Below are positions 1 through 64,000 of a stretch of DNA of 64,000 nt, piece by piece (within the stretch, counting starts at the first letter, position 1; each line of letters starts with the position of its first letter). This DNA comes from Myceligenerans pegani (GTDB lineage Bacteria; Actinomycetota; Actinomycetes; Actinomycetales; Cellulomonadaceae). Under the pieces are notes generated by a model. It saw only the letters and a program-made list of their open reading frames with translations, was not told the origin of the DNA and searched no databases. The DNA lies in contig NZ_JADBGR010000104.1 in assembly GCF_014892515.1 (NCBI RefSeq), positions 109,826 to 173,825 on the forward strand, in the 5' to 3' direction. A program made the position numbers and the translations under genes.

Positions 1-664
1 GGTCGCCGGCGAGGAAGAGCAGGACTGCCTTCACCCGGCGGTTGACCTCCGGATCGTCCACGAGCCCGAGCTTGGCGAAGATCGAGTTCGCGTGCTTCTC
101 CACGGCGTGGCGGGTGACGCCGAGCGACTCGGCCACCGCGGCGTTGCTGCTCCCGGTGGCGATCTCGGCCAGCACCTCCCGCTCCCGCTGCGTGAGGGTA
201 GCGATCGGCGAGTCCACGAGCCGTGACCGGGACCGGATCATCGTCTCGACCACCTCGCCGTCGATGTAGGACCCGCCCGCCGCGGCGGCCCGGATCGCGT
301 GGACCAGCTGGTCCAGGTCGTCCACGTGGTCCTTGAGCAGATAGGCCCGGCCCCGCGACCCGCCGCGCAGCACCTCGAGCGCGTAGACGGGATCGGCGAA
401 CTGGGAGATCACGACGACCCCGATGTCGGGGTACTCGTCGCGGAGCACGCGAGCCGCCCGGACGCCCTCGTCGGTGTTGTCGGGAGGCATCCGGATGTCC
501 GTGAGCACCACGTCCGGGACGTGCCGGCGTACGGCGGACAGGAGCTCGGGCAGAGAGCCGCAGACCGCGCACAGCTCGAACCCCTCGACACCGCGGAGAA
601 GGCTCGCCAGCCCCTGCCGCACCAGCAGGTTGTCCTCCGCGAGCACGAGCCGCAAGCCACCCAT
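1..664 (-). CDS. LuxR/NarL-family response regulator (C-terminus beyond window)
   Basis: Reading leftward from an ATG at 664, the frame stays open to the window edge, so the last residues are missing. The N-terminus is a receiver domain: acidic pair in LAEDN, phosphoacceptor Asp in the DVVLTDIRMPP stretch, and the conserved Lys in YLLKDHV. A NarL/FixJ helix-turn-helix follows (LTQREREVLAEIATG, then NAAVAESLGVTRHAVEKH). It should be phosphorylated by a sensor kinase, probably encoded beyond the left edge, and bind DNA as a dimer. An in-frame GTG at 673 is an alternative start. The gene is divergent from the FG-GAP protein gene. Confidence 0.85.
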   Translation of the reverse strand, partial: MGGLRLVLAEDNLLVRQGLASLLRGVEGFELCAVCGSLPELLSAVRRHVPDVVLTDIRMPPDNTDEGVRAARVLRDEYPDIGVVVISQFADPVYALEVLRGGSRGRAYLLKDHVDDLDQLVHAIRAAAAGGSYIDGEVVETMIRSRSRLVDSPIATLTQREREVLAEIATGSSNAAVAESLGVTRHAVEKHANSIFAKLGLVDDPEVNRRVKAVLLFLAGD

Positions 665-707
665 GTCCGCCACAGTAGTCCACCGCGTGCCACCGGGTCG
701 GGGTGCC

Positions 708-730
708 TTCCGCACCGTCACGGTGCGGAA
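708..730. promoter_or_regulatory. Perfect palindrome between divergent genes
   Basis: TTCCGCACCG and its exact reverse complement are separated by three bases. The palindrome lies 44 bp from the response-regulator start and 115 bp from the FG-GAP start. It could be an operator, possibly for the response regulator itself, or a transcribed hairpin. No T-run follows, so a terminator is less likely. Confidence 0.45.
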
Positions 731-844
731 AGCCCTACCGGCGACTGCAGGTCGACGGTGGTGCTGGTCCTCTGTCGCGAACCGGCGACCTCGCAGCAGG
801 CTGGGCGGGTCCAGCTCCACCGTCCTCATGCGAAGGAGGCAACC

Positions 845-2476
845 ATGGCACCGTACCGGTTGCTGTCATCCGTCCTCGCCGCCACGCTGGCACTCGTCGT
901 CCTCCCCGTACCGGCCGGGGCGGCGGCGGACCCGCCGGATCCGGACGAGACCGTCTGCGACTTCGACGACGACGGCCACAACGACCTCGCCGTCGGGGTT
1001 CCCGGAGAGGACAATCGCGGGGCGGTGAACATCGAGTACCACGACGGGTACTTCCCGCACGTGCCCGCGATCATCCACCCGCCCGGGGACGTCGAGGGCG
1101 GCTCGGACTTCGGTGCCGCGCTGTCCTGCGGCGACTTCGACCACGACGGGGTCGCCGACCTCGCCGTCGGCGCTCCCCAGGCGCGGCCCGGCGGGCGCGT
1201 CTACATCTACTGGGGCGACACCCAGCGGCCACTGAGGTCCTACGTCTGGTTCTCCCAGAACAACAGCCACGTCCCGGGGACGGCGTCGTCGGGGGAGTGG
1301 TTCGGGTTCTCCCTCGCCGCCGGTGACTTCAACGCGGACGGCCGGGACGACCTGGCGGTCGGCATCCCGCGCGACTCCGATCCGGAGAAACAGGCCGGTA
1401 GCGTCGCCGTCGTCTACGGCAGCGCCGCCGGCTGGCTCAACGGGCCGCTGGGGCCGGTGTCCCTGCTCACCGGCGGCTACAAGGAGAACCCGCTCGAGAA
1501 CTCGCACCAGCTCTTCGGCTGGTCGCTCGCCGCGGCCCCGCTCGTCGCCGGCGGAGGTGACGACCTCGCCGTCGGAGCTCCCGCGACCTCTGTGCCCGGC
1601 GACGGCTTCAACTGCACGTGGGAGTGCATTCTCTACGCCGGGCGCGTCTACGTGTTCCGCAGCCAGGTCGACAGCCTGCTGTCGTACCAGATGCTGGAGG
1701 CCTCGGACTTCGCGGCCCCGGCCGGCCAGCAGTTCGCCCGCTTCGGCACCAGTCTCGCGGCCGGCGACTTCGACGGTTCCGGCGGCTCGGCCGGCCTGGC
1801 GATCGGAGCGCCGGACCACGACGTCCCCGGCGCGTCGTACGCCGGCCTCGTGTACGTGGCGCGCGGCAGCGGGGCGGGCCCGGTCCCCGAGTACGACGGT
1901 GTGCTCGAACAGTCCGACGCCGGCGGTGCGGTCGAGACCGGGGACCGGTTCGGTACCGCACTGGCCGCGGGCGACCTGGACGTCGACGGCATCGACGACC
2001 TGGCCGTCGGCGTTCCGGGCGAAGACGTCAAGGTCGGCTCTTCCGACGCCGTGGACGCGGGAGCCGTGTTCGTCGTGTACGGCAGCTCGTCCTCGAGCAG
2101 CTACTGGCAGTCGCATCGAGTTCTGGTGCAGGGAACCTACGGGCTTGCCGGAAGCCCGGAGACGCACGACTACTTCGGCGGGGCCCTGGCCGTGCTCCCG
2201 CTCCTGGCCTACGACGACCTGGTGATCGGAGCACCCGGTGAGGAGGGACCTTCCGGCGTGCAGCCCGACACCGATCACGCCGGTCACGTGATGATCGCCA
2301 TCGGCTATCCCGACCAGGGTCCGGTCAGCGACCCCGAGCTCAGCCTGAACCAGGACACCGGGGCGCCCTATCACGTCGCCGACCAGCGCGAAGTGGTGTC
2401 CAGCGACGCACCCGTCGGAGCCTCCGTCACCTTCGTCGGTGCCGGTGAGTGGTTCGGCTGGAGCATGGGGCAGTAG
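845..2476 (+). CDS. Secreted FG-GAP repeat (integrin-alpha-like) beta-propeller protein
   Basis: 543 residues. The ATG at 845 is chosen because GGAGG lies just upstream and a Sec signal peptide follows directly (hydrophobic core SSVLAATLALVVL, cleavage near AGAAA). The mature part is built of about seven FG-GAP/integrin-alpha-like repeats, each with a DxDxDGxxD-type calcium loop followed by DLAVGxP (for example GDFDHDGVADLAVGAP and GDLDVDGIDDLAVGVP). That count fits a seven-bladed propeller. No catalytic domain or anchor is visible, so it is probably an extracellular calcium-binding or adhesion protein. It stands alone on its strand, 52 bp before the next gene. Confidence 0.8.
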   Translation: MAPYRLLSSVLAATLALVVLPVPAGAAADPPDPDETVCDFDDDGHNDLAVGVPGEDNRGAVNIEYHDGYFPHVPAIIHPPGDVEGGSDFGAALSCGDFDHDGVADLAVGAPQARPGGRVYIYWGDTQRPLRSYVWFSQNNSHVPGTASSGEWFGFSLAAGDFNADGRDDLAVGIPRDSDPEKQAGSVAVVYGSAAGWLNGPLGPVSLLTGGYKENPLENSHQLFGWSLAAAPLVAGGGDDLAVGAPATSVPGDGFNCTWECILYAGRVYVFRSQVDSLLSYQMLEASDFAAPAGQQFARFGTSLAAGDFDGSGGSAGLAIGAPDHDVPGASYAGLVYVARGSGAGPVPEYDGVLEQSDAGGAVETGDRFGTALAAGDLDVDGIDDLAVGVPGEDVKVGSSDAVDAGAVFVVYGSSSSSSYWQSHRVLVQGTYGLAGSPETHDYFGGALAVLPLLAYDDLVIGAPGEEGPSGVQPDTDHAGHVMIAIGYPDQGPVSDPELSLNQDTGAPYHVADQREVVSSDAPVGASVTFVGAGEWFGWSMGQ

Positions 2477-2528
2477 ACGATCGCGGCCGGGCTTGGATCC
2501 GCGTCCACAGCACGACAGACTCGGGCGA

Positions 2529-3650
2529 ATGAGGAGAACCGCAAACGTACTCGCGCTCGTCGTCGTCGCCGGTGTCGCGCTCGCCGGATGTGGTGCCGCT
2601 CCGGGCGAGGGCCCGGAGCGGGACCCGATCACGTCGCCGGCGGCGCCGCGGGCCACGCCCGCCGTGCCGTCGTCGTCCGCGGCCGCCGTCGAATCCGTCG
2701 GGGAACCACGGGCCGTGGCGACCGGGCTCGCCGCCCCCTGGTCGGTCGCGTTCCTCGGTACGACGGCGCTGATCAGCGAGCGCGACAGCGCCGACGTGCG
2801 GGAGCTGCTCGACGACGGGAGCACGCGCGTCGTCGGCACGATCGAGGGCGTCAGCCCCGAGGGCGAGGGCGGCCTGCTCGGGCTGGCCGTGGACGACGAC
2901 GGGCGCCTCTACGCGTACTCGACCGGGGCGGGCGGCAACCGCGTGCAGCGGATCGAGCTCACGGGTGAGCCCGGCTCGCTCGGCCTCGGGCAGGCCGAGA
3001 CGATCCTCGACGGGATCCCGTCCGCGAGCTTCCACGACGGCGGGCGGATCGCGTTCGGGCCCGACGGCATGCTCTACGTGACGACGGGCGACGCGGGCGA
3101 CGGGGACGCCGCGCAGGACCTGGACAGCCTGGCCGGGAAGATCCTGCGCATGACGCCCGACGGCGACGTCCCGGACGACAACCCGTTCGACGGCTCGCTC
3201 GTCCTCAGCTACGGCCACCGCAACCCGCAGGGCATCGACTGGGCCGACGACGGGACGATGTTCGCCTCGGAGTTCGGGCAGAACACGTGGGACGAACTGA
3301 ACGTCATCACGCCCGGCGGCAACTACGGCTGGCCGGTCGTCGAGGGCGTGGCGGGCGACGAGCGGTACGTCGATCCGGTGCAGCAGTGGAGCCCGGCCGA
3401 GGCGAGCCCGAGCGGGATCGAGATCATCGGCGGCACGATCTTCGTCGCCAACCTGCGCGGTGCGGTGCTCCGCGCCGTGCCGGTCGCGCAGCCCTCGGAG
3501 TCCGCCGAGTACTACGCGGGGGAGTTCGGGCGGCTCCGTGACGTCACGGCGTCGCCCGACGGCGACCTGTGGTTCCTCACCAACAACACGGACGGCCGGG
3601 GCGACCCCGGGCCCGACGACGACCGCCTGATGGCGGTGGCGGTGGAGTAG
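2529..3650 (+). CDS. PQQ-dependent glucose/sorbosone dehydrogenase-like lipoprotein
   Basis: 373 residues. The start at 2529 gives a lipoprotein signal with lipobox LAGC (Cys21), so the protein should be anchored on the outer face of the membrane. The body matches the soluble aldose-sugar dehydrogenase (YliI/GSDH) propeller family: GGRIAFGPDGMLYVTTGDAGD, AGKILRMTPDG, YGHRNPQGIDW and GGNYGWP are its landmarks. Members oxidise aldose sugars with PQQ. Whether this strain makes PQQ is not shown here. A short Ser/Ala/Pro-rich linker separates the lipid anchor from the propeller. Confidence 0.85.
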   Translation: MRRTANVLALVVVAGVALAGCGAAPGEGPERDPITSPAAPRATPAVPSSSAAAVESVGEPRAVATGLAAPWSVAFLGTTALISERDSADVRELLDDGSTRVVGTIEGVSPEGEGGLLGLAVDDDGRLYAYSTGAGGNRVQRIELTGEPGSLGLGQAETILDGIPSASFHDGGRIAFGPDGMLYVTTGDAGDGDAAQDLDSLAGKILRMTPDGDVPDDNPFDGSLVLSYGHRNPQGIDWADDGTMFASEFGQNTWDELNVITPGGNYGWPVVEGVAGDERYVDPVQQWSPAEASPSGIEIIGGTIFVANLRGAVLRAVPVAQPSESAEYYAGEFGRLRDVTASPDGDLWFLTNNTDGRGDPGPDDDRLMAVAVE

Positions 3651-3664
3651 GAGAGGGGTCGCGG

Positions 3665-4597
3665 TCAGGCGGCGTCCGCGCGGACGACGGCGACCGGGTG
3701 GCGCGCGTGGGAGACCACGGTGTGGCTGACGGACCCGAGCAGCGCGGCCCGGATCTCGCCGCGTCCGCGCGTGCCGACGACGGTGAGGGCGGCGTCGCGC
3801 GACAGCTCGACCAGCACGTCGCCGGCCCGGCCCTCCGCGACCCGCACGGTGACGTCGGGCTCGGGTCCGGCGGCCCCGACGTCCGCGGCGGCGCGGGCGA
3901 CCAGTTGGCTGACCGACGACTCGGCGCGCGTCTCCGCCTGTGCGTGCTGGTGCTCGGCCTCGACGGCGACCTCCGTGTGCCCGGGATCGAAGAACGGGAG
4001 GGTCGGCGCCTCCGCGCGGTAGGCGTGGATCGCGACGAGCCGCGCGGATCGCCGGGCCGCCTCCCGGAGCGCGAACCGCAGGGCGGCGTCGCCGTGCTCC
4101 GATCCGTCGACCCCGACGACGATCGACCCGTCGTCCGGCGGCACGTCCTCCGGCGACGGCACCACCACGGTCGGGCAGGGCGCGTGCGGCACCACCTGCC
4201 CGCTCACGGAGCCCATCGCGATGGCCGCGGCGGTGCCCAGCCCGCGGGTGCCGACGACGAGCAGCCCCGCGCCGTCGCGCGCCGCCTCGAGCAGGGCGTC
4301 CCCGGGAGGAAGGAGGGCGAGGTGGGTGTCCAGCCGGACGCCCGGGGCTCGCTCGTCGACCCGCCGCCCGGCGTCCGCGAGGACCTCCTCGGCGGCCTGG
4401 CGCAGGTCGTCCGCAGCCGGTACGACGGTCGTGCCCCCGAGCGGCCCGACCGTGACCGACGTGTGGAGGCCGTACACGACGAGCAGGCTCGTCTCCCGGA
4501 TCTGGGCCTCGGTCGTGGCCCAGTCCAGCGCGACGACGCTGTCGGGCGAGCCGTCGACGCCGACGACGATATGGCCGTCCGTGCTGTGACCGTTCAT
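3665..4597 (-). CDS. Tandem universal stress protein (UspA domain x2)
   Basis: 310 residues with two Usp domains (about 8-150 and 160-305). Both keep the ATP-binding signature G-x2-G-x9-G-S: GTRGLGTAAAIAMGS in the first and GTRGRGEIRAALLGS in the second. Each domain opens with an IVVGVDGS strand. Tandem-domain Usp proteins in actinobacteria bind ATP and are typically induced by hypoxia or stationary phase. The gene is convergent with the sugar dehydrogenase (14 bp apart) and divergent from the molybdenum HTH gene. Confidence 0.9.
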   Translation of the reverse strand: MNGHSTDGHIVVGVDGSPDSVVALDWATTEAQIRETSLLVVYGLHTSVTVGPLGGTTVVPAADDLRQAAEEVLADAGRRVDERAPGVRLDTHLALLPPGDALLEAARDGAGLLVVGTRGLGTAAAIAMGSVSGQVVPHAPCPTVVVPSPEDVPPDDGSIVVGVDGSEHGDAALRFALREAARRSARLVAIHAYRAEAPTLPFFDPGHTEVAVEAEHQHAQAETRAESSVSQLVARAAADVGAAGPEPDVTVRVAEGRAGDVLVELSRDAALTVVGTRGRGEIRAALLGSVSHTVVSHARHPVAVVRADAA

Positions 4598-4784
4598 GTC
4601 AGCCGCTCCGTTCGAGGATGTCGGTGCGCCGGGTCTGTCGTGCGCGCCGGGTCGGTGGCGGTGCTCGCGTCTCCCTCCAGGTAATCACGGTGCCCCGGAT
4701 CCGCACGCGGAGGACGGCAGATGGGGGGCCCGCGCTCGCGGGAGAAATCTTGGATATTGCCCGCAGGTGCGGCACAGTGAGCGT

Positions 4785-5177
4785 ATGGAGTACCGAATCG
4801 CGGAAGCCGCCGAGCTGCTCGGCGTCAGCGACGACACGATGCGGCGCTGGGCCGACGCCGGGCGCGTCCCCACCGGCACCCGAAACGGGCGCGCGGTCAT
4901 CCCCGGCGCAGCACTGGCGGAGCTGGCCGCCTCCCTCGTCGACACCGGCGAGCACGCGCGCACCCGCAGCGGCTCCGTGAGCGCACGCAACCGGATGACG
5001 GGGCTCGTCACGCGCGTCACCAAGGACACCGTGATGGCCCAGATCGAGATGGTCTGCGGCCCGTACCGGATGGTCTCCCTGATGAGCGCCGAGGCCGCCA
5101 CGGAGCTGGGCCTGGAGCCGGGCGTCCGCGCCATCGCCTCGGTCAAGGCGACCACCGTGGTCGTGGAGCGGGCGTGA
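4785..5177 (+). CDS. HTH-Mop (TOBE) molybdopterin/molybdate-binding protein
   Basis: 130 residues. Residues 1-55 are a MerR/excisionase-type helix-turn-helix (YRIAEAAELLGVSDDTMRRW). Residues about 65-130 are a Mop/TOBE molybdate-binding domain (SARNRMTGLVTRV...VSLMSAEAATELGLEPG). This architecture is common next to actinobacterial mod operons, where it is thought to sense or store molybdate and control uptake. The ATG at 4785 has no good Shine-Dalgarno sequence. It is the first gene of the HTH-modABC cluster, 134 bp before modA. Confidence 0.8.
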   Translation: MEYRIAEAAELLGVSDDTMRRWADAGRVPTGTRNGRAVIPGAALAELAASLVDTGEHARTRSGSVSARNRMTGLVTRVTKDTVMAQIEMVCGPYRMVSLMSAEAATELGLEPGVRAIASVKATTVVVERA

Positions 5178-5198
5178 CCGGCCGGGGCTCCGCTGCGC

Positions 5199-5256
5199 TC
5201 GGCAGTTCGTCGGGTGATCGGCGGCCCGAGGTGCCGATCATCAGGCAGACTGCCGA
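5199..5256 (+). promoter_or_regulatory. Inverted repeat in the modA leader
   Basis: Two 24-nt arms (5199-5222 and 5233-5256) flank a 10-nt loop. The outer 8 bp (TCGGCAGT/ACTGCCGA) and inner 8 bp (TGATCGGC/GCCGATCA) are perfect, separated by an unpaired 8 + 8 internal loop. It lies between the HTH-Mop gene and modA. It could be an operator for the HTH-Mop protein or an RNA structure controlling modA. I see no similarity to the Moco riboswitch. Confidence 0.5.
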
Positions 5257-5311
5257 AGACTGCGGCAGGAGGGCGGGCCCCTGCCGGGTCAGGCCCGCGG
5301 GGGATCGCGCG

Positions 5312-6085
5312 ATGACGGGTGCTCGGCGCCGCACCCAGCGTCTCGTCGCGGCGACGATCCTCGTGCCGGCTGCCGCCGTCGTCCTTGCCGGATGTGGCGC
5401 CGTCGGGGGCGGGGCCAGGGACGACACGCTCCAGGTGCTCGCCGCGGCCTCCCTCACCGACGCGTTCACCGAACTCGGGGAGCGGTTCGAGGCCGAGCAC
5501 GACGGCGTGGAGGTCCAGTTCTCGTTCGGCTCCAGCACCGACCTCGCCGAGCAGGCCGCCGACGGCGCCCCCGGCGACGTCCTCGCCACCGCGGACGAGG
5601 CCGCGATGGAGATCGCCGGAGCCGCGGGCGCCGTCGTCGACCCCGTGGTGTTCGCGACGAACACGCTGGTGATCGTCACGCCTCCGGGCAACCCGGCGGC
5701 CGTCCGGTCCCTCGGCGACCTGGCCGGCGCCACCTGGGTCCGCTGCGCGGACGAGGTCCCGTGCGGCAGGGCCGCGCGCGCCCTCCTGGACGACGCCGGG
5801 GTCGGCGCCCGCCCGGCGAGCCTCGAGGAGGACGCCCGCGCCACGCTCGACAAGGTGGTCTCCGGCGAGGCGGAGGCCGCCCTCGTCTACGCCACCGACG
5901 CCGCCTCCGCGGGCGACGCCGTCACCGCCGTCGAGGTCCCGGGAGCGGACGGTGAGCGCAACGCCTACCTCATGGCGCCCCTCGCCCAGGCGGGCGACGC
6001 GGAGCTCGCGGTGGAGTGGGCCGACTTCGTGACCGGCCCGGAGGGCGGGTCGGTCCTGACGGCGGCGGGGTTCTCCCGGCCATGA
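5312..6085 (+). CDS. modA: Molybdate ABC transporter substrate-binding lipoprotein
   Basis: 257 residues. The ATG at 5312 yields a lipoprotein signal peptide (LVPAAAVVLAGC), so the protein is tethered outside the membrane. The mature domain is ModA-type: LQVLAAASLTDAFTELGERFE, QFSFGSSTDLAEQ, GAPGDVLATAD, ATNTLVIVTPPGNP. It binds molybdate or tungstate and delivers it to ModB. The stop overlaps the modB start (ATGA). A longer reading frame exists upstream, but it would bury the signal peptide. Confidence 0.92.
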   Translation: MTGARRRTQRLVAATILVPAAAVVLAGCGAVGGGARDDTLQVLAAASLTDAFTELGERFEAEHDGVEVQFSFGSSTDLAEQAADGAPGDVLATADEAAMEIAGAAGAVVDPVVFATNTLVIVTPPGNPAAVRSLGDLAGATWVRCADEVPCGRAARALLDDAGVGARPASLEEDARATLDKVVSGEAEAALVYATDAASAGDAVTAVEVPGADGERNAYLMAPLAQAGDAELAVEWADFVTGPEGGSVLTAAGFSRP

Positions 6086-7005
6086 GGCGCACGACGACGG
6101 ACGACGCTCCCCGCGAACCGGACGACCGGCGGCGCCTCCGGTTCCGGCGGGCTCCGGCGACCGGCCCGGCGGCGCGACCGCCGTCGGTCATCCCGGCCGG
6201 TGGGGCTCGGCGGCGCCGGGACCCCCTCGGCCGCGCCCCGCTCGTGCTGGTCGTGCCCGCCGCGCTGGCCGTTCTGCTGCTCGTGGTCCCGCTGATCACG
6301 ATGGTGCTCGCAACCGACCCGGCGAGCCTGGTCGCCGCGCTCGGCTCCGCGGCCGTCCGCGACGCGCTGTGGCTCTCGGTCGTCACCTCGACGGCCGCGA
6401 TCGCGATCTGCCTGGTGCTCGGGCTGCCGCTCGCCTGGGTACTCGCGCGGGTGGACTTCCCCGGGCGCCGGCTGGTGCGCTCGCTCGTCATCGTGCCGAT
6501 GGTGCTCCCGCCCGTCGTCGCCGGCATCGCCCTGCGCACGGCGTTCGGCCGCTCCGGATTCCTCGGGGCGCCGCTCCTCGACCTGACGGGGTTCGCGTTC
6601 CCCTACACCACCTGGGGTGTCGTCCTCGCGCACGTCTTCGTGGCGCTGCCGTTCGTCGTCATCAGCACGGAGGGCGGCCTGCGCGCGGCCGGTGCCGGGT
6701 ACGACGACGCCGCGGCGACCCTCGGTGCCTCCCGCTGGCTCACGTTCCGCCGTGTCACCGTCCCGCTCGCGCTGCCCGGCATCGCCGCCGCCCTCGTCCT
6801 CGGCTGGGCCCGCTCGCTCGGGGAGTTCGGTGCCACGATCACGTTCAACGGCAACTATCCCGGGGTCACGCAGACGATGCCGATCCTCGTCTACGTCGAA
6901 CGCCAGGCCGACACCGACGCCGTGCTCGCGCTCAGCCTCGTCATGCTCGTCGTGTCGGTGGGAGTGCTGGTCGCGCTCCGCGATCGCTGGCTGGTGACGG
7001 CGTGA
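6082..7005 (+). CDS. modB: Molybdate ABC transporter permease
   Basis: 307 residues. A charged, Arg-rich N-terminus of about 50 residues precedes five to six hydrophobic segments. The binding-protein-dependent permease EAA motif is visible in the cytoplasmic loop (DDAAATLGASRWLTFRRVTVPLALPGI), with the ModB-like end SLGEFGATITFNGN. It forms the membrane channel with ModC. The start overlaps the modA stop by four bases and its own stop overlaps modC, which points to translational coupling. Confidence 0.92.
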   Translation: MRRTTTDDAPREPDDRRRLRFRRAPATGPAARPPSVIPAGGARRRRDPLGRAPLVLVVPAALAVLLLVVPLITMVLATDPASLVAALGSAAVRDALWLSVVTSTAAIAICLVLGLPLAWVLARVDFPGRRLVRSLVIVPMVLPPVVAGIALRTAFGRSGFLGAPLLDLTGFAFPYTTWGVVLAHVFVALPFVVISTEGGLRAAGAGYDDAAATLGASRWLTFRRVTVPLALPGIAAALVLGWARSLGEFGATITFNGNYPGVTQTMPILVYVERQADTDAVLALSLVMLVVSVGVLVALRDRWLVTA

Positions 7006-7973
7006 GCGGGGGCGGGGGGCCCGGCGGCCTGCTGGCTCGGTTGTCCGTTCCCGGGCGGCTGGACGTCGAACTGACGGCCGAGCCCGGCGACGTCGTCGCC
7101 GTCGTCGGACCCAACGGGGCGGGGAAGACCACGCTCGTGCAGGCGCTCGCCGGCCTGCAGCCCGCGGCCGGGGCGGTGCGGCTCGGCGGGGCCGATCTGA
7201 CGGCGCTGCCGCCGCAGGCGCGCCACGTGGGCGTCGTGTTCCAGGACCGGCGGCTGTTCCCGCACCTCAGCGCGCTGCAGAACGTGGCGTTCGGGCCGCG
7301 CACGCGCGGGGTCGGGGCAGGGCCGGCCCGCGACATCGCACGGGACTGGCTGGACCGGCTCGGTGTGGGCGATCTGGCCGGCCGCCGGCCGGGCGAGCTG
7401 TCCGGGGGGCAGGCGCAGCGGGTCGCGATCGCCCGGGCGCTGGCGACGGACCCCGCGCTGCTGCTCCTCGACGAGCCGTTCACCGGGCTCGACGTCGGTG
7501 TGGCCGCCGCGCTCCGGATCGAGCTGGCGGGACACCTGCGGGACTACGCGGGCGTCACCGTCCTGGTCACCCACGACGCGATCGACGCCCTCACCCTCGC
7601 CACGCGCGTGGCGGTGCTCGACGGCGGCCGCCTGGCGCAGTCCGGGTCGCCGCACGAGGTCGCCGCGCGGCCTCGCACCGAGCACGTGGCCCGGCTGGTC
7701 GGGCTCAACGTGATCCGCGAAGGCGATCACTTCCGGGCATTCCCGCCGTCGGCGGTGACGGTGTCGGTGCACGAGCCGGACGGCTCGGCCCGCAACCGCT
7801 GGCCCGGCACGGTCCGGAGCGCGGCCCCGCACGGCGACGCCGTGCGCCTGCAGGTCCACGGCGACCATCAGCTGATCGCCGACGTCACGCCGGCGGCGAC
7901 GCGGGAGCTGGGCCTGACCCCGGGTCGGCGGGTGTGGCTCTCGGTCAAGGAGACGGCGATCGCGACGTACTGA
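7002..7973 (+). CDS. modC: Molybdate ABC transporter ATP-binding protein
   Basis: 323 residues from a GTG that overlaps the modB stop (GTGA). Walker A is GPNGAGKTT (36-44), the signature is ELSGGQAQR near 131, and Walker B is LLLLDEP. The last 65 residues form a TOBE/Mop domain (WPGTVRSAAPHGDAVRLQV), the molybdate-sensing tail found in ModC. It energises molybdate import. A strong inverted repeat just downstream ends the operon. Confidence 0.93.
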   Translation: MSGGGGPGGLLARLSVPGRLDVELTAEPGDVVAVVGPNGAGKTTLVQALAGLQPAAGAVRLGGADLTALPPQARHVGVVFQDRRLFPHLSALQNVAFGPRTRGVGAGPARDIARDWLDRLGVGDLAGRRPGELSGGQAQRVAIARALATDPALLLLDEPFTGLDVGVAAALRIELAGHLRDYAGVTVLVTHDAIDALTLATRVAVLDGGRLAQSGSPHEVAARPRTEHVARLVGLNVIREGDHFRAFPPSAVTVSVHEPDGSARNRWPGTVRSAAPHGDAVRLQVHGDHQLIADVTPAATRELGLTPGRRVWLSVKETAIATY

Positions 7974-8004
7974 GGGGAGCGGATCGTCGGGTGGTCGGTT
8001 CGAC

Positions 8005-8042
8005 GTCGGATGGTCGGCTCCCCGAGCGGCCGACCATCCGAC
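8005..8042. terminator. Perfect 14-bp hairpin between modC and the Ohr gene
   Basis: GTCGGATGGTCGGC and its exact reverse complement flank a 10-nt loop. It lies 32 bp after the modC stop and before the convergent Ohr gene, so it could stop transcription from both sides. There is no T-run. Its second arm resembles the GGTCGG-type palindromes near 53.2 and 57.9 kb. Confidence 0.6.
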
Positions 8043-8109
8043 AAGGCGCCCGACCTGGCGCGAAAAGTGTGCCAAGCGCGGAGCGCCCTCCTCTGCCGGG
8101 GGAGTGGGG

Positions 8110-8532
8110 TCAGGCCGTGACGACCTTGAGGTCCGTGGGGACGTTGCCGCGGGTCGCGTTCGAGTAGGGGCAGACCTGGTGGGCCGCGGCGACGAGGCGC
8201 TCGGCGGCCGCCTGATCCACGCCGCCGATCTCGACCGTGAGCACGGCCTCGAGGGCGAAGCCGCCCGCGTCGTTCGGGCCGATGCCCACCTCCGCCGTGA
8301 CGGCCGAGTCGCTGATCGGGGCCTTCTCCTGGCGGGCCACGAGCTTGAGCGCGCTGTGGAAGCAGGCCGCCCAGCCGGCGGCGAAGAGCTGCTCCGGGTT
8401 GGTCGCCCCGCCGGCGCCGCCGAGCTCCTTCTGCACGGCGAGGTCGACGTCGAGCAGGCCGTCCGACGTCACGGCGCGGCCGTCGCGGCCGTCCCCGGTG
8501 GCGGTGGCCGAGGCGGTGTAGAGAGCGGTCAT
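8110..8532 (-). CDS. ohr: Organic hydroperoxide resistance protein (Ohr/OsmC family)
   Basis: 140 residues, the usual Ohr length. It carries both redox-active cysteines in their family contexts: AAGWAACFHSAL and HQVCPYSNATRGN. Ohr is a cytoplasmic dithiol peroxidase that detoxifies fatty-acid and other organic hydroperoxides. The ATG at 8532 follows GGAGG. A perfect palindrome in the promoter, and the divergent TetR-type gene (rather than the usual MarR-type OhrR), suggest control by that neighbour. Confidence 0.92.
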   Translation of the reverse strand: MTALYTASATATGDGRDGRAVTSDGLLDVDLAVQKELGGAGGATNPEQLFAAGWAACFHSALKLVARQEKAPISDSAVTAEVGIGPNDAGGFALEAVLTVEIGGVDQAAAERLVAAAHQVCPYSNATRGNVPTDLKVVTA

Positions 8533-8555
8533 GGGTCCTCCGTCGTAGAGTAGAA

Positions 8556-8569
8556 AGAACGATCGTTCT
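8556..8569. promoter_or_regulatory. Palindromic operator AGAACGATCGTTCT in the ohr promoter
   Basis: A perfect 14-bp palindrome 23 bp upstream of the ohr start, in the region where the -10/-35 elements of the leftward promoter should lie. The form is typical of TetR-family operators. The divergent TetR gene at 8804 is the obvious candidate repressor. Confidence 0.6.
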
Positions 8570-8621
8570 ACTTGCGTGCCCACTACATACCGGAATGCAC
8601 TTCCGTGTCAACCCGCGTGGC

Positions 8622-8793
8622 GGCGAGCCGCCGCTACGGTGACGAGCCGCCGCTACGGTGGAGTCAGGAACCATCCGTCACAGAGCAGTCAGGAACAGCC
8701 GTCACGTCGGAGTCGGGAACCACCCGTCGACCGCCGCCCGCCCTGCCCGCGAACACGGGCCGACGAACCCGCCCGCGAACGCGGGCCGACGAA
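8622..8793 (+). repeat. Three successive tandem repeat types in the tetR leader
   Basis: Type a is two 19-bp copies (8622-8640, 8641-8659) differing at one base and sharing CGAGCCGCCGCTACGGT. Type b is three diverged copies of about 25 bp with core AGTCAGGAACCATCCGTC (starting 8662, 8687, 8711). Type c is two 23-bp copies at a 26-bp period (8745-8767, 8771-8793) differing at one base, each with a CCCGCGAAC/GCGGG-like mini-hairpin. The last copy ends on the ribosome-binding site of the TetR gene. Confidence 0.8.
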
Positions 8794-8803
8794 GGAGAGA
8801 CCC

Positions 8804-9394
8804 ATGACCACTCACCCGCCGGCCGTGACGGCGGTGCGCCCCTCCGCCGCCCGTGACCGCCTCCTGCGCACGGCGTCCGAGCTGTTCTACGCCGAGGGCG
8901 TGCGGGGTGTGGGCGTGGAGAAGGTGGTCGCCGAGGCGTCGGTGACGCGTGCGACGTTCTACCGGCACTTCGCAGGGAAGGAGGCCCTGGTGGTCGCCTA
9001 CATCGAGGCGACCGACGCGGCGCTGCGGGAGCGGGCGGGCGAGCCCCCGCGCACGCGCGAGGACGCGGGGGCGTGGCTGACGACGGTGACGGACCTCGTG
9101 GCCGAGACGTTGTGCGCCCCCGGCTTCCGGGGCTGCGCCTTCATCAACGCGGCCGCGGAGTACCCGGACCCGTCCAGCCCGGTGCGCCGGGCGGTACGGG
9201 CGCACCGGGACTGGCTGCTCGGCGTCGTCACCGACGCGCTGCGCGGCGCCGGGCACCCGCGCCCGGACCGGGCGGGCCGGCGCTGGATGGCGCTGCGCGA
9301 CGGCGCGATGGTCGGCGGTTACCTCGGCGACCCGACCGAGGCGCGGGACACCCTGCGCGCCGGGGTGCGGGATCTGCTGTCCGAGGCCGTCTGA
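8804..9394 (+). CDS. TetR-family transcriptional regulator
   Basis: 196 residues. The N-terminal HTH is clear (RDRLLRTASELFYAEGVRGVGVEKVVAEASVTRATFYRHFAGKEALV), followed by a variable ligand-binding region. The ATG at 8804 has a strong Shine-Dalgarno (GAAGGAG). It is divergent from ohr, whose promoter has a perfect palindrome, so it probably represses ohr and perhaps itself. Its last 76 bp overlap the 3' end of the opposite-strand PAP2 gene. Confidence 0.88.
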   Translation: MTTHPPAVTAVRPSAARDRLLRTASELFYAEGVRGVGVEKVVAEASVTRATFYRHFAGKEALVVAYIEATDAALRERAGEPPRTREDAGAWLTTVTDLVAETLCAPGFRGCAFINAAAEYPDPSSPVRRAVRAHRDWLLGVVTDALRGAGHPRPDRAGRRWMALRDGAMVGGYLGDPTEARDTLRAGVRDLLSEAV

Positions 9395-10287
9395 CGGATC
9401 CGGATACCGGCACGAGGCCGGATGCCACCGGCGGTCGGGTGCGGCCGGGGCGAGTCGCCCGCGATCCAGGGGTGCGGCTCGGGCTCCGGACCGTGTCCCG
9501 GCTCGTCTCCGGGCCCGGCGGCGGCGCGCTCCGGCCAGTGGAGGACCGTCAGCGAGACGCACACCGCGATGAATCCCATCAGCCAGCCCGCGGGGATGTC
9601 GCTGAGCCAGTGGTATCCCATCCACGCCACGAGCGTGCCGCTCACCGCGAGCAGCGCCACCACGACCACGACGCCCCGGCGGAACCGGCGCTTGTCCTGG
9701 CGGAGCCCTGCCGACCCGTACAGCAGGAAAACCACCATCGTCGCGGTGAACGCCGTGTTGGCGGCGTGCCCGGACGGGAACGCCTGCCCGCCGGCCTGCA
9801 GCAGGTCGACCCCGGTCACCGGGCTCGAGCGTCCCAGGCCGAACTTCACCGGGTAGCCGATCGCGGCGATCGTGGCGAGCCCCGCCATCACGGCGTACAA
9901 CGGCCGCAGCCCGCCCCGCCGGTACGCGACGAGCGCGCCGGCGCCCATGACGACCGGCACCGTCGCCCAGCGCTCGCCGGTGACGAACGCCTGGACCTCG
10001 AGGAACGTGGCCATCCCGCCCTGTGCCCGGCGGGCGTACACCCACTCGCGGGCCACCCAGTCCCAGGCGATGAACGGCCCGGCCGAGATCACCTGGACCA
10101 CCATCCACACGAAGGCGAGGACGAGGACGACGCCGACGGTCGCCGGGGCGATCCACGGCTGCGTCACAGCGCCGCTCCGGGCGGAGCCGAGGTCGGCGCG
10201 CACGCGGCTCACCACGTATTCCCTCACCGGGACGAATTCCGGAGCGGGAGGGACCGGGCCGCTCGGCACGGGCCGTGCCCGGTTCAT
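9319..10287 (-). CDS. PAP2-type membrane phosphatase
   Basis: 322 residues from the ATG at 10287; in-frame starts lie further upstream, so the N-terminus is uncertain. There are about five membrane segments. The three phosphatase motifs are KFGLGRSSP, PSGHAANTAF and SGTLVAWMGYHWLSD, holding the catalytic His pair. Members dephosphorylate phosphatidate, undecaprenyl diphosphate or similar lipids at the membrane face. It is a paralog of the phosphatase at 15.6 kb. The C-terminal 80 residues are polar and Arg/Pro-rich, and their coding end overlaps the convergent TetR gene by 76 bp. Confidence 0.82.
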   Translation of the reverse strand: MNRARPVPSGPVPPAPEFVPVREYVVSRVRADLGSARSGAVTQPWIAPATVGVVLVLAFVWMVVQVISAGPFIAWDWVAREWVYARRAQGGMATFLEVQAFVTGERWATVPVVMGAGALVAYRRGGLRPLYAVMAGLATIAAIGYPVKFGLGRSSPVTGVDLLQAGGQAFPSGHAANTAFTATMVVFLLYGSAGLRQDKRRFRRGVVVVVALLAVSGTLVAWMGYHWLSDIPAGWLMGFIAVCVSLTVLHWPERAAAGPGDEPGHGPEPEPHPWIAGDSPRPHPTAGGIRPRAGIRIRQTASDSRSRTPARRVSRASVGSPR

Positions 10288-10535
10288 GGACAGGGCACCG
10301 GTATCGGGCAGTCCCCGCGCCGGCGCGCCACCGTACGCCGCGTTGTGAGCCCCCTGAATTCGCAACATCGCCCGCGATCTTATGGTCGAATTCACCCGCT
10401 CGCCCCGGCTTGTGCCCGGGTCGCACGAGAGATTCACAAGGGCTCGATAATGGTTATGCCGTCGTGATATTTACAGGTCGTCAAAGTGCGGTGGGTCACG
10501 CTCTCCGATCCCGCGCGCCCTGCGAAACTGGTGCC

Positions 10536-11288
10536 ATGCCCCCTCGCCCGCACGTGCTTCTCTCGGTCGCGGCGTCCCTCGACGGGTACATCGACGACGC
10601 CGGCACCGAGCGGCTCCTGCTCTCGGACGACGCGGACTTCGACCGCGTCGACGAGGAGCGGGCGCGGGCGGACGCGATCCTCGTCGGCGCCGGCACGATC
10701 CGCGCGGACGACCCGCGCCTGGAGGTGCGGTCCGCGGAGCGCCGGGCGAAGCGCGTCGCCGACGCGCGACGCGAGTCCCCGGTCAAGGTCACCGTCACGG
10801 CGGGCGGCGGGGTCCTCGACCCGCGGGCCCGGTTCTTCACCGGCGACGCCGCCAAGGTCGTCTACACCACCGACGCCGCGGCGGGCGAGGTGCGCGCGCG
10901 TCTCGGCTCCGTCGCCGACGTCGTGCCTCTCGGCCCGCGGATCGACCCGCCCGCGATCCTGGCCGACCTCGCCACCCGCGGCGTCGAGCGCCTGATGGTC
11001 GAGGGCGGAGGCCGGATCCACACCCTGTTCCTCACGGCCGGACTGGTCGACGAGCTGCACATCGTGCTCGCGCCGTTCTTCGTCGGGGACGCCTCCGCCC
11101 CGCGATTCACCGGGCCGGGCGTCTTCCCGCAGGGACCGGCCCGGCCCATGAGGCTGCTGGAGGCCCGCCCCTTGGGAGACCTCGTCCTCCTGCGCTACGC
11201 GCCGGAACCCGCGCGGCCCGCCGGCGACGCCGCCGATCCGGCCGGCGCGGGCGGTGGGGCGGCCACCCGACCGGGAGGCCGCTCATGA
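10536..11288 (+). CDS. RibD C-terminal-type reductase (dihydrofolate-reductase-like fold)
   Basis: 250 residues, matching only the reductase half of bifunctional RibD: SVAASLDGYIDD, ILVGAGTIRADDPRL, RLMVEGGGRIHTLFL, DELHIVLAPFFVG. It should use NADPH to reduce a ribosylamino-pyrimidine. A Gly/Ala-rich tail ends in a four-base overlap with the deaminase gene. GAAACT lies six bases before the ATG, so the message may be leaderless. The riboflavin pathway is the default reading, but stand-alone RibD-like reductases also serve specialised metabolism. Confidence 0.8.
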   Translation: MPPRPHVLLSVAASLDGYIDDAGTERLLLSDDADFDRVDEERARADAILVGAGTIRADDPRLEVRSAERRAKRVADARRESPVKVTVTAGGGVLDPRARFFTGDAAKVVYTTDAAAGEVRARLGSVADVVPLGPRIDPPAILADLATRGVERLMVEGGGRIHTLFLTAGLVDELHIVLAPFFVGDASAPRFTGPGVFPQGPARPMRLLEARPLGDLVLLRYAPEPARPAGDAADPAGAGGGAATRPGGRS

Positions 11289-11764
11289 CCGGGGCCGCGC
11301 CCGGCGCCGGGACCGCGACGCCCGCCGACCGGGAACTCCTGCTCGAGGCGATCGCCCTCGCCCACCGGTGCCCGCCGTCGCGCACGGCCTTCAGCGTGGG
11401 CGCGATCATCGTGGCCGACGACGGTACGGTGCTCGGTCGCGGCTGGTCGCGCCGCCACGGCCTGACCGAGCACGCCGAGGAGGCGGCCCTGGCCGACGTG
11501 ACCGGCGCGGACCGCCCCCGGCTGCGCTCCGCCACGATCTACACGTCGCTCGAACCGTGCAGCAAGCGGGCGTCCCGCGAGGTGACGTGCACGGAGCACA
11601 TCCTGGCCACCGGGATCCCGCGGATCGTGTTCGCCTGGTCGGAGCCGGAGCTGTTCGTCGAGGGCCGGGGCGCGGAGATCCTCGAGCGCGCGGGCCGCAC
11701 GGTCCTCCAGATCCGCGACCTTGCCGAGGCCGCCCGCGAGCCGAACCGCCACCTGCTCGGCTGA
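11285..11764 (+). CDS. Cytidine/deoxycytidylate-type zinc deaminase (RibD N-terminal-like)
   Basis: 159 residues. The zinc and catalytic motif is present: TEHAEEAAL for the His-Ala-Glu and LEPCSKRASREVTC for the Cys pair, as in RibD-type pyrimidine deaminases. ATGA coupling to the upstream reductase makes this a split and order-reversed version of the usual deaminase-reductase RibD fusion. Together they could perform the second and third steps of riboflavin synthesis or act on a related pyrimidine. Confidence 0.8.
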   Translation: MTGAAPGAGTATPADRELLLEAIALAHRCPPSRTAFSVGAIIVADDGTVLGRGWSRRHGLTEHAEEAALADVTGADRPRLRSATIYTSLEPCSKRASREVTCTEHILATGIPRIVFAWSEPELFVEGRGAEILERAGRTVLQIRDLAEAAREPNRHLLG

Positions 11765-11801
11765 ACCACCTGGATCGCCTGACCCACTTGAACCGCCGGG
11801 A

Positions 11802-13358
11802 TCACACCGCCGCGACGATCTCCTCGATCTCCTCGGCCAGTGCGGAACGGTCCGCCGGGACCAGGCCGATGCGGGTACGGCGGTCCAGGACGTCGTCGGC
11901 GTCGAGTGCGCCCTCGTGGGTGATCGCCCACTCGATCTCGGCGCGCGCGATCCGCAGGTGCCCGACGGCGGCCGTGGCCGAGCGAGTGCGCGCGCCGTCG
12001 ACGACCCGGCGCGCCTCGGCGCCGTGCCGCGCCACGACCTCCGCCCACAGGCCCTCGGTCATCCCCGCCGGAGCCGCGCCCGGCACCGCCCCCGGCGCGC
12101 CCACCAGCGGCAGCGTGCGCGTCCGGCACGGCCCGGCCGCCAGGCCCGCGTGGCCGACCGCCGCGTCGACGGCGTCCTCGGCCATCTGCCGGTAGGTCGT
12201 GAGCTTGCCGCCCAGGACGTTCACCGCGCCGGTGTGCGCCGAGACCGTCACGAGGTGCCGCCGGGACACGTCGGAGCTGCGGCGCCCGCCGGCGCCGTCG
12301 TCCACCGTGTCGACCAGCGGACGGAGCCCGGCGTACGCACCCACGACGTCGTCGCTGGTGAGCGGCACCTGGAGCACGCGGGACACCGTGCGGAGCAGGA
12401 ACTCGATCTCGGCGGGCGTCGGATCGGCGACGTCGGGCACCGGGCCGGGCGCCTCCTCGTCCGTGAGCCCGACGAACACGCGCCCGTGCTGCTGCGGCAG
12501 CGCGAAGACGAACCGACTGACCGAACCCGGCAGCGGCACCATCAGCCCGGCGCCGGGGTTGCCCAGCCGTGCCGCCGGAATCACCAGGTGCGTGCCGCGG
12601 CTGGGTCGCAGCCGCACGGACGGGTCGAGCGCGCCCGCCCAGACGCCGGTCGCGCTGATCACCACGCGTGCCCGGGCGGTCAGCCGCTCCCCGGTGACGG
12701 CGCAGGTCAGATCGGCGCTGTCGGGCCGGATCCGGTCCACCCGTACCCGCGTCAGCACCCGTGCGCCCAGCCCGGCCGCCGTCCGGGCGAGGGCCACCAC
12801 GAGCCGCGCGTCGTCCACGAGCTGCCCGTCGTGGCCGAGCAGCCCGCCGCGCAGCCCGCCGGGCGCCAGGGCGGGGGCGAGGCGGAGCGTCTCCCCGGCG
12901 CCCGTGCGCCGCCAGGACGGCAGGGCCGACGACGGCGTTCCGGCGCCCCGGCGCAGGAGGTCGCCCAGCGACATGCCGATCGCGGACGCCGCGACCTGTC
13001 GCGCGGACACCCCCGGGAGCACCGGCACGAGCTGGCCGAGCGGGCGCACCAGGTGCGGGGCGATCCGCGTCATCAGCAGGTGGCGTTCGCGGGCGCTCTC
13101 GCGGGCGACGCCGACGTCGCCCGTGGCGAGGTAGCGCAGCCCGCCGTGCACGAGCTTCGAGCTGAACCGCGACGTGCCCCAGGCCAGGTCGCGCGCCTCG
13201 ACGAGGGCCACCGACAGGCCGCGCGAGACGGCGTCCAGCGCGACCCCCGCGCCGGTCACGCCACCGCCGACGACGAGCACGTCCACCTCGGCGGAGGCCA
13301 GCTCGTCGAGCTCGCGGGCGCGGCGCGCGCCGTTCAGCGCGGTCGGCTCCCGGATCAC
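11802..13358 (-). CDS. glpD: FAD-dependent glycerol-3-phosphate dehydrogenase
   Basis: 518 residues. The N-terminal dinucleotide motif is VDVLVVGGGVTGAGVALDA, then the GlpD signatures LAWGTSRFSSKLVHGGLRYL and GGKLTTYRQMAEDAVD near the C-terminus. It oxidises sn-glycerol-3-phosphate to dihydroxyacetone phosphate and passes electrons to quinone at the membrane. The GTG start at 13358 overlaps the stop of the TetR gene (GTGA), so the two are co-translated. The opposite strand carries an alkyl-DHAP-synthase-like gene, which makes DHAP-based lipid chemistry a plausible context. Confidence 0.92.
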   Translation of the reverse strand: MIREPTALNGARRARELDELASAEVDVLVVGGGVTGAGVALDAVSRGLSVALVEARDLAWGTSRFSSKLVHGGLRYLATGDVGVARESARERHLLMTRIAPHLVRPLGQLVPVLPGVSARQVAASAIGMSLGDLLRRGAGTPSSALPSWRRTGAGETLRLAPALAPGGLRGGLLGHDGQLVDDARLVVALARTAAGLGARVLTRVRVDRIRPDSADLTCAVTGERLTARARVVISATGVWAGALDPSVRLRPSRGTHLVIPAARLGNPGAGLMVPLPGSVSRFVFALPQQHGRVFVGLTDEEAPGPVPDVADPTPAEIEFLLRTVSRVLQVPLTSDDVVGAYAGLRPLVDTVDDGAGGRRSSDVSRRHLVTVSAHTGAVNVLGGKLTTYRQMAEDAVDAAVGHAGLAAGPCRTRTLPLVGAPGAVPGAAPAGMTEGLWAEVVARHGAEARRVVDGARTRSATAAVGHLRIARAEIEWAITHEGALDADDVLDRRTRIGLVPADRSALAEEIEEIVAAV

Positions 13359-13969
13359 GGCCGCAGGTACGCGTCGAGGGCGTGGGCCAGTTCCGCGCGC
13401 CAGGCGTCCGGATCGACGAGGTCCGCGACCGTGGGGCCGGACAGCAGCGCGCCCTGGGAGACGATCAGCACCATCAGGGCCATGTCGTGAGGATCGCCCG
13501 CCCGGACCGACCCGCCCTCCTGCGCCGCGGCGAGCGCGGCGGCGATCCACTCGTGGATGACGCGCTGCGAGCGCCCGATGCGCTGGAGCGTGTAGCGGGT
13601 GAACACCTCCGGCTCGCGCCGCAGCAGGCGCCGGAACACGGGGTCGGCGCGGAACAGGTCGCCGAACGCCAGCACGCCGGCGACGATCGCGGCGCGGTCG
13701 GGAGCGTGCGCACCGCGGCGGGCCTCGTGGCTCGCCTGGGCCACGAGCAGCGTGGCGCGGTGGCCGAGGAGCGCGCGGACGACGTCGTCGGACGAGCGGA
13801 AGCGGCGGTAGACCGTGGGGCGGCTGACCTCGGCCTCGCGGGCCAGCTCGGCGATCGTCAGGCCCTTGAGGCCGCGGGTGGCGACGAGGTGCCCGGCGGC
13901 GTCGAGGAGGCGTACGCCGATCGCGTCGGGGGCGTCGGCGGCCACGGAGGCAACGTTACGGACTGACAT
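13355..13969 (-). CDS. TetR-family transcriptional regulator
   Basis: 204 residues from the ATG at 13969 (a GTG at 13981 would add four). HTH: IGVRLLDAAGHLVATRGLKGLTIAELAREAEVSRPTVYRRFRSSDDV. It is first in a two-gene operon with glpD and divergent from the flavoenzyme gene 20 bp away, so it likely controls both directions. The shared promoter holds a GTTAC...GTAAC inverted repeat and a near-palindromic GTGTAACAC. Confidence 0.87.
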   Translation of the reverse strand: MSVRNVASVAADAPDAIGVRLLDAAGHLVATRGLKGLTIAELAREAEVSRPTVYRRFRSSDDVVRALLGHRATLLVAQASHEARRGAHAPDRAAIVAGVLAFGDLFRADPVFRRLLRREPEVFTRYTLQRIGRSQRVIHEWIAAALAAAQEGGSVRAGDPHDMALMVLIVSQGALLSGPTVADLVDPDAWRAELAHALDAYLRP

Positions 13970-13981
13970 GATGTGTAACAC
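13955..13981. promoter_or_regulatory. Candidate TetR operator in a very short divergent promoter
   Basis: GTTAC (13955-13959) is mirrored by GTAAC (13975-13979), and the right part forms GTGTAACAC. TAACAC (13976-13981) sits eight bases before the rightward ATG at 13990, which suggests a leaderless transcript. The two divergent coding regions are only 20 bp apart, so one bound dimer could block both. Confidence 0.4.
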
Positions 13982-13989
13982 TGTAATCC

Positions 13990-15597
13990 ATGACGGAGAT
14001 CGACATGCGCTGGGACGGCTGGGGCGACCCCTCCCGGGCCGCCGAGAAGCTGCCCGCCGGCGTCACGCTCCTGCTCACCGCCGTGCTCGGGCACCGGCCG
14101 CGGCGCGCCGAGCGGCTCCGGCTCGACGACGTCGAGCTCACCACCCCGGTGCTCGACGCCGCCGACGTCGCGGCGCTGGCGGCCGCCGTCGGGCCTGATG
14201 ACGTGCGCACCGACCACGACACACGCGTGCGGCACGCCGGCGGCAAGTCCACCCCCGACCTCGTGCGCCGCCGGGCGCGGCGGCAGGCCGCACCGGGCGC
14301 CGTCGTGCTGCCGGGCAGCGAGGCCGACGTCGCCGCCGTGCTGCGGATCGCGGCCGAGCGCGGGCTCGCCGTCGTCCCGTTCGGCGGCGGGACGGCCGTC
14401 ACCGGGGGCCTCGGGCCCGACGCCGGGGACCACCGCGGCGCGATCAGCCTCGACCTGCGACGGCTCGCGGGCCTGGAACGGCTCGACGAGGTGTCGGGCG
14501 AGGCGACGTTCCGGGCGGGCACCCGGGCGCCCACGGCCGAGGCGGCGCTCGCGGAGCGCGGGTTCGAGCTGGGCCATTTCCCGCAGAGCTTCGAGTTCGC
14601 GTCGCTCGGCGGGTTCGCGGCGATGCGGTCGTCGGGCCAGAACTCGGCCGGGTACGGGCGGTTCGACGCGATGGTGACGGGGCTGCGCGTGGTCACGCCC
14701 ACCGGGACGCTCGACCTCGGGCGGGCGCCCGGATCGGCGGCGGGGCCGGACCTGGTGCGCCTGTTCCTCGGCTCGGAGGGAGCGCTCGGCGTGATCACGC
14801 GGGTGCGGTTGCGCGTGCACGAGACCCCGGCCGAGCGGCACTTCGACGCCTTTACGTTCCCCGACTTCCGGACCGGGGCGGACGCGTTGCGGCGGGTGAC
14901 GCAGGCCGGGACCGGTCCGACCGTGATCCGGCTGTCCGACGAGGCGGAGACCGCGGTGTCGCTCGCGCAGGCGGGGAGCATCGGCAAGGCGCTGAGCAAG
15001 GGGTGCACCGCCGTGGTGCTGCACGAGGGCCCCGCGGGTGTGGCCCGGTCCCGGCGCGACGCGACCGCGGCCGTGCTGACCGCGGCGGGCGGTCGGCCGG
15101 CGTCACGCAAGCTGGCCGAGGCCTGGCACCGCGGCCGGTTCGGCGCGCCGTACCTGCGCGACACACTGCTGGAGCACGGGGTGTTCGCGGAGACGCTGGA
15201 GACGGCGACGACGTGGTCCGAGCTGCACGCGCTGCGGACGGCCGTGACGGAGGCCCTGACGACCGGGCTCGCCGACGCCGGAGCGCGGCACCGCGTTCTG
15301 TGTCACGTGTCCCACGTCTACCCGACGGGCGCCTCCCTGTACTTCACGGTCGTCGCGGGGTTGCCCGGCGACATGGCCGCCGCGTGGGAGCCGGTCAAGG
15401 CGCGCGTGAACGACGCGATCACGGCCGCGGGCGGGACGATCTCGCACCACCACGGCGTCGGGACGGACCACGCCCCGTGGCTCGAGCGCGAGATCGGCGA
15501 GCACGGCCTGCGCATCCTCCGCGCGGTCAAGAAGGAACTGGACCCGGCGGGCATCATGAACCCGGGCACGCTCCTGCCCGTAGGATCGGGCGCGTGA
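13990..15597 (+). CDS. FAD-binding oxidase, alkyl-dihydroxyacetonephosphate synthase-like
   Basis: 535 residues. It has a PCMH-type FAD domain (VVLPGSEADVAAVLRIAAERGLAVVPFGGGTAVTGGL) and an FAD-linked oxidase C-terminal domain. The SHHHGVGTDHAPW stretch (His486-488) matches the histidine triad of alkyl-DHAP synthase, and SHVYPTGASLYF matches the region before it. In eukaryotes this enzyme swaps the acyl group of acyl-DHAP for a fatty alcohol to start ether lipids. D-lactate or D-2-hydroxyglutarate dehydrogenase activity is the alternative. An ATG at 14005 with GGAG six bases upstream may be the true start. The stop overlaps the next gene. Confidence 0.82.
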   Translation: MTEIDMRWDGWGDPSRAAEKLPAGVTLLLTAVLGHRPRRAERLRLDDVELTTPVLDAADVAALAAAVGPDDVRTDHDTRVRHAGGKSTPDLVRRRARRQAAPGAVVLPGSEADVAAVLRIAAERGLAVVPFGGGTAVTGGLGPDAGDHRGAISLDLRRLAGLERLDEVSGEATFRAGTRAPTAEAALAERGFELGHFPQSFEFASLGGFAAMRSSGQNSAGYGRFDAMVTGLRVVTPTGTLDLGRAPGSAAGPDLVRLFLGSEGALGVITRVRLRVHETPAERHFDAFTFPDFRTGADALRRVTQAGTGPTVIRLSDEAETAVSLAQAGSIGKALSKGCTAVVLHEGPAGVARSRRDATAAVLTAAGGRPASRKLAEAWHRGRFGAPYLRDTLLEHGVFAETLETATTWSELHALRTAVTEALTTGLADAGARHRVLCHVSHVYPTGASLYFTVVAGLPGDMAAAWEPVKARVNDAITAAGGTISHHHGVGTDHAPWLEREIGEHGLRILRAVKKELDPAGIMNPGTLLPVGSGA

Positions 15598-16301
15598 AGC
15601 GAGTTGAGTCGGGCATGGCGTGGCTCGGGGGTGTCTCGGCCGTCCTGCTCGCCGTCGGCACGTGGCAGGTCGTGGTGTCCGGCCCGTTCGTCGCGGCCGA
15701 CTGGGACTACCACGTCTGGGCGGACGCCAATCTTCCCGGGGGCGTGACGAAATGGCTGCTCGACGCGTTCGCCACCGTGACGGGCGAGCGTCTCGTCACC
15801 GTCCCGGTGCTCGGCGTGCTCGCCGGCTGGCAGGCGCTGCGCCGACGTGACTGGCGGCCGCTCGTCGCGGTGGCGGCCGGGCTCGTGATCATCGCGGTGG
15901 TCGGCTACTCGCTGAAGTTCGGACTGGGCCGCACGATGCCGTGGACGGGCGTCGACGTGCTGCACGGCGGCGGCCGGGCGTGGCCGTCGGGGCACGCCGC
16001 GAACGCCGCCTACACCTGGGCGATGGCCGGGGTCCTGCTCATCGGCGAGCGAGGGCTGCGGCCGCGGCGGGCGTGGCTCGCGCCGTGGATGCTGGTGAGT
16101 GGCCTGGTCGTGGCCGTCTCCGGCTGGATCATGGTGCGGGTCGACTACCACTGGATCAGCGACGTGCCCGGGGGATGGGCGCTGGGGCTGCTGGCGCTGG
16201 CCGTGTCGGTCGCGATCCTGCACCGCGACCCGCCGATCCCGATGCAGGCAACCTGGGCCCTGCGCCTGCGCGACCGCCTGTTCGCTCCTTCGCGTCGTTG
16301 A
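15594..16301 (+). CDS. PAP2-type membrane phosphatase
   Basis: 235 residues, GTG start overlapping the preceding stop (GTGA). There are five to six hydrophobic segments and the PAP2 motifs KFGLGRTMP, PSGHAANAAY and SGWIMVRVDYHWISD. It is closely similar to the phosphatase at 9.3-10.3 kb, including the KFGLGR and GVD(L/V)L motifs. Placement between an alkyl-DHAP-synthase-like enzyme and a diacylglycerol-kinase-like enzyme favours a phosphatidate-type substrate. Confidence 0.85.
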   Translation: MKRVESGMAWLGGVSAVLLAVGTWQVVVSGPFVAADWDYHVWADANLPGGVTKWLLDAFATVTGERLVTVPVLGVLAGWQALRRRDWRPLVAVAAGLVIIAVVGYSLKFGLGRTMPWTGVDVLHGGGRAWPSGHAANAAYTWAMAGVLLIGERGLRPRRAWLAPWMLVSGLVVAVSGWIMVRVDYHWISDVPGGWALGLLALAVSVAILHRDPPIPMQATWALRLRDRLFAPSRR

Positions 16302-16361
16302 CCGCCCGCATCCTGTCCGGATCGTGACTTGCGGGCGACTGGTTTGTGGTTCTCGGTCCGC

Positions 16362-16367
16362 TAGCAT
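16362..16367 (+). promoter_or_regulatory. Possible -10 box (TAGCAT) for the lipid kinase operon
   Basis: TAGCAT lies in the 135-bp gap between the PAP2 and lipid kinase genes, about 70 bp before the ATG. A weak TGGTTT 16 bp upstream could be the -35 element. If real, the kinase-P450-pnt genes also have their own promoter. Confidence 0.3.
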
Positions 16368-16436
16368 CCACGAGGGTCATGGTGCAGGCCATCACATGAC
16401 CACAGGTCCACGCGGATCCACCCCGAAGGGAGCGGC

Positions 16437-17357
16437 ATGGACGACAGCGGGCACATCGCGGTGCTCGTCAATCCCGCGTCGCGGCGTGGCGCGGGCGCCG
16501 AGCATGCCGACGCCGTGGTCGGCCGGCTCACCGAGCGCGGCGCCACGGTCCGCACCTACCGGGGCGCCGGGCCCGACGACACCGTCCGTCTGGCGAAGGA
16601 AGCCGTCGCGGCGGGACCGGAGGTGCTGGCGGTCGTCGGCGGCGACGGCACGATCGCCGCCGTGCTGCCGCACGTGATCGGCACCGGCGTGCCGCTCGCC
16701 CCCGTCGGCGGGGGGACCGGGAACGACCTCGCCCGGATGCACGGGATCCCGCCGGTCCCGCGGGACGCGGCCGACGTCGTGCTCGACGGCGCCCGCACGC
16801 TCGTCGACACCGGCACGATCACCGGCGACGACGGCACCGTCACCGCCTTCGCGACCATCGCCTGCGCCGGGTTCGACTCCCGCGCCAACGAGCGCATCAA
16901 CCGGATGCGCCACCCCAGGGGCGCCGCCCGCTACACCCTCGGCACCCACCTCGAACTGCTCGGGCTGCGCACGTTCTCCTACCGGCTCACGCTCGATCCC
17001 GGCGACGACCCGGTCGAGACCCGCGGCCACCTGCTCGCCATCGGCAACACGCGCTACTACGGCGGCGGCCGGCCCATCCTGCCCGTCGCCGACGCGCGCG
17101 ACGGGCTCCTCGACATCACGCTCGTCGAGGACGTGGGCCGGCTCGGGCTCATCGGCCTGGACCGGCCGATCAGGCGCGGCGAGCACCTGGGCCGCCCGGG
17201 CGTCCGCGCGCTGCGCGCCGCCTCCGTCCGGGTCGAGGCGGGCGAGGACCTGGTCATGTACGCCGACGGCGAGCCGGTGGGGCCCCTGCCCGTCACCGTG
17301 ACCGCCCACCACCGGACCCTGACGCTGTGCCTGCCGCGGGACGGAGGACGACCATGA
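16437..17357 (+). CDS. Diacylglycerol kinase-family lipid kinase
   Basis: 306 residues. N-terminal IAVLVNPASRRGAG, the ATP-binding GGDGT (VVGGDGTIAAVL) and GGGTGNDLAR are the DAGK/LCB5/YegS catalytic landmarks, and the C-terminal half is the usual beta-sandwich (YADGEPVGPLPV). It should phosphorylate diacylglycerol or a similar lipid alcohol, the reverse of the PAP2 step encoded upstream. A good Shine-Dalgarno (GAAGGGAG) precedes the ATG. The stop overlaps the P450 start (ATGA). Confidence 0.9.
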   Translation: MDDSGHIAVLVNPASRRGAGAEHADAVVGRLTERGATVRTYRGAGPDDTVRLAKEAVAAGPEVLAVVGGDGTIAAVLPHVIGTGVPLAPVGGGTGNDLARMHGIPPVPRDAADVVLDGARTLVDTGTITGDDGTVTAFATIACAGFDSRANERINRMRHPRGAARYTLGTHLELLGLRTFSYRLTLDPGDDPVETRGHLLAIGNTRYYGGGRPILPVADARDGLLDITLVEDVGRLGLIGLDRPIRRGEHLGRPGVRALRAASVRVEAGEDLVMYADGEPVGPLPVTVTAHHRTLTLCLPRDGGRP

Positions 17358-18724
17358 CCGAACTCGGACGGATGACCGGAGCGGGGCACGCGCCCGGACG
17401 GACGGCCCGCCCCGGCGCCACGCCCGGTGCGAAGCCCGCTCCCGGGCGCACGGCCGGGGCCGGCCCCGGAGGCATACCCGCCCAGCAGGCGCTACGGCTC
17501 GGCGACGTGCACGACCGCCACCTCCTCTCCGAGACCACCGCGGCCGACGACCCCGACGACGTGTACTCGCGGCTGCGGGAACGCTGGGGACCCGTCGCGC
17601 CCGTCGACCTGGAGCCGGGCGTGCCGGCCTGGCTGGTGCTCGGGCACGCCGAGGTGGTCGCCGTCATGCGCGACGACCGCACCTTCGTCAAGGACCCCTC
17701 CACCTGGCGCGGGCACGACGAGGAACTGCTGGGCCCGCACTCCGGGCTGCGCCCGCTCATCTCCCGCGCCCCGCAGCACACGGCGATCCACCAGGACGGC
17801 GCCGAGCACATGCGCCTGCGAGCCCCGATCGACGACGCCCTGGAACAGGTCGACGAGATCCGCACCGCCGTCGTCGTGCGGCGCCTGTGCACGATGCTCA
17901 TCCAGCGCTTCGAGCGGCGCGGCCGGGCGGACCTCGTCGCCGAGTACGCCGCCGCCGTGCCCTTCCTCGTCATGTCCGAGCTCGCGGGGTACGACCCCGA
18001 GGACGCCCAGCGCATCCAGGAGATCATCCAGGCGATCTTCGACGTCGGCCCGGACGCGCGGGACCTGCGCAAGGAGCTCGGCGGCATCGTCCGCACGCAC
18101 CTGGCCCGCAGCGCGGAACGTGGCACGACGGATATCGCGGGCGTGCTCGCCCGCCACCCGGCCTTCCAGGACGACCTCGAACGGGCGCAGACCCTCATCG
18201 CCCTCACATCGATCGCCAGCACGTCCCTGCTGTCCTGGGTGGCCCAGACCCTCACCCTCGTCCTCACCGACGAACGCTTCTCCAACCGCCTGCGCGGCGG
18301 CCGGCTCAACATCGACGACGCCCTCGACGAGGTCCTGTGGCGCTCGACCCCCAACCCGAACATGGTGCCGCGGTACGCCACGCGCGACGTCCTGCTCGAC
18401 GACAAGCTCATCGAGCGGGGCGACGCCGTCGTGATGTCCGTGCACGCCGCGAACCACGACCCGGCGATCCTGCCCGACGACCAGTGGGAGGAGATCGGCA
18501 ACCGCGCCCACCTCTCCTTCGGCGGCGGGCCCCACACCTGCCCGGCGCCCCGGCTCGCGCGCGTCATCGCACGGATCGCCGCCGAGACCCTGGTCCGGCG
18601 CCTGCACGTGACATTCGACGGCGACCCCGCCGACCTCGAGTGGGCGCCGTCGCCCTGGCTCCGGTACCCCGCGCGGCTGCCGGTCACGTTCCCCGTACCC
18701 CGCCGCACCGACGAGGAGAGGTAG
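17354..18724 (+). CDS. Cytochrome P450 with non-canonical K-helix (CYP157-like)
   Basis: 456 residues. A 45-residue Gly/Ala/Pro/Arg-rich head precedes a P450 fold. The heme ligand loop is FGGGPHTCPAPRLAR with Cys396. Two usually conserved motifs are off. The K-helix reads D325-E-V-L-W-R330, so the canonical E-x-x-R has Val at 327. The I-helix reads ALTSIASTS and lacks the acid-Thr pair. Published CYP157 proteins of Streptomyces lack ExxR in a comparable way. The enzyme may have unusual chemistry or be non-catalytic. It is coupled to the lipid kinase upstream and lies 6 bp before pntA. Substrate unknown. Confidence 0.82.
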   Translation: MTELGRMTGAGHAPGRTARPGATPGAKPAPGRTAGAGPGGIPAQQALRLGDVHDRHLLSETTAADDPDDVYSRLRERWGPVAPVDLEPGVPAWLVLGHAEVVAVMRDDRTFVKDPSTWRGHDEELLGPHSGLRPLISRAPQHTAIHQDGAEHMRLRAPIDDALEQVDEIRTAVVVRRLCTMLIQRFERRGRADLVAEYAAAVPFLVMSELAGYDPEDAQRIQEIIQAIFDVGPDARDLRKELGGIVRTHLARSAERGTTDIAGVLARHPAFQDDLERAQTLIALTSIASTSLLSWVAQTLTLVLTDERFSNRLRGGRLNIDDALDEVLWRSTPNPNMVPRYATRDVLLDDKLIERGDAVVMSVHAANHDPAILPDDQWEEIGNRAHLSFGGGPHTCPAPRLARVIARIAAETLVRRLHVTFDGDPADLEWAPSPWLRYPARLPVTFPVPRRTDEER

Positions 18725-18730
18725 CCACAG

Positions 18731-20311
18731 ATGCAGATCGGTATCCCCGACGACGCGGGGCCCTTGGTCGCCGCGACGCCGTCGGCCGTCGAGCGGCTCG
18801 GCGCCCTCGGCTACGACGTCGTCGTCACCGAGGGCGCCGGAGCCGCCGCCGGGCTGCCCGACGACGACTACCGCGCCGCCGGCGCGCTCGTCGTCTCCGA
18901 CCCCGCCGTCGCGTGGGAGTCGGACGTGGTCGTCTGCACCGTCGTGCCCGACGACGTCACCGAGCTGATGCGACCCGGATCGACCCTCGTCGCCCGGCTC
19001 GCCCCCGCCGCCCACCCCGACCGCGTGCGCGCGCTGGCCGAGCGCGGGATCACCGCCCTCGCCCTCGACGCCGTGCCCCGCATCTCCCGCGCCCAGTCCC
19101 TCGACGTGCTCTCCGTCCTGTCCAACGTCGCCGGCTACCGCGCCGTCGTCGAGGCCGCCGTTGAGTACTCCGGCATGTTCGGCGGCCAGGTCACCGCGGC
19201 CGGCAGCACCCGGCCCGCCACCGTCTTCGTGATCGGCGCCGGCGTCGCCGGGCTCGCCGCCCTCGGCGCCGCCACCGCGCTCGGCGCACGCGTCCGCGCG
19301 TTCGACGTGCGGCCCGAGGTGGCCGAGCAGATCGAGTCCATGGGCGCCGAGTTCGTCTCCGAACCCGAGGCGCAGCAGCAGGTCAGCGCCGACGGCTACG
19401 CCGCACCCCTCACCGAGGACCAGCTCGCCGCAGCCCTGCGCCTCTACACGCGCGAGGCCGCCGCGGCCGACATCGTCATCACCACCGCGCTCGTGCGCGG
19501 CACCGCGCCCACCACCCTCACCGCCGAGGCCGTGGCGGCCATGCGGCCCGGCTCCGTGATCGTCGACCTCGCCGCACCCGGCGGCGGCAACTGCGAACTC
19601 ACCGTCCCGGGGGAGCGGGTGGTGTCCCCGGGCGGCGTCGTCGTCCTCGGCTGGACCGACCTGCCCGCCCGCATGCCGCGCCACACCTCCGAGCTGCACG
19701 GCACCGCCGTCGCCAACCTGCTCACCCTGCTGACGCCCGGCAAGGACGGCGAGGTCCGGCTCGACCTGGACGACGTCGTGCAGCGCGGGATCACCGTCGC
19801 CCGCGGCGGCGAGGTGCTCTGGCCGCCACCGGCCGTCCAGGTCAGCGCGGCACCCGCGGCCCCGGCGGCGAGGGCCGCGGACGGCACGGACGGCACCACG
19901 ACCGCCGTCGGCCCCGAGACGCCCGCCCGGCGCCGCCCCACCTGGCTCACCGGGGCGCTCGCCGTCGCGGCCGCCGTCCTCGCCGGGCTGGTCGTCGCCG
20001 CGTCACCCGCCGAGACCGTCGGACACTTCACGGTGCTGGCGCTCGCGATCGTCGTCGGGTTCTACGTGATCCGGTCCGTCACCCACGCGTTGCACACGCC
20101 GCTGATGAGCCAGACCAATGCCGTCTCCGGCATCATCCTGGTGGGCGCGCTGCTGCAGATCGGGTCCTCGTCGCTCCTGGTGACCGTGCTGGCGACCATC
20201 GCCGCGGCCGTGGCGAGCATCAACGTCTTCGGCGGGTTCCTCGTGACGCGGCGGATGCTGCGGATGTTCCGCAAGGCCGACGAGACGCCTGCCGAGGGGA
20301 GCGCGCGATGA
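18731..20311 (+). CDS. pntA: NAD(P) transhydrogenase subunit alpha
   Basis: 526 residues, a fused PntAA-PntAB. Residues 1-370 are the NAD(H)-binding domain I ([43 protein letters not shown]). About 60 Ala/Pro-rich residues follow, then three to four membrane helices (about 415-510). The enzyme couples proton entry to hydride transfer from NADH to NADP+. It lies 6 bp after the P450 gene and overlaps pntB by four bases, so NADPH supply may be tied to the genes upstream. Confidence 0.93.
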
Positions 20312-21789
20312 CGACGACCGGACTGGTCCAGGGGGCCTCCGTCGTGGCGGCGGTGCTGTTCATCCTGTCGCTGGCGGGCCTGTCCCGGCAGGAGACCGCG
20401 AAGCGCGGCGTGAACCTCGGCATGGCAGGCATGGTGCTGGCGCTCGGCGCGACCATCGCGCTCGCGCTGGTGCGCTCCGAGCGGCCCGTCGGGGTCACGG
20501 CGGCGCTCATCCTGCTCGTGCTGGTCATCGGCGCGACCGTGGGCACCTGGCGGGCGCGGAGCGTCGAGATGACGCAGATGCCCGAGCTCATCGCGCTGCT
20601 GCACTCGTTCGTGGGCCTCGCGGCGGTGCTGGTGGGGTTCGGGTCCTACCTCACGGCGTACTCGCCGGGCGCGGCGGGGGAGGGGCACGCCACGGGCGGC
20701 GGCACGGTACATGCCGTCGAGATCTACCTCGGGGTGCTGATCGGCGCCGTGACGTTCACGGGGTCGCTCGTGGCGTTCGGGAAGCTGTCCGGGCGGCTCA
20801 GGTCCGCGCCCGTGACGCTGCCCGCGCGGAACTGGCTGAACCTGGGCGTCGTGGTGGCGTGCGCGGTGCTGCTGGCCTGGTACCTGGGTGCGCTCGGGAC
20901 GGGCGGCGGGGTGACCGGGGGCTCGGCGGGCGGCGGCGCGGGTGCGGGCGAGGGCGGGGCCGTGGTGCCCTTGCTGCTCATGACCGTGCTCGCCCTCGCG
21001 CTGGGCTGGCACCTGGTCGCGGCGATCGGCGGGGGAGACATGCCCGTCGTCGTCTCGATGCTGAACTCGTACTCCGGCTGGGCCGCCGCGGCGGCGGGGT
21101 TCATGCTCGGCAACGACCTGCTGATCATCACGGGCGCGCTCGTGGGGTCCTCGGGTGCGATCCTCAGCTACATCATGTGCCGGGCGATGAACCGGTCGTT
21201 CGTGTCGGTGATCCTCGGCGGGTTCGGGCAAGCGGCCGGTCCGGCGTCGTCGGACGGGCACGACGGCGAGCACCGCGAGACGACGCCGCCCGCGGTCGCC
21301 GACCAGCTCGTCGCCGCCCGGAGCGTGATCATCGCGCCCGGCTACGGCATGGCGGTGGCGAAGGCGCAGTACCCGGTCGCGGACCTCGCGGCGAAGCTCG
21401 CCGAGCGCGGCGTGCGGGTGCGGTTCGCGATCCATCCGGTCGCCGGGCGGCTGCCGGGACACATGAACGTGCTGCTCGCCGAGGCGAAGGTGCCGTACGA
21501 CATCGTCGAGGGCATGGACGAGATCAACGGGGACTTCGGCGAGACCGACGTCGTCCTGGTGATCGGCGCCAACGACACCGTGAACCCGGCCGCGCAGGAG
21601 GACCCGGGCTCGCCGATCGCGGGGATGCCGGTGCTGGAGGTGTGGAAGGCGCGCGACGTCGTCGTCTTCAAGCGGTCCATGGCCACGGGCTACGCGGGCG
21701 TGCAGAACCCGCTGTTCTTCAAGGAGAACACCGCGATGCTCTTCGGCGACGCGAAGGACCGCGTGGAGGAGATCCTCAAGGCGCTGTGA
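20308..21789 (+). CDS. pntB: NAD(P) transhydrogenase subunit beta
   Basis: 493 residues. The first 280 hold the proton-conducting helices ([42 protein letters not shown]). The rest is NADP(H)-binding domain III, with [44 protein letters not shown] and [19 protein letters not shown] Gly-rich insert sits at about 205-215. It ends the lipid-P450-pnt gene run, and a hairpin follows. Confidence 0.95.
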
Positions 21790-21859
21790 GCGCTGGGTGA
21801 CCGGACGCCAGCGGGTGAGCGACCGAATCTGCGGGAAGATCCGGATCCAGTGCGCGGGA

Positions 21860-21902
21860 ACGCCCAGGGAGTGGCGGTCGTCGACAACCACCCCCTGGGC
21901 GT
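21860..21902. terminator. Bidirectional hairpin between pntB and a convergent secreted-protein gene
   Basis: ACGCCCAGGG pairs perfectly with CCCTGGGCGT, extended by GTGG/CCAC after a one-base bulge on each side, with a 13-nt loop. It lies 70 bp after pntB and just before the opposite-strand stop. Confidence 0.65.
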
Positions 21903-21909
21903 CCGGCTG

Positions 21910-22431
21910 TCAGGCATGCCCGTTGTACTGGTACCAGTCGGTGATCGGGTCGTTCCCGTCCTTGTCGTCGTAGAGCCTGAAGTACACGACCGTGCCTTCG
22001 TCGATGTCGTCGTCGGAGTCCATCTGGATCTTGTTCATGTCGAGTTCCTTCGACGTCCCCGGCGCCCAGTAGGGTCCCCCGTCCTCCCTGACGAAGCCCG
22101 AGCCCTCCCACCACATCGCCCGGACGTAGATCGTGTCACCGTCGTTCTTGCCGTCGTAGACGTACAGGATCTCGTCCCACGGGTGGAACTCGACCTGCGC
22201 CACGGCGGTGCCGTTGTTCTTCACGACCAGCTTCAGGGCCTCGCCGCCGGCGTCGTGCTTGAAGCCGGTGTAGTCGAGGCCGCTGTAGTCGTGGCAGAGG
22301 CAGTAGTCGGTGTCGTACTCCGACCTCGAAATCGAGAGGTTCGAGTTGTCGTAAGCACTCGCCGTGGTCGCGGAGAATCCCGTGAAAGCGACAGCGATTC
22401 CGAGTGAGATCAGCATTGCTCTGGCGCGCAT
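21910..22431 (-). CDS. Small secreted protein of unknown function
   Basis: 173 residues. The ATG at 22431 follows AAGGGC and gives a clean Sec signal peptide (MLISLGIAVAFTGFSATTASA). The mature part is acidic and aromatic-rich (many Asp, Tyr, Trp) with a CLC pair near its start and Asp clusters such as DSDDDIDEG. That suggests a compact extracellular beta-sheet domain, perhaps metal- or wall-binding. I do not recognise the family. Its upstream region shares a palindromic motif with the duplicated secreted proteins at 36.5 kb. Confidence 0.7.
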   Translation of the reverse strand: MRARAMLISLGIAVAFTGFSATTASAYDNSNLSISRSEYDTDYCLCHDYSGLDYTGFKHDAGGEALKLVVKNNGTAVAQVEFHPWDEILYVYDGKNDGDTIYVRAMWWEGSGFVREDGGPYWAPGTSKELDMNKIQMDSDDDIDEGTVVYFRLYDDKDGNDPITDWYQYNGHA

Positions 22432-22585
22432 GGTTGCCCTTCTTGTTCGGTTGACAGGCGCACGTCTCCGCCACGGACGTCCGCCGGAGCGTCCTGGGCG
22501 ATCGTCCGGGGATCGTCGCAAAGGACGAGTTCACGTTAAGTCCACTTTCTCGTCATGTTGCTGCCTTTTTGGTCCTGCCTGAATG

Positions 22586-22603
22586 TTTCAGCCACCGCTG
22601 AAT
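22586..22603. promoter_or_regulatory. Palindrome TTTCAGC-N4-GCTGAAT
   Basis: A 7-4-7 inverted repeat with one mismatch, inside the 287-bp region between the divergent secreted-protein and hydrolase genes. A near-identical arrangement (TTTCAGC-N4-GTTGAAA) lies at 36338-36355 upstream of other secreted proteins. It may be a shared operator. Apart from it and a -10 box near 22707, I see nothing else in this gap. Confidence 0.4.
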
Positions 22604-22718
22604 AGTGCTCCACTTCCTGACGTTCTGTGGTAGTCGGGAATGTCGTCACAGCGCTCTCCGCGGTCGCTCGCCGCCGGTAGCCGATACTCGGGGTTTCAGG
22701 TTCGGGTAGTCTGGGCGC

Positions 22719-23591
22719 GTGACGACCGACGATGGTGGTGCCTGGGGCGTTCGGCAGGTTGTCAGGGCGCGGGACGGGCATGAGCTCGGCGTCAGGACCT
22801 TCGAGCCCGAGGGTGAGCCTCGCGGGGTCGCGGTGATCGTGCCCGCGTTCGCCGTGCCCGCGTCGTTCTACGCGGGCTTCGGCGAGTGGCTCGCGGGCCA
22901 CGGGATCCGCGCCGTCACGTTCGACTACCGCGGGTTCGCGTCGTCGTCGGGCGGCCGTCATCTGCGCGAGGTCGATGCCGACCTGCTCGCGTGGGCCGGG
23001 GACGCGGCCGACGTCGTCGGCTGGGCGGCGGAACACGCCGACGGCGTCCCCGTCACCTACGTGGGGCACAGCCTCGGCAGCCAGATCCTGGGCCTCGGGA
23101 AGTACGAGGTGGTGGACCGTGCGCTGTTCGTGGCGGGCGGGAACCCGCACGCCGAGATCAGCAGGTCGCGCATGGCGTGGGCGGCGCCGTTCGCGTTCCG
23201 GGTGCTGCTTCCGGTGGTCATCAGGATGAACGGGTACTACCCGGGCAAGCGCGTGCGGTTCATGGGCAACGCGCCCGCCGGGGTCATGCGGCAGTGGCTG
23301 CGCTGGGCGCAGCACCCCGAGTACCTGCTGGGCGAGGTCCCGCACGCCGCCGACGCGTACGGTTCGGTCGAGATGCCCATCGTCTCCCTGCACATGACCG
23401 ACGACGAACTCGTGACCCGGGAGACCACCGAGGCCATGGAGAGGTGGTACTCCGGCGCCGACCTGACCCACCGCGAGGTCACGCCCGCCGAGCTGGGCGG
23501 CGATCGGGTGGGACACCTCGGCTTCTTCAAGCCGAGGTTCGCCGCGGGCTGGGACCGGGTGGTCCTCCCCGCGATCGCGACCACGCGGTAG
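22719..23591 (+). CDS. Alpha/beta hydrolase (serine aminopeptidase/monoglyceride lipase-like)
   Basis: 290 residues from a GTG; TAGTCT ends six bases before it, which fits a leaderless transcript. Nucleophile elbow GHSLGS, the oxyanion region VIVPAFAVPASFY, the strand TFDYRGFASSSGG, and a late HLGFF that can supply the catalytic His. The shape resembles the YheT/serine-aminopeptidase group acting on esters of small or lipid molecules. There is no signal peptide, so it is cytoplasmic. Substrate cannot be told. Confidence 0.82.
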   Translation: MTTDDGGAWGVRQVVRARDGHELGVRTFEPEGEPRGVAVIVPAFAVPASFYAGFGEWLAGHGIRAVTFDYRGFASSSGGRHLREVDADLLAWAGDAADVVGWAAEHADGVPVTYVGHSLGSQILGLGKYEVVDRALFVAGGNPHAEISRSRMAWAAPFAFRVLLPVVIRMNGYYPGKRVRFMGNAPAGVMRQWLRWAQHPEYLLGEVPHAADAYGSVEMPIVSLHMTDDELVTRETTEAMERWYSGADLTHREVTPAELGGDRVGHLGFFKPRFAAGWDRVVLPAIATTR

Positions 23592-23601
23592 AACATCCGA
23601 T

Positions 23602-23630
23602 TTGACTCGCTTCCGCGCTCGTCCTAGCGT
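23602..23630 (+). promoter_or_regulatory. Promoter TTGACT-N17-TAGCGT
   Basis: A good housekeeping-type match with 17-bp spacing, about 85 bp upstream of the large DUF1906 gene and 10 bp after the hydrolase stop. Confidence 0.55.
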
Positions 23631-23713
23631 GCGTCCCGAATCATCGACCGGGTGAATTTCGTGCCGTGAAGTGCGCGGACAGGCTGACGACACGTGCGAG
23701 TAGGGATGCCTCA

Positions 23714-26146
23714 GTGAACGATCACGTGCTGGAGTCGCAGGCGTGGCTCAACGCCAACTACGGTTCCCGCCCCGGTTGGGAGACCCTGGACGAGGACGGA
23801 GTCATCGGCTGGCAGACCGTCCAGGGGGTGCAGAGGGCTCTCCAGGCCGAGCTGGGGATCTCGCCGCTCGTACCGGGGTTCGGCGACGCGGCGAGGGCGG
23901 CGTTCCGCGCCCGGATCGGCCGGATCGACGGCGGGACGACGGACACCCGCCTTCTGATGATCTTGAGTTGCGCCCTGTGGTGCAAGGGCTCGCCGGGGCT
24001 GCCCAGCGCCTTCTACCACCCGGGGGCAGGCGACCCGGATCCGGCGTTCGGCATGATGAGCGGCAGCGTGGCGGACCTGCGGGTCGCCCTGGGCCTCGGG
24101 GCAGCCGATCCGCACGTGGACGTCAAGATGATGGCGTGGCTGCTGTCGATGGAGACGTATCGCCTGATCTCCGGCGGCACGGCGCCCGTGCAAGCCGTCC
24201 AGCGCTGGCTGAACGGCACGTACGCCGACGAGCCCGCGCTCGACCTGGTCGCCACGCACGGGCTGTTCTCCCGGTCGACGCACCGCGCGCTCATGATCGC
24301 GACCCAGATCGAGATCGGGGTCCCGGCCCGGGAAGCGAACGGCGTTTTCGGGCCGCAGACCAGGGGGCGGCTCAGGGGCGACTACCGGGACGAGGACGGC
24401 GAGCCCGTGCCGGTCCACCGCGGGCCCTACTTCGACCACCTGTTCCAGGCGTGGCTGACGGTCAACGGCTACCCGCTGGTGGTCGACGGGGACATCGACG
24501 CCCGAACCAGGCGCGCCGCCGCGGAGTTCCGCGAGTTCATGGCCCTGACGGACGTGGGCGACATGAGTGCCGGCACGTGGATGGCGCTCATGGTCTCCTG
24601 CGGTGACCCGGATCGGGACGTGACCGGATTCGACCACGCCCTGCAACTGGCCGCGGCGGACTACGAGGACGCGCGGGACAAGGGCTACCGCGTCGTGGGC
24701 CGCTATCTGTCCGGCGTGACGCAGCGCGACGGCGTTCCGTACGACAAGTTCCTGGGTATCGACGAGATCAGCGCCCTGAAGGCGAAGTCGTTCGGCCTCC
24801 TGCCGATCTATCAGGTCATGGAGAACGACGTCTCGTACATGTCCTACGACAACGGCTACCGTCTGGGTGTCCTGGCGACGCAGCGCGCACATGTCGTCGG
24901 CCTGCCCGAGAACTCCGTCGTCTACTTCGCGGTGGACTTCGATGCGCACGGCGCGACGGTGACAGGGCCGGTGATGGACCACTTCCGTGGCATCGACGAC
25001 GCGGTCTCCTCGGTGTCGGGGACCTACCCGCTTCGAGTCGGTGTCTACGGCGGGCGCAACGTGTGCGACCTGGTGGTCAAGGAAGGGCTGGCCGCGGCGT
25101 CGTTCATCGCCGGTGCCGCGTACGCGTGGGTCGCGAACATGGGCCATCCGATGCCGCGGTCCTGGCACTACAACCAGATACAGGCCACCGACCTCACCCT
25201 GGCGGGAACGTCTCGCGAGATCGACAAGGTCGTCGTCTCGCCCGCCGCCGAGCCCGTCGACGCCTGCCTGATCGCCGGGCCGCCTCCCGAACTGGACGGA
25301 CGGGCGTCGGCGACGGGCTACGGTCTCGACCTCGACTGGTTCATCGGCGCGACGCACGACGTCGAACGCGGGTTCGCCGCCCGTGGCGACGCGTTCGACC
25401 GGTACCGGGACGCGGCCGACGACTACCTCGTCCAAGCCATCCAGCGCCTCGCGCACCCCGGTGCCCCGTGGCGGGCGTACGCCCCGTTCGGGGCCCCCGA
25501 AGCCCTGGAGGCCGCGGGCGAGGTCCTGGCCGCACGGGAGCTCGGGGTGTTCGACGAGATCCGGGACGCCCGGCGCTTCGCGGTGGCGCTCCGCGGGCAC
25601 GAACGCCACGGCGTCGTTCCGCGGGGATGGTCCGCGTGGACGCCGGGCGACCTCGGTGGCTGGGGCTTCGACCTCTATTCGCTCTGGGTGAGGCTGGCTG
25701 CCGGGAAGGCCGCGGCTCGCATCCCCGCAGGTGACGTCTACGAGTTCGTGTCGGACAACCTGGGCGGCGACGAATCGCTCTTCAGCACGAGGGACCTCGT
25801 CGCCGATGCGGACGCGGTGCTGGTCGCCTCCCGCCGGGAAATGCTGGTCGCCTCCCGCCGGGAGGCCGAGGGCCGCTACTCCGCGGTCCTCCGGGACGTC
25901 CTGTCCACCGATGCCCAGGGGCGCATCCGGCAGTTCTACCGAACGCGCTTCGCGGGCAGGAGATCTACCGCCGTGGACGCGGTCTCTCAGCTGGCGGCCG
26001 GCGTCGATCACGGGTCGGTGCGGGAGGCCTTCGGCATGACGTACAACGAGGTGTGCGGATCCCCGGATCCGTTCCTGCCGAAGCCGACGGTCGTGCAGGC
26101 GGAAGCGATGGGACGGGCGTTCGCCGATCTCATCGACGGCATCTGA
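23714..26146 (+). CDS. Large Rv2525c/DUF1906-type glycoside-hydrolase-like protein with PG-binding-like repeats
   Basis: 810 residues from the GTG at 23714 (preceded by AGGGATG); a GTG at 23666 would add 16. Residues 1-300 hold three peptidoglycan-binding-like repeats (QAWLNANYG..DGVIGWQTVQGVQ; QRWLNGTY..NGVFGPQTRGRL; QAWLTVNG..DGDIDARTRRAA). About 310-520 is an Rv2525c-like domain with a GH25-like fold: YRVVGRYLSG, VYFAVDFDA, VGVYGG, SWHYNQ, REIDKVV. The last 290 residues match nothing I know and contain a duplicated LVASRRE unit. No signal peptide is visible, which is odd for a wall-active protein. It is 15 bp upstream of a Tat-exported protein gene. Confidence 0.72.
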   Translation: MNDHVLESQAWLNANYGSRPGWETLDEDGVIGWQTVQGVQRALQAELGISPLVPGFGDAARAAFRARIGRIDGGTTDTRLLMILSCALWCKGSPGLPSAFYHPGAGDPDPAFGMMSGSVADLRVALGLGAADPHVDVKMMAWLLSMETYRLISGGTAPVQAVQRWLNGTYADEPALDLVATHGLFSRSTHRALMIATQIEIGVPAREANGVFGPQTRGRLRGDYRDEDGEPVPVHRGPYFDHLFQAWLTVNGYPLVVDGDIDARTRRAAAEFREFMALTDVGDMSAGTWMALMVSCGDPDRDVTGFDHALQLAAADYEDARDKGYRVVGRYLSGVTQRDGVPYDKFLGIDEISALKAKSFGLLPIYQVMENDVSYMSYDNGYRLGVLATQRAHVVGLPENSVVYFAVDFDAHGATVTGPVMDHFRGIDDAVSSVSGTYPLRVGVYGGRNVCDLVVKEGLAAASFIAGAAYAWVANMGHPMPRSWHYNQIQATDLTLAGTSREIDKVVVSPAAEPVDACLIAGPPPELDGRASATGYGLDLDWFIGATHDVERGFAARGDAFDRYRDAADDYLVQAIQRLAHPGAPWRAYAPFGAPEALEAAGEVLAARELGVFDEIRDARRFAVALRGHERHGVVPRGWSAWTPGDLGGWGFDLYSLWVRLAAGKAAARIPAGDVYEFVSDNLGGDESLFSTRDLVADADAVLVASRREMLVASRREAEGRYSAVLRDVLSTDAQGRIRQFYRTRFAGRRSTAVDAVSQLAAGVDHGSVREAFGMTYNEVCGSPDPFLPKPTVVQAEAMGRAFADLIDGI

Positions 26147-26161
26147 ACGATGGAGGATCAT

Positions 26162-27187
26162 GTGGACGCAGGCAGCTCGACGGTGGGGCGTCGTGCGGTG
26201 CTCCGGGCGGCGGCGCTGATGAGCGCGACCGTCGCGGTGGGCGCGCCGTTCGGTTCCGATGCGGTCGCCGCGGAGGGGTCCGGCGGTGGAGGCCTCGCGC
26301 TGGAGGAGATCGTTCCACCCGACGTGATGCCCTCCGGCGGCGCCGCGCGGCAGGCCGTGCCCCACGTCCTCGGCGTGCGGATCAGGACCGGCCCGAGGCT
26401 GGTGGCGGCCGGGTCGCAGGTCAGGTTCCGGTGCGACGTGAAGGGCTACGACTTCAGCTCCGGCACCGCGATTCTCGCGCACGGGCAGACCGGTGTCGTC
26501 ACCGAGGTCCCGCTCGTCGTGGCCGACGGCGAGGCCCGGGTCGTGCTGGACGACGGCCTCCAGGAGGGGAGCACCTACGCGCTGCTCGCCGCGTCGGCCG
26601 TGGGCGAGCACTTCATGGATGCCAGACCGTCGCCGGGGCGCACGGTCCAGGCGGAGCTCGCGGAGCCCGACGGCGGCCGGATCGCGAAGAAGGTCCTGTC
26701 CAGGACGACGCCCGGCGCGTCCGCGCCGGAGTGGAAAGCCGCCGTGGCCCTGAGCGTGACCGGCGCCGGCGCGGACGGGGTCATCGCGTGGATGGCGGTG
26801 AGCGCGGTCGGTGCCGCCCCCGTGCCGGCCGGTACGGACGTCATGGTCCTCGGCACGTCGGCGATGAACCTGACGGTCGTCGACGGGACCCTGCCCGGGC
26901 GCGAGGACGTGGCGCCACGCTTTTCCGACTCCGGTGCCCGCGCGGCGGTCCGTCTCCGGCCGGTGGGCGGTGGCCGGTGCGCGACGTGGCGGGTGACGTT
27001 GTCGGAGAGGATCCCGGCGCGGTCGAGTCTCGTCGTCCCCCTGCGGCTCGACGGTTCCGACCTGCCGGAGGGCTTGAGCCTGATGGCCGACCTCAAGCCG
27101 CGCGCGCAGAAGAGTGCGTGGCGGACGTCGGGAGCGGAGTCCACGGAACCGGTGATGCCGGCCTCCGTGCTCGGCGCGCCTGCCTGA
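26162..27187 (+). CDS. Putative Tat-exported protein of unknown function
   Basis: 341 residues from the GTG at 26162, chosen because GGAGG lies five bases upstream; the ATG at 26150 would add four. A twin-arginine signal is visible (VGRRAVLRAAALMSATVAVGA). The mature protein has beta-rich, Ig-like spacing (GSQVRFRCDVKGYDF) without a recognised catalytic motif. It follows the DUF1906 gene by 15 bp, so the two are probably one operon and may act together at the envelope. Confidence 0.62.
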   Translation: MDAGSSTVGRRAVLRAAALMSATVAVGAPFGSDAVAAEGSGGGGLALEEIVPPDVMPSGGAARQAVPHVLGVRIRTGPRLVAAGSQVRFRCDVKGYDFSSGTAILAHGQTGVVTEVPLVVADGEARVVLDDGLQEGSTYALLAASAVGEHFMDARPSPGRTVQAELAEPDGGRIAKKVLSRTTPGASAPEWKAAVALSVTGAGADGVIAWMAVSAVGAAPVPAGTDVMVLGTSAMNLTVVDGTLPGREDVAPRFSDSGARAAVRLRPVGGGRCATWRVTLSERIPARSSLVVPLRLDGSDLPEGLSLMADLKPRAQKSAWRTSGAESTEPVMPASVLGAPA

Positions 27188-27208
27188 GGCCCCCGGGCCG
27201 GAGAAAGG

Positions 27209-28135
27209 TCAGCAGACCGGCGTGCCCGACGTCGCCGTGAGGTCGGCGTAGGCCGACGTCAGCAGTGCGGTGACCGGGCCCGGGCCGGATGCCGGCCCGC
27301 CGTCCGCCGTCGTACCCGCGCCGATCGGGCGGCCGTCCACCGACAGGACCGGCGCGAGGCCGCCCATCGTGCCGGTCACGAAGGCCTCGTCGGCGGTGTA
27401 CAGGTCCGTCAGCGAGAAGTCGCCGACGGAGGTCGGGATGCCGGCCTCCGCGGCCAGGTCGAGCACCGTGGCGCGGGTGATGCCCTCCGGGCAGGCCCGC
27501 GTCGTGGAGGTGCGCAGGACGCCGCCCGCGACGTGGAACACGTGTGTCGCGTTGGTCTCGGCGATGTAGCCGGCGTCGTCCAGCATGAGCGCGTCGTCGG
27601 CGCCGGCCACGTTCGCCTCGATCTTCGCCAGGATCGACGTGAGCAGGTTGTTGTGGTGGATCTTCGGATCCAGCGAGTCGGCGCGGTGGCGCCGCACGGA
27701 CGAGGTCACCAGGGTGATGCCGCCGGCGTCGTACACCGGCGGCTTGAACTCCGCGAGGACGATGAGCGTCGGCCCGGCCTGGTTGAGCCGCGGGTCCATG
27801 CCGGACGTGATCTTCTCGCCGCGGCCGAGCGTGAGACGGATGTGCACGTCGTCACGCATGTCGTTGGCGGCGAGGGTCTCGCGGATCGCGCCGATGACGT
27901 CCTCGTCGGACGGGATCTCCGTGAACGCCAGCGCCTTCGCCGAGCGGCGCAGGCGCGCGAGGTGCTCGGTCAGGGCGAAGATGCGCCCGTCGTGCAGGCG
28001 CAGTCCTTCCCAGACGCCGTCGCCACCCTGGACCAGGGAGTCGAACGGGCTGACGCGCGCCTCGTCGCGATGGGTGAGCCTGCCGTTGATCCAGACCTGC
28101 AGGTCACGGTTGCGCTCGTCGAACGTCTGCAGCAT
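27209..28135 (-). CDS. Class IV (branched-chain-type) aminotransferase
   Basis: 308 residues, PLP fold type IV. The catalytic Lys is in LDPKIHHNNLLTS, and AGYIAETNATHVFHV provides the PLP-phosphate region (G-x-I-x-E-x-N). EALRLHDGRIF-like text appears near residue 45. It could act as branched-chain or D-amino-acid aminotransferase or aminodeoxychorismate lyase; the family cannot be separated by eye. The sulfotransferase-like gene upstream on the same strand is a likely operon partner. Confidence 0.85.
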   Translation of the reverse strand: MLQTFDERNRDLQVWINGRLTHRDEARVSPFDSLVQGGDGVWEGLRLHDGRIFALTEHLARLRRSAKALAFTEIPSDEDVIGAIRETLAANDMRDDVHIRLTLGRGEKITSGMDPRLNQAGPTLIVLAEFKPPVYDAGGITLVTSSVRRHRADSLDPKIHHNNLLTSILAKIEANVAGADDALMLDDAGYIAETNATHVFHVAGGVLRTSTTRACPEGITRATVLDLAAEAGIPTSVGDFSLTDLYTADEAFVTGTMGGLAPVLSVDGRPIGAGTTADGGPASGPGPVTALLTSAYADLTATSGTPVC

Positions 28136-28290
28136 GGGTGGTCCTCTTCTGATGGAGATCGGTGGGCGTCCCGGTCAGGGCGCCCGATCGGGGGCGGCTT
28201 GGTCCGTGCGGTGCGGCCGCACGACGGCGTGCCGGGCGCGGCGTGGGCGCGGGCCGGCGTCGGTCTGTCCCGGCACGGGTTCAGGTGACA

Positions 28291-29001
28291 TCACGGACGG
28301 AGCGCGTACGGCGCGAGGCGGTCGTAGTACGGCAGGCAGCGTTCCAGGAGGGGGCGCAGGCGCTCCGGGAGCGGGTCGCGCGTGCCCGGGGACTCCGTGG
28401 CGAAGCCGGTGGACGCCTCGACGCCCGCGTACCAGTGCTTCGCCCAGACGCCGTCCTCCTCGCGGGGTCCGGGCGGCCAGGACAGCATCGCGTCGTCGAA
28501 CTCCAGGCCGAGCGCCGCGCACAGCGCGGTGAGGGTGGCGCGGGGGTCGCGCAGCACGTCGGCGGCGTCGACCACCGGGCCGCCGAACCGCTCGTACAAC
28601 TCGACCTGCTGCGGCAGGCCGAGGTCCTCGAGCGTGGGCTCCGAGCGGACCTTGGCGTAGGAGACCAGCACGCGCTCGGGATCGCGGATCAGGAACGCGT
28701 GCGTGAGGAGAGCGAGGGGCTCGCGGGGCGTGCTCGGCAGCACGTGGTGCGTCATGTGCTTCTGGTACTGCACGGCCGTGGGGACGACGCCGGTCGTGAG
28801 CTCGCGCAGTACCGTGGCCGGGTCGGGGGACTGGGACGCGATGACCTCCGCGGCGCCGGGATGGTCGATCCCGGTGGTGTCGAGGTAGGCCGCGTACAGC
28901 GGTTCGTCGACCGCGGACGTGTCCGGCCGGTTCCCGAAGCTGCGCATCATCGCGGTCGACAGGTTGCGGGGGCCGGACCACATCGCGATGCGCAGCGTCA
29001 T
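28291..29001 (-). CDS. Sulfotransferase-like P-loop protein
   Basis: 236 residues. The opening MWSGPRNLSTAMMRSFGNR is a sulfotransferase-type PAPS-binding P-loop (S-G-P-R-N-x-S-T), with a later LIRDPERVLVSYAKV matching the second phosphosulfate motif (IRDP-x-x-x-x-x-S). It is often found beside a class IV aminotransferase, as here (155 bp upstream of it). Substrate unknown. The ATG at 29001 is preferred to an upstream start in Arg-rich sequence. Confidence 0.75.
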   Translation of the reverse strand: MTLRIAMWSGPRNLSTAMMRSFGNRPDTSAVDEPLYAAYLDTTGIDHPGAAEVIASQSPDPATVLRELTTGVVPTAVQYQKHMTHHVLPSTPREPLALLTHAFLIRDPERVLVSYAKVRSEPTLEDLGLPQQVELYERFGGPVVDAADVLRDPRATLTALCAALGLEFDDAMLSWPPGPREEDGVWAKHWYAGVEASTGFATESPGTRDPLPERLRPLLERCLPYYDRLAPYALRP

Positions 29002-29015
29002 GGTGGGCAGGGTAC

Positions 29016-29549
29016 TCACGCACGCCGTCGGTCGCGGTACGCGGCGACGGCGGCGCGGTTGCTGCACCGCGTGCTGCAGAACTTGCGGGAGCGGTTGCGG
29101 GAGAGGTCGAGGACCAGGCCCTCGCAGGTCGGATCGGCGCAGACCGACAGGCGGGACATCTCGTCGGCGCGGATCAGGTCGGTCATGGCGAGCGCCGTCT
29201 CCGCGGCGACGTGATCGGCGAACGGGGCGTCGTCGGGCACGGAGTGGAGGTGCCAGTCGGTCTCGCCGTGGCGGACGAGGCGGGGTACGGCCGAGACGTC
29301 GGCCAGGATCCGGTTGGCCAGCTCGGCGGCCGTGTCCCGGTCCGCGGTGAGGAGCTCGCGCAACCGGGGGATCAGCGCCTGGACGGCAGCGAGCTCGGCC
29401 TCGTCGCCGTCGTGCCGGACGGTGTAGCCGTGCGCGGTGTAGAAGGCGTCGAGGTCGGCGACCGTCTCGAGCGTGCGGGGCGGTTCCGCCGAGTTCACGA
29501 GGGCGACGGCGGCTCGCAGGTTCGGTTCGGTGTCATGCTCGAAAAGCAT
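29016..29549 (-). CDS. CGNR zinc-finger regulator (ABATE domain)
   Basis: 177 residues. The N-terminal two thirds are a stress-induced ABATE domain (LRAAVALVNS..., DADLDAFYTAHGY-type region). The C-terminus is a CGNR zinc finger: C-x4-C then FCSTRCSNRAAVAAYRDR. These proteins are predicted DNA-binding regulators. A divergent EamA exporter 39 bp away is its probable target, which is a common arrangement. A CATGCT-N5-AGCATG palindrome covers its start codon. Confidence 0.87.
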   Translation of the reverse strand: MLFEHDTEPNLRAAVALVNSAEPPRTLETVADLDAFYTAHGYTVRHDGDEAELAAVQALIPRLRELLTADRDTAAELANRILADVSAVPRLVRHGETDWHLHSVPDDAPFADHVAAETALAMTDLIRADEMSRLSVCADPTCEGLVLDLSRNRSRKFCSTRCSNRAAVAAYRDRRRA

Positions 29550-29550
29550 G
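29534..29550. promoter_or_regulatory. Palindrome CATGCT-N5-AGCATG over the CGNR gene start
   Basis: A perfect 6-bp inverted repeat with a 5-bp spacer that includes the ATG of the CGNR regulator. A longer palindrome with the same spacer length covers the start of the divergent exporter. Confidence 0.5.
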
Positions 29551-29580
29551 TTGACACATTACCTCGCCGAGCTCTACGGT
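29551..29580 (+). promoter_or_regulatory. Promoter TTGACA-N18-TACGGT for the EamA exporter
   Basis: A perfect -35 and a weak -10 with 18-bp spacing. Transcription would start close to the ATG at 29589, giving an almost leaderless message. It lies between the two start-codon palindromes. Confidence 0.6.
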
Positions 29581-29608
29581 CATGAGTCATGGCGGACATG
29601 ACTCATGA
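29580..29608. promoter_or_regulatory. Perfect palindrome TCATGAGTCATG-N5-CATGACTCATGA over the exporter start
   Basis: Twelve-base perfect arms with a 5-bp spacer; the ATG at 29589 lies inside the left arm. It overlaps the expected transcription start, so a bound dimer would block initiation. It is a strong candidate site for the CGNR regulator. Confidence 0.6.
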
Positions 29609-30602
29609 CATCGGCGGATCGGGAAGCGGCCCGGCCGCCGTGGCCGGCGAACGTGCCGCCGCGACGCCGCCGGGTCCCGCCGGCGCGAGCTCCGGCGCAC
29701 GGGCGACGGCCGGCATCGCCTTCGCCCTGCTCGCCGCGGCGACGTTCTCGCTCTCGGGCCCGTTCGCCCGCGGCCTGCTCGACGCCGGGTGGACGGCGGG
29801 CGCGGCCGTCACCGTCCGGGTCCTCATCGGCGGCGCCGTGCTGGCACTCCCGGCAATCCTGGCGCTCCGTGGCCGGTGGGCCCTGCTCCGCGCGAACGTC
29901 TGGTCGCTCCTGGTGTACGGCCTGGTCGCGGTGGCGGGCACGCAGCTCACGTTCTTCTACGCGGTGTCGTACCTGGACGTCGGCGTGGCGCTGCTCATCG
30001 AGTTCCTCGCGCCCGTGGCCGTCGTCGGCTGGATGTGGGCGCGGCACGGCCGGCGGCCGGGCCTGCTCACCTGCGTCGGCGGGGTCGTGGCGCTCGGCGG
30101 GCTCGTCCTGGTGCTCGACCTCGCGGGCGACGGCGGGATCAGCGTGCCCGGAGTGCTCTGGGCGCTGGGCGCCATGGTCGGCGCGGCCGGCTACTTCGTG
30201 ATGTCGGCGCGGCCGACGGGGCTGCCGCCGGTCGCCCTCGCGTCCGGCGGGCTGCTCGCGGGCGGCGTGTCGTTGCTGGTCGCCGGGCTCGTCGGGGTCG
30301 TGCCGCTGCGGGTGGCGGCGGAGGCCGTGCGATTCCAGGGCTTCACCATTCCCTGGTGGGTGCCGGTGCTCGGGCTGGGGGTCGTCACCGCCGCCGTCGC
30401 CTACGTGGCGGGGATCGCGGCGAGCCGCCGGCTGGGCGCACGGCTGGCGTCGTTCGTCGGACTGACCGAGGTGATGTTCGCCGTGCTGGCCGCCTGGCTC
30501 CTGCTGGGCCAGGCCCCGGCCCCGGTGCAGATCGTCGGAGGCGCGCTGATCCTCGCCGGCATCGTCACCGTCCGGGCGGGGGAGCGGGGACTGCCCGTCT
30601 GA
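29589..30602 (+). CDS. EamA-family (DMT superfamily) transporter
   Basis: 337 residues: a 40-residue soluble head then ten hydrophobic segments in two EamA repeats (GIAFALLAAATFSLSGPFARGL... and GVLWALGAMVGAAGYFVMSA...). Family members export metabolites such as amino acids or drugs. ASFVGLTEVMFAVLAAWLLLGQ is the typical end of the second repeat. It is divergent from the CGNR regulator. Substrate unknown. Confidence 0.9.
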   Translation: MADMTHDIGGSGSGPAAVAGERAAATPPGPAGASSGARATAGIAFALLAAATFSLSGPFARGLLDAGWTAGAAVTVRVLIGGAVLALPAILALRGRWALLRANVWSLLVYGLVAVAGTQLTFFYAVSYLDVGVALLIEFLAPVAVVGWMWARHGRRPGLLTCVGGVVALGGLVLVLDLAGDGGISVPGVLWALGAMVGAAGYFVMSARPTGLPPVALASGGLLAGGVSLLVAGLVGVVPLRVAAEAVRFQGFTIPWWVPVLGLGVVTAAVAYVAGIAASRRLGARLASFVGLTEVMFAVLAAWLLLGQAPAPVQIVGGALILAGIVTVRAGERGLPV

Positions 30603-30648
30603 GGTGCCGCCGGGTGCGAGCGCCCGGCGCGGGTGCCACGGTGGTTCC

Positions 30649-32259
30649 ATGCGCGTCGTCGTGGTCGGAGCCACCGGAAACGTCGGGACCGCGCTGCTGC
30701 GCGCCCTGCATCGCGAACCGCGGATCACGTCCCTGCTGGGCATGGCCCGCAGATTCCCCGACCGTGGCGCCGCGCCGTACCGGCACGCCGAGTGGAGGCC
30801 GGTCGACGTCGCCGCCGAGGGCGCCGGCGAGGCGATGATCGCGGCGCTCGCCGAGGCGTTCCGCGGTGCGGACGCCGTCGTGCACCTCGCCTGGCTGGTC
30901 CAGCCCAACCGCGAACGGGACCTGCTGCGCCGCACGCACGTCGACGGCACACGCCGGGTGGCCGAGGCGGCCGTCCGGGCCGGCGTGCCGCACCTCGTCG
31001 TCGCGTCGTCCGTCGGGGCGTACTCCCCGGTGGGCAACAACGTGCCGCAGGACGAGGACTGGCCCACCGACGGCATCCCGACGTCGCACTACAGCGTGGA
31101 CAAGGCCGCGCAGGAGCGGGTGCTGGACGAGATCGAGGCGGCCCACCCCGACATCGCCGTGGCGCGGCTGAGACCGGCGCTGACCTTCCAGGGCGACGCC
31201 GCCAGGTCGGTGGCGCGCTACTTCCTGGGCCCGCTCGTACCGCTCCGGCTGCTGCGACACGGCAGGCTCCCGGTGCTGCCCCTGCCGGCCGGCATCCGCG
31301 CGCAGGCCGTCCACGCCGACGACGCCGCGGACGCGTACCGCCGCGTCATCCTCGAACGGGCACGCGGGGCGTTCAACGTCGCCGCCGACGACCTCTTGCT
31401 CGCCCGGGACCTCGCGCGGCTCGTCGACCACGGCAGACTGGTCGAGGTGCCGCCGGCCGCGGCCCGCATGGCGCTCGCCGCCGCCTACGACGCACGTCTG
31501 ATCCGCACCGATCCCGGCTGGCTCGACATGGCGATGACCGTGCCGGTGCTGGACAGCACCCGGCTCCGGTCCGAGCTCGGCTGGGTGCCGCGCCGGACCG
31601 CGGCGGAGGCCGTCGCGGAGTTGCTGCGGGGCATGGCGATCGGCCAGGGGATGCGTTCCGCCACCCTCCGTCCCGCGACGACGCGGCCGCCGGGATCGTC
31701 GGTCCTGCCGCTGCGACACCGCGGGAACGTCCGGATCCCGGAGTCGCTCGACCGCCGTCTGCTCGGTCTCTACCTCTCCGACCACTTCACCGGGGCCACG
31801 GCGGGCCTGGAGCGCATGGAGTTCATGGCGGGGACCTACCGCGACACGCCCTTCCATGCCGAACTGGCAGAGGCGACCGAACAGCTCCGCGCCGAGCGCG
31901 AGCTGTACCGGGACCTGCTGGACCGGCTCCACGTGCCCCGCCGCCCGCATCGGCAGGCGGCGGCCTGGATCGGTGAGCGGGCGGGCCGGCTCAAGTTCAA
32001 CGGCAGGATCACGCGGCGGTCGCCGATGTCGGCGGCGTTCGACACCGAGTTCATGCGCGCGGCGGTGGTGGCGAAGGTCGGCGGCTGGCGGACGCTGCGC
32101 CGGCACGCCGACGAGATGGGCCTGGATCCCCGGCAGCTCGACGAGCTGATCGACCGGGCCCACGGGCAGCTCGACATGCTCGAGCGCTTCCACGGCTACG
32201 CACGGGAGAGGGCGTTCCGGAACGGGCAGGCGCTCGGGTCGTTCGACGTCGAGGGCTGA
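30649..32259 (+). CDS. NAD-dependent epimerase/dehydratase fused to an unknown helical domain
   Basis: 536 residues. The first 335 are an extended SDR: glycine motif VVVGATGNVGTALL, catalytic-type S-x-YSVDKAAQE (Tyr-x3-Lys), and a UDP-sugar-epimerase-like middle. A linker then leads to a C-terminal 170 residues (from about 365) that are strongly helical and rich in charged and aromatic residues (GLERMEFMAGTYRD, QLDMLERFHGYARERAF). I do not recognise that part. Each half has good coding character and no break between them. Confidence 0.78.
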   Translation: MRVVVVGATGNVGTALLRALHREPRITSLLGMARRFPDRGAAPYRHAEWRPVDVAAEGAGEAMIAALAEAFRGADAVVHLAWLVQPNRERDLLRRTHVDGTRRVAEAAVRAGVPHLVVASSVGAYSPVGNNVPQDEDWPTDGIPTSHYSVDKAAQERVLDEIEAAHPDIAVARLRPALTFQGDAARSVARYFLGPLVPLRLLRHGRLPVLPLPAGIRAQAVHADDAADAYRRVILERARGAFNVAADDLLLARDLARLVDHGRLVEVPPAAARMALAAAYDARLIRTDPGWLDMAMTVPVLDSTRLRSELGWVPRRTAAEAVAELLRGMAIGQGMRSATLRPATTRPPGSSVLPLRHRGNVRIPESLDRRLLGLYLSDHFTGATAGLERMEFMAGTYRDTPFHAELAEATEQLRAERELYRDLLDRLHVPRRPHRQAAAWIGERAGRLKFNGRITRRSPMSAAFDTEFMRAAVVAKVGGWRTLRRHADEMGLDPRQLDELIDRAHGQLDMLERFHGYARERAFRNGQALGSFDVEG

Positions 32260-32348
32260 GGTTCGTCCGTGCGGCCGTCTGCCCGTGCGGCCGGGACCGT
32301 GCGACGTCGAGGGCCGGCCCGTCCTTGCGGCGCCCCGAGCGCCTCGTC

Positions 32349-33389
32349 TCACTCGCGCAGGGCCGCCTCCCGCAGCTCCCGCCCGCGATCGATCTCCCTG
32401 CGGTGCTTCGCCTCGCGCTTCTCGCTCGCGCGCACGTCCTTGGGCGGAAGCCGCAGCGACTCCTCCGCCGGGATGCCGTTCCGCAGCTCCCGGCCGCGCT
32501 CCAGCTCGGCGTCGAGCTCGGCGCCGAACAGGAGCGCGAGGTTCGTGATCCACAGCCACAGGAGGAACACGATGATCCCGGCGAGCGATCCGTAGGTGGC
32601 GTCGTAGTTCGAGAACGTCGCGACGTAGACGGCGAACGCGGCGGACGCGAGCACCCAGAGCACGATCGCGACGAACGCGCCCGTGCTCATCCAGCGCATC
32701 CTGGGCCGGCGTACGTTCGGCGTCACGTGGTACAGGATCGCGACGAGGACGACCACGAGCGCGAGCACCACCGGCCATTTCACGACGTCCCACACCGTCA
32801 CGGCCGCTGCCCCGAGCCCCACGGCGTCACCCACCGCTCGCGCGACGGGGCCGCTCAGCGCGATCGCCGCCACGATCACGGCGGCGATCAGCACCGTGAC
32901 CACGGTGACCAGCAGCAGGACGGGGCGCAGCTTCCAGAACGGCCGGCCCTCGTCGACCTCGTAGATGCGGTTCATCGCACGTCCGAAGGCGCTGACGTAC
33001 CCGGAGGCCGACCACAGCGCGACGGCGACGCCGACGATCAGTGCGATGCCGGCGCGCCCGCCGGCACCGGCGGCGTTCTCGACGAGCGGCCCCACCACCG
33101 ACAGCACGTCCGGCGGCACCACGCCGTCGAGCGTGCCGACCACCCGGTCGACCGCCTCTTCCCCGTCGCTCACCAGCCCCAGCACGGACACGAGCGCGAG
33201 CAGGGCGGGCGCCGCTGCAAGCACGGCGAAGTAGGTCAGCGCCGCGGCCAGATCCAGGCACTGGTCGCGGGAGAACTGCCGCACCGTGGCTCGGAGTGCG
33301 GAGGTCCAGCTCTGCCGGCGCAGGTTCGGCGGCGAGTCCGGCGCACGCTCCGCGTCCGGGGGCGGGTCGGGGTTCGGACGGGCGGACAT
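32349..33389 (-). CDS. YihY/BrkB-family membrane protein
   Basis: 346 residues with six membrane helices between about 45 and 300. The YihY/virulence factor BrkB landmarks are DLAAALTYFAVLAAAPALLAL, WSASGYVSAFGRAMNRIYEV, and ATYGSLAGIIVFLLWLWITNLALLFGAELDAELER. The charged tail holds Lys/Arg/Glu repeats. The old ribonuclease BN label for this family is wrong, and its role is unclear. It closes a leftward run of envelope-type genes. Confidence 0.9.
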   Translation of the reverse strand: MSARPNPDPPPDAERAPDSPPNLRRQSWTSALRATVRQFSRDQCLDLAAALTYFAVLAAAPALLALVSVLGLVSDGEEAVDRVVGTLDGVVPPDVLSVVGPLVENAAGAGGRAGIALIVGVAVALWSASGYVSAFGRAMNRIYEVDEGRPFWKLRPVLLLVTVVTVLIAAVIVAAIALSGPVARAVGDAVGLGAAAVTVWDVVKWPVVLALVVVLVAILYHVTPNVRRPRMRWMSTGAFVAIVLWVLASAAFAVYVATFSNYDATYGSLAGIIVFLLWLWITNLALLFGAELDAELERGRELRNGIPAEESLRLPPKDVRASEKREAKHRREIDRGRELREAALRE

Positions 33390-33397
33390 CGGCGTGC

Positions 33398-34021
33398 TCA
33401 GCCCTCGCCGGTCGCCCGCGAACGGATGTCGTCGGCGGCCTCGCGACCGTGCTCGCCGAGCGACCGCGCCGCGTCGCTCGCGGCGTCCCGCACGGCCTCG
33501 GCGCTCTCCCGCGCCGGTTCCTGGAGGTCGTGCACGGCCTCGGTGGCGCCGGCCCTGACGTCCTCGATCGGCCCGGCGTTCTCCTCGACCGCGACGGCGG
33601 CGCGCCGCTCGGTGCGGCTCGACGGCAGGAGGGAGGCGACGACGAGCCCCACGCCGAAGGCCACCATGCCGACCGCCAGCGGATTGCCCTGCGTCTGCTC
33701 GCGCACGGCGCGCGGCGTGGAACCGACGGTCTCCGCCACCGAGGACGCGGTGCCGCGGGCGCGGTCCGCGGCCGACGCCGCCGCCTCGCGCCCCTTGTCC
33801 GCCATCTCGTGCCCGGTGTCCTGCGCCGTGCCCACCGTGTCGTGCGTCGTGCCCATGACACGCTCCTTCAGGTGCGTCACGCCGGACCTCATGCGGTCCA
33901 TCCGGCGTCGCGCCATGTGACTCGGGTTCACGCGGTCGCCGAGCGCGTCCACGTCGCGGCTCAACTCGCCCCGCGTGCGCTCGATGTCGTCTCGGATCGC
34001 CTCGGGATCGTTCGTGCTCAT
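33398..34021 (-). CDS. DUF3618-domain membrane-associated protein
   Basis: 207 residues. The N-terminus is typical of DUF3618: DPEAIRDDIERTRGELSRDVDALGDRVNP. A helical, Ala/Asp/Arg-rich middle looks like LEA/apolipoprotein repeats (DRARGTASSVAETVG), then one membrane helix (PLAVGMVAFGVGLVVASLL). The start overlaps the stop of the upstream holin-like gene (ATGA). Proteins of this kind cluster with phage-holin-like genes in actinobacteria and are linked to envelope stress, without a defined function. Confidence 0.82.
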   Translation of the reverse strand: MSTNDPEAIRDDIERTRGELSRDVDALGDRVNPSHMARRRMDRMRSGVTHLKERVMGTTHDTVGTAQDTGHEMADKGREAAASAADRARGTASSVAETVGSTPRAVREQTQGNPLAVGMVAFGVGLVVASLLPSSRTERRAAVAVEENAGPIEDVRAGATEAVHDLQEPARESAEAVRDAASDAARSLGEHGREAADDIRSRATGEG

Positions 34022-34470
34022 GAGTTCTTCTCCTCGTGTCCTCGGAGAGCCTGCGGGATCTTCTTGACCGAGTCGGCCGTCTCGGGCGCCCCGTCGACCG
34101 CGCGCAGCTCGCTGCGCCCGCGCATCGCGAGCACCGCGGCGACGACCGCCCAGACGGCCGCGACGATCAGTGCGGACCAGCCGCCGCCGACGAGCGAGCC
34201 GAGCCACCACCACAGGGCCAGTGACAGGAACAGCAGGACCAGATGGCCGGCGACGCCGGCGACGCCGAACATCCCGGCGCCCTTCCCGGCGCGCCGGGCC
34301 GACTGCCTCATCTCGGCCTTGGCGAGCTCGATCTCCTGCCGGACGAGCGTGGAGAGGTCGCGACCGACCTCGCCGACCAGCTCGCCCAGGCTTCGTTCGT
34401 CGTCCCGGACCGGTGTCGCGGGGGAGGAGGCCGGCGCCGCGGGGCCTCGGGGTTCGGTCGTGTCAGGCAT
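34018..34470 (-). CDS. Phage holin-like (DUF1469/YqjE-type) membrane protein
   Basis: 150 residues. SLGELVGEVGRDLSTLVRQEIELAKAEM is the amphipathic start of the Phage_holin_3_6 (Actinobacteria holin-X) family, followed by two membrane helices (FGVAGVAGHLVLLFLSLALWWWL and a second ending VAAVLAM). No phage genes are near, so a housekeeping envelope role is likelier than lysis. It overlaps both neighbours and forms a tight unit with them. Confidence 0.85.
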   Translation of the reverse strand: MPDTTEPRGPAAPASSPATPVRDDERSLGELVGEVGRDLSTLVRQEIELAKAEMRQSARRAGKGAGMFGVAGVAGHLVLLFLSLALWWWLGSLVGGGWSALIVAAVWAVVAAVLAMRGRSELRAVDGAPETADSVKKIPQALRGHEEKNS

Positions 34471-35245
34471 GGGTGCCACCTCCGGCCTGGGTTCCGGGAG
34501 CCGGGGGCGGGACGGGCGGCGGGATCGTCGGCCGCACCGTGCTCTCGGACGACGTCGGGGCGGGCGGCTCGTCGGGCGAGGCGTCACCCGGGACGGCGGG
34601 GGCGGTCGGGACCGTACCGGTCGTCTCGCCGGCCGGTGCCGAGGCCGGCGCGGGGCGCCCGGCCGGCGCGTTGACCGCCGCCGGCTCATGCCCCTCCCCG
34701 GTCCCGCTCGCGTCCTTCATCCCGCGCAGGAACCGCCCGACCACCAGGCCCGCTCCCGCCGCGAGGGCGATGAACACGCCGGGCCGGCGCCGGGCGAAGT
34801 CCTCGATCTCCCCCAGGATCGCGCGGGGTTCCCGGTCCTCCAGCCAGCGGGCGGCCTGCCCGGTCGCGTCTCCGGCCCGCCGGACCAGGTCGGTCGCGTA
34901 CCCGGGGTCCCGGGACGCGCTCGCCATCCGGCCCAGCTCGTCCTCCATCGCGTGCAGGCTGTCCGCCACCCACTGCTGCTGCGACCGCGCCTGCGAGTCG
35001 AGCTCGGACCGGGTGCGGTCGAGCAGGCCGCGAGCCTGGGCGGTCGTCTCGTGGGCGACGTCGCGCGCTTTCTCCTTGACGTCCTCGGTCATGGTCCGGC
35101 CGGCGTCGGCGGCCTCCGCCGCCGTGTCCGTCACTCGTTCCCTCACTCCGGTCGGGCCTGTCCCCGTCCGGGACGTGTCGTTGCCGGACGGCGAGGTGGA
35201 CCGCGAACCGGATCCTCCCTCGTACGGGGTTCCCGTCTCGCTCAT
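34463..35245 (-). CDS. Helical protein with a membrane segment and Pro-rich tail, unknown function
   Basis: 260 residues from the ATG at 35245. Residues 35-140 are long amphipathic helices rich in Ala, Asp, Arg and Gln (LEA-like; RARDVAHETTAQARGLLDRTRSELD-type content). One helix (RRPGVFIALAAGAGLVVGRFLRGM, near 165-190) probably spans the membrane. The last 70 residues are Pro/Ala/Thr-rich and disordered. It is first in the leftward unit with the holin-like, DUF3618 and YihY genes. Confidence 0.7.
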   Translation of the reverse strand: MSETGTPYEGGSGSRSTSPSGNDTSRTGTGPTGVRERVTDTAAEAADAGRTMTEDVKEKARDVAHETTAQARGLLDRTRSELDSQARSQQQWVADSLHAMEDELGRMASASRDPGYATDLVRRAGDATGQAARWLEDREPRAILGEIEDFARRRPGVFIALAAGAGLVVGRFLRGMKDASGTGEGHEPAAVNAPAGRPAPASAPAGETTGTVPTAPAVPGDASPDEPPAPTSSESTVRPTIPPPVPPPAPGTQAGGGTHA

Positions 35246-35376
35246 GGTCGGTCTCCTGTCGTCGTCGCGCCCGGCGTCCGGCCGGGCGGTCTGGCGGCAG
35301 AACACGGTCCGCGGCGGACTCGTGCTCCACCCGGGCGGCCGCTTCATGACCTTCTTCCAACCTAGGACGGCCGGCG

Positions 35377-36303
35377 TCACTCACAACCCGGCCGACTCCG
35401 CTCCGATCTGTCGTCGACGGCGGCGAGCAGGGTGTCGTACGGCGCCAGGTCCTCGCCGTCCGACTTCGCGCGAGAGCGTTCCTGTTCCAGCCAGTCGCGG
35501 AGGGCGACGTCGTCCTGCCGCGCGCCGAGGTGGGACTGCACCTTCTTGAGGCGCTTGGCGTGGTCGCGTGCCTTGCGGCCGGGCTCGCCCGGCACGGCGT
35601 CCGCGACGAGCTCGGCCGCGTAGCGTGCCCGCTTGGCCGCACGGCGGGCGCGATGCCAGGCGACGTCGGCGGCCGTTCCCGTGCGCTGGCCGGCCTTTCG
35701 CTCCAGCGTGACGAACCGCTTCCGTGCGCTCCGCGCGGCGGCGACGAGGCGGCGGGCCTCGTCGCTCGCCGGGGGCCGGCCCCGTACCGCTCCGGCCGGC
35801 CGGCGTGCGTCCCGCGCGTGACCGGCAGGGTCGCCGGGTGCCGGGCAGGAGGGCTCGGCAGCGGATTCCCCCGGGGCACCGATGAAGGCGTCGAGGTCCG
35901 CGAGCAGCGCGACGTGCCCGGGCGTGTCGAGGAGTTCGACGACGGCGGTCCGGGCGCGTTCGTACTCGTCGGCGAGCCGGCCGTCGAGCCGGTCGGCGAG
36001 ATCCGCGACCTCGGGACCTCCGGCGTCGTCGGCCTTCATCGCCGACACGCGGGTGCGGAGGAGCTCGCGGAACACCTCGGCGTCGCGGGCCCTGCCGAGC
36101 ACCCGGCCCCACTCCTGGAGGCGGCTGCCGAGCGATCCCGCCCCGGGCTCGTCGGCGGCGAAGACGCGCAGGGCGCTGCGGATCTTGCGGACGGCGACGC
36201 GCGCCTGGTGCACGCTGTCGGGCACGTCGGTCCGCACGGCGTCCTGGTGGCGGCGCAGCGCGCCCGCCTTCTCGCGCAGGTACTCGGCGACGACGGGGTC
36301 CAC
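35377..36303 (-). CDS. CHAD-domain protein
   Basis: 308 residues. CHAD repeats are seen in DSVHQARVAVRKIRSALRVF, WGRVLGRARDAEV, ARSARKRF and ARRAAKRARYAAEL, giving the conserved His/Arg/Lys faces that bind inorganic polyphosphate. No CYTH domain is attached. A Pro/Ala-rich linker splits the two helical halves around residue 150. CHAD proteins bind polyphosphate granules. It is divergent from the secreted PG-binding protein pair. Confidence 0.87.
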   Translation of the reverse strand: MDPVVAEYLREKAGALRRHQDAVRTDVPDSVHQARVAVRKIRSALRVFAADEPGAGSLGSRLQEWGRVLGRARDAEVFRELLRTRVSAMKADDAGGPEVADLADRLDGRLADEYERARTAVVELLDTPGHVALLADLDAFIGAPGESAAEPSCPAPGDPAGHARDARRPAGAVRGRPPASDEARRLVAAARSARKRFVTLERKAGQRTGTAADVAWHRARRAAKRARYAAELVADAVPGEPGRKARDHAKRLKKVQSHLGARQDDVALRDWLEQERSRAKSDGEDLAPYDTLLAAVDDRSERSRPGCE

Positions 36304-36337
36304 CTCACCGTTCTACACCCGGCGGCAAGCGCGGATG

Positions 36338-36355
36338 TTTCAGCGGGGGTTGAAA
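36338..36355. promoter_or_regulatory. Palindrome TTTCAGC-N4-GTTGAAA
   Basis: A 7-4-7 inverted repeat with one non-matching pair, 35 bp from the CHAD start and 150 bp before the first secreted protein. It matches the motif at 22586-22603 in form and sequence. Confidence 0.4.
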
Positions 36356-36504
36356 GGTATTGAGCGACGTCGCCCCGCTTCATACCGTGATGACCGTTTC
36401 CCCCACATGAGGCCCTCAGCGGTCCGTGCCCACGGGGCGATCCGGTGAGCCGGCGACCGGCGAGCCGTGCGAGGAAGCGCGACGAGAGAGAGGTGGGTTC
36501 ACGG

Positions 36505-37080
36505 ATGCGTGGATCACGGATGGTGACGCGTCTGGCCGCGGTGGCGGTCGGGGCGCTGGTGACGGTCGCGGGTGTGTCCGCGACCGCGTCGGCGACGGAG
36601 GCCGACGAGGGCGCGTACAGCACGAGCTTCTGGGACGGCGGGAGCGGGCTGACCGACGACTTCGGCGACCACTACGACGAGATCGGCAACTCGCTGTGCA
36701 ACGGCTGCGCCGACTCCTGGGACACGGGAAGCGTCCGGGCCTGGCAGGCGATCCTGTTCGTCGAGGGATACCTCACGCACACGCAGATCGACGGCAGGTT
36801 CGGGCCGAACACGGCCAGCGCGACGTGGAGCTACCAGGATGACCACGACCTGGGGAGGGACGGGCAGGTCGGACCGCAGACCTGGGGGTACGCCGACAAC
36901 CAACTGCGGTGGAACTCGTCCAGGACCCAGGTGCTCTACCGGGGCGCCGAGGGCTCGGTGTACTTCGAGCGCGGCAACAGCGCCCACGGCAACGCCGAGG
37001 GCGGGGGCGCCTATCGCATCATCAAGGCGTGCGCGTCCACCCACTGCGAGTCCTTCGGAAGCCCGCGGATCCACCACTAG
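36505..37080 (+). CDS. Secreted peptidoglycan-binding-domain protein (copy 1)
   Basis: 191 residues from the ATG at 36505. A signal peptide (MVTRLAAVAVGALVTVAGVSATASA) is followed by an acidic stretch with a CxxC (LCNGCADSW). A PG_binding_1-type domain comes next: VRAWQAILFVEGYLTHTQIDGRFGPNTASATWSYQ and DGQVGPQTWGYAD. The C-terminal 50 residues have two further Cys and no known domain. It probably binds cell-wall glycan outside the cell. It is duplicated immediately downstream. Confidence 0.8.
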   Translation: MRGSRMVTRLAAVAVGALVTVAGVSATASATEADEGAYSTSFWDGGSGLTDDFGDHYDEIGNSLCNGCADSWDTGSVRAWQAILFVEGYLTHTQIDGRFGPNTASATWSYQDDHDLGRDGQVGPQTWGYADNQLRWNSSRTQVLYRGAEGSVYFERGNSAHGNAEGGGAYRIIKACASTHCESFGSPRIHH

Positions 37081-37103
37081 ACACGGCGACGGCTGACGAA
37101 CCC

Positions 37104-37125
37104 GGCGCCCGTGTCAACGGGCGCC
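37104..37125. terminator. Hairpin between the two paralogs
   Basis: GGCGCCCGT pairs perfectly with ACGGGCGCC across a 4-nt loop, 23 bp after the first copy. No T-run, so termination may be partial and the second gene may be read through. Confidence 0.45.
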
Positions 37126-37190
37126 TCGGCCGGCCGGACCGCCCGGCCTGCCGTGCGACGAAGCACGACGAAAGGAAGGTGGGTTCACGG

Positions 37191-37784
37191 ATGCGTGGAT
37201 CACGGATGGTGACGCGTCTGGCCGCGGTGGCGGTCGGGGCGCTGGTGGCAACCCTCGGGATGGCCGGCACGGCCTCGGCCACGGAGGCCGACGAGGGCGC
37301 GTACAGCACGAGCTTCTGGGACGGCGGGAGCGGGCTGACCGACGACTTCGGCGACCACTACGACGAGATCGGCAACTCGCTCTGCAACGGGTGCGCCGAC
37401 TCGTGGGACACCGGAAGCGTGCGCGCCTGGCAGGCGATCCTGTACGCCGAGGGGTACATCACCCAGGCCGACATCGACGGCAAGTTCGGGCCGGGTACCG
37501 CGAGCGCGACCTGGGAGTACCAGGACGACAACGGCCTGGGCAGGGACGGGAAGGTCGGCCCGCAGACCTGGGGCTTCGCGGACGACCGCCTGCGCTGGAA
37601 CTCGTCCCGCACCACGGTGATCTACAGCAGCGCCAGTCGTGCCGGCGCGGTGTACTTCGAGCGCGGCAACAGCGACCACGGCAACCCTGGGGGAGGCGGC
37701 GCGTACCGCCTGAAGTCGACGTGTATCACGTTCACGTCCACGCCTCACTGCAAGTCGTTCGGTAGCCCGCGCATCTACCACTGA
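37191..37784 (+). CDS. Secreted peptidoglycan-binding-domain protein (copy 2)
   Basis: 197 residues. It is a tandem duplicate of copy 1: from about 12 bp upstream of the ATG into the signal peptide the DNA is identical, and the acidic/CxxC segment is nearly so. The C-terminal third has diverged (SASRAGAVYFERGNSDHG, TSTPHCKSFGSPRIYH) with a short insertion. The PG-binding core is kept (IDGKFGPGTASATWEYQ, DGKVGPQTWGFAD). The duplication looks recent, with a changed tail. Confidence 0.8.
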   Translation: MRGSRMVTRLAAVAVGALVATLGMAGTASATEADEGAYSTSFWDGGSGLTDDFGDHYDEIGNSLCNGCADSWDTGSVRAWQAILYAEGYITQADIDGKFGPGTASATWEYQDDNGLGRDGKVGPQTWGFADDRLRWNSSRTTVIYSSASRAGAVYFERGNSDHGNPGGGGAYRLKSTCITFTSTPHCKSFGSPRIYH

Positions 37785-37870
37785 CGCGCGTGCCTCGTTC
37801 GCCGGCCGCCGCGCCCAGGCGGAGGAGATCGGTGCCCAGACCGCCGCTCCGTCGCGGGCGGCCGCGGACG

Positions 37871-37924
37871 GACGAATGCCGCGTGGTCGGCAGGTGAGTG
37901 CCTGCCGACCCCGCGGCGTTCGTC
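37871..37924. terminator. Very strong bidirectional hairpin
   Basis: Two 24-nt arms match at 22 of 24 positions around a 6-nt loop (TGAGTG). It sits between convergent genes (secreted copy 2 and mqo) and should end transcription from both. Confidence 0.75.
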
Positions 37925-37955
37925 GCGTGACGGTGCGATCTCGGCTCGCGGCGTC

Positions 37956-39455
37956 TCAGCGCGCGGCGACGCGTTCTGTCCGGGCGAGCGCGGCGGCGTC
38001 GTCGGCGATCGACGAGCCCTCGCCGGCCAGGGACGGCATCATCGTCGCGAGCTGCGGCCGCCAGCCGTCGTAGCGGTCGGCGAAGCACCGCTCCAGCACG
38101 CCGAGCATCGCGGACACCGCGGTGGACGCGCCCGGCGAGGCGCCGAGCAGGCCGGCGATGGAGCCGTCCTGCGCCGCGATGACCTCCGTGCCGAACTCCA
38201 GGACGCCGCCCTTGCCCTTGACCCACTTGATCACCTGGACCCGCTGGCCGGCGGTGATCTTCTCCCAGTCGCCCGGCTTCGCGGTGGGCATGAACTTCTG
38301 CAGCTCGTAGAACTTCGTCTCCGGGGCCGCGGCGACCTGGCCCACGAGGTACTGCGTCAGGTCGAGGTTCTTCAGGCCCGCGCCGAGCATCGAGAACAGG
38401 TTGTGCGCCCGCAGGCTGGTGATCAGCCCCAGGTACTTGCCCTTCTTGAGGTACTTGGGCGAGAACCCGGCGTACGGGCCGAACATGAGGTAGCTCTGGC
38501 CGTCGACGACGCGGGTGTCGAGGTGCGGCACGGACATCGGCGGAGCGCCCACCTCGGCCTTGCCGTACACCTTGGCGTTGTGCTCGGCGACGACGTCGGG
38601 GTTCGACGTGCGCAGGAACTCGCCGGAGATCGGGAAGCCGCCGTAGCCGCGGATCTCCTTGATGCCCGCGGCCTGCAGCAGCGGCAGTGCACCGCCGCCC
38701 GCGCCGACGAACACGAAGCGCGCCGTGACGGTCCTGCCGCGGGTCTCGGCGTTCCAGGTGCGGTCGCGCAGCGACAGGCGCCAGCGTCCGTCACGCAGCT
38801 TCTTCAGGCCGGTGACCTCGTGGTTGGTGTGCAGGTCGGCGCCCTGGCGCACCTGCAGGTCGATCAGCTTGCGGGTGAGGGCGCCGAAGTCGACGTCGGT
38901 CCCGGCCGCGGCGCGGGTGGCGGCGACGGGCTCGTCGGCGTCGCGGCCGGTGGTGAGCAGCGGGGCCCACTCGGCGATCACGGCGCGGTCGTCGGTGAAC
39001 TCCAGGTCCTCGAACAGCGGGTGCTCGCGCAGTGTCTCCCAGCGGCGCCGGAGGTAGTCCACGTTCTTCTCGCCGCGCACGAACGTCATGTGCGGGGTGA
39101 CGTTGATGAAGTCGGTGCCCTCCATCAGACCGGCCGTGAGCAGGTGGTTCCAGAACTCGCGCGACGTCTGGAACTGCTCGTTGATCTTGACGGCCTTCGA
39201 GATGTCGACCGAGCCGTCCTTGCGCTCCGGCGTGTAGTTCAGCTCGCAGAGCGCGGCGTGGCCGGTGCCCGCGTTGTTCCAGGGGCTGGACGACTCCTGG
39301 GCGACCTCGTCGAGCCGCTCGTAGATGCCGATCCGCCAGCTCGGCTCCAGGACGGACAGCAGGGCGCCGAGCGTGGCACTCATGATGCCGCCGCCGATCA
39401 GCGCGACGTCGACGTCGGTCGCGAGGGGCTTCTCAGTGGTGCGCGGAAGGTTCAC
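37956..39455 (-). CDS. mqo: Malate:quinone oxidoreductase
   Basis: 499 residues from the GTG at 39455. FAD motif VDVALIGGGIMSATLGALLS, then the Mqo signatures NNAGTGHAALCELNYTP, NVTPHMTFVRGEKNV and LLGASPGASTAVSAML. It oxidises malate to oxaloacetate and reduces quinone at the membrane, replacing or backing up soluble malate dehydrogenase. The promoter TTGTTC-N18-TACAGT places transcription start at this GTG. A GTG nine bases further upstream lies within the -10 box and is less likely. Confidence 0.93.
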   Translation of the reverse strand: MNLPRTTEKPLATDVDVALIGGGIMSATLGALLSVLEPSWRIGIYERLDEVAQESSSPWNNAGTGHAALCELNYTPERKDGSVDISKAVKINEQFQTSREFWNHLLTAGLMEGTDFINVTPHMTFVRGEKNVDYLRRRWETLREHPLFEDLEFTDDRAVIAEWAPLLTTGRDADEPVAATRAAAGTDVDFGALTRKLIDLQVRQGADLHTNHEVTGLKKLRDGRWRLSLRDRTWNAETRGRTVTARFVFVGAGGGALPLLQAAGIKEIRGYGGFPISGEFLRTSNPDVVAEHNAKVYGKAEVGAPPMSVPHLDTRVVDGQSYLMFGPYAGFSPKYLKKGKYLGLITSLRAHNLFSMLGAGLKNLDLTQYLVGQVAAAPETKFYELQKFMPTAKPGDWEKITAGQRVQVIKWVKGKGGVLEFGTEVIAAQDGSIAGLLGASPGASTAVSAMLGVLERCFADRYDGWRPQLATMMPSLAGEGSSIADDAAALARTERVAAR

Positions 39456-39462
39456 GCGATCC

Positions 39463-39492
39463 ACTGTAGGACGCTTGTGAAGACTGGAACAA
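39463..39492 (-). promoter_or_regulatory. mqo promoter TTGTTC-N18-TACAGT (leaderless)
   Basis: On the minus strand the -10 TACAGT ends seven bases before the GTG at 39455. That spacing is what a leaderless transcript needs, and it decides between two possible starts. Confidence 0.55.
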
Positions 39493-39533
39493 AGTTGGTG
39501 GTGCAGGTCACAAGGATCTCGCGGTGACGTCGC

Positions 39534-40100
39534 TCACGACGGTGCGAGGGCCCGTGCCAGATGCCGCGTGAGGCCGCGTTCTCCCGCCCGCATCACGCGG
39601 GCATGGGCCCAGACGCAGAGCGCGGGCGCGGCTCGGGCGACCAGGGCCGGCCGTCCTTTTGTCGGAATGACGACCCAGGTCAGACGCACCTCGGTGGGGC
39701 CGTCCGGTCGCTCGGAGACCGCCACCGACCCGCCACCACGCAGGTCGCCCGACACCCGCAGCTTGGCCCGCCCGGGCCGCTTCTGCGCAGGGCGCCCCGG
39801 CCCAGGGTGCTCGGGCCCAGGGTGCTCCGGCCCGGATCGCAAGGGGCCGGGAGCGTGGGCCTCGACGAGGTCCAGGCGCAGATCGAGCGTGCCGCCCACC
39901 GGGCTCCGCACCCGCAGCCGTACCCACGACCCCGCCCCACCGAGCCCGTCGGGGCCCGCGATCATGCCGACGCGCTCGGCGTGCAGGCCAGGCCACCAGG
40001 CAGGCCAGGTGAACCCGGGGTCGGCGAGGACCTCCCACACCCGCGGCGCGGGGGCGGGGATGCTCCAGGTGGTGATCAGCCGGAAGGTGCGGGCGGGCAT
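39534..40100 (-). CDS. SRPBCC (polyketide-cyclase/START-like) protein
   Basis: 188 residues. The opening FRLITTWSIPAPAPRVWEVLADPGFTWPAWWPG is the SRPBCC ligand-pocket start, and GAGSWVRLRVRSPVGGTLDLRLDL continues the sheet. A Pro/Gly-rich insert with repeated GPEHPGP interrupts the middle. It starts five bases after the acetyltransferase stop on the same strand, so it is probably co-transcribed. Ligand unknown. Confidence 0.72.
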   Translation of the reverse strand: MPARTFRLITTWSIPAPAPRVWEVLADPGFTWPAWWPGLHAERVGMIAGPDGLGGAGSWVRLRVRSPVGGTLDLRLDLVEAHAPGPLRSGPEHPGPEHPGPGRPAQKRPGRAKLRVSGDLRGGGSVAVSERPDGPTEVRLTWVVIPTKGRPALVARAAPALCVWAHARVMRAGERGLTRHLARALAPS

Positions 40101-40105
40101 GCGCG

Positions 40106-41362
40106 TCAGAAGTAGTCCCGCACGTGCACCTGCCGCCCCGAGAACATCGCGGTCAGGGCGGAGTCCCACTTCTCGGTGCCCTCCAGGTGACCCGCCATGC
40201 GCAGGTTCCGCGCCGACTGCGCCCCCGCGTACAGGAGGGCCAGGCCGTTCGCCGTGAGCACGGGACGATCGTGGTGCGCGTCGACCACGTCGATCTGGTC
40301 CCGTTCGAGATGTGCCACGCCGGCGGAGACGTCGATCGTCCACGCTCCCGACAGGTCCGCCCCGCCGTGCGACAGGTCCGCCCCGCCGCGCCGCTCCGTG
40401 CGCGTGGAGGTGTCCGCCACGGCGAACGGGACAGGGCCCGCCACCGGCGCGAGCCACGCGCCCTCCAGCGCCCGCTCCACATCCAGGACGCGGAGCATGT
40501 ACGGATGCTCCACGACCCGTCGCAGGCTGAGATCCGGCAGCACGAGCCAGGCCGGGTCGATCCCCGCCCCGCTGCCCGACGTCGCCACCCGGGCCGTCCC
40601 GACCACCGTCGAGAACGAGCCGAGCGTGCGCCACAGGGCCCGCGCCGCGTCGGGCGTCAACGCGATCAGGTCGTCGACCTCCATCACCGTCGTCGCCGGC
40701 GTGTCGCCCGAGCCGCGGGTCCAGCTCGCGAAGCCCACGACGGTGCCGTCCTCCACGGCGAGCGTGATGCCCGTGTACTCCTCGACGTACTTCTCCGGGG
40801 ACGTCCAGAACGGCTCCTCGGCCCGGCTGATCGGGCCGTTCTGCCCGGCCGCCCACGCGGCGTGCACCGCGGTGATCGCCTCGACGTCGGCGGTGGTGGC
40901 GCGCCGCGTGACGACGCCCGACGGCGCGGCCGTGCGCGCGACCCGGTCCAGCGGCACGTCGACGTCGTCGAAGGAACCGATCACCTCGTAGCCGAGCCTC
41001 CGGTAGATGCCGGGGGCGCTCGGGAAGAGGGTCGAGATCGCCTCGCCGCGCTCGCGGGCCTCCTCGAGGGCGGCATCGAACATCGCGCCGACGAGTCCGT
41101 TGCCCCGCCGTTCCGGCTCGACGGCGACTCCCGCGATCCCGGCGGTCGGGACACGCCCGCCGTGGAACCACGACGTGAACCCGTACACGCGCAGCCGGGC
41201 CGCGAGTGCGCCGTCGTCGAACACGGCCCACTCGCGGTTCGACGTCGACTCCCACGTCTCGCGCGACGGGACCGGGCGTGGCCCGCCGCCGAACGCCTCG
41301 GAGCCGAGGCGCTGGTACTCGGGTTGGTCGTCGTAGGTGACGCGGCGCACGGTCAAGGTCAT
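40106..41362 (-). CDS. Eis-like GNAT N-acetyltransferase
   Basis: 418 residues, the size of Eis-family enhanced-intracellular-survival acetyltransferases. An N-terminal GNAT domain with the acetyl-CoA loop VAVEPERRGNGLVGAM is followed by a second GNAT-like domain and a sterol-carrier-like C-terminal domain ending in VRDYF, whose terminal carboxylate serves as base in Eis. Eis enzymes acetylate aminoglycosides and protein lysines. Homology is clear at the fold level; the substrate is not. An internal repeat (GGADLSHGGADLS) lies near residue 320. Confidence 0.83.
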   Translation of the reverse strand: MTLTVRRVTYDDQPEYQRLGSEAFGGGPRPVPSRETWESTSNREWAVFDDGALAARLRVYGFTSWFHGGRVPTAGIAGVAVEPERRGNGLVGAMFDAALEEARERGEAISTLFPSAPGIYRRLGYEVIGSFDDVDVPLDRVARTAAPSGVVTRRATTADVEAITAVHAAWAAGQNGPISRAEEPFWTSPEKYVEEYTGITLAVEDGTVVGFASWTRGSGDTPATTVMEVDDLIALTPDAARALWRTLGSFSTVVGTARVATSGSGAGIDPAWLVLPDLSLRRVVEHPYMLRVLDVERALEGAWLAPVAGPVPFAVADTSTRTERRGGADLSHGGADLSGAWTIDVSAGVAHLERDQIDVVDAHHDRPVLTANGLALLYAGAQSARNLRMAGHLEGTEKWDSALTAMFSGRQVHVRDYF

Positions 41363-41576
41363 GGTCGCGACACTACCCGGGCACACCGACATCGAGGAGG
41401 GAAACGGCGGCGGAGCGGTCGCGCATTCGTGGCAGGTGCCCGGGGCGCGGCGCGGACGACCGGGAGCGGGCCGACGGACCCGCCGGCCCGAGGGCTGAGG
41501 GCGATACCGACCGGCCGCAGCCGCGCCTCGTTGCCGACCGCTGCCGGCCCGAGGAGCCGAGGGCGATACTTGCCGT

Positions 41577-41795
41577 GTGAATCTTCCTGTCGCCTGGTCC
41601 GTCCTGCTCATCGTGACCGCCGGATGGAACCTCCTGATCTGGCCGAGCTTCTGGCGGCGCATCGCCGCCGACCCGCGCTCCCGCGACGACGCCGGCCGCC
41701 CCACCCGGTTCCTCACCGTGCACGCGGTGCTGATCGCGGTCTCGCTGGCGCTCGGCCTCGCAGTCGGCGTGCTGGGCGTCCTCAGCCTGTTCTGA
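41577..41795 (+). CDS. Small two-helix membrane protein (SCO4848-like)
   Basis: 72 residues: two membrane helices around a polar loop (WRRIAADPRSRDDAGRPTRF). Size and layout fit the SCO4848 family of actinobacterial membrane proteins, whose function is unknown. GATACT ends six bases before the GTG, suggesting a leaderless message. Confidence 0.72.
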   Translation: MNLPVAWSVLLIVTAGWNLLIWPSFWRRIAADPRSRDDAGRPTRFLTVHAVLIAVSLALGLAVGVLGVLSLF

Positions 41796-41892
41796 CCCCG
41801 GCACCGGCGACGTCCCGCTCCCGGCCCGGTCGCAGCATCGGCCCTCGGCGCCGCCGCAGCCCTGTTCTGACCCCGGCTCCGTGTTGACGGAG

Positions 41893-41953
41893 GTTCAGCA
41901 GGGCCCTGGAGACCTTCCGGGGCCGGACATGTGGATTCGAAACCCTGTTGAAC
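41893..41953. repeat. 61-bp inverted-repeat element, copy A
   Basis: It begins GTTCAGCAGGG and ends CCCTGTTGAAC, an 11-bp inverted pair with one mismatch, enclosing 39 bp. A second element of exactly the same length and with the same first 14 bases lies at 62172-62232. The interior is partly conserved (AGAC at the same offset, then scattered matches). Copy A lies between the SCO4848-like and TetR genes. The surrounding 215-bp gap otherwise holds only the TetR operator and promoter. Confidence 0.75.
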
Positions 41954-41975
41954 GCGATTCGGTAGTGGCAGCCGG

Positions 41976-42007
41976 TTGCTACCATACCTGGAGGTAGGTA
42001 TGGTAGC
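41976..42007 (+). promoter_or_regulatory. Leaderless promoter with perfect palindromic operator
   Basis: GCTACCATACCT (41978-41989) and its exact complement (41996-42007) flank six bases. TTGCTA and TATGGT inside it form a -35/-10 pair with 17-bp spacing, and the GTG of the TetR gene follows six bases after the -10. Binding of the product here would give tight autorepression. Confidence 0.65.
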
Positions 42008-42010
42008 GGC

Positions 42011-42646
42011 GTGTCCCGGGTACAGGAAGCTCAAGGGGGGTCGGCCCGCCGTCGCCTCGTCGCCGCAGCGCAGGAGCTGTTCGCCCGCCAGGGCGTCGGA
42101 GCCACCAGCCCGCGGCAGGTGATGAGCGCGAGCGGCGTCGGGCAGGGCAGCCTCTACCACCACTTCCCGACCAAGCACGACCTCGCCATGGCGGGCGTCG
42201 CGGCCACCACCGCCGACGCCGTGGAGCTCGCCCGCGCCGAGCTGCGCGGGAGCTCCGCCGCCCTCGACCGGATCCGCTCCTACGTCGGCCGGCGGCGCGA
42301 CGCGCTCGCCGGGTGCAAGGTCGGCCGGCTCACCAGCGATCAGGCCGTGATGGACGACGCCCAACTGCGCGCCGTCGTCGGCCGCTACTTCACCGACCTC
42401 CTCGACGAGGTCGCCGCCGCCTTCCGTGAGTCGGGCCTGGCCGACGCCGCCGCCCGCGACCGCGCGCACGCCGCCGTCGCGATCGTGCAGGGCGGCTACG
42501 TCCTCGCCCGCGCGACGGGCGACCCCGAGGCGATGACCGCGGCGGTCCGCGGCTTCGTCGGACTCCTGGGCGAACCCGAGAACGCATCGCCGGGCGGACC
42601 CATGTCGTCCGGCGGTGGCGCCCCATCTGCTACGACCAGGGCGTGA
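42011..42646 (+). CDS. TetR-family transcriptional regulator
   Basis: 211 residues from GTG. HTH: ARRRLVAAAQELFARQGVGATSPRQVMSASGVGQGSLYHHFPTKHDL, then a YcdC/TetR_C-like domain with one Cys in AGCKVGRLTSDQAV. The perfect palindrome that overlaps its promoter is the obvious autoregulatory site. The pyridoxamine-oxidase-like gene 36 bp downstream could be co-transcribed. Confidence 0.87.
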   Translation: MSRVQEAQGGSARRRLVAAAQELFARQGVGATSPRQVMSASGVGQGSLYHHFPTKHDLAMAGVAATTADAVELARAELRGSSAALDRIRSYVGRRRDALAGCKVGRLTSDQAVMDDAQLRAVVGRYFTDLLDEVAAAFRESGLADAAARDRAHAAVAIVQGGYVLARATGDPEAMTAAVRGFVGLLGEPENASPGGPMSSGGGAPSATTRA

Positions 42647-42682
42647 CCCACGCCGTCGTCCCCGAACCTCAGGAGCACCCGC

Positions 42683-43348
42683 ATGACCGGACCCGCCACC
42701 CTCCGCGAGCGCCTGCGTGCACTCGAGACCTTTCCACGTCCAGGGCTGCCAGAGCTCGATCCGGGCGCGGCGCCCACCACGCCGCACGAGCTGTTCGGCA
42801 TCTGGCTGGACGAAGCGATCGACGCGGGCGTCCTCGCCCCGCACGCCGTCGTCCTGTCGACGGCCGACGTCGCCGGGAACGTGCACGCTCGCACCGTGAT
42901 CCTCAAGGACGTCACCGACGAGGGCTGGTGGTTCGCGTCGCAGTCGAGCGGGCCGAAGGGCCGCGACCTGGAGGCGAACCCGCACGCGGCGATGACGTTC
43001 CTGTGGCCCGGCCTGGGCCGCCAGGTTCGCGTGTCGGGGACGGCGTCCCCGGCGGATCCCGGGACGAGCCGCGCCGATTTCCTCGCCCGCCCCGACCTGT
43101 CCCGGGCGGCAGGGCTCGTGAACCGGCAGAGCGAGCCGCTCGGTTCGCTCGCGGAGTACGACGCCGCGTTCGCCGCCGCCCTCGACGCCGTGACGGCCGA
43201 TCCCAGGCTTGTCGCGCCCGAGTGGACCGCTTTCGCCCTGGCGCCCACGGAGGTCGAGTTCTGGCAGGCGTCCGACGACGGCCCGCACGTCCGCCTGCTG
43301 TACCGCGAGGACGGCGCGGGCTGGACGACGGGGCTGCTCTGGCCGTGA
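42683..43348 (+). CDS. Pyridoxamine 5'-phosphate oxidase-like flavoprotein
   Basis: 221 residues. It has PNPOx features: FGIWLDEAIDAGV, A(R)TVILKDVTDEGWWFASQSSGPKGRDLEANPHAAMTFLW, QVRVSGTASP and the C-terminal FWQAS...R-L-L-Y. The FMN-binding split barrel is complete. Several canonical PdxH residues differ, so it may act on another substrate. It probably shares a transcript with the TetR gene before it. Confidence 0.78.
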   Translation: MTGPATLRERLRALETFPRPGLPELDPGAAPTTPHELFGIWLDEAIDAGVLAPHAVVLSTADVAGNVHARTVILKDVTDEGWWFASQSSGPKGRDLEANPHAAMTFLWPGLGRQVRVSGTASPADPGTSRADFLARPDLSRAAGLVNRQSEPLGSLAEYDAAFAAALDAVTADPRLVAPEWTAFALAPTEVEFWQASDDGPHVRLLYREDGAGWTTGLLWP

Positions 43349-43369
43349 GCCGGGAGGCCGCCCTCGCAC

Positions 43370-43500
43370 GACCCGACGGGGCCACGACGACAGCGCCACG
43401 ACGACGGAGCCACGACCACAGTCGCGACCACCACGACCACGACCACGGTCACGGCCACAACGCCGCGACCACAGCGCCAGACGACAGCACCACGACCCAC
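43370..43500 (+). repeat. CACGAC/CACGACCA low-complexity tract
   Basis: About 130 bp between two genes are dominated by irregular CACGAC, CCACGACCA and GACGACAGC units. The tract covers most of the 163-bp gap. No stem or coding sense stands out, and it could expand or shrink by slippage. Confidence 0.55.
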
Positions 43501-43511
43501 AGGGAGACACG

Positions 43512-44243
43512 ATGACCAGCGAGACGACCGCCGGGACCGACGCCTCGATCGAGCACGCCCGCACTGACTCGTTCGCGGCGCTCGACGCGCTGATCGACGC
43601 CGTCCGGACGCTCCCCGAGGGGGCCGGTGGCGAACCGTCCGCGCTGCCGGACTGGACCCGAGGTCACGTCCTCGCGCACGTGGACGGTGTGGCCCATGCG
43701 CTGGCCCGGCAGGCCGAGTACGCGGCGCGCGGGGCGCGCGTCCAGCCGTACGACGGCGGGGTCGAGGGGCGCAACGCCGCCATCGAGGCGGGGTCGGGCC
43801 GCACACTCGCGGAGCACGTCGACGCGCTGACCGCCGCCCGTGAGCGTCTGGCGGCCGCGTGGCCGGAGCCGGGTTCACCGCTGTGGGAGGCGCCGACGTC
43901 GTACCGCGAGGGACCGGTCAGCGGGTGCCTGCTGGCCTGGTGGCGCGAGGTGCGCATCCACGCCGTCGACGCGCGCGTGGGCCTCGGGTTCGACACGTGG
44001 GACGCCGGCCTGCGGGCGCACCTGCGGGACTTCCTCGCCGTGCGGCTTCCGGAGGACGTGGTGCTGCTGTCCGACGACGAGGAGCGGGCACCGTCGTCCC
44101 CGGTGACCGTGGTCTCGGGTGCCGCGGCCGACGTCGTCGCCTGGCTCGCCGGCCGTGACCCGGCGGGTCCGGTCCGCGCGACGCGCGAGGGCGCGGAGGT
44201 CCCGCTCCCGGAACTGGCACCCTGGCCGTCGGCCCAGCGCTGA
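43512..44243 (+). CDS. Mycothiol-dependent maleylpyruvate isomerase-family protein
   Basis: 243 residues. The DinB-like mycothiol-binding fold is recognisable: FAALDALIDAVRTLPEG, LPDWTRGHVLAHVDGVAHAL (metal-ligand His), and the later WWREVRIHAVDARVG with the second His region. Family enzymes use mycothiol as cofactor in isomerisation or thiol transfer. The ATG at 43512 follows AGGGAGACACG. Confidence 0.82.
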   Translation: MTSETTAGTDASIEHARTDSFAALDALIDAVRTLPEGAGGEPSALPDWTRGHVLAHVDGVAHALARQAEYAARGARVQPYDGGVEGRNAAIEAGSGRTLAEHVDALTAARERLAAAWPEPGSPLWEAPTSYREGPVSGCLLAWWREVRIHAVDARVGLGFDTWDAGLRAHLRDFLAVRLPEDVVLLSDDEERAPSSPVTVVSGAAADVVAWLAGRDPAGPVRATREGAEVPLPELAPWPSAQR

Positions 44244-44277
44244 GCCAGGGCCCGGAACCTCCCGGCGCGCCCTGCCG

Positions 44278-44751
<474 letters not shown>

Positions 44752-44881
44752 CGTTCTGCTCCTGGGAATCGGTGTGTTCTCTCGTGCGTACACCTCTGTC
44801 GACGCGGCGGCATCCCGAAACTCATCGGTACTCGTGGTGGTGTTTTCACGGCCCGGCCCGATCGATGGGAGAGTTCATGTC

Positions 44882-45274
44882 ATGGTTGCCTTCATCTCCC
44901 ATGTCGCCGTGGACTGCCACGACCCCTACGCCCTGTCCGAGTGGTGGAAGGACGTGCTCGGCTACGTCGAGGACCCGGACGACCCCAACGACCCCGAGCA
45001 CGAGGAGTGCTACATCGAGGACCCGAAGGGCAAGCGGGTCCCGGTCGTGTTCATCAAGGTCCCTGAGGGCAAGACGGTCAAGAACCGGCTCCACTTCGAC
45101 CTGCGGCCCAAGGCCGGCGAGCGCAACGCCGAGTACCAGCGCCTGCTGCGGCTCGGCGCGAAGAAGGTGGCGGACCACCGGGGGATCGACGGGCCGGGCA
45201 CGGGCTGGGTCGTGATGGCGGACCCGGAGGGCAACGAGTTCTGCATCCTGCGCAGCGAGGCCGAGCTGGGCTGA
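44882..45274 (+). CDS. VOC-family (glyoxalase-like) protein
   Basis: 130 residues. FISHVAVDCHDPYALSEWWKDVLGY and WVVMADPEGNEFCIL are typical of the glyoxalase_6 type in actinobacteria. It has an acidic loop (DDPNDPEHEE) and no attached domain. The ATG at 44882 is preferred because the fold starts directly there. Divergent from the other VOC gene; substrate unknown. Confidence 0.82.
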   Translation: MVAFISHVAVDCHDPYALSEWWKDVLGYVEDPDDPNDPEHEECYIEDPKGKRVPVVFIKVPEGKTVKNRLHFDLRPKAGERNAEYQRLLRLGAKKVADHRGIDGPGTGWVVMADPEGNEFCILRSEAELG

Positions 45275-45323
45275 CAGGGCTGGAGCGAGGGCGGCTCGAG
45301 CGAGTTGCCTCGGCCGAGGCGCC

Positions 45324-45355
45324 TTGCCAGGATTACTAAGGTTTGCCTAACCTTG
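45324..45355 (+). promoter_or_regulatory. Iron box (IdeR/DtxR-type) over a leaderless promoter
   Basis: TAAGGTTTGCCTAACCTTG (45337-45355) fits the actinobacterial iron-box consensus (TTAGGTTAGSCTAACCTAA). TTGCCA (45324-45329) and TAACCT (45348-45353) make a -35/-10 pair with the -10 inside the box, and the ATG follows seven bases later. Fe-loaded IdeR/DtxR would block transcription. Confidence 0.75.
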
Positions 45356-45360
45356 CCCGC

Positions 45361-46206
45361 ATGAGTGGATACAACGGGCGGAAGGCCGTCGACCCCGAGG
45401 TCGTCATGGCCGAGGTCGTGGAGACCAAGCGGGTCTCGCCGCACATGATGCGCGTGACGCTCGGCGGAGAGGGGATCGGCCGGCTCACCGTGCAGGGCTA
45501 CGACCAATGGTTCCGCCTGTTCATGACGCGACACGGCCAGGACAACCTGAAGCTGCCGACGGCGTCGTCGGGCTGGTGGTACGCCCAGTACCTCGCCACG
45601 CCCCGGTCGCGGCGCCCGCACGTGCGCAACTACACCATCCGGGCGGCGCGCACCGAGCTCAACGAGATCGACGTCGACTTCGTGGTGCACGAGGACGCCG
45701 ACGGCAGCACGGGACCCGGCGCCGGATTCGCCACCGGCTGCCGCGCGGGCGAGCGCGTCGGGATCCTCGACCAGGGCGTCGGCTACAACCCGCGGCACGA
45801 GCACGACTGGGTCCTGCTCGCCGCCGACGAGTCCGGGCTGCCGGCCGTGGCAGGCATCTGCGAGTCGCTCCCCGACGGGAAGGGCGGCCTCGCCGTCGTC
45901 GAGGTCCCGACCGCCGCCGACAAGCAGGACTTCAAGGCCCCGCCGGGCATGGAGGTGCGCTGGGTGGTGCGCGACGAACTCCCGGGTGCGGCGGACGACG
46001 GCGCCGGGCACGACGTCGTCCCCGGCGCGGCCGCGCTCGAGGCCGTGCGCGCCGCCGACCTTCCCGACGGCGAGGGTTACGCCTTCGCGATCGGGGAGTC
46101 GGGCCTGGCCACGGGCGCACGCCGGCACCTGGTGAACGAGCGGGGCGTGCCCAAGGCGCACGTGGACTTCGTGGGCTACTGGAAGCACGGCAGGGCGTCG
46201 AGCTGA
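45361..46206 (+). CDS. Siderophore-interacting protein (FAD ferric-siderophore reductase)
   Basis: 281 residues. The FAD-binding motif R-x-Y-T is present (HVRNYTIRAA), with the SIP-type NAD(P)H domain (WVLLAADESGLPAVAGICE) and the C-terminal GYAFAIGES...R-H-L-V and GYWKHGR. Such flavoproteins reduce ferric siderophores in the cytoplasm to release iron. The iron box across its promoter fits that role. The ATG at 45361 is placed by the promoter; a start 18 bp earlier would lie inside the box. Confidence 0.92.
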   Translation: MSGYNGRKAVDPEVVMAEVVETKRVSPHMMRVTLGGEGIGRLTVQGYDQWFRLFMTRHGQDNLKLPTASSGWWYAQYLATPRSRRPHVRNYTIRAARTELNEIDVDFVVHEDADGSTGPGAGFATGCRAGERVGILDQGVGYNPRHEHDWVLLAADESGLPAVAGICESLPDGKGGLAVVEVPTAADKQDFKAPPGMEVRWVVRDELPGAADDGAGHDVVPGAAALEAVRAADLPDGEGYAFAIGESGLATGARRHLVNERGVPKAHVDFVGYWKHGRASS

Positions 46207-46308
46207 GTCCGGCGATCGTGCGCCGGGCGGACGGTCGGAGGACGAGTCACACGGGCGGCCGCCGGACCGCAGTCCAGCACGACCAGGCGGCGACGGCGAT
46301 CCTCGCGG

Positions 46309-48777
46309 TCAGATGTCGTCCGGGGTGCGATCCGGGCGCCAGCCGCGCCAGACCGGGTGACGCAGGCGTCCGTCCTCGGTCCAGCCGGAATGGGCGACCT
46401 CGCCCACGAGGACCGGCTCGCACCAGCGGGCGGCACGGGCGTCCAGACCGGGAACGTCGGTGACGGCGGCCTCCTCGGCACCGATCTCGCCCAGGCGCCG
46501 GACGATCTCGCGGCGTTCCTTCTCCGTGAAGCCCGTGCCCACCCGGCCCGCGAACCGGAGCCCGGCCGGCGCGCCGCCCTCGCCACCGGCCTCCCGCTCC
46601 GGCACCGCCAGGAGCAGCGCGCCCGCCGTCCGCAGGTCCGGACGGCCGGTGTCGGCGTGCATGGGGCGCCAGCCGACGACCACCACCTCCTGCGACTCGA
46701 CGTGCTTCACCTTGAGCCAGTCGCGCGACCGTCGGCCCGGCACGTACCGCGACGCGCGGCGCTTGGCCACCACGCCCTCCAGCCGCAGCTCGAGCGAGGC
46801 GTCCAGCGCGGCGGGCCCGCCGACGTCGAGCACCGGAGGAACGTGCACGAGCCGTCCCTCCGACACGATCAGCTCCAGCGCCTCCCGGCGCGCAGACCAG
46901 GGCTCGCCCGTCAGGTCCCGGCCCCCGCTGCGCAGCACGTCGAAGAGGAACACCTCGACCCCGACCCGCCGTCGCGCCCGTTCGACGTCCCGCTCCTTGT
47001 ACAGGTTCGCCCGCTGCTGCAGGAGGCGGAAGCTCGGCCGGCCGTCCGCGTCGAGGGCGACGACCTCACCGTCCAGCACCGCAGGGAGGTGCTCCGGGGC
47101 CACGGCGTCCGCAAGTGCCTGCAGCTCGGGAAACGTCGCGGTCATGTCGAGCCCGGCCCGGCTGACCAGGCGGACCTCGCCCGGGGCGGTGAGGTGCGCG
47201 AGCACCCGGAAGCCGTCCCACTTCATCTCGAAGGCCCAGTCGTCCGGGTCCAGGTGGGGCAGGCCGCGGGGGTCGGACGTGGTCGCGAGCATCGGACGCA
47301 GGCCCGTGGCGGGGTCGGTGCCGTCGTCGTCCACGGGGTCGTCCGGCGCGGCGGGCGCGGTCTCGGCGGCCTCGGCGGGCTGGGCCTTCGTGCGGTGGAT
47401 CAGCCACTGGTTGCCGCCCGTGCGGATCAGCGCCAGCCGCCGGGTGCCGCGGCGCTCGCTGTGCAGCACGGCGATCACCTCGTCGTCGCGCCACTTCTCC
47501 GGTTCGTACGAGCCGGAGTCCCAGATGGTGACCTCTCCGGCGCCGTACTCGCCGCGGGGGATCGTGCCCTCGAAGGCGCCGTACTCCATGGGGTGGTCCT
47601 CGGTCTGGACCGCCAGGTGGTTGCGGCCCGGGTCGGTGGGCTCGCCGCGGGGCAGCGCCCAGGAGACCAGCACGCCGTCGTGCTCGAGGCGGAAGTCCCA
47701 GTGCAGGCGTGTGGCGTGGTGTTCCTGGATGACGTACGACGGCGGCCGGCCGGCCCCGTCGTCCGGCGTCGTCCCCGGCCGGTCGCCCGTGTCGCCGGAC
47801 GGCTCCGGTGTGCGGGCCGGATCGCGTTTCGCGCGGTACTCCGCGAGCCGGGACCACGCGGCCATGCGCTCCGTCGTCGGCTCGAGCGCCGCGTAGTGGC
47901 CGCGCAGCAACGGGGCGAGCAGGTCGCCGTCGGCCGCCACGCGCTCGGTGACCTCGTGGATGTCGAGCTGCCGCAGGTCGGGGTCCTCCAGTTCCGCCCA
48001 CGTGCGCGGCGCGGCGACCCAGGGGCGTTCCCGGCCCCGGGGGGAGTAGGGCGCGATCGTGGTCTTCGCGCCGTTGTTCTGCGACCAGTCGACGAAGACC
48101 TTTCCCGCGCGCAGGGACTTCTTCATGTCGCTGACGACGAGATCGGGGTGCTCGGCCTCGAGGTGCCGGGCGATCTCGCGGGCGACCGCGGTGACCTGCT
48201 CCGAGGTCGCCTGGGTCGGCCGGTCGAGCGCCGCGTAGAGGTGGAGGCCCTTGGAGCCGCTGGTCACGGGCAGCGGTTCGAGGTCCATCCCGGTGAGGAC
48301 GTCGCGTGCCCAGCGGGCGACCTGCGCGCATTCGGCGAGCCCGGCGCCGGGTCCGGGGTCCAGGTCGAGGACGAGGCGGTCCGGGGGCAGCGCCGTGCCC
48401 GTGCGGCCGACGCGCCACTGCGGCGTGTGGATCTCCAGCGTCGCGGTCTGGCCGAGCCAGACGAGGGTGGCGACGTCGTCGACCAGGACGTACTCGTTGA
48501 CCGACGTCTTGTGCCGGATCTCGTGCAGCGCCACCCACGACGGCGTTCCCGGGGCGGCGTTCTTCTGGAAGAACGACTGCCCGCCGGTGCCGTCGGGCCA
48601 GCGCTTGCGGGTGGCCGGGCGGCGCGTGACGTGCGGGAGCATGGCCGGCGCGAGCTGCGCGAGATAGTGCAGCACCTCGCCCTTCGTGGTGCCCGTGGCC
48701 GGGTACAGCACCTTGTCCAGGTTGGACAGGCGCAGGCGGCGGTCGTCGACGGTGACGATGGTGTCGGGTTCGGCCAT
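46309..48777 (-). CDS. ligD: NHEJ multifunctional DNA ligase D
   Basis: 822 residues in the order polymerase/primase (1-300), 3'-phosphoesterase (about 340-490), ATP-dependent ligase (about 505-820). Polymerase motif DLDPGPGAG holds the metal-binding Asp pair. The phosphoesterase shows HHATRLHWDFRLEHDG. The ligase nucleotidyl-Lys is K519 in FEMKWDGFR, with VVAKRRASRYVPGRRSRDWLKVK near the end. It repairs double-strand breaks with Ku, encoded 0.45 kb away on the other strand. The ATG at 48777 follows GAGG; a start at 48825 is possible. Confidence 0.95.
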   Translation of the reverse strand: MAEPDTIVTVDDRRLRLSNLDKVLYPATGTTKGEVLHYLAQLAPAMLPHVTRRPATRKRWPDGTGGQSFFQKNAAPGTPSWVALHEIRHKTSVNEYVLVDDVATLVWLGQTATLEIHTPQWRVGRTGTALPPDRLVLDLDPGPGAGLAECAQVARWARDVLTGMDLEPLPVTSGSKGLHLYAALDRPTQATSEQVTAVAREIARHLEAEHPDLVVSDMKKSLRAGKVFVDWSQNNGAKTTIAPYSPRGRERPWVAAPRTWAELEDPDLRQLDIHEVTERVAADGDLLAPLLRGHYAALEPTTERMAAWSRLAEYRAKRDPARTPEPSGDTGDRPGTTPDDGAGRPPSYVIQEHHATRLHWDFRLEHDGVLVSWALPRGEPTDPGRNHLAVQTEDHPMEYGAFEGTIPRGEYGAGEVTIWDSGSYEPEKWRDDEVIAVLHSERRGTRRLALIRTGGNQWLIHRTKAQPAEAAETAPAAPDDPVDDDGTDPATGLRPMLATTSDPRGLPHLDPDDWAFEMKWDGFRVLAHLTAPGEVRLVSRAGLDMTATFPELQALADAVAPEHLPAVLDGEVVALDADGRPSFRLLQQRANLYKERDVERARRRVGVEVFLFDVLRSGGRDLTGEPWSARREALELIVSEGRLVHVPPVLDVGGPAALDASLELRLEGVVAKRRASRYVPGRRSRDWLKVKHVESQEVVVVGWRPMHADTGRPDLRTAGALLLAVPEREAGGEGGAPAGLRFAGRVGTGFTEKERREIVRRLGEIGAEEAAVTDVPGLDARAARWCEPVLVGEVAHSGWTEDGRLRHPVWRGWRPDRTPDDI

Positions 48778-48881
48778 GTCCTCATGGTCCGCACCTGCGA
48801 CGAGATTCACATCTCGACACACCATGATCGTTGCCTGACCTTTACCTCCTGGTGGGTGTTCGGGGTCTAGGCTCGTCGCCC

Positions 48882-49181
48882 GTGAACTCGTCAGAACGCC
48901 AGCCCGTTGTCGTCGCCGACATCGCGCATCGCCGGCCGGATCGCCTCACCATGTACGGGGCGCCGTGGTGCCGTGACTGCCGGAGGTCCAAGGCGATGCT
49001 CGACATCCGCCGCGTCGACTTCGACTACGTCGACCTCGAGTGCCATCCGGGGCGGGCGGGCGAGGCGGAGGACATCTCGGGCCGCAAGAGCATCCCGGTC
49101 ATCGTGTTCCCCGACGGCTCCCACCTGGTCGAGCCCAGCAACGCGGAACTGGCCGCCCACCTCGACCACCGAGGGCTGTGA
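48882..49181 (+). CDS. Glutaredoxin/mycoredoxin-like protein
   Basis: 99 residues with a thioredoxin fold core: LTMYGAPWCRDCRRSKAML (C30-x-x-C33), then SGRKSIPVIVFPDGSHLVEPSNAEL with the cis-Pro. Mycoredoxins use this layout to reduce mycothiol mixed disulfides. TAGGCT lies eight bases before the GTG, suggesting a leaderless message. It sits between ligD and ku, 45 bp before ku. Confidence 0.82.
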   Translation: MNSSERQPVVVADIAHRRPDRLTMYGAPWCRDCRRSKAMLDIRRVDFDYVDLECHPGRAGEAEDISGRKSIPVIVFPDGSHLVEPSNAELAAHLDHRGL

Positions 49182-49226
49182 CCTGGACTTCTCGCGCTCC
49201 CGCCGGATCTGGCGCACCATCGTGGT

Positions 49227-50033
49227 ATGCGCGCGATCTGGAAGGGCGCCGTCACCTTCGGGCTCGTCAACGTCCCGGTCAAGCTCTACAGCGCGACCGA
49301 GGGACACGACGTGCCCCTGCACCAGGTGCACGACGCCGACGGCGGGCGCATCCGCTACCGCAGGATCTGCGAGCTCGACGGCGAGGAGGTGCCGTACGAG
49401 CACATCGACCGCGCCTACGACGACGGCGAGCACACCGTGGTGGTCACCAGGGACGACCTGGCGGCGCTGCCGGCCGAGAAGGACCGCGAGATCGGCGTCG
49501 TCGAGTTCGTGCCCAGCGACCAGATCGACCCGATCATGCTCGACAAGACCTACTACCTCGAGCCCGACTCCAAGTCCACCAAGGCGTACGTGCTGCTGCG
49601 CCGCACGCTCGAGGAGACCGAGCGGACCGCGATCGTGAAGTTCGCGCTGCGCCAGCGTACCCGGCTGGCCGCGCTGCGGGTGCGGGACGAGGTGCTGGTG
49701 CTGCAGACCCTGCTGTGGGCGGACGAGATCCGCGAGGCGTCGTTCGGCTCCCTCGACGAGCCGGCCGCGGTCACGGACCAGGAGCTGAAGATGTCGGCAC
49801 AGCTCGTGACGAGCTTCGAGTCCGACTTCGCGCCGGAGGACTACACCGACGAGTACCAGGCCCAGCTCCGCGCGCTGATCGACGCGAAGATCGAGCAGGG
49901 CGACGTCATCGACACGGAGGCGACGTTCGGCGAGGCGGCCGCCGAGAAGGAGGAGGGCGGCAAGGTCATCGACCTCATGGAGGCCCTCAAGCGCAGCGTC
50001 GACCAGGCCAAGAAGGAGCGCCGCACGGGCTGA
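49227..50033 (+). CDS. ku: Ku protein (NHEJ)
   Basis: 268 residues, a complete bacterial Ku core: AIWKGAVTFGLVNVPVKLYSAT at the N-terminus, YRRICELDGEEVPYEHI, PIMLDKTYYLEPD, and RTAIVKFALRQRTRLAALR. The homodimer rings DNA ends and recruits LigD. The C-terminus is the minimal conserved kind (VIDLMEALKRSVDQAKK) without the long Lys-rich tail of some actinobacterial Ku proteins. Confidence 0.95.
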   Translation: MRAIWKGAVTFGLVNVPVKLYSATEGHDVPLHQVHDADGGRIRYRRICELDGEEVPYEHIDRAYDDGEHTVVVTRDDLAALPAEKDREIGVVEFVPSDQIDPIMLDKTYYLEPDSKSTKAYVLLRRTLEETERTAIVKFALRQRTRLAALRVRDEVLVLQTLLWADEIREASFGSLDEPAAVTDQELKMSAQLVTSFESDFAPEDYTDEYQAQLRALIDAKIEQGDVIDTEATFGEAAAEKEEGGKVIDLMEALKRSVDQAKKERRTG

Positions 50034-50177
50034 CCACCTCCGCCCGCCTGCAGCCGGCCGCCGTCGGGCACGGCGATGAGCACGACGACGACGTTGCGGA
50101 GATCCGGACCGACGCCGTCGTCGTGCCCGGCGCGGACCGGGACACGGGGGTGAGGACCCGGGCATAAGGTTGTGCCG

Positions 50178-51755
50178 ATGCACGATCCGAAGCACACGCC
50201 GCCACGCTGGTTGCGGTGGACCGTCGCCGTCGTGGCCACGCTGCTGGTCTGCGCCGGATTCGGCGCGACGACGGCCCGCGCCGAGCTGAGCCTCGGCCCC
50301 CACCAGGCGTTGTACGAGGTGACGGGCGACCCGCACCTGGTGGTGGACCTCGGGCCCCTCGGCCGGATCGTGTCGTCCTCACCGCTGCCCCTCGGGCTCG
50401 GCGTGACGGTCACGGTGAAGGAGATCCCCGCCGACCTGACCGCCGTCGACGCGCCCCGCACGCTCGACGCCATGAGCCGGGACCTCGACGCCTACCTGCA
50501 GTTCTTCGACTCGCCCGGGCAGACGATCGACACCGCGTCCCGGGCGCTCGTCGAGGACGCGGTGATCCGGACGCTGGTCGCGTTCGGCGTCGTCGTGCTG
50601 TTCTGCTTCGCCGTCCGCGAGGCGCTCGGCGCACAGCGACGCGGCGAGCTGGCGGCGCGGATCGCCCCGCGCACCTGGCAGCTCACGGGCGCGGCCGTAC
50701 TCGTGGTCTTCGTCTGGGCGACGTCCACCGGGAGCGTCCCGGAGCGCCGGACCACCGAGCCCGCCGAGGCCTCGATGGTCTTCGCCGGCACGCCCCTGGA
50801 GGGCGCCACGCTCACCGGCCGCCTCGCCCGCGTCATCGACACGTACTCCGGCCAGCTCGCCGGGCTCTACCGGAACAACTCGGGCTACTACACGGTCGCC
50901 CGGGAGAACCTGGAAGCGGCGTGGGACGAGGCGGACGCCCGCGAGGTCGCGCCACCGCCGCCGGACACCCTGACCGTGCTGCTGATCTCCGACCTGCACT
51001 GCAACACCGGCATGACGCCGCTGGTGCGGACCGCCGCGGTGCGGTCCGGGGCCGGTCTCGTGCTCAACGCGGGCGACACGACGATCAACGGGACCGACGT
51101 CGAGAACGTGTGCGTCGACTCGTTCGCCACCGCCGTGCCCGACGACGTGCCGTTCGTCGTGTCCGACGGCAACCACGACTCGGTGCTGACCTCGGCGGCC
51201 GAACGCCGGCAGGGCCAGATCGTCCTCGACGGCGAGATCGTGGAGGCGGCGGGGCTGCGCATCCTCGGCGACCGGGACCCGCTGGAGACCCGCATCGGCG
51301 GCGGGACCACCGCGATCCGCGAGGAGACGCCCGCCGAGGCCGGTCGGCGGCTGCGCGACGTCGCCTGCGAGGCGCGCGACGCCGGCGAGCGGATCGACGT
51401 CCTGCTCGTGCACACGCCCGCCGTCGGCGACGCAGGCCTCCGCTCCGGGTGCGTTCCGTTCCAGCTCAGCGGCCACATGCACCAGCGCATCGGCCCGGAC
51501 GCGATCGGCTACGGCCTGCGGTACGTGAACAGCACCACCGGGGGCGCGAGCCTCGGGAAGCTGTCGGTCGGTCCGCTCCAGTACCCGGCGGCGATGACCG
51601 TGCTGCGGTTCGACACCGTGTCGCGGTCGTTCACGCAGCTCCGGGAGATCGTCGTCGAGCCGGACCAGTCGGTCACCGTGGGGGACTGGGAGTCCATGCC
51701 GCCCGCGTGGCCGATCCCCGGCACGGAACCGGTCCGGCCGGGCGAGCCGCGCTGA
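50178..51755 (+). CDS. Membrane-anchored metallophosphoesterase
   Basis: 525 residues. Helix 1 is near residues 10-35, and two more segments (about 135-155 and 170-190) frame a loop. The catalytic domain (from about 265) has the calcineurin-type motifs ISDLHCN, NAGDTT, DGNHD and GHMHQR, with a later HTP, so the two-metal centre is intact. It probably faces outward. TAAGGT ends seven bases before the ATG, fitting a leaderless start. Substrate unknown. Confidence 0.85.
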   Translation: MHDPKHTPPRWLRWTVAVVATLLVCAGFGATTARAELSLGPHQALYEVTGDPHLVVDLGPLGRIVSSSPLPLGLGVTVTVKEIPADLTAVDAPRTLDAMSRDLDAYLQFFDSPGQTIDTASRALVEDAVIRTLVAFGVVVLFCFAVREALGAQRRGELAARIAPRTWQLTGAAVLVVFVWATSTGSVPERRTTEPAEASMVFAGTPLEGATLTGRLARVIDTYSGQLAGLYRNNSGYYTVARENLEAAWDEADAREVAPPPPDTLTVLLISDLHCNTGMTPLVRTAAVRSGAGLVLNAGDTTINGTDVENVCVDSFATAVPDDVPFVVSDGNHDSVLTSAAERRQGQIVLDGEIVEAAGLRILGDRDPLETRIGGGTTAIREETPAEAGRRLRDVACEARDAGERIDVLLVHTPAVGDAGLRSGCVPFQLSGHMHQRIGPDAIGYGLRYVNSTTGGASLGKLSVGPLQYPAAMTVLRFDTVSRSFTQLREIVVEPDQSVTVGDWESMPPAWPIPGTEPVRPGEPR

Positions 51756-51775
51756 GCGGCCGATAGGCTCGTGGC

Positions 51776-52519
51776 GTGAACGTCTCCCCGCCTTCCGTGC
51801 CCGCCGAGCTGACGCCCGTTGCGCAGGACTACCTCAAGGCGGTCTGGTCCGAGCAGGAGTGGTCCACCAAGAAGGTCACCTCCAAACAGCTCTCGGACCG
51901 GCTCGGGGTCGGGGCCTCCACGGTGTCCGAGACGGTTCGCCGGCTCTGCGACCAGGGCCTCCTCGACCACGCGCCGTACGGGGCGGTGGAGCTGACCGAG
52001 TCCGGGCGGCGGCTCGCGCTGCAGATGGTGCGGCGCCACCGGCTGCTCGAGACGTTCCTGGTCAACGAACTCGGCTACGGCTGGGACGAGGTGCACGACG
52101 AGGCCGAGATCCTCGAGCACGCCGTGAGCGACCTGCTGGTCGAACGGCTCGACGCGCGGCTCGGCCGCCCCGGCCGCGACCCGCACGGCGACCCGATCCC
52201 GGCCGCCGACGGGACCGTGGTGCGGCCGGCGGCCGTGCCCATGTCGGAGATGGGGGCCGGGGAGTCCGGCGTCGTCGTACGGATCTCGGATGCCGACCCG
52301 GATGCCCTGCGGTACCTCGACGAGATCGGACTGGGACTCGACGCGCGGGTCTCGGTGACGACGCGGCGCGAGTTCGCGGGAACGCTCCACGTGGCCTGGG
52401 CGTCGCCCACCGAGGCGCCCGACGACGGCGGACGTGGCGCGGCGGGCGCCGGGCCCGTGGCGGGCTCCACGGACCTGGGCCTCCTGGCCGCCTCCCGGGT
52501 CTGGGTCCACCGGGAATGA
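51776..52519 (+). CDS. DtxR-family metalloregulator, MntR-like
   Basis: 247 residues: winged HTH (ALTSKQLSDRLGVGASTVSETVRRL region), dimerisation domain with metal sites, and a C-terminal FeoA/SH3-like domain. Readable metal ligands are D18, H88, E92, H107, E111, E114 and H115. Asp at the DtxR Met10 position and Glu at the Cys102 position are the manganese-type (MntR) choices. It should repress Mn uptake or activate efflux when Mn is high. TAGGCT sits six bases before the GTG, so it is probably leaderless. Confidence 0.85.
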   Translation: MNVSPPSVPAELTPVAQDYLKAVWSEQEWSTKKVTSKQLSDRLGVGASTVSETVRRLCDQGLLDHAPYGAVELTESGRRLALQMVRRHRLLETFLVNELGYGWDEVHDEAEILEHAVSDLLVERLDARLGRPGRDPHGDPIPAADGTVVRPAAVPMSEMGAGESGVVVRISDADPDALRYLDEIGLGLDARVSVTTRREFAGTLHVAWASPTEAPDDGGRGAAGAGPVAGSTDLGLLAASRVWVHRE

Positions 52520-52564
52520 CGACTCTCTCAGCGGGGGTCCAGGGTCGGACGGTATGTTGATTTT

Positions 52565-53209
52565 GTGAACGAGAAGACCGTGACGGCCGTGGCGTCGTCG
52601 GACGATGTTGTCGCGCCCGCCGGCCCGAAGCCGCTTCGCGAGCGGACGATGGCGCTCCTGCTCCTGGCGCTGGGTGCGATCGGGTTCGCCGCCTCGTTCG
52701 CGCTGGCGTGGGAGAAGTACCTGGCGTTCGTCGAGCCGGACCGCGCCGCGTCGTGCACGCTCAACCTGTTCGTCACGTGCAGCGCCGCCATGGAGTCGTG
52801 GCAGGGCGCGCTGCTCGGCTTCCCGAACCCCTACCTCGGCGTCGCGGCCTTCCCCGTGGTGGTCACCACCGGCGTCGTGCTGTTGACCGGGGCGCGGCTG
52901 CCGCGGTGGTACTGGACGTCCCTGCTGGTCGGGACGGTGCTGGGGCAGGCGCTCGTGTTCTTCCTGATGTGGACGAGCTTCTACGCGATCGTGGCGCTGT
53001 GCCCGTACTGCATGGTCGTGTGGACGATCATGTGGCCGCTGCTGTGGTACCAGATCGTGCGCGGGGCGCAGACCGGGGACCTGCCGATGGGCGCCGGGCT
53101 GCGGGACGCGCTGGTCGCGAACCGCACGATCATCCTCGTCATCGGCTACGTGGCCGCGGTGGGCTGGCTCCTGCTGGCCGTGGGCGCCGACCTCGTCCGC
53201 TCCTTCTGA
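52565..53209 (+). CDS. Vitamin K epoxide reductase (VKOR) family protein
   Basis: 214 residues with about five membrane helices. The redox centre C146-P-Y-C149 and the loop pair C64/C72 match bacterial VKOR, which reoxidises extracytoplasmic DsbA-like proteins using quinone. No DsbA domain is fused. TATGTT ends six bases before the GTG, so the message looks leaderless. A hairpin follows the stop. Confidence 0.9.
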   Translation: MNEKTVTAVASSDDVVAPAGPKPLRERTMALLLLALGAIGFAASFALAWEKYLAFVEPDRAASCTLNLFVTCSAAMESWQGALLGFPNPYLGVAAFPVVVTTGVVLLTGARLPRWYWTSLLVGTVLGQALVFFLMWTSFYAIVALCPYCMVVWTIMWPLLWYQIVRGAQTGDLPMGAGLRDALVANRTIILVIGYVAAVGWLLLAVGADLVRSF

Positions 53210-53217
53210 CCTTCTGA

Positions 53218-53255
53218 GCGGTCGGCCGCTTGTCGCTCGGCAACCGGCCGACCGC
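53218..53255. terminator. Palindrome after VKOR gene (GGTCGG family)
   Basis: GCGGTCGGCCG and its exact complement flank 16 bases. Positions 53220-53236 read GGTCGGCCGCTTGTCGC, which recurs exactly on the other strand at 57906-57922. Likely the VKOR terminator and also a member of a small dispersed repeat family. Confidence 0.55.
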
Positions 53256-53259
53256 ATGG

Positions 53260-53288
53260 TTGCCGCGTTCCCCTGCGCCTGGCATCCT
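53260..53288 (+). promoter_or_regulatory. Possible leuS leader promoter TTGCCG-N17-CATCCT
   Basis: A modest -35/-10 pair with 17-bp spacing. The start of transcription would fall at or next to the GTG of the Leu-rich leader peptide at 53295. Confidence 0.4.
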
Positions 53289-53294
53289 GGATGC

Positions 53295-53324
53295 GTGAGG
53301 TCCATCCGCTCGCTGCTTATGTAG
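53295..53324 (+). CDS. Candidate leuS leader peptide (VRSIRSLLM)
   Basis: Nine codons then TAG. Two adjacent leucine codons, CTG-CTT, lie three codons before the stop; CTT is rare in this genome. It starts where the putative promoter would begin transcription, so it could be a leaderless mini-gene. Two hairpins and a U-run follow before leuS, the layout of a classical attenuator in which a ribosome stalled on Leu codons alters the folding downstream. The antiterminator pairing is not resolved by eye. Confidence 0.6.
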
Positions 53325-53401
53325 CCGCACCGGCTCCGCCCATGATCGGGCACACCCGGTGCGGCCGCCCCCGTGCGCTCCTCGGAGCGCGGGGGCTTTT
53401 T
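53324..53401 (+). terminator. Attenuator hairpins and intrinsic terminator upstream of leuS
   Basis: Hairpin 1 pairs 53324-53333 with 53356-53365 (GCCGCACCGG with CCGGTGCGGC). The second is a terminator: CCCCCG and CGCTC of 53368-53380 pair with GAGCG and CGGGGG of 53385-53395, followed by TTTTT (53397-53401). It is the clearest intrinsic terminator in the window and lies 38 bp before the leuS ATG, so it must be regulated rather than constitutive. Confidence 0.72.
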
Positions 53402-53439
53402 CGTGCCCGGAACCCGATCTCGCAGATGGAGCCGCGACC

Positions 53440-56400
53440 ATGACCGACACGATGTCCTCCGGTGCCGCCGAGAGCCCGCCGAGCCCGGTCACCGGCCGGG
53501 TGCCCTCCGACCGCGGACCGGTGACGAGCCCGATCACCGGCCGGCCCGGGTCCGAGCCCGGCTCGGTCGGTAGAATCCCGCGGGTGACGACCCCCGCCGC
53601 TGAACGCACCACGAGCACGCCCGAAGGCCCCCGCTACCGCTACACCCCGGAACTCGCGCAGGAGATCGAGCTGCGCTGGCAGGACCGGTGGGAGGAGCGC
53701 GGCACGTTCCACGCCGCGAACCCGTCGGGCGAGCTGACGGGGCCGGACGGCGCGCACGCCTCGGGCAGCCCGTACTTCATCATGGACATGTTCCCGTACC
53801 CGTCGGGGGCGGGCCTGCACGTCGGGCACCCGCTGGGTTTCATCGCCACCGACGTGGTGGGCCGGTTCCGGCGCATGTGCGGCGACAACGTGCTGCACAC
53901 CATGGGCTTCGACGCCTTCGGCCTGCCCGCCGAGCAGTACGCCGTCGCCACGGGCGAGCACCCCCGCGGGGTCACCGAGCGGAACATGGTCACCTACCGG
54001 CGCCAGCTGCGCCGCGCCGGCCTGGCGCACGACCAGCGCCGCACCTTCGCCACGATCGACCCCGGGTACGTCCGCTGGACCCAGTGGATCTTCCTGCAGA
54101 TCTTCGAGTCCTGGTACGACGCCGACAGCGGGCGTGCCCGCCGCATCTCCGAGCTGCGCGACGAGCTGGCCGCCGGCACCCGTCCCGTGCCCGGGCACGA
54201 CGGCGACAACACCGGCGGCGCGATCTGGGCAGCCCTGAGCGAGGCCGAGCGTCGCGACGTCGTCGACGCCCAGCGGCTGGCCTACGTCGACTCCTCGCCC
54301 GTGAACTGGTGCCCGGGCCTGGGCACGGTGCTGGCGAACGAGGAGGTCACGAGCGAGGGCCGGTCCGAGCGCGGCAACTTCCCGGTGTTCACCAAGAACC
54401 TGCGCCAGTGGAAGATGCGCATCACGGCGTACGCGGACCGCCTGATCGACGACCTGGAGCTGATCGACTGGCCGGACAAGGTCAAGACGATGCAGCGCAA
54501 CTGGATCGGCCGGTCGCACGGCGCGCACGTGCGGTTCGACGTCGTCGGCACGGCCGACAACGACGCCGCGGGCGCGGGCGAGGAGATCGAGGTCTTCACC
54601 ACCCGCCCCGACACGCTGTTCGGCGCGACGTTCATGGTGGTCGCGCCCGAGCACCCGCTGCTGGACGAGGTCCCGGTCGCCTGGCCCGACGGCACCAAGA
54701 GCGTCTGGACCGGCGGGCACGAGAGCCCGGCGGCGGCCGTGGCCGCGTACCGCAAGGAGGCGTCGGGCAAGAGCGCCGTCGAGCGCCAGGCCGACGCCGG
54801 CAAGAAGACCGGCGTCTTCACGGGCCACCTGGCCGTGAACCCCGTGAACGGCACGCACATCCCGGTCTTCACCGCGGACTACGTCCTGATGGGGTACGGC
54901 ACCGGCGCGATCATGGCCGTTCCGGGTGGCGACGAGCGTGACCACGACTTCGCGCGTGCGTACGACCTGCCGGTGATCTACACCGTCGCGCCCGAGGGCG
55001 GCCTGCCCGACGACTTCGAGGGCGCGTACTCCGGTGAGGGCGTCGCGATCAACTCGTCCAACGACGAGCTGAGCCTGGACGGGCTGGGTGTCGACGAGGC
55101 CAAGGCCCGCATCATCGCCTGGCTCAGCGAGAACGGCGTCGGGCAGGGCACCACCACGTACCGCCTGAACGACTGGCTGTTCTCCCGGCAGCGGTACTGG
55201 GGCGAGCCGTTCCCCGTCGTGTGGGACGAGGACGACCGGCCGGTCGCCGTCCCGGACAGCATGCTGCCCGTCGACCTGCCCGACGTGCCGGACTACGCGC
55301 CGCGCACCTTCGAGCCCGACGACGTGCACTCCGAGCCCGAGGCGCCCCTGGGCCGCAACGAGGACTGGGTGAACGTGACCCTGGACCTGGGCGACGGCCC
55401 GAGGCGGTACCGGCGCGACACGAACACCATGCCGAACTGGGCGGGCTCGTGCTGGTACTACCTGCGCTACCTGGACCCGTCGGACACCGAGCACGCCGTC
55501 GACCCCGAGCTGGAGAAGTACTGGATGGGGCCGAGGCACAACGCGACGTCGGGCGTCGCGGGCGGCGTCGACCTGTACGTCGGCGGCGTGGAGCACGCCG
55601 TGCTGCACCTGCTGTACGCGCGGTTCTGGCACAAGGTCCTGTTCGACCTGGGCTACGTGTCGAGCCTGGAGCCGTTCGGCCGGCTGTTCAACCAGGGCTA
55701 CATCCAGGCGTACGCGTACACGGACTCCCGCGGGGCGTACGTGCCTGCCGAGGAGGTCGAGGGCGATGAGCAGACCGGCTTCACCTGGCAGGGGCAGCCG
55801 GTCAACCGGGAGTACGGGAAGATCGGCAAGTCGCTGAAGAACGTCGTCTCGCCGGACGACATGTACGAGGCCTACGGCGCCGACACCTTCCGCGTCTACG
55901 AGATGTCGATGGGCCCGCTGGACCAGTCGCGGCCGTGGAACACGCGCGACGTCGTCGGCTCGCAGCGGTTCCTGCAGCGGCTGTGGCGCAACGTCGTGTC
56001 CGAGGAGACCGGTGAGGTCACCGTGACCGACGACGCCCCCGACGCCGCCACCCTGCGCGTGCTGCACCGCACCATCGCGGACGTGCGCACCGAGATGGAG
56101 GGCATGCGCCCCAATACGGCCATCGCGAAGTTGATCACGCTGAACAACCACCTGACGGGGCTGGACAGCGTGCCGCGCGCGGCGGTGGAGCCACTGGTCC
56201 TGATGACGGCGCCCGTGGCGCCGCACATCGCCGAGGAGCTGTGGGAGAAGCTGGGGCACACCGAGTCCCTGGCCCACGAGCCCTTCCCGGAGGCGGACGA
56301 GACGTACCTGGTGGCCGAGACCGTGACCTGCGTGGTCCAGGTCCAGGGCAAGGTGCGGGCCAAGATGGAGGTCTCGCCGGACGTCTCCGACGAGGACCTG

Positions 56401-56508
56401 GAGGCGGCCGCCCTGGCGGAGCCGAACGTGGTCCGTTTCCTGGACGGCCGCGGGGTGCGGAAGGTGATCGTCCGGGCGCCGAAGCTGGTCAACATCGTGC
56501 CGGCCTGA
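53440..56508 (+). CDS. leuS: Leucyl-tRNA synthetase
   Basis: 1022 residues from the ATG at 53440 (GGAG eight bases upstream). Class I signatures are H127-VGH-130 (HIGH) and K-I-G-K-S near 794-798 (KMSKS). The CP1 editing domain lies between, with [21 protein letters not shown] and [16 protein letters not shown]. The first 48 residues are not part of the enzyme core. An in-frame GTG at 53584 preceded by a good -10 (TAGAAT) could give a shorter, leaderless form. Preceded by a leader peptide and terminator. Confidence 0.95.
53571..53586 (+). promoter_or_regulatory. Internal leaderless promoter/start within leuS
   Basis: TAGAAT (53571-53576) is followed after seven bases by an in-frame GTG (53584-53586) just before the conserved synthetase core. 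It would bypass the upstream terminator. No clear -35 box. Confidence 0.4.
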
Positions 56509-56534
56509 GGCCGGGCGAGCCAGGCCCCGCCGAG

Positions 56535-56550
56535 CCGCCGGGCCCGGCGG
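56535..56550. terminator. GC palindrome after leuS
   Basis: CCGCCGGGCCCGGCGG is a perfect 16-bp palindrome 26 bp after the leuS stop. It can fold into a stem only with a small loop and has no T-run, so termination is uncertain. Confidence 0.35.
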
Positions 56551-56636
56551 GACCTGTCGGGCCGGGCCACGCGCCGCGCCCCGCCCGGCACGGTCGCCTG
56601 CGTGCCCGGGGCCGTGGGACGTGTCAGCATTCCGCC

Positions 56637-57827
56637 ATGGCGCAGTCCGTTCTCGACACCCCGTCCCCTTCGCACGCGCACGGCGGCCCGGTGGCCCCGG
56701 CGTCGCGCAGAACCCGGACAGTCCTCGCCGCGGCGCTGATCCCGGCGATGCTCGCCACGCTCGCCGGGCTGTTCCTGCTGTGGCCCGCCGGCGGCGCGGT
56801 GCCCGACCGGGTGCCCGCCGTCGTCGAGGGGGCGACGACGGTCGACGCGACCGTCCTCGAGGCGCCGCCCGAGGGCGCGAGCGTCCGGGTGCGGCTCGCC
56901 GACGGGGAGGAGAGCACCATGGCGTCTCCCGGCCCGTCGGTGCCGCTGTCGCCCGGAGACCGGATCGTGGCCGTGGACATCTCGACCGTCTCCCCGATGT
57001 CGCCGGACCCGCTGGTCTTCAAGGACCATCAGCGCAGGGTGCCGGTGGGCTGGCTGGCCGCCGCCTACGCCGTCGTCGTGCTCGCCGTGGCCCGGTGGCG
57101 CGGGCTGGCCGCGCTCGCCGGGCTCGGCATCGCGTTCGTCGTGTTCCTCGGCTTCACCATGCCGGCCCTGCTCACGGGCGAGTCCGCGCTGGGTGTGGCG
57201 CTGGTGACGTCGTCGCTGGTGATGTTCGTGACGCTGTACCTGGCGCACGGCCTGAGCGCCCGGACCTCGGCAGCACTGCTGGGGACGTTGCTCGGGCTCG
57301 CGCTGACGGCGGGAATCGGGGTGTGGGCGGCGGGCGCGACGTATCTCGGCGCGGCCGACCACGACGCCCAGTTCCTCCTGACCGAGGCGCCCCTGACGGA
57401 CCTGCGGGGTGTGGCGCTGTGCGGGCTGGTGCTCGCGGGCATGGGCGTGCTCAACGACGTGACGATCACCCAGGCGTCGGCCGTGTGGGAACTGCGGGAG
57501 GTCGCGCCCGGCGCGCCGCGGCATGTGCTGTTCGCCCGGGCGATGCGGATCGGGCGCGACCACATCGCCTCCACCGTCTACACGATCGCGTTCGCCTACG
57601 TGGGCGCGGCGCTGCCGCTGCTCATGATGGTGTCACTGGTGGACCAGTCGCCGGTGCTGGCGCTGACCTCGGGCGAGATCGCGGAGGAGGTGGTCCGCAC
57701 CCTGGTGGGCTCGATCGGCCTGGTGCTGGCCATCCCCATCACGACCGCGATCGCCGCGCTGGCGGTGCCGGGCCCGGCGCGGGAGCGCGTGGAGGCTCAC
57801 CCGCCGGCCGCCCCGGCGCCCCTCTGA
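56637..57827 (+). CDS. YibE/F-family multi-spanning membrane protein
   Basis: 396 residues. One N-terminal helix, an extracytoplasmic beta domain (DATVLEAPPEGASVRVRLADG), then seven or more helices. The YibE/F landmarks are TLYLAHGLSARTSAALLGTLLGL, GMGVLNDVTITQASAVWEL and HIASTVYTIAFAYVGAALPLLM. Function is not established; some firmicute members affect transport of toxins or metabolites. CAGCAT lies just before the ATG, suggesting little or no leader. Confidence 0.87.
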   Translation: MAQSVLDTPSPSHAHGGPVAPASRRTRTVLAAALIPAMLATLAGLFLLWPAGGAVPDRVPAVVEGATTVDATVLEAPPEGASVRVRLADGEESTMASPGPSVPLSPGDRIVAVDISTVSPMSPDPLVFKDHQRRVPVGWLAAAYAVVVLAVARWRGLAALAGLGIAFVVFLGFTMPALLTGESALGVALVTSSLVMFVTLYLAHGLSARTSAALLGTLLGLALTAGIGVWAAGATYLGAADHDAQFLLTEAPLTDLRGVALCGLVLAGMGVLNDVTITQASAVWELREVAPGAPRHVLFARAMRIGRDHIASTVYTIAFAYVGAALPLLMMVSLVDQSPVLALTSGEIAEEVVRTLVGSIGLVLAIPITTAIAALAVPGPARERVEAHPPAAPAPL

Positions 57828-57841
57828 CCCGCGCCGCCCGA

Positions 57842-57922
57842 GGTCGGTCGCATGTCGAGTGGTCGGTCGCTTGTCGCAAGATCGGTCGCCCGGGGAGCCG
57901 ACGTCGCGACAAGCGGCCGACC
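57842..57922. repeat. GGTCGG-family inverted repeat between YibE/F and methyltransferase genes
   Basis: A 17-bp arm GGTCGGTCGCTTGTCGC (57861-57877) pairs with 57906-57922 with one G-T mismatch. A third related unit (GGTCGGTCGCATGTCG) starts at 57842. The genes are convergent, so a two-way terminator role is likely. The same 17-mer occurs at 53220-53236. Confidence 0.6.
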
Positions 57923-57954
57923 GCACGCTCGGAGGAGGCGTCCGCACACCCGGC

Positions 57955-58593
57955 TCAGCGGCCGCGCCGGACCAGCACGACGCTGTCGAGCAGGGTCGCG
58001 GGCTCTCCGTCGGGGCTCGTGGTGGCGCGCTCCCGGGTCTCCGCCGCGAGGACGGTCCAGGCGTCGCCGAGCGCCAGGGCGGCCAGGTCCCCCTCCGGGC
58101 TCGGGAACGGGTAGCCGTCCACCATCTCCGGCGGGGCCCAGGACGGCGCCGCGGCATGGGCGAGGACGAGCAGCCGACCCCCGGGCGCGACGAACGACGC
58201 GGCCCGCCGGAGGATGTCGGGACGCGGGATCTCCACGGGCCACGACTGCAGGAACGACGCCGTGACCAGGTCGTACCTCCGCTCCGTGGTCCAGGTGGCG
58301 AGGTCTGCGGCGAGGAGTTCGAGCCGGTCCGGCGGGATGCAGGCCGCGGCCGCGGCGGCCCGCCCGCGGGCGACGGCGGTGGGGGAGAGGTCGACGCCGG
58401 TCACGGCCCAGCCCTGCCGGGCGAGCCAGACGGCGTCGCCGCCCTCGCCGCAGCCCAGGTCGAGCGCGCGGCCGGGCGGCAGCTCGCCGGCGACGTCGGC
58501 GACGACCTGGTTGACGCGCCCCGACCAGACCTTGTCGGCTCCGGCGTAGCGGTCCTCCCAGAACTGCGCGGGGCTCGTCGTGTCGCTGCTCAT
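57955..58593 (-). CDS. SAM-dependent methyltransferase
   Basis: 212 residues. Motif I is ALDLGCGEGGDAVWLA, with VTGVDLSPTAVARGR and a motif resembling post I. The N-terminal FWEDRYAGADKVWSGRVN is typical of a large actinobacterial class I group that includes TehB-like and thiopurine-type enzymes. The start overlaps the stop of the thioredoxin-reductase-like gene (ATGA), and the two are widely paired with an XRE-cupin regulator. Substrate unknown. Confidence 0.85.
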   Translation of the reverse strand: MSSDTTSPAQFWEDRYAGADKVWSGRVNQVVADVAGELPPGRALDLGCGEGGDAVWLARQGWAVTGVDLSPTAVARGRAAAAAACIPPDRLELLAADLATWTTERRYDLVTASFLQSWPVEIPRPDILRRAASFVAPGGRLLVLAHAAAPSWAPPEMVDGYPFPSPEGDLAALALGDAWTVLAAETRERATTSPDGEPATLLDSVVLVRRGR

Positions 58594-59660
58594 CGTGCGG
58601 TGTCCTGGGCGGTTTCCTGGGCGGCTTCCTGGGCGGCGTCCGGCCCTGTGGCAGCGGCCGGAACTCCGTCCGGGCCCGTCGTCCCGCCGGCATCGGCCTG
58701 CCCGGCAACGGCGAGGTCGAAGTCCTCCGTGACCAGAGCCATGTTCACTGCGCCGCCCGTCATCGCGCCCGCGCCCGTCGCCATGGGTACCGTCGCGGCC
58801 GGGTTGACCACGTTGCCGACCGCCCAGATGCGCGGGGCGCTCGTCCGGCCCTGCTCGTCCACCGCGACGAAGCTCCCCACGGGAGTCTCGGACCGGGCCA
58901 GACCCAGGTGCGCGAGGAAGGCGTCGTGCGGCTCGGGCTGCCCGCCGGAGAAGATCGCGTCCACCGCGACGACGGCGCCGTCGGCCGTGCGCACCCCCGT
59001 GATGGTCTCGCCCTCGCCCAGCACTTCGGCCACGGGAGAGGCGACGAGCTCGATGCCGCGTGCGCGCAGCCGCGTCTCCAGCTCGGGATCGAGTGCGGCG
59101 GCGCCGTCGGCGAACACCACGACGTCGTCGCTCCACTGCCGGATGAGCTGCGCGCGGTGCAGGTCCATCGGGGACGTCACGAGGACGCCGAGGCGCCGGT
59201 CCCGTACCTCCCAGCCGTGGCAGTAGGGGCAGTGCAGCACCGTCCTGCCCCAGCGCTCGGCGAGGCCGGGCACGTCCGGGAGCCGGTCGGTCATCCCGGT
59301 GGCGACCACCAGGGCTCGCGCGGACAGGCCGGTCCCGTCGTCGAGCGAGACGACGACGGCCCGGTCGCCCTCGTCCACGCGCTCCACCGTGCCGCCGCGG
59401 ATCTCGACGCCGTAGCCGGCGGCCTCCTGCCGCCCGCGGGCCAGCAGGTCGGCCGGGTCGGTGCCCTCGTTGCCGAGCACGCCGTGCATGTGCGCGGCGA
59501 AGCGGTTGCGCGGGCTGCCGGCGTCCACCACGAGGACCCGGCGCCTGGCCCGGCCCAGCATCAGTGCCGACGACAGCCCCGCCGCGCCGCCGCCGATCAC
59601 GATCACGTCCCATGCCCCGGGCATCGCCTCGTGCACGGTCTCGTTCAGGGTCTCGTTCAT
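58590..59660 (-). CDS. Thioredoxin reductase-like FAD/NAD(P) oxidoreductase
   Basis: 356 residues. FAD motif VIVIGGGAAGLSSAL, redox pair C144-P-Y-C147, and the closing WAVGNVVNPAAT. The NADPH motif is less regular than in TrxB (LGVLVTSPMDL), as in the TrxB-like group of unknown partners. An Ala/Gln/Glu/Thr repeat tail (AAQEAAQETAQD) ends the protein. It is co-transcribed with a methyltransferase and divergent from the XRE-cupin regulator. Confidence 0.87.
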   Translation of the reverse strand: MNETLNETVHEAMPGAWDVIVIGGGAAGLSSALMLGRARRRVLVVDAGSPRNRFAAHMHGVLGNEGTDPADLLARGRQEAAGYGVEIRGGTVERVDEGDRAVVVSLDDGTGLSARALVVATGMTDRLPDVPGLAERWGRTVLHCPYCHGWEVRDRRLGVLVTSPMDLHRAQLIRQWSDDVVVFADGAAALDPELETRLRARGIELVASPVAEVLGEGETITGVRTADGAVVAVDAIFSGGQPEPHDAFLAHLGLARSETPVGSFVAVDEQGRTSAPRIWAVGNVVNPAATVPMATGAGAMTGGAVNMALVTEDFDLAVAGQADAGGTTGPDGVPAAATGPDAAQEAAQETAQDTAR

Positions 59661-59686
59661 GCGGCCACCATCTCCGGGCCGCTAGG

Positions 59687-59717
59687 CTTGTGCAAGCAAT
59701 CTTGCAGAATTGGCAAG
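59687..59717. promoter_or_regulatory. Operator-like palindromes between trxB-like and XRE-cupin genes
   Basis: CTTG-TG-CAAG (59687-59696) and CTTGC-N7-GCAAG (59701-59717) share the CTTG/CAAG half-sites within a 65-bp divergent gap. CAGAAT inside the second could be the rightward -10. Probably bound by the XRE-cupin protein. Confidence 0.5.
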
Positions 59718-59725
59718 GAGGAACC

Positions 59726-60298
59726 GTGGCGGAGGAACTGCGGCAGATCGGCCCGCGGCTGCGCGCCGCGCGTCGCGCGCGGGGCTGGACCCTGGACGAG
59801 CTGGCCTCCCGCGCGGGAATGTCGGCCAGCACCCTCTCGCGGCTGGAGTCCGGCAAGCGGCAGGCGAGCCTCGAACTGCTGCTGCCGCTCACCCGCCGGC
59901 TCGGGATCCGCGTGGACGACCTGCTGCCGCCCGAGGACGCCGACCCGCGCGTGCGGCGGCCGGCGATCCGGCGCGACGGGATGGTCATCGCGCCGCTCGC
60001 CCCCGAAGGATCGCCGATCCACACGTACAAGATCACCTACCCGCCCGTGACGGCGCTCCCCGAGCAGCGGGTCCACGACGGCTACGAATGGCTCTACGTG
60101 CTCACCGGCAAGCTGCGCCTGCGGCTCGGCGCGCAGGACCTGGTGCTCACCCGCGGCGAGGCCGCCGAGTTCGACACCCGCACCCCGCACGCCATGAGCG
60201 CCGCGGGCGGCAGGCCTGCCCAGGTGATCAGCATCTTCAACGACGACGGCGCCCGCATCCATACCCGCACGGACGCGCCGGACGGGGAAGACGGCTGA
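59726..60298 (+). CDS. XRE-family regulator with cupin domain
   Basis: 190 residues from the GTG at 59726, preceded by AAGGAGG. Residues 8-62 are an XRE HTH (RLRAARRARGWTLDELASRAGMSASTLSRLESGKRQ). Residues 105-175 are a cupin (YEWLYVLTGKLRLRLGAQDLVLTRGEAAEFDTRTPHAM). The architecture belongs to a broad group sensing small metabolites. It is divergent from the trxB-like/methyltransferase operon with matching palindromes between. Confidence 0.9.
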   Translation: MAEELRQIGPRLRAARRARGWTLDELASRAGMSASTLSRLESGKRQASLELLLPLTRRLGIRVDDLLPPEDADPRVRRPAIRRDGMVIAPLAPEGSPIHTYKITYPPVTALPEQRVHDGYEWLYVLTGKLRLRLGAQDLVLTRGEAAEFDTRTPHAMSAAGGRPAQVISIFNDDGARIHTRTDAPDGEDG

Positions 60299-60317
60299 TC
60301 CGGCCGGCCGGCCGGGA

Positions 60318-61481
60318 TCAGGAGCGGGAGCCGAGCCAGGGGCTCAGGACGTCCTGGCGGCCCAGCCAGGACAGGCCGCCGTCGGCGATCTCGTCCGGGC
60401 GGACGAGCGCGTCGTGGAAGGCGTCGACCAGCTCGTGACGGGCGTCCTGCTCGGCGCTCGCGTCGACGTCGTCCGCCGATCCGACGACGACGATCCGCGT
60501 GTGCGGCTCGGCCGACGCCGCGGCCTCGTCCCAGGTGCCGAGGTCGCCGAGGAAGAGCTGACCGCCGGCGCCGTCCCACAGGCAGGCCGACAGCGGCCGG
60601 TCCACCACGTGGAACACGCCGCGGCTGCGCATCCGCCCCGTGCCGAGGTCCTCGATGCGGTCCAGCAGGCGTTCCGGGTGGAACGGCCGGTCCGAACGCA
60701 GCTCCAGGGTCCAGCTCCGGTCGCCCGCGGCGCGTCCGGCCTGTGTGCCGCCCGGCGCCCGGCGCGCCCCGAGCGGGTTGCTGCGGCGTTCGCCGCGCAC
60801 CGGGTCGTGGCGGCCCGCGGCCAGCTCGGCGGCCGTCACGCCGTGCAGGCCCTCCACCCGGGCCGAGTCCTCGGCGCGGAGCCGGTCCATGAGTCCCGAC
60901 CCCGTGGGTGCCGCCGCCGCCTCGCCGGCGGCCATGATCAGGTCGGCGTGCTCCACCTGAGCGGCGAGGGCCTCGCCCACGGAGCGCTCGTCGTCGGGCG
61001 TCAGGGCGATGCCGCGCTCGGCGAGGAGGTCGGCGGCGAGCAGGTCGTGCTCGAACGTCTCGACATCGGCCACGGTCGCGGCGGTCGCGATCCGGGCCCC
61101 GTCCAGGACGCCGCCGCGCTGCGTCTCCGCGGTGAGGGCGCGCGTCACCGGCAGCGACTCGGCGCTGACGGGCAGCGCCATGATGACGTCGCTCCAGCGT
61201 CCGTCCTCGGTCAGCGCCGCGAGCGTGGGCAGCGCGTCCTCCCGCACGGCGCACGACAGGCACGCGTGCTCGAGCGGCACCAGCACCTGTTCGACGACGC
61301 CGGACGCGTCGACCACCACGCGCCGGATCAGGCCCTCGTCGGCGAGGATGTCGTGCCGCAGCGCCACGGTGCCGGGCGAGTCGACGACGAGCCCGAGCAC
61401 GGCGGAGTCGCGCAGGACGGGGTCGACCGACGCGAGCACGCTGATGGGGACGCGCTGGTCGGTGGGGCGGGGACGGGGCAT
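60318..61481 (-). CDS. CobW/COG0523-like protein lacking Walker A (zinc locus)
   Basis: 387 residues. It has a CobW-type metal motif (C74-L-S-C77, HACLSCAVRED), a C-terminal CobW_C-like domain (SNPLGARRAPG..., GRMRSRGVFHVVDRP, LWDGAGGQLFLGDLG) and otherwise aligns with the family by layout. Where GxxGxGKT should be (residues 10-30) it reads VLASVDPVLRDSAVLG, so no P-loop. It may have lost GTPase activity. Its promoter contains a Zur box and it is divergent from the zinc-free ribosomal protein operon, so a zinc-starvation role is likely. Confidence 0.75.
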   Translation of the reverse strand: MPRPRPTDQRVPISVLASVDPVLRDSAVLGLVVDSPGTVALRHDILADEGLIRRVVVDASGVVEQVLVPLEHACLSCAVREDALPTLAALTEDGRWSDVIMALPVSAESLPVTRALTAETQRGGVLDGARIATAATVADVETFEHDLLAADLLAERGIALTPDDERSVGEALAAQVEHADLIMAAGEAAAAPTGSGLMDRLRAEDSARVEGLHGVTAAELAAGRHDPVRGERRSNPLGARRAPGGTQAGRAAGDRSWTLELRSDRPFHPERLLDRIEDLGTGRMRSRGVFHVVDRPLSACLWDGAGGQLFLGDLGTWDEAAASAEPHTRIVVVGSADDVDASAEQDARHELVDAFHDALVRPDEIADGGLSWLGRQDVLSPWLGSRS

Positions 61482-61534
61482 GCGGACCTCCTCGTGATCG
61501 GCGCGCGGGTGACCGGGCGGCAACCCACGCGCAT

Positions 61535-61589
61535 TTGATAACCATTCTCAGCCGGGTGTACTGTACCCCGAGTTTGAGAACGATTGTCA
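61535..61589. promoter_or_regulatory. Divergent promoter with two Zur boxes
   Basis: Box 1 is TGATAACCATTCTCA (61536-61550) and box 2 is TGAGAACGATTGTCA (61575-61589), both matching the actinobacterial Zur pattern TGANAANNNTTNTCA. TTGATA (61535-61540) and TACTGT (61559-61564) form the rightward promoter, with the -35 in box 1 and the start in or next to box 2. On the other strand GAGAAT in box 1 can serve the CobW gene. Zn-loaded Zur would silence both. Confidence 0.85.
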
Positions 61590-61608
61590 TGAGCGAGGAG
61601 AGGAAGCC

Positions 61609-61845
61609 ATGTCGGCCGTCTGCCAGGTGCTCGGCACCAAACCCGGGTTCGGGAACTCGGTGTCGCACTCCCATCGGCGCACCAAGCGCCGCTGGAACCC
61701 GAATATCCAGAAGAAGCGCTACTGGGTGCCGTCGCTCGGGCGGCACGTCACGCTCCGCGTGAGCACGAAGGGCATCAAGACGATCGACCGGCGGGGGATC
61801 GACGTCGTCGTGGCCGAGATCCTCGCCCGCGGGGAGAAGGTCTGA
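61609..61845 (+). CDS. rpmB: 50S ribosomal protein L28, zinc-free (C-) paralog
   Basis: 78 residues with the L28 core [23 protein letters not shown]. The zinc-binding form starts with a CxxC pair; here it reads VCQVLG, one Cys only, so no zinc ribbon. Such paralogs replace zinc-containing copies under zinc limitation and free the metal. First gene of the Zur-controlled operon, with GAGAGG before the ATG. Its stop overlaps rpsN by one base. Confidence 0.92.
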
Positions 61846-62150
61846 TGGCCAAGAAGTCGAAGATCGCCGCCGACGAGCGCCGCCGCGCCGTCGTCGCGAG
61901 GTACGCCGAGCGGCGCGCGGAGCTCAAGCGCGTGATCGCCTCCCCGTCCGCCACCGAGGAGGCGAAGGCCGAGGCCGCCGCCGAGCTCCGGCGCCAGCCG
62001 CGCGACGCCAGCGCCACCCGCGTGCGCAACCGCGACACGGTCGACGGCCGGCCCCGCGCCTACCTGCGCAAGTTCGGGCTGTCCCGCATCCGGCTGCGCG
62101 AGATGGCCCACCGCGGCGAGCTCCCGGGCGTCACCAAGTCCAGCTGGTGA
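61845..62150 (+). CDS. rpsN: 30S ribosomal protein S14, zinc-free paralog
   Basis: 101 residues, the long S14 form without CxxC motifs: [28 protein letters not shown] and the C-terminal [40 protein letters not shown]. It substitutes for the short zinc-ribbon S14 when zinc is scarce. The start overlaps the rpmB stop (TGATG). A 138-bp gap with an inverted-repeat element separates it from rpmJ. Confidence 0.94.
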
Positions 62151-62171
62151 CCGCGGCCCCGGCTGACCGTC

Positions 62172-62232
62172 GTTCAGCAGGGCCCCGCAGACGTTGCCGG
62201 CGCCTCGAAGAGGCTGCGCGGCCCTGCTGAAC
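62172..62232. repeat. 61-bp inverted-repeat element, copy B (inside the zinc operon)
   Basis: It starts GTTCAGCAGGGCC and ends GGCCCTGCTGAAC (13-bp perfect arms), with a 35-bp interior including CCTCGAAGAGG. It has exactly the length of copy A at 41893-41953 and shares its first 14 bases. It lies in the rpsN-rpmJ gap, so it is transcribed and could act as a partial terminator, a processing site or just a mobile repeat. Confidence 0.75.
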
Positions 62233-62288
62233 GGAAGTCGGCAGGCGTGCCGCTCCGGCGACAGGACCGAGAAAGAAGGAGAACCGAG

Positions 62289-62411
62289 ATGAAGGTGCGC
62301 GCCTCCCTGCGCTCCCTGAAGGACAAGCCCGGCGCGAAGGTGGTCCGCCGCCGGGGCAAGACGTTCGTGATCAACAAGCTCAACCCGCGCTGGAAGGCGA
62401 GGCAGGGCTGA
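62289..62411 (+). CDS. rpmJ: 50S ribosomal protein L36, zinc-free paralog
   Basis: 40 residues: [30 protein letters not shown] and [10 protein letters not shown]. The usual C-x2-C...C-x4-H zinc ligands are all absent, which defines the C- form. Shine-Dalgarno AAGGAG precedes the ATG. The stop overlaps rpmG (TGATG). Too short to be noticed by length-based gene calling. Confidence 0.93.
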
Positions 62412-62581
62412 TGGCCACCAAGCGCGCCGACGTGCGCCCGATCATCCGCATGGTCTCCACCGCGGGGACCGGCTTCACCTACGTCACCCGCAAGAACCGG
62501 CGCAACGACCCGGACCGGCTCGTGCTGCGCAAGTACGACCCGGTGGTCCGGCGCCACGTCGAATTCAAGGAGTCCCGATGA
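62411..62581 (+). CDS. rpmG: 50S ribosomal protein L33, zinc-free paralog
   Basis: 56 residues: [40 protein letters not shown] and [16 protein letters not shown]. The two CxxC pairs of zinc-type L33 are missing. Coupled by overlap to rpmJ upstream and to aztD downstream (ATGA), so translation of the whole tail is linked. Confidence 0.93.
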
Positions 62582-63894
62582 AGACCCTGTCCTACGCCCG
62601 CCTGGTGGCCGCAGCGCTCCCGCTCGCGCTGCTGGGGGCCTGCGCCTCGACCGGTTCCGCCGGCGAGGACGGCGCCGAGGCGACACCGTCGGCCTCGGCG
62701 AGCCGTGAGGCGACCGAGGCGCAGTCGCGTACGGCGCGCATCGCCGTCACGTACGACGGCGGCATCAAGGTGCTCGACGCGCTCAGCCTGGAGGAGGTCG
62801 GCGACATCCCGCTCGACGGCTTCAACCGGCTCAACCCGGCCGGCGACGAGCAGCACCTCATGGTGTCCACCACCGGTGGCTTCCAGGTGCTCGATCTGGG
62901 TACGTGGGCCGCGGCGCACGGCGACCACGCGCACTACTGGACGGCGGACCCGGTGCTGACCGACACGGTGTACCCGGCGACCGAGCCCGGGCACGTCGTC
63001 GTCCACGAGGGACGGACGGCGCTGTTCGACGACGGGACGGGGACGGTCTCCGTGATCGACACCGAGCACGTGTCCCACGGCGAGGTGGCGCGGGAGGAGG
63101 TCCTCCCGGCGCCGCACCACGGCGTGGCGGTCGAGCTCAGCGACGACACGCTCGTCGTCTCCGAGGGGACCGAGGAGGAGCGCAGCGGCATCCGGATCCT
63201 GGACGCCGACGGCGAGGAGATCGCCGCGAGCGACGACTGCCCCGGCGTGCACGGCGAGGCCATGGCGGCCGACGAGGCGGTCCTGATCGGCTGCGAGGAC
63301 GGTGCGATCCTCGTGCACGACGGCGAGATCACGAAGGTGGACGCGCCCGACTCCTACGGACGGATCGGCAACCAGGCGGGCTCCGAGGAGTCGCCGGTGG
63401 TGCTGGGCGACTACAAGGTGGACCCGGACGCCGAGCTCGAGCGCCCCGAGCGCGTCTCCCTGATCGACACCCGGACGGGCGAGCTCACGCTGGTGGACCT
63501 GCCGTCGTCGTACACCTTCCGGTCGCTGGCGCGCGGGGACGACGGCGAGGCGCTGGTCCTCGGGACCGACGGCAGCGTGCACGTGATCGACCCCGAGAAG
63601 GGGGAGCTCGTCGACTCGATCGAGGTGATCGACCCCTGGGAGGAGCCGCTCGAGTGGCAGGAGCCGCGCCCGGCGATCCTCACGCTGGACGGGTCCGTGT
63701 ACGTGACCGACCCGGCGAACGACTCCATCCACGCCGTGGACGTCGAGACCGGCGAGGTGTGGAACTCGGCGGAGCTGGGCGTGACGCCGAACGAGATCGA
63801 GGGCGTGCTGGGAGAGGCGCCCGAGCACGACGCGCACGAGGGGCACGACCACGAGGACGAGGGCCACGACGACCACGAGCACGAGGAGGGCTGA
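62578..63894 (+). CDS. aztD: Zinc metallochaperone AztD-like lipoprotein
   Basis: 438 residues. A lipoprotein signal (LALLGAC, Cys22) is followed by a beta-propeller with repeated strands ([53 protein letters not shown]). A strongly His/Asp/Glu-rich tail ([21 protein letters not shown]) fits zinc capture. AztD delivers zinc to the AztC binding protein of a high-affinity ABC importer. Overlap with rpmG shows it is in the Zur operon. Confidence 0.87.
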
Positions 63895-63897
63895 CCG

Positions 63898-64000
63898 ATG
63901 AAGCAGGGCATCCACCCCGAGTACGGGCCGGTGGTGTTCCGCGACCGGAGCGCGGGCTTCGCGTTCCTGACGCGGTCCACCCTCGCCGGCCGCACGGCGG
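63898..64000 (+). CDS. rpmE: 50S ribosomal protein L31 type B (truncated by window end)
   Basis: The visible 34 residues, [20 protein letters not shown] then FAFLTRST, are the start of type B L31, the form without the zinc-binding Cys cluster. GAGGAGG precedes the ATG, three bases after the aztD stop. Another member of the zinc-sparing operon; the rest lies beyond the window. Confidence 0.92.

Follow-up and report, generated by a model that had tools for sequence, protein, structure and literature searches.

T-box elements control tRNA synthetase genes by tRNA charging. In another arrangement, a leader ORF with leucine codons is combined with an antiterminator hairpin and intrinsic terminator; Seliverstov et al. 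(2005; PMC1262725) predicted it before leuS of Streptomyces avermitilis and S. coelicolor, and the S. lividans TK24 leuS leader LeuL2, MRAVRLLLSEPR, was described in 2021 as leaderless and followed by a hairpin and a U-run (PMC8079986). As far as the available parts of these two sources go, the basic switch is already in print for Streptomyces leuS. Actinobacterial ilvB leaders, including that of M. tuberculosis ilvB1, likewise combine a short ORF of branched-chain codons with a hairpin and a terminator, differing in the gene served and in their mixed codons (PMC1262725; PMC13236596). Replacing codons in the ilvB leader of S. coelicolor was reported to be without effect and the leuA results were at odds with classical attenuation, two findings that weigh against a leucine-codon switch; the LEU element of leuA was presented as a pseudoknot pairing leucine codons with the Shine–Dalgarno site (PMC1262725, available portions). 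In the same portions, only two species are named for leuS, and neither a second promoter nor a second leuS is mentioned. In the literature we met no description of three things: a wide actinobacterial distribution of the attenuator over both leuS types, its placement ahead of one or the other of two leuS genes within a single family, and its combination with a further promoter and a further start codon.

We analysed a window of 64,000 nucleotides from Myceligenerans pegani, the whole stretch to which all positions refer. Taken together, the data make it probable that its leuS gene is preceded by a leucine-codon leader-peptide transcription attenuator acting on a promoter P1, in series with the gene's own leaderless promoter P2. 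The following features make up the leader region:

53260 to 53288, forward strand: putative promoter P1 of the leader, TTGCCG (53260–53265), 17 nt, CATCCT (53283–53288), recognised by eye
53295 to 53324, forward strand: leader peptide VRSIRSLLM, with start codon GTG (53295–53297), CTG at 53313, CTT at 53316 and stop codon TAG (53322–53324)
53324 to 53365, forward strand: hairpin A, stem 53324–53333 with 53356–53365, and a 22-nt loop with an inner GCCC/GGGC stem
53367 to 53401, forward strand: intrinsic terminator, stem 53367–53376 with 53387–53396, U-run TTTTT (53397–53401)

Direct reading bore out the nine-codon frame with adjacent leucine codons that a sequence-only reading of this DNA had pointed out ahead of leuS: the GTG is followed by AGG TCC ATC CGC TCG CTG CTT ATG and then by TAG. 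The two neighbouring leucine codons compare with three in the Streptomyces loci. Streptomyces leaders built like LeuL2 can be aligned with the window unit; unlike LeuL2, the window leader ends early (SLLM) and has a leaderless leuS promoter box behind its terminator. Since 6 nt separate the CATCCT box of P1 from GTG 53295, a leaderless start of the leader is proposed. The four genomes examined from the window's genus all retain the box and its distance to the start codon, and one further genome (G029) has TACGGT instead. The −10 box of P1 is non-consensus, and a strict sigma-70 scan of 52500–54500 did not call it.

Folding and a pattern scan likewise upheld the claim that two hairpins follow, the second being an intrinsic terminator. 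Specifically, region 53290–53440 has a folding energy of −78.6 kcal/mol, compared to −64.28 (sd 4.32) in 200 shuffles, none of which was as low; the scan of 52500–54500 returned five terminator-like sites, with 0.5 expected in shuffles, three of the five being registers of the hairpin at 53367–53401. The terminator begins 1 nt past hairpin A; of 27 leaders, 23 have a 2-nt gap separating hairpin A from the C-run of the terminator, and in all 27 the gap lies within 1–3 nt. In addition, the 5' arm of hairpin A starts on the final base of the leader stop codon, so that a ribosome at that codon would cover it. A T-box was considered and rejected, in agreement with the earlier failure to see its motifs: no Rfam family reached its gathering score anywhere in the 64-kb window, therefore no T-box is called, and the unit has a leader ORF.

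A covariance model (R2) built from 19 leuS leaders, none from the window's family, matched exactly positions 53295–53401, with 45.7 bits and an E of 5.8e-10 for the window, the runner-up reaching 14.2 bits. Across the whole genome this was the sole significant match (E 5.3e-8), two others having E about 0.3. We conclude on sequence grounds that the leader and its hairpins are not a chance arrangement; judged by sequence and structure, the predicted Streptomyces leuS attenuator and the S. lividans leader LeuL2 are homologues of the unit.

In the alignment of leuS upstream regions, suggested earlier as a check, leader, hairpin A and terminator are conserved across actinobacterial leuS leaders, with the leucine codons kept and the stems covarying. 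The CTnCTT block is kept in alignments A1 and A2, the latter having 27 rows, 18 of the 25 A1 rows plus nine new (L017, L020, L028, L037, L042, L075 and L085 were dropped; L026 and L134 were never included). For hairpin A, 97.4% of cells are paired in 27 leaders, and 96.3% in 19 leaders excluding family members, with changes on both sides in 6 of 10 pairs in each set. Both-side changes occur in 8 of 16 stem pairs in A2 and likewise in A4, values reached by none of 500 shuffles, and slid controls score below the true stems in both tests.

The leader precedes leuS in 59 of 80 named loci (54 by rule, five by eye), including all 37 titled Streptomyces; the closest LeuS relatives are among the 21 loci devoid of it. 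In a survey of the class, 176 of 394 genomes and 75 of 138 genera matched at E ≤ 0.001, matches being counted irrespective of their nearness to leuS. Outside the window's family, leaders were found on both leuS types. Two strict-pattern matches (G235, G237), with no LeuS match in the surrounding DNA examined, and two model matches in apparent coding sequence (G103, G066) were taken as chance.

Downstream and upstream of the leader region, the following features were mapped:

52565 to 53209, forward strand: membrane-protein gene, ending 85 nt before the leader
53428 to 53442, forward strand: Shine–Dalgarno-like GGAG (53428–53431) with ATG 53440, from which P1 readthrough RNA would be translated into a long LeuS
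53571 to 53586, forward strand: predicted promoter P2 and shared leuS start, TAGAAT (53571–53576), 7 nt, GTG 53584; leaderless
53584 to 56508, forward strand: leuS1, leucyl-tRNA synthetase, from the shared start GTG 53584

LeuS1, with its N-terminal part as query, is 81% identical to that of Isoptericola sp. and has one full-strength match in the genome. The leuS start had been placed 38 bp past the terminator; an ATG in frame with leuS does lie there (53440, 38 nt after the U-run), but the start shared by relatives is GTG 53584, with its own P2. A TANNNT box, 6–8 nt and an in-frame GTG were found in all 30 leuS1 loci tested in the window's family, as compared to 0.4% of base-shuffled controls, and 25 of these loci have no attenuator. 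In the window this box sits downstream of the terminator, so that leuS could be transcribed at least in part without passing the attenuator, and the argument that a terminator ahead of an essential gene must be conditional loses its support. For the same reason, transcripts starting downstream of 53401 are to be expected and would not speak against the attenuator, contrary to what the sequence-only reading had held.

In all five genomes with the attenuator before leuS1, the upstream ATG is in frame with the leuS GTG with no intervening stops, through extensions of 48 (G000), 48 (G001), 32 (G002), 22 (G003) and 20 (G029) codons, that is, four lengths. The corresponding leaders are VRSIRSLLM (G000, G001), MRSIRSLLM (G002), another variant (G003) and MSRIRSLLIQPR (G029).

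The presence of the P2 box downstream of the terminator in the window, and in all the family loci tested, is compatible with a different reading, as is the position of the membrane-protein gene (which by eye we take to be vitamin K epoxide reductase-like), which ends at 53209 on the same strand: the hairpin and U-run would be the ordinary terminator of this gene, leuS would be transcribed from P2 only, and the small ORF would be incidental. We regard this as very unlikely. In relatives without the attenuator, e.g. L001 and L093, a similar gene stands directly before leuS1 with no hairpins (by eye), so the terminator does not travel with the gene; moreover, the whole unit, leader included, also precedes a second gene, leuS2, at another locus, and R2, which scores leader, hairpin A and terminator jointly, finds the unit.

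According to the preferred reading, an attenuator in series with P2, RNA from P1 would begin at GTG 53295 and be translated at once. A ribosome covers RNA to some 12 nt beyond the first A-site base. With ample Leu-tRNA, a ribosome at TAG 53322 would cover the 5' arm of hairpin A (53324–53333), the terminator would form and P1 transcripts would end at about 53401. With scarce Leu-tRNA, the ribosome would wait at CTG 53313 and leave most of that arm free; hairpin A would then form directly against the base of the terminator, allowing the polymerase to read through into leuS, and the readthrough RNA would yield a longer LeuS from ATG 53440. P2 would supply basal LeuS from GTG 53584 regardless of the attenuator state.

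The proposal that leuS is attenuated through leucine codons is consistent with the build and homology of the unit, but the antiterminator expected from it did not emerge from folding. Specifically, equilibrium folding of 12 sequences, with the ribosome absent, at the first leucine codon or at the stop, gave no switch and no mutually exclusive or overlapping antiterminator, whereas a mutually exclusive one is described for M. tuberculosis ilvB1 (PMC13236596, in part). Hairpin A and the terminator form together at equilibrium. When the folding of the 12 sequences was constrained, the stalled state always contained the terminator (probability 1.00); in the stopped state 11 of the 12 sequences retained it (at least 0.88) and L045 lost it, the opposite of the expected direction. 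The fixed 1–3 nt gap between hairpin A and terminator raises the question of whether mere abutment can stop a terminator.

Two further segments could suggest control at the level of translation:

53344 to 53353, forward strand: segment GATCGGGCAC in the loop of hairpin A, whose complement lies immediately past the terminator
53403 to 53419, forward strand: post-terminator segment GTGCCCGGAACCCGATC, complementary to the hairpin A loop

In this case, the loop of hairpin A would pair with the region before ATG 53440 and hide the Shine–Dalgarno site. The complementarity is conserved, all 26 rows of alignment A3 having GGCAC in the loop with GTGCCC downstream of the U-run (of 29 inspected leaders, G170, G176 and G209 were omitted), and in group g21 the own pair (−31.0 kcal/mol) is stronger than pairs with other groups (−20.9 to −23.6). 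However, since the segment never varies it provides no covariation; in all groups but g21, seven of the eight, a segment taken from another group forms the stronger pair (18 sequences compared), and the g8 duplex is no better than shuffled. Stalling raised the predicted accessibility of the Shine–Dalgarno site above that of the stopped state in just 8 of 26 sequences (G009, G170 and G176 omitted). With no consistent effect over these 26 sequences, we rejected this pairing as a control and consider it highly improbable. The post-terminator motif GGGNNTTTTTCGTGNCC was also tried as a common terminator feature and discarded, as it occurs once in the genome, at the window site.

Within the window's family, attenuator model matches were found in 48 of 221 genomes. 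In 36 of the 37 genomes carrying leuS2, a divergent second gene whose locus differs from that of leuS1, the match lies just before it, 15 of these 36 having weak E values. Among the 12 matches away from leuS2 are three to ilvB leaders, model R1 matching what by eye are such leaders in G082, G185 and G192, and two apparent chance matches. The window's genus and one other genome have no leuS2 and carry the attenuator before leuS1. Leaders were inspected in 29 of 43 leuS-type family cases (23 of the 36 on leuS2, five on leuS1, and G202 but not G162).

These data also bear on the reading of the unit as a relic, exerting no control before leuS1, where expression would come from P2 alone. The P2 box is preserved, the leader stop is early in three of the four species of the genus, and the unit has decayed elsewhere in the family: G162 has a leader with no gene behind, G202 a leader and a gene remnant, G009 replaced leader codons, and the g8 leaders looked at have no U-run. 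On the other hand, all four species of the genus keep the leucine codons, hairpin A, the terminator, the Shine–Dalgarno-like site with its ATG and the frame, with 91.6–96.3% pairwise identity from leader to terminator, and leuS2 leaders of group g7 show an early stop at the same place. We therefore judge a relic unlikely.

As to the history of the attenuator, in the window's family leuS1 would be basal and leuS2, where present, attenuated, with the genus devoid of leuS2 having an attenuated leuS1. The attenuator on leuS1 would have one or two origins, the tree needing two changes, and it perhaps moved from a lost place before leuS2. Tentatively, and at rather less than even odds, we suggest a portable module, which would have stood before leuS2 while leuS1 had a plain leaderless promoter and which, in the window's genus, where leuS2 is missing, now stands before leuS1 ahead of the old promoter. 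One gene might so make a basal short and a leucine-responsive longer enzyme, replacing a gene pair, and the hairpin abutting the terminator might exclude it sterically instead of through overlapping pairs. If true, a regulatory RNA would have changed gene and kept its physiological logic, one basal and one leucine-responsive enzyme source. The leader of the genus is 76–78% identical to the leuS2 leaders of g7 and G005 and to G029, and 60–62% identical to the leuS2-type leaders of g21, g23 and G202 in its own family. The nearest leaders outside the family have 49–65% identity and the g21, g23 and G202 leaders are no closer, so that g7, G005 and G029 carry the case for a common source within the family.

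Direct reading of the sequence bore out the positions that the sequence-only reading had given to a Leu-Leu leader peptide and an intrinsic terminator before leuS. The elements of the region, read from the sequence or obtained by folding, are the following.

53295-53324, + strand: leader frame, GTG 53295 AGG TCC ATC CGC TCG CTG CTT ATG TAG 53324 (read from sequence)
53324-53333 paired with 53356-53365, + strand: hairpin A (folding)
Between hairpin A and the terminator, + strand: one unpaired base (folding)
53367-53376 paired with 53387-53396, then TTTTT 53397-53401, + strand: intrinsic terminator (folding)
53344-53353 (loop) and 53403-53419 (post-terminator), + strand: complementary pair
53428-53431, + strand: Shine-Dalgarno-like GGAG (read from sequence)
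53440, + strand: ATG downstream of the terminator (read from sequence)
53571-53576, + strand: P2 promoter box TAGAAT, with GTG 53584 as leuS start

The 151-nt region folds more stably than 200 of 200 shuffled versions (z -3.31). Immediately 3' of the upstream gene, which we take to be vitamin K epoxide reductase-like, lies an inverted repeat (GGTCGGCCG / CGGCCGACC, 53220-53253) without a U-run.

The homology of the unit to other leuS leaders is supported by the covariance model R2, built from alignment A4 of 19 leuS leaders, none of them from the family (Cellulomonadaceae), and by covariation of the stems. With all positions of the window scored, R2 matched exactly 53295-53401 (45.7 bits, E 5.8e-10), the runner-up site reaching 14.2 bits, and in the whole 5.87-Mb genome the window leader was the single significant match (E 5.3e-8); these E-values are approximate, as calibrations were short. 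In A4, 95.7% of cells are paired, both sides change in 8 of 16 pairs, and 15 cells carry such changes, a number reached by 0 of 500 shuffles. Alignment A2 (27 rows, family members among them) gives 95.6%, 8 of 16 and 36 cells; related rows are counted many times over in both alignments. On these sequence comparisons, the unit at 53295-53401 is more than chance.

Of the 80 named loci retrieved with LeuS as query, 59 have a leader of the same build before leuS, 54 recognised by an automatic rule and 5 by eye (L016, L020, L026, L037, L075); the U-run is poor in L020, L026 and L037. All 37 Streptomyces-titled loci carry it, with the peptide MRAVRLLL[ST]xPR or close variants. The peptide is VTRRLLLARPC in Geodermatophilaceae, MAGVFLLLTGPC in Micromonospora, VRGLLLLIGPR in Jiangella and VTRRLLLMQPR... 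in Brachybacterium. No leader was found at 21 of the 80 loci (L001-L007, L009-L014, L027, L033, L039, L050, L059, L066, L077, L079). In a class-wide draw of 394 genomes from 138 genera, a second model, R1, which includes family rows and also picks up ilvB leaders, matched 176 genomes and 75 genera (E <= 0.001, irrespective of position relative to leuS); G294, G389, G492, G540, G446 and others have 2 or 3 matches each. leuS leader attenuators are treated in PMC1262725, and a leuS leader in PMC8079986; three further papers deal with premature terminators, hisS included (PMC2965389), Corynebacterium small RNAs (PMC4046766) and ilvB1 (PMC13236596). Our confidence is high that the window unit is genuine and belongs, by homology, to an established class of leuS attenuators; its setting is a variant one, with a second promoter, nested starts and what looks like a switch of target gene inside the family.

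Within the window's genus, the leader reads VRSIRSLLM in G001, MRSIRSLLM in G002 and a 16-letter form, not shown, in G003; G029, from a different genus, has MSRIRSLLIQPR, near the Streptantibioticus form MRAVRLLLIQPR. The window leader is thus a shortened version of the common one, in which TAG takes the place of the CAG of longer forms. A ribosome reaches about 12 nt beyond the first base of its A site. At the window leader stop it would mask the 5' arm of hairpin A, and stalled at CTG 53313 it would leave this arm mostly exposed. According to the expected logic of leader-peptide attenuation, stalling at the Leu codons would allow hairpin A to form, and completion of the leader would hide its 5' arm, leaving the terminator alone.

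Folding revealed no overlap making hairpin A and the terminator mutually exclusive, and the antiterminator that the sequence-only reading proposed to look for was not seen in 12 sequences folded with constrained ribosome positions. Specifically, the terminator forms in 12/12 when the ribosome is placed on the first Leu codon and in 11/12 when it is placed on the stop, where L045 loses the terminator, opposite to what is expected. Of 27 leaders, 23 have a spacer of 2 nt between hairpin A and the terminator C-run, and the spacer of every leader lies within 1-3 nt, while the hairpin A loop ranges from 9 to 55 nt. Given this fixed contact and the lack of an exclusive overlap, we propose that hairpin A may block the terminator through direct contact with the base of the terminator stem, either within the RNA exit channel or at it. 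Our confidence in the switch function is moderate.

The hairpin A loop is complementary to the sequence right after the U-run on both leuS types of the family, the window-type leuS1 and the divergent leuS2, and the core of this complementarity is invariant. In group g21 a second segment pairs with its own partner at -31.0 kcal/mol, versus -20.9 to -23.6 with the partners of other groups, whereas in the other seven groups another group's segment pairs better than their own; covariation is therefore confined to g21. In g8, the loop/post-terminator duplex is no better than shuffled. Hiding of the Shine-Dalgarno site by loop pairing was unsupported, the expected effect appearing in 8/26 sequences. 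Only one T-run of the window genome is followed by the post-terminator pattern.

A TANNNT box lies 6-8 nt 5' of an in-frame GTG at 30/30 family leuS1 loci tested (L081, L085-L113), an arrangement found in 0.4% of base-shuffled controls. At 25 of these 30 loci the attenuator is absent by eye, with no R1 match adjoining leuS1 in their genomes. The box at the tested loci, together with those lacking an attenuator, indicates that leuS has its own leaderless promoter box 3' of the terminator. The argument of the sequence-only reading that a terminator before an essential gene must be conditional thus fails. Between the terminator and the P2 start lies ATG 53440, with its Shine-Dalgarno-like site and in frame with leuS; in the 5 genomes with the attenuator at leuS1, the ATG-to-GTG extension spans 48, 48, 32, 22 and 20 codons, in frame and stop-free in 5/5. 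This suggests that transcripts from the putative leader promoter (P1, 53260-53288) may yield a longer LeuS from ATG 53440. The extension (53440-53583) contains the near repeats SPVTGR and SPITGR, and its length varies by species with the frame kept.

In the family, a pattern scan found the unit in 10/221 genomes and R1 matched 48/221 (E <= 0.01); both placed it also before leuS2, whose protein is 38-48% identical to the window LeuS (three cases). No paper on two leucyl-tRNA synthetases or leuS2 was found by title in the full-text collection searched, a weak negative, as most subscription journals lie outside its coverage. leuS2 is present in 37 family genomes (E <= 1e-50), with an R1 match directly upstream in 36 and none in G024. 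Fifteen of the 36 matches, all weak, belong to one genus, g8, and the U-run is absent from the g8 leaders inspected (L134, L191, and L183 and L182 of G170 and G176); leader and hairpin A are retained there, and another control route may operate. Twelve R1 matches lie away from leuS2: five are on leuS1 (four in the window's genus, one in G029), and the other seven comprise a leuS-type leader with no leuS found downstream (G162, L184), a leader before an apparent internally deleted leuS2 (G202, L189), three ilvB leaders by eye and two chance-like matches in coding sequence.

leuS1 occupies a single locus, with common neighbours in the 5 genomes compared. leuS2 lies at a different locus, with common neighbours in G005, G222, G033 and G009 and no clear ones in G204 and G034. 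From leader to terminator, the genus leader is 78% identical to that of g7 leuS2, 77% to G005 leuS2 and 76% to G029 leuS1; identity to the g21, g23 and G202 leuS2-type leaders is 60-62%, so these are no closer than leaders outside the family (49-65%). A transfer of the unit from one leuS gene to another, accompanied by loss of leuS2, fits the data, in a direction that we infer. On the leuS1 protein tree the attenuator label needs two changes, and a single origin on leuS1 may also be compatible with it; alternatively, an ancestral leuS1 attenuator may have disappeared from the greater part of the family, and the two leuS copies may have undergone exchange. We place lower confidence in this history, movement between genes included, than in the switch.

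In the G009 leuS2 leader (L135, L177), the Leu codons are replaced by an apparent transposase ORF end, and hairpin A and the terminator remain. The leaders identified by eye as ilvB leaders (L185, L186, L190), with VQTILVVLLPGRAD and MATTFLVLIRRAG, have a similar hairpin and terminator, and L190 carries a CGTGTCCGGGCCCGATC segment after the U-run, as leuS leaders do.
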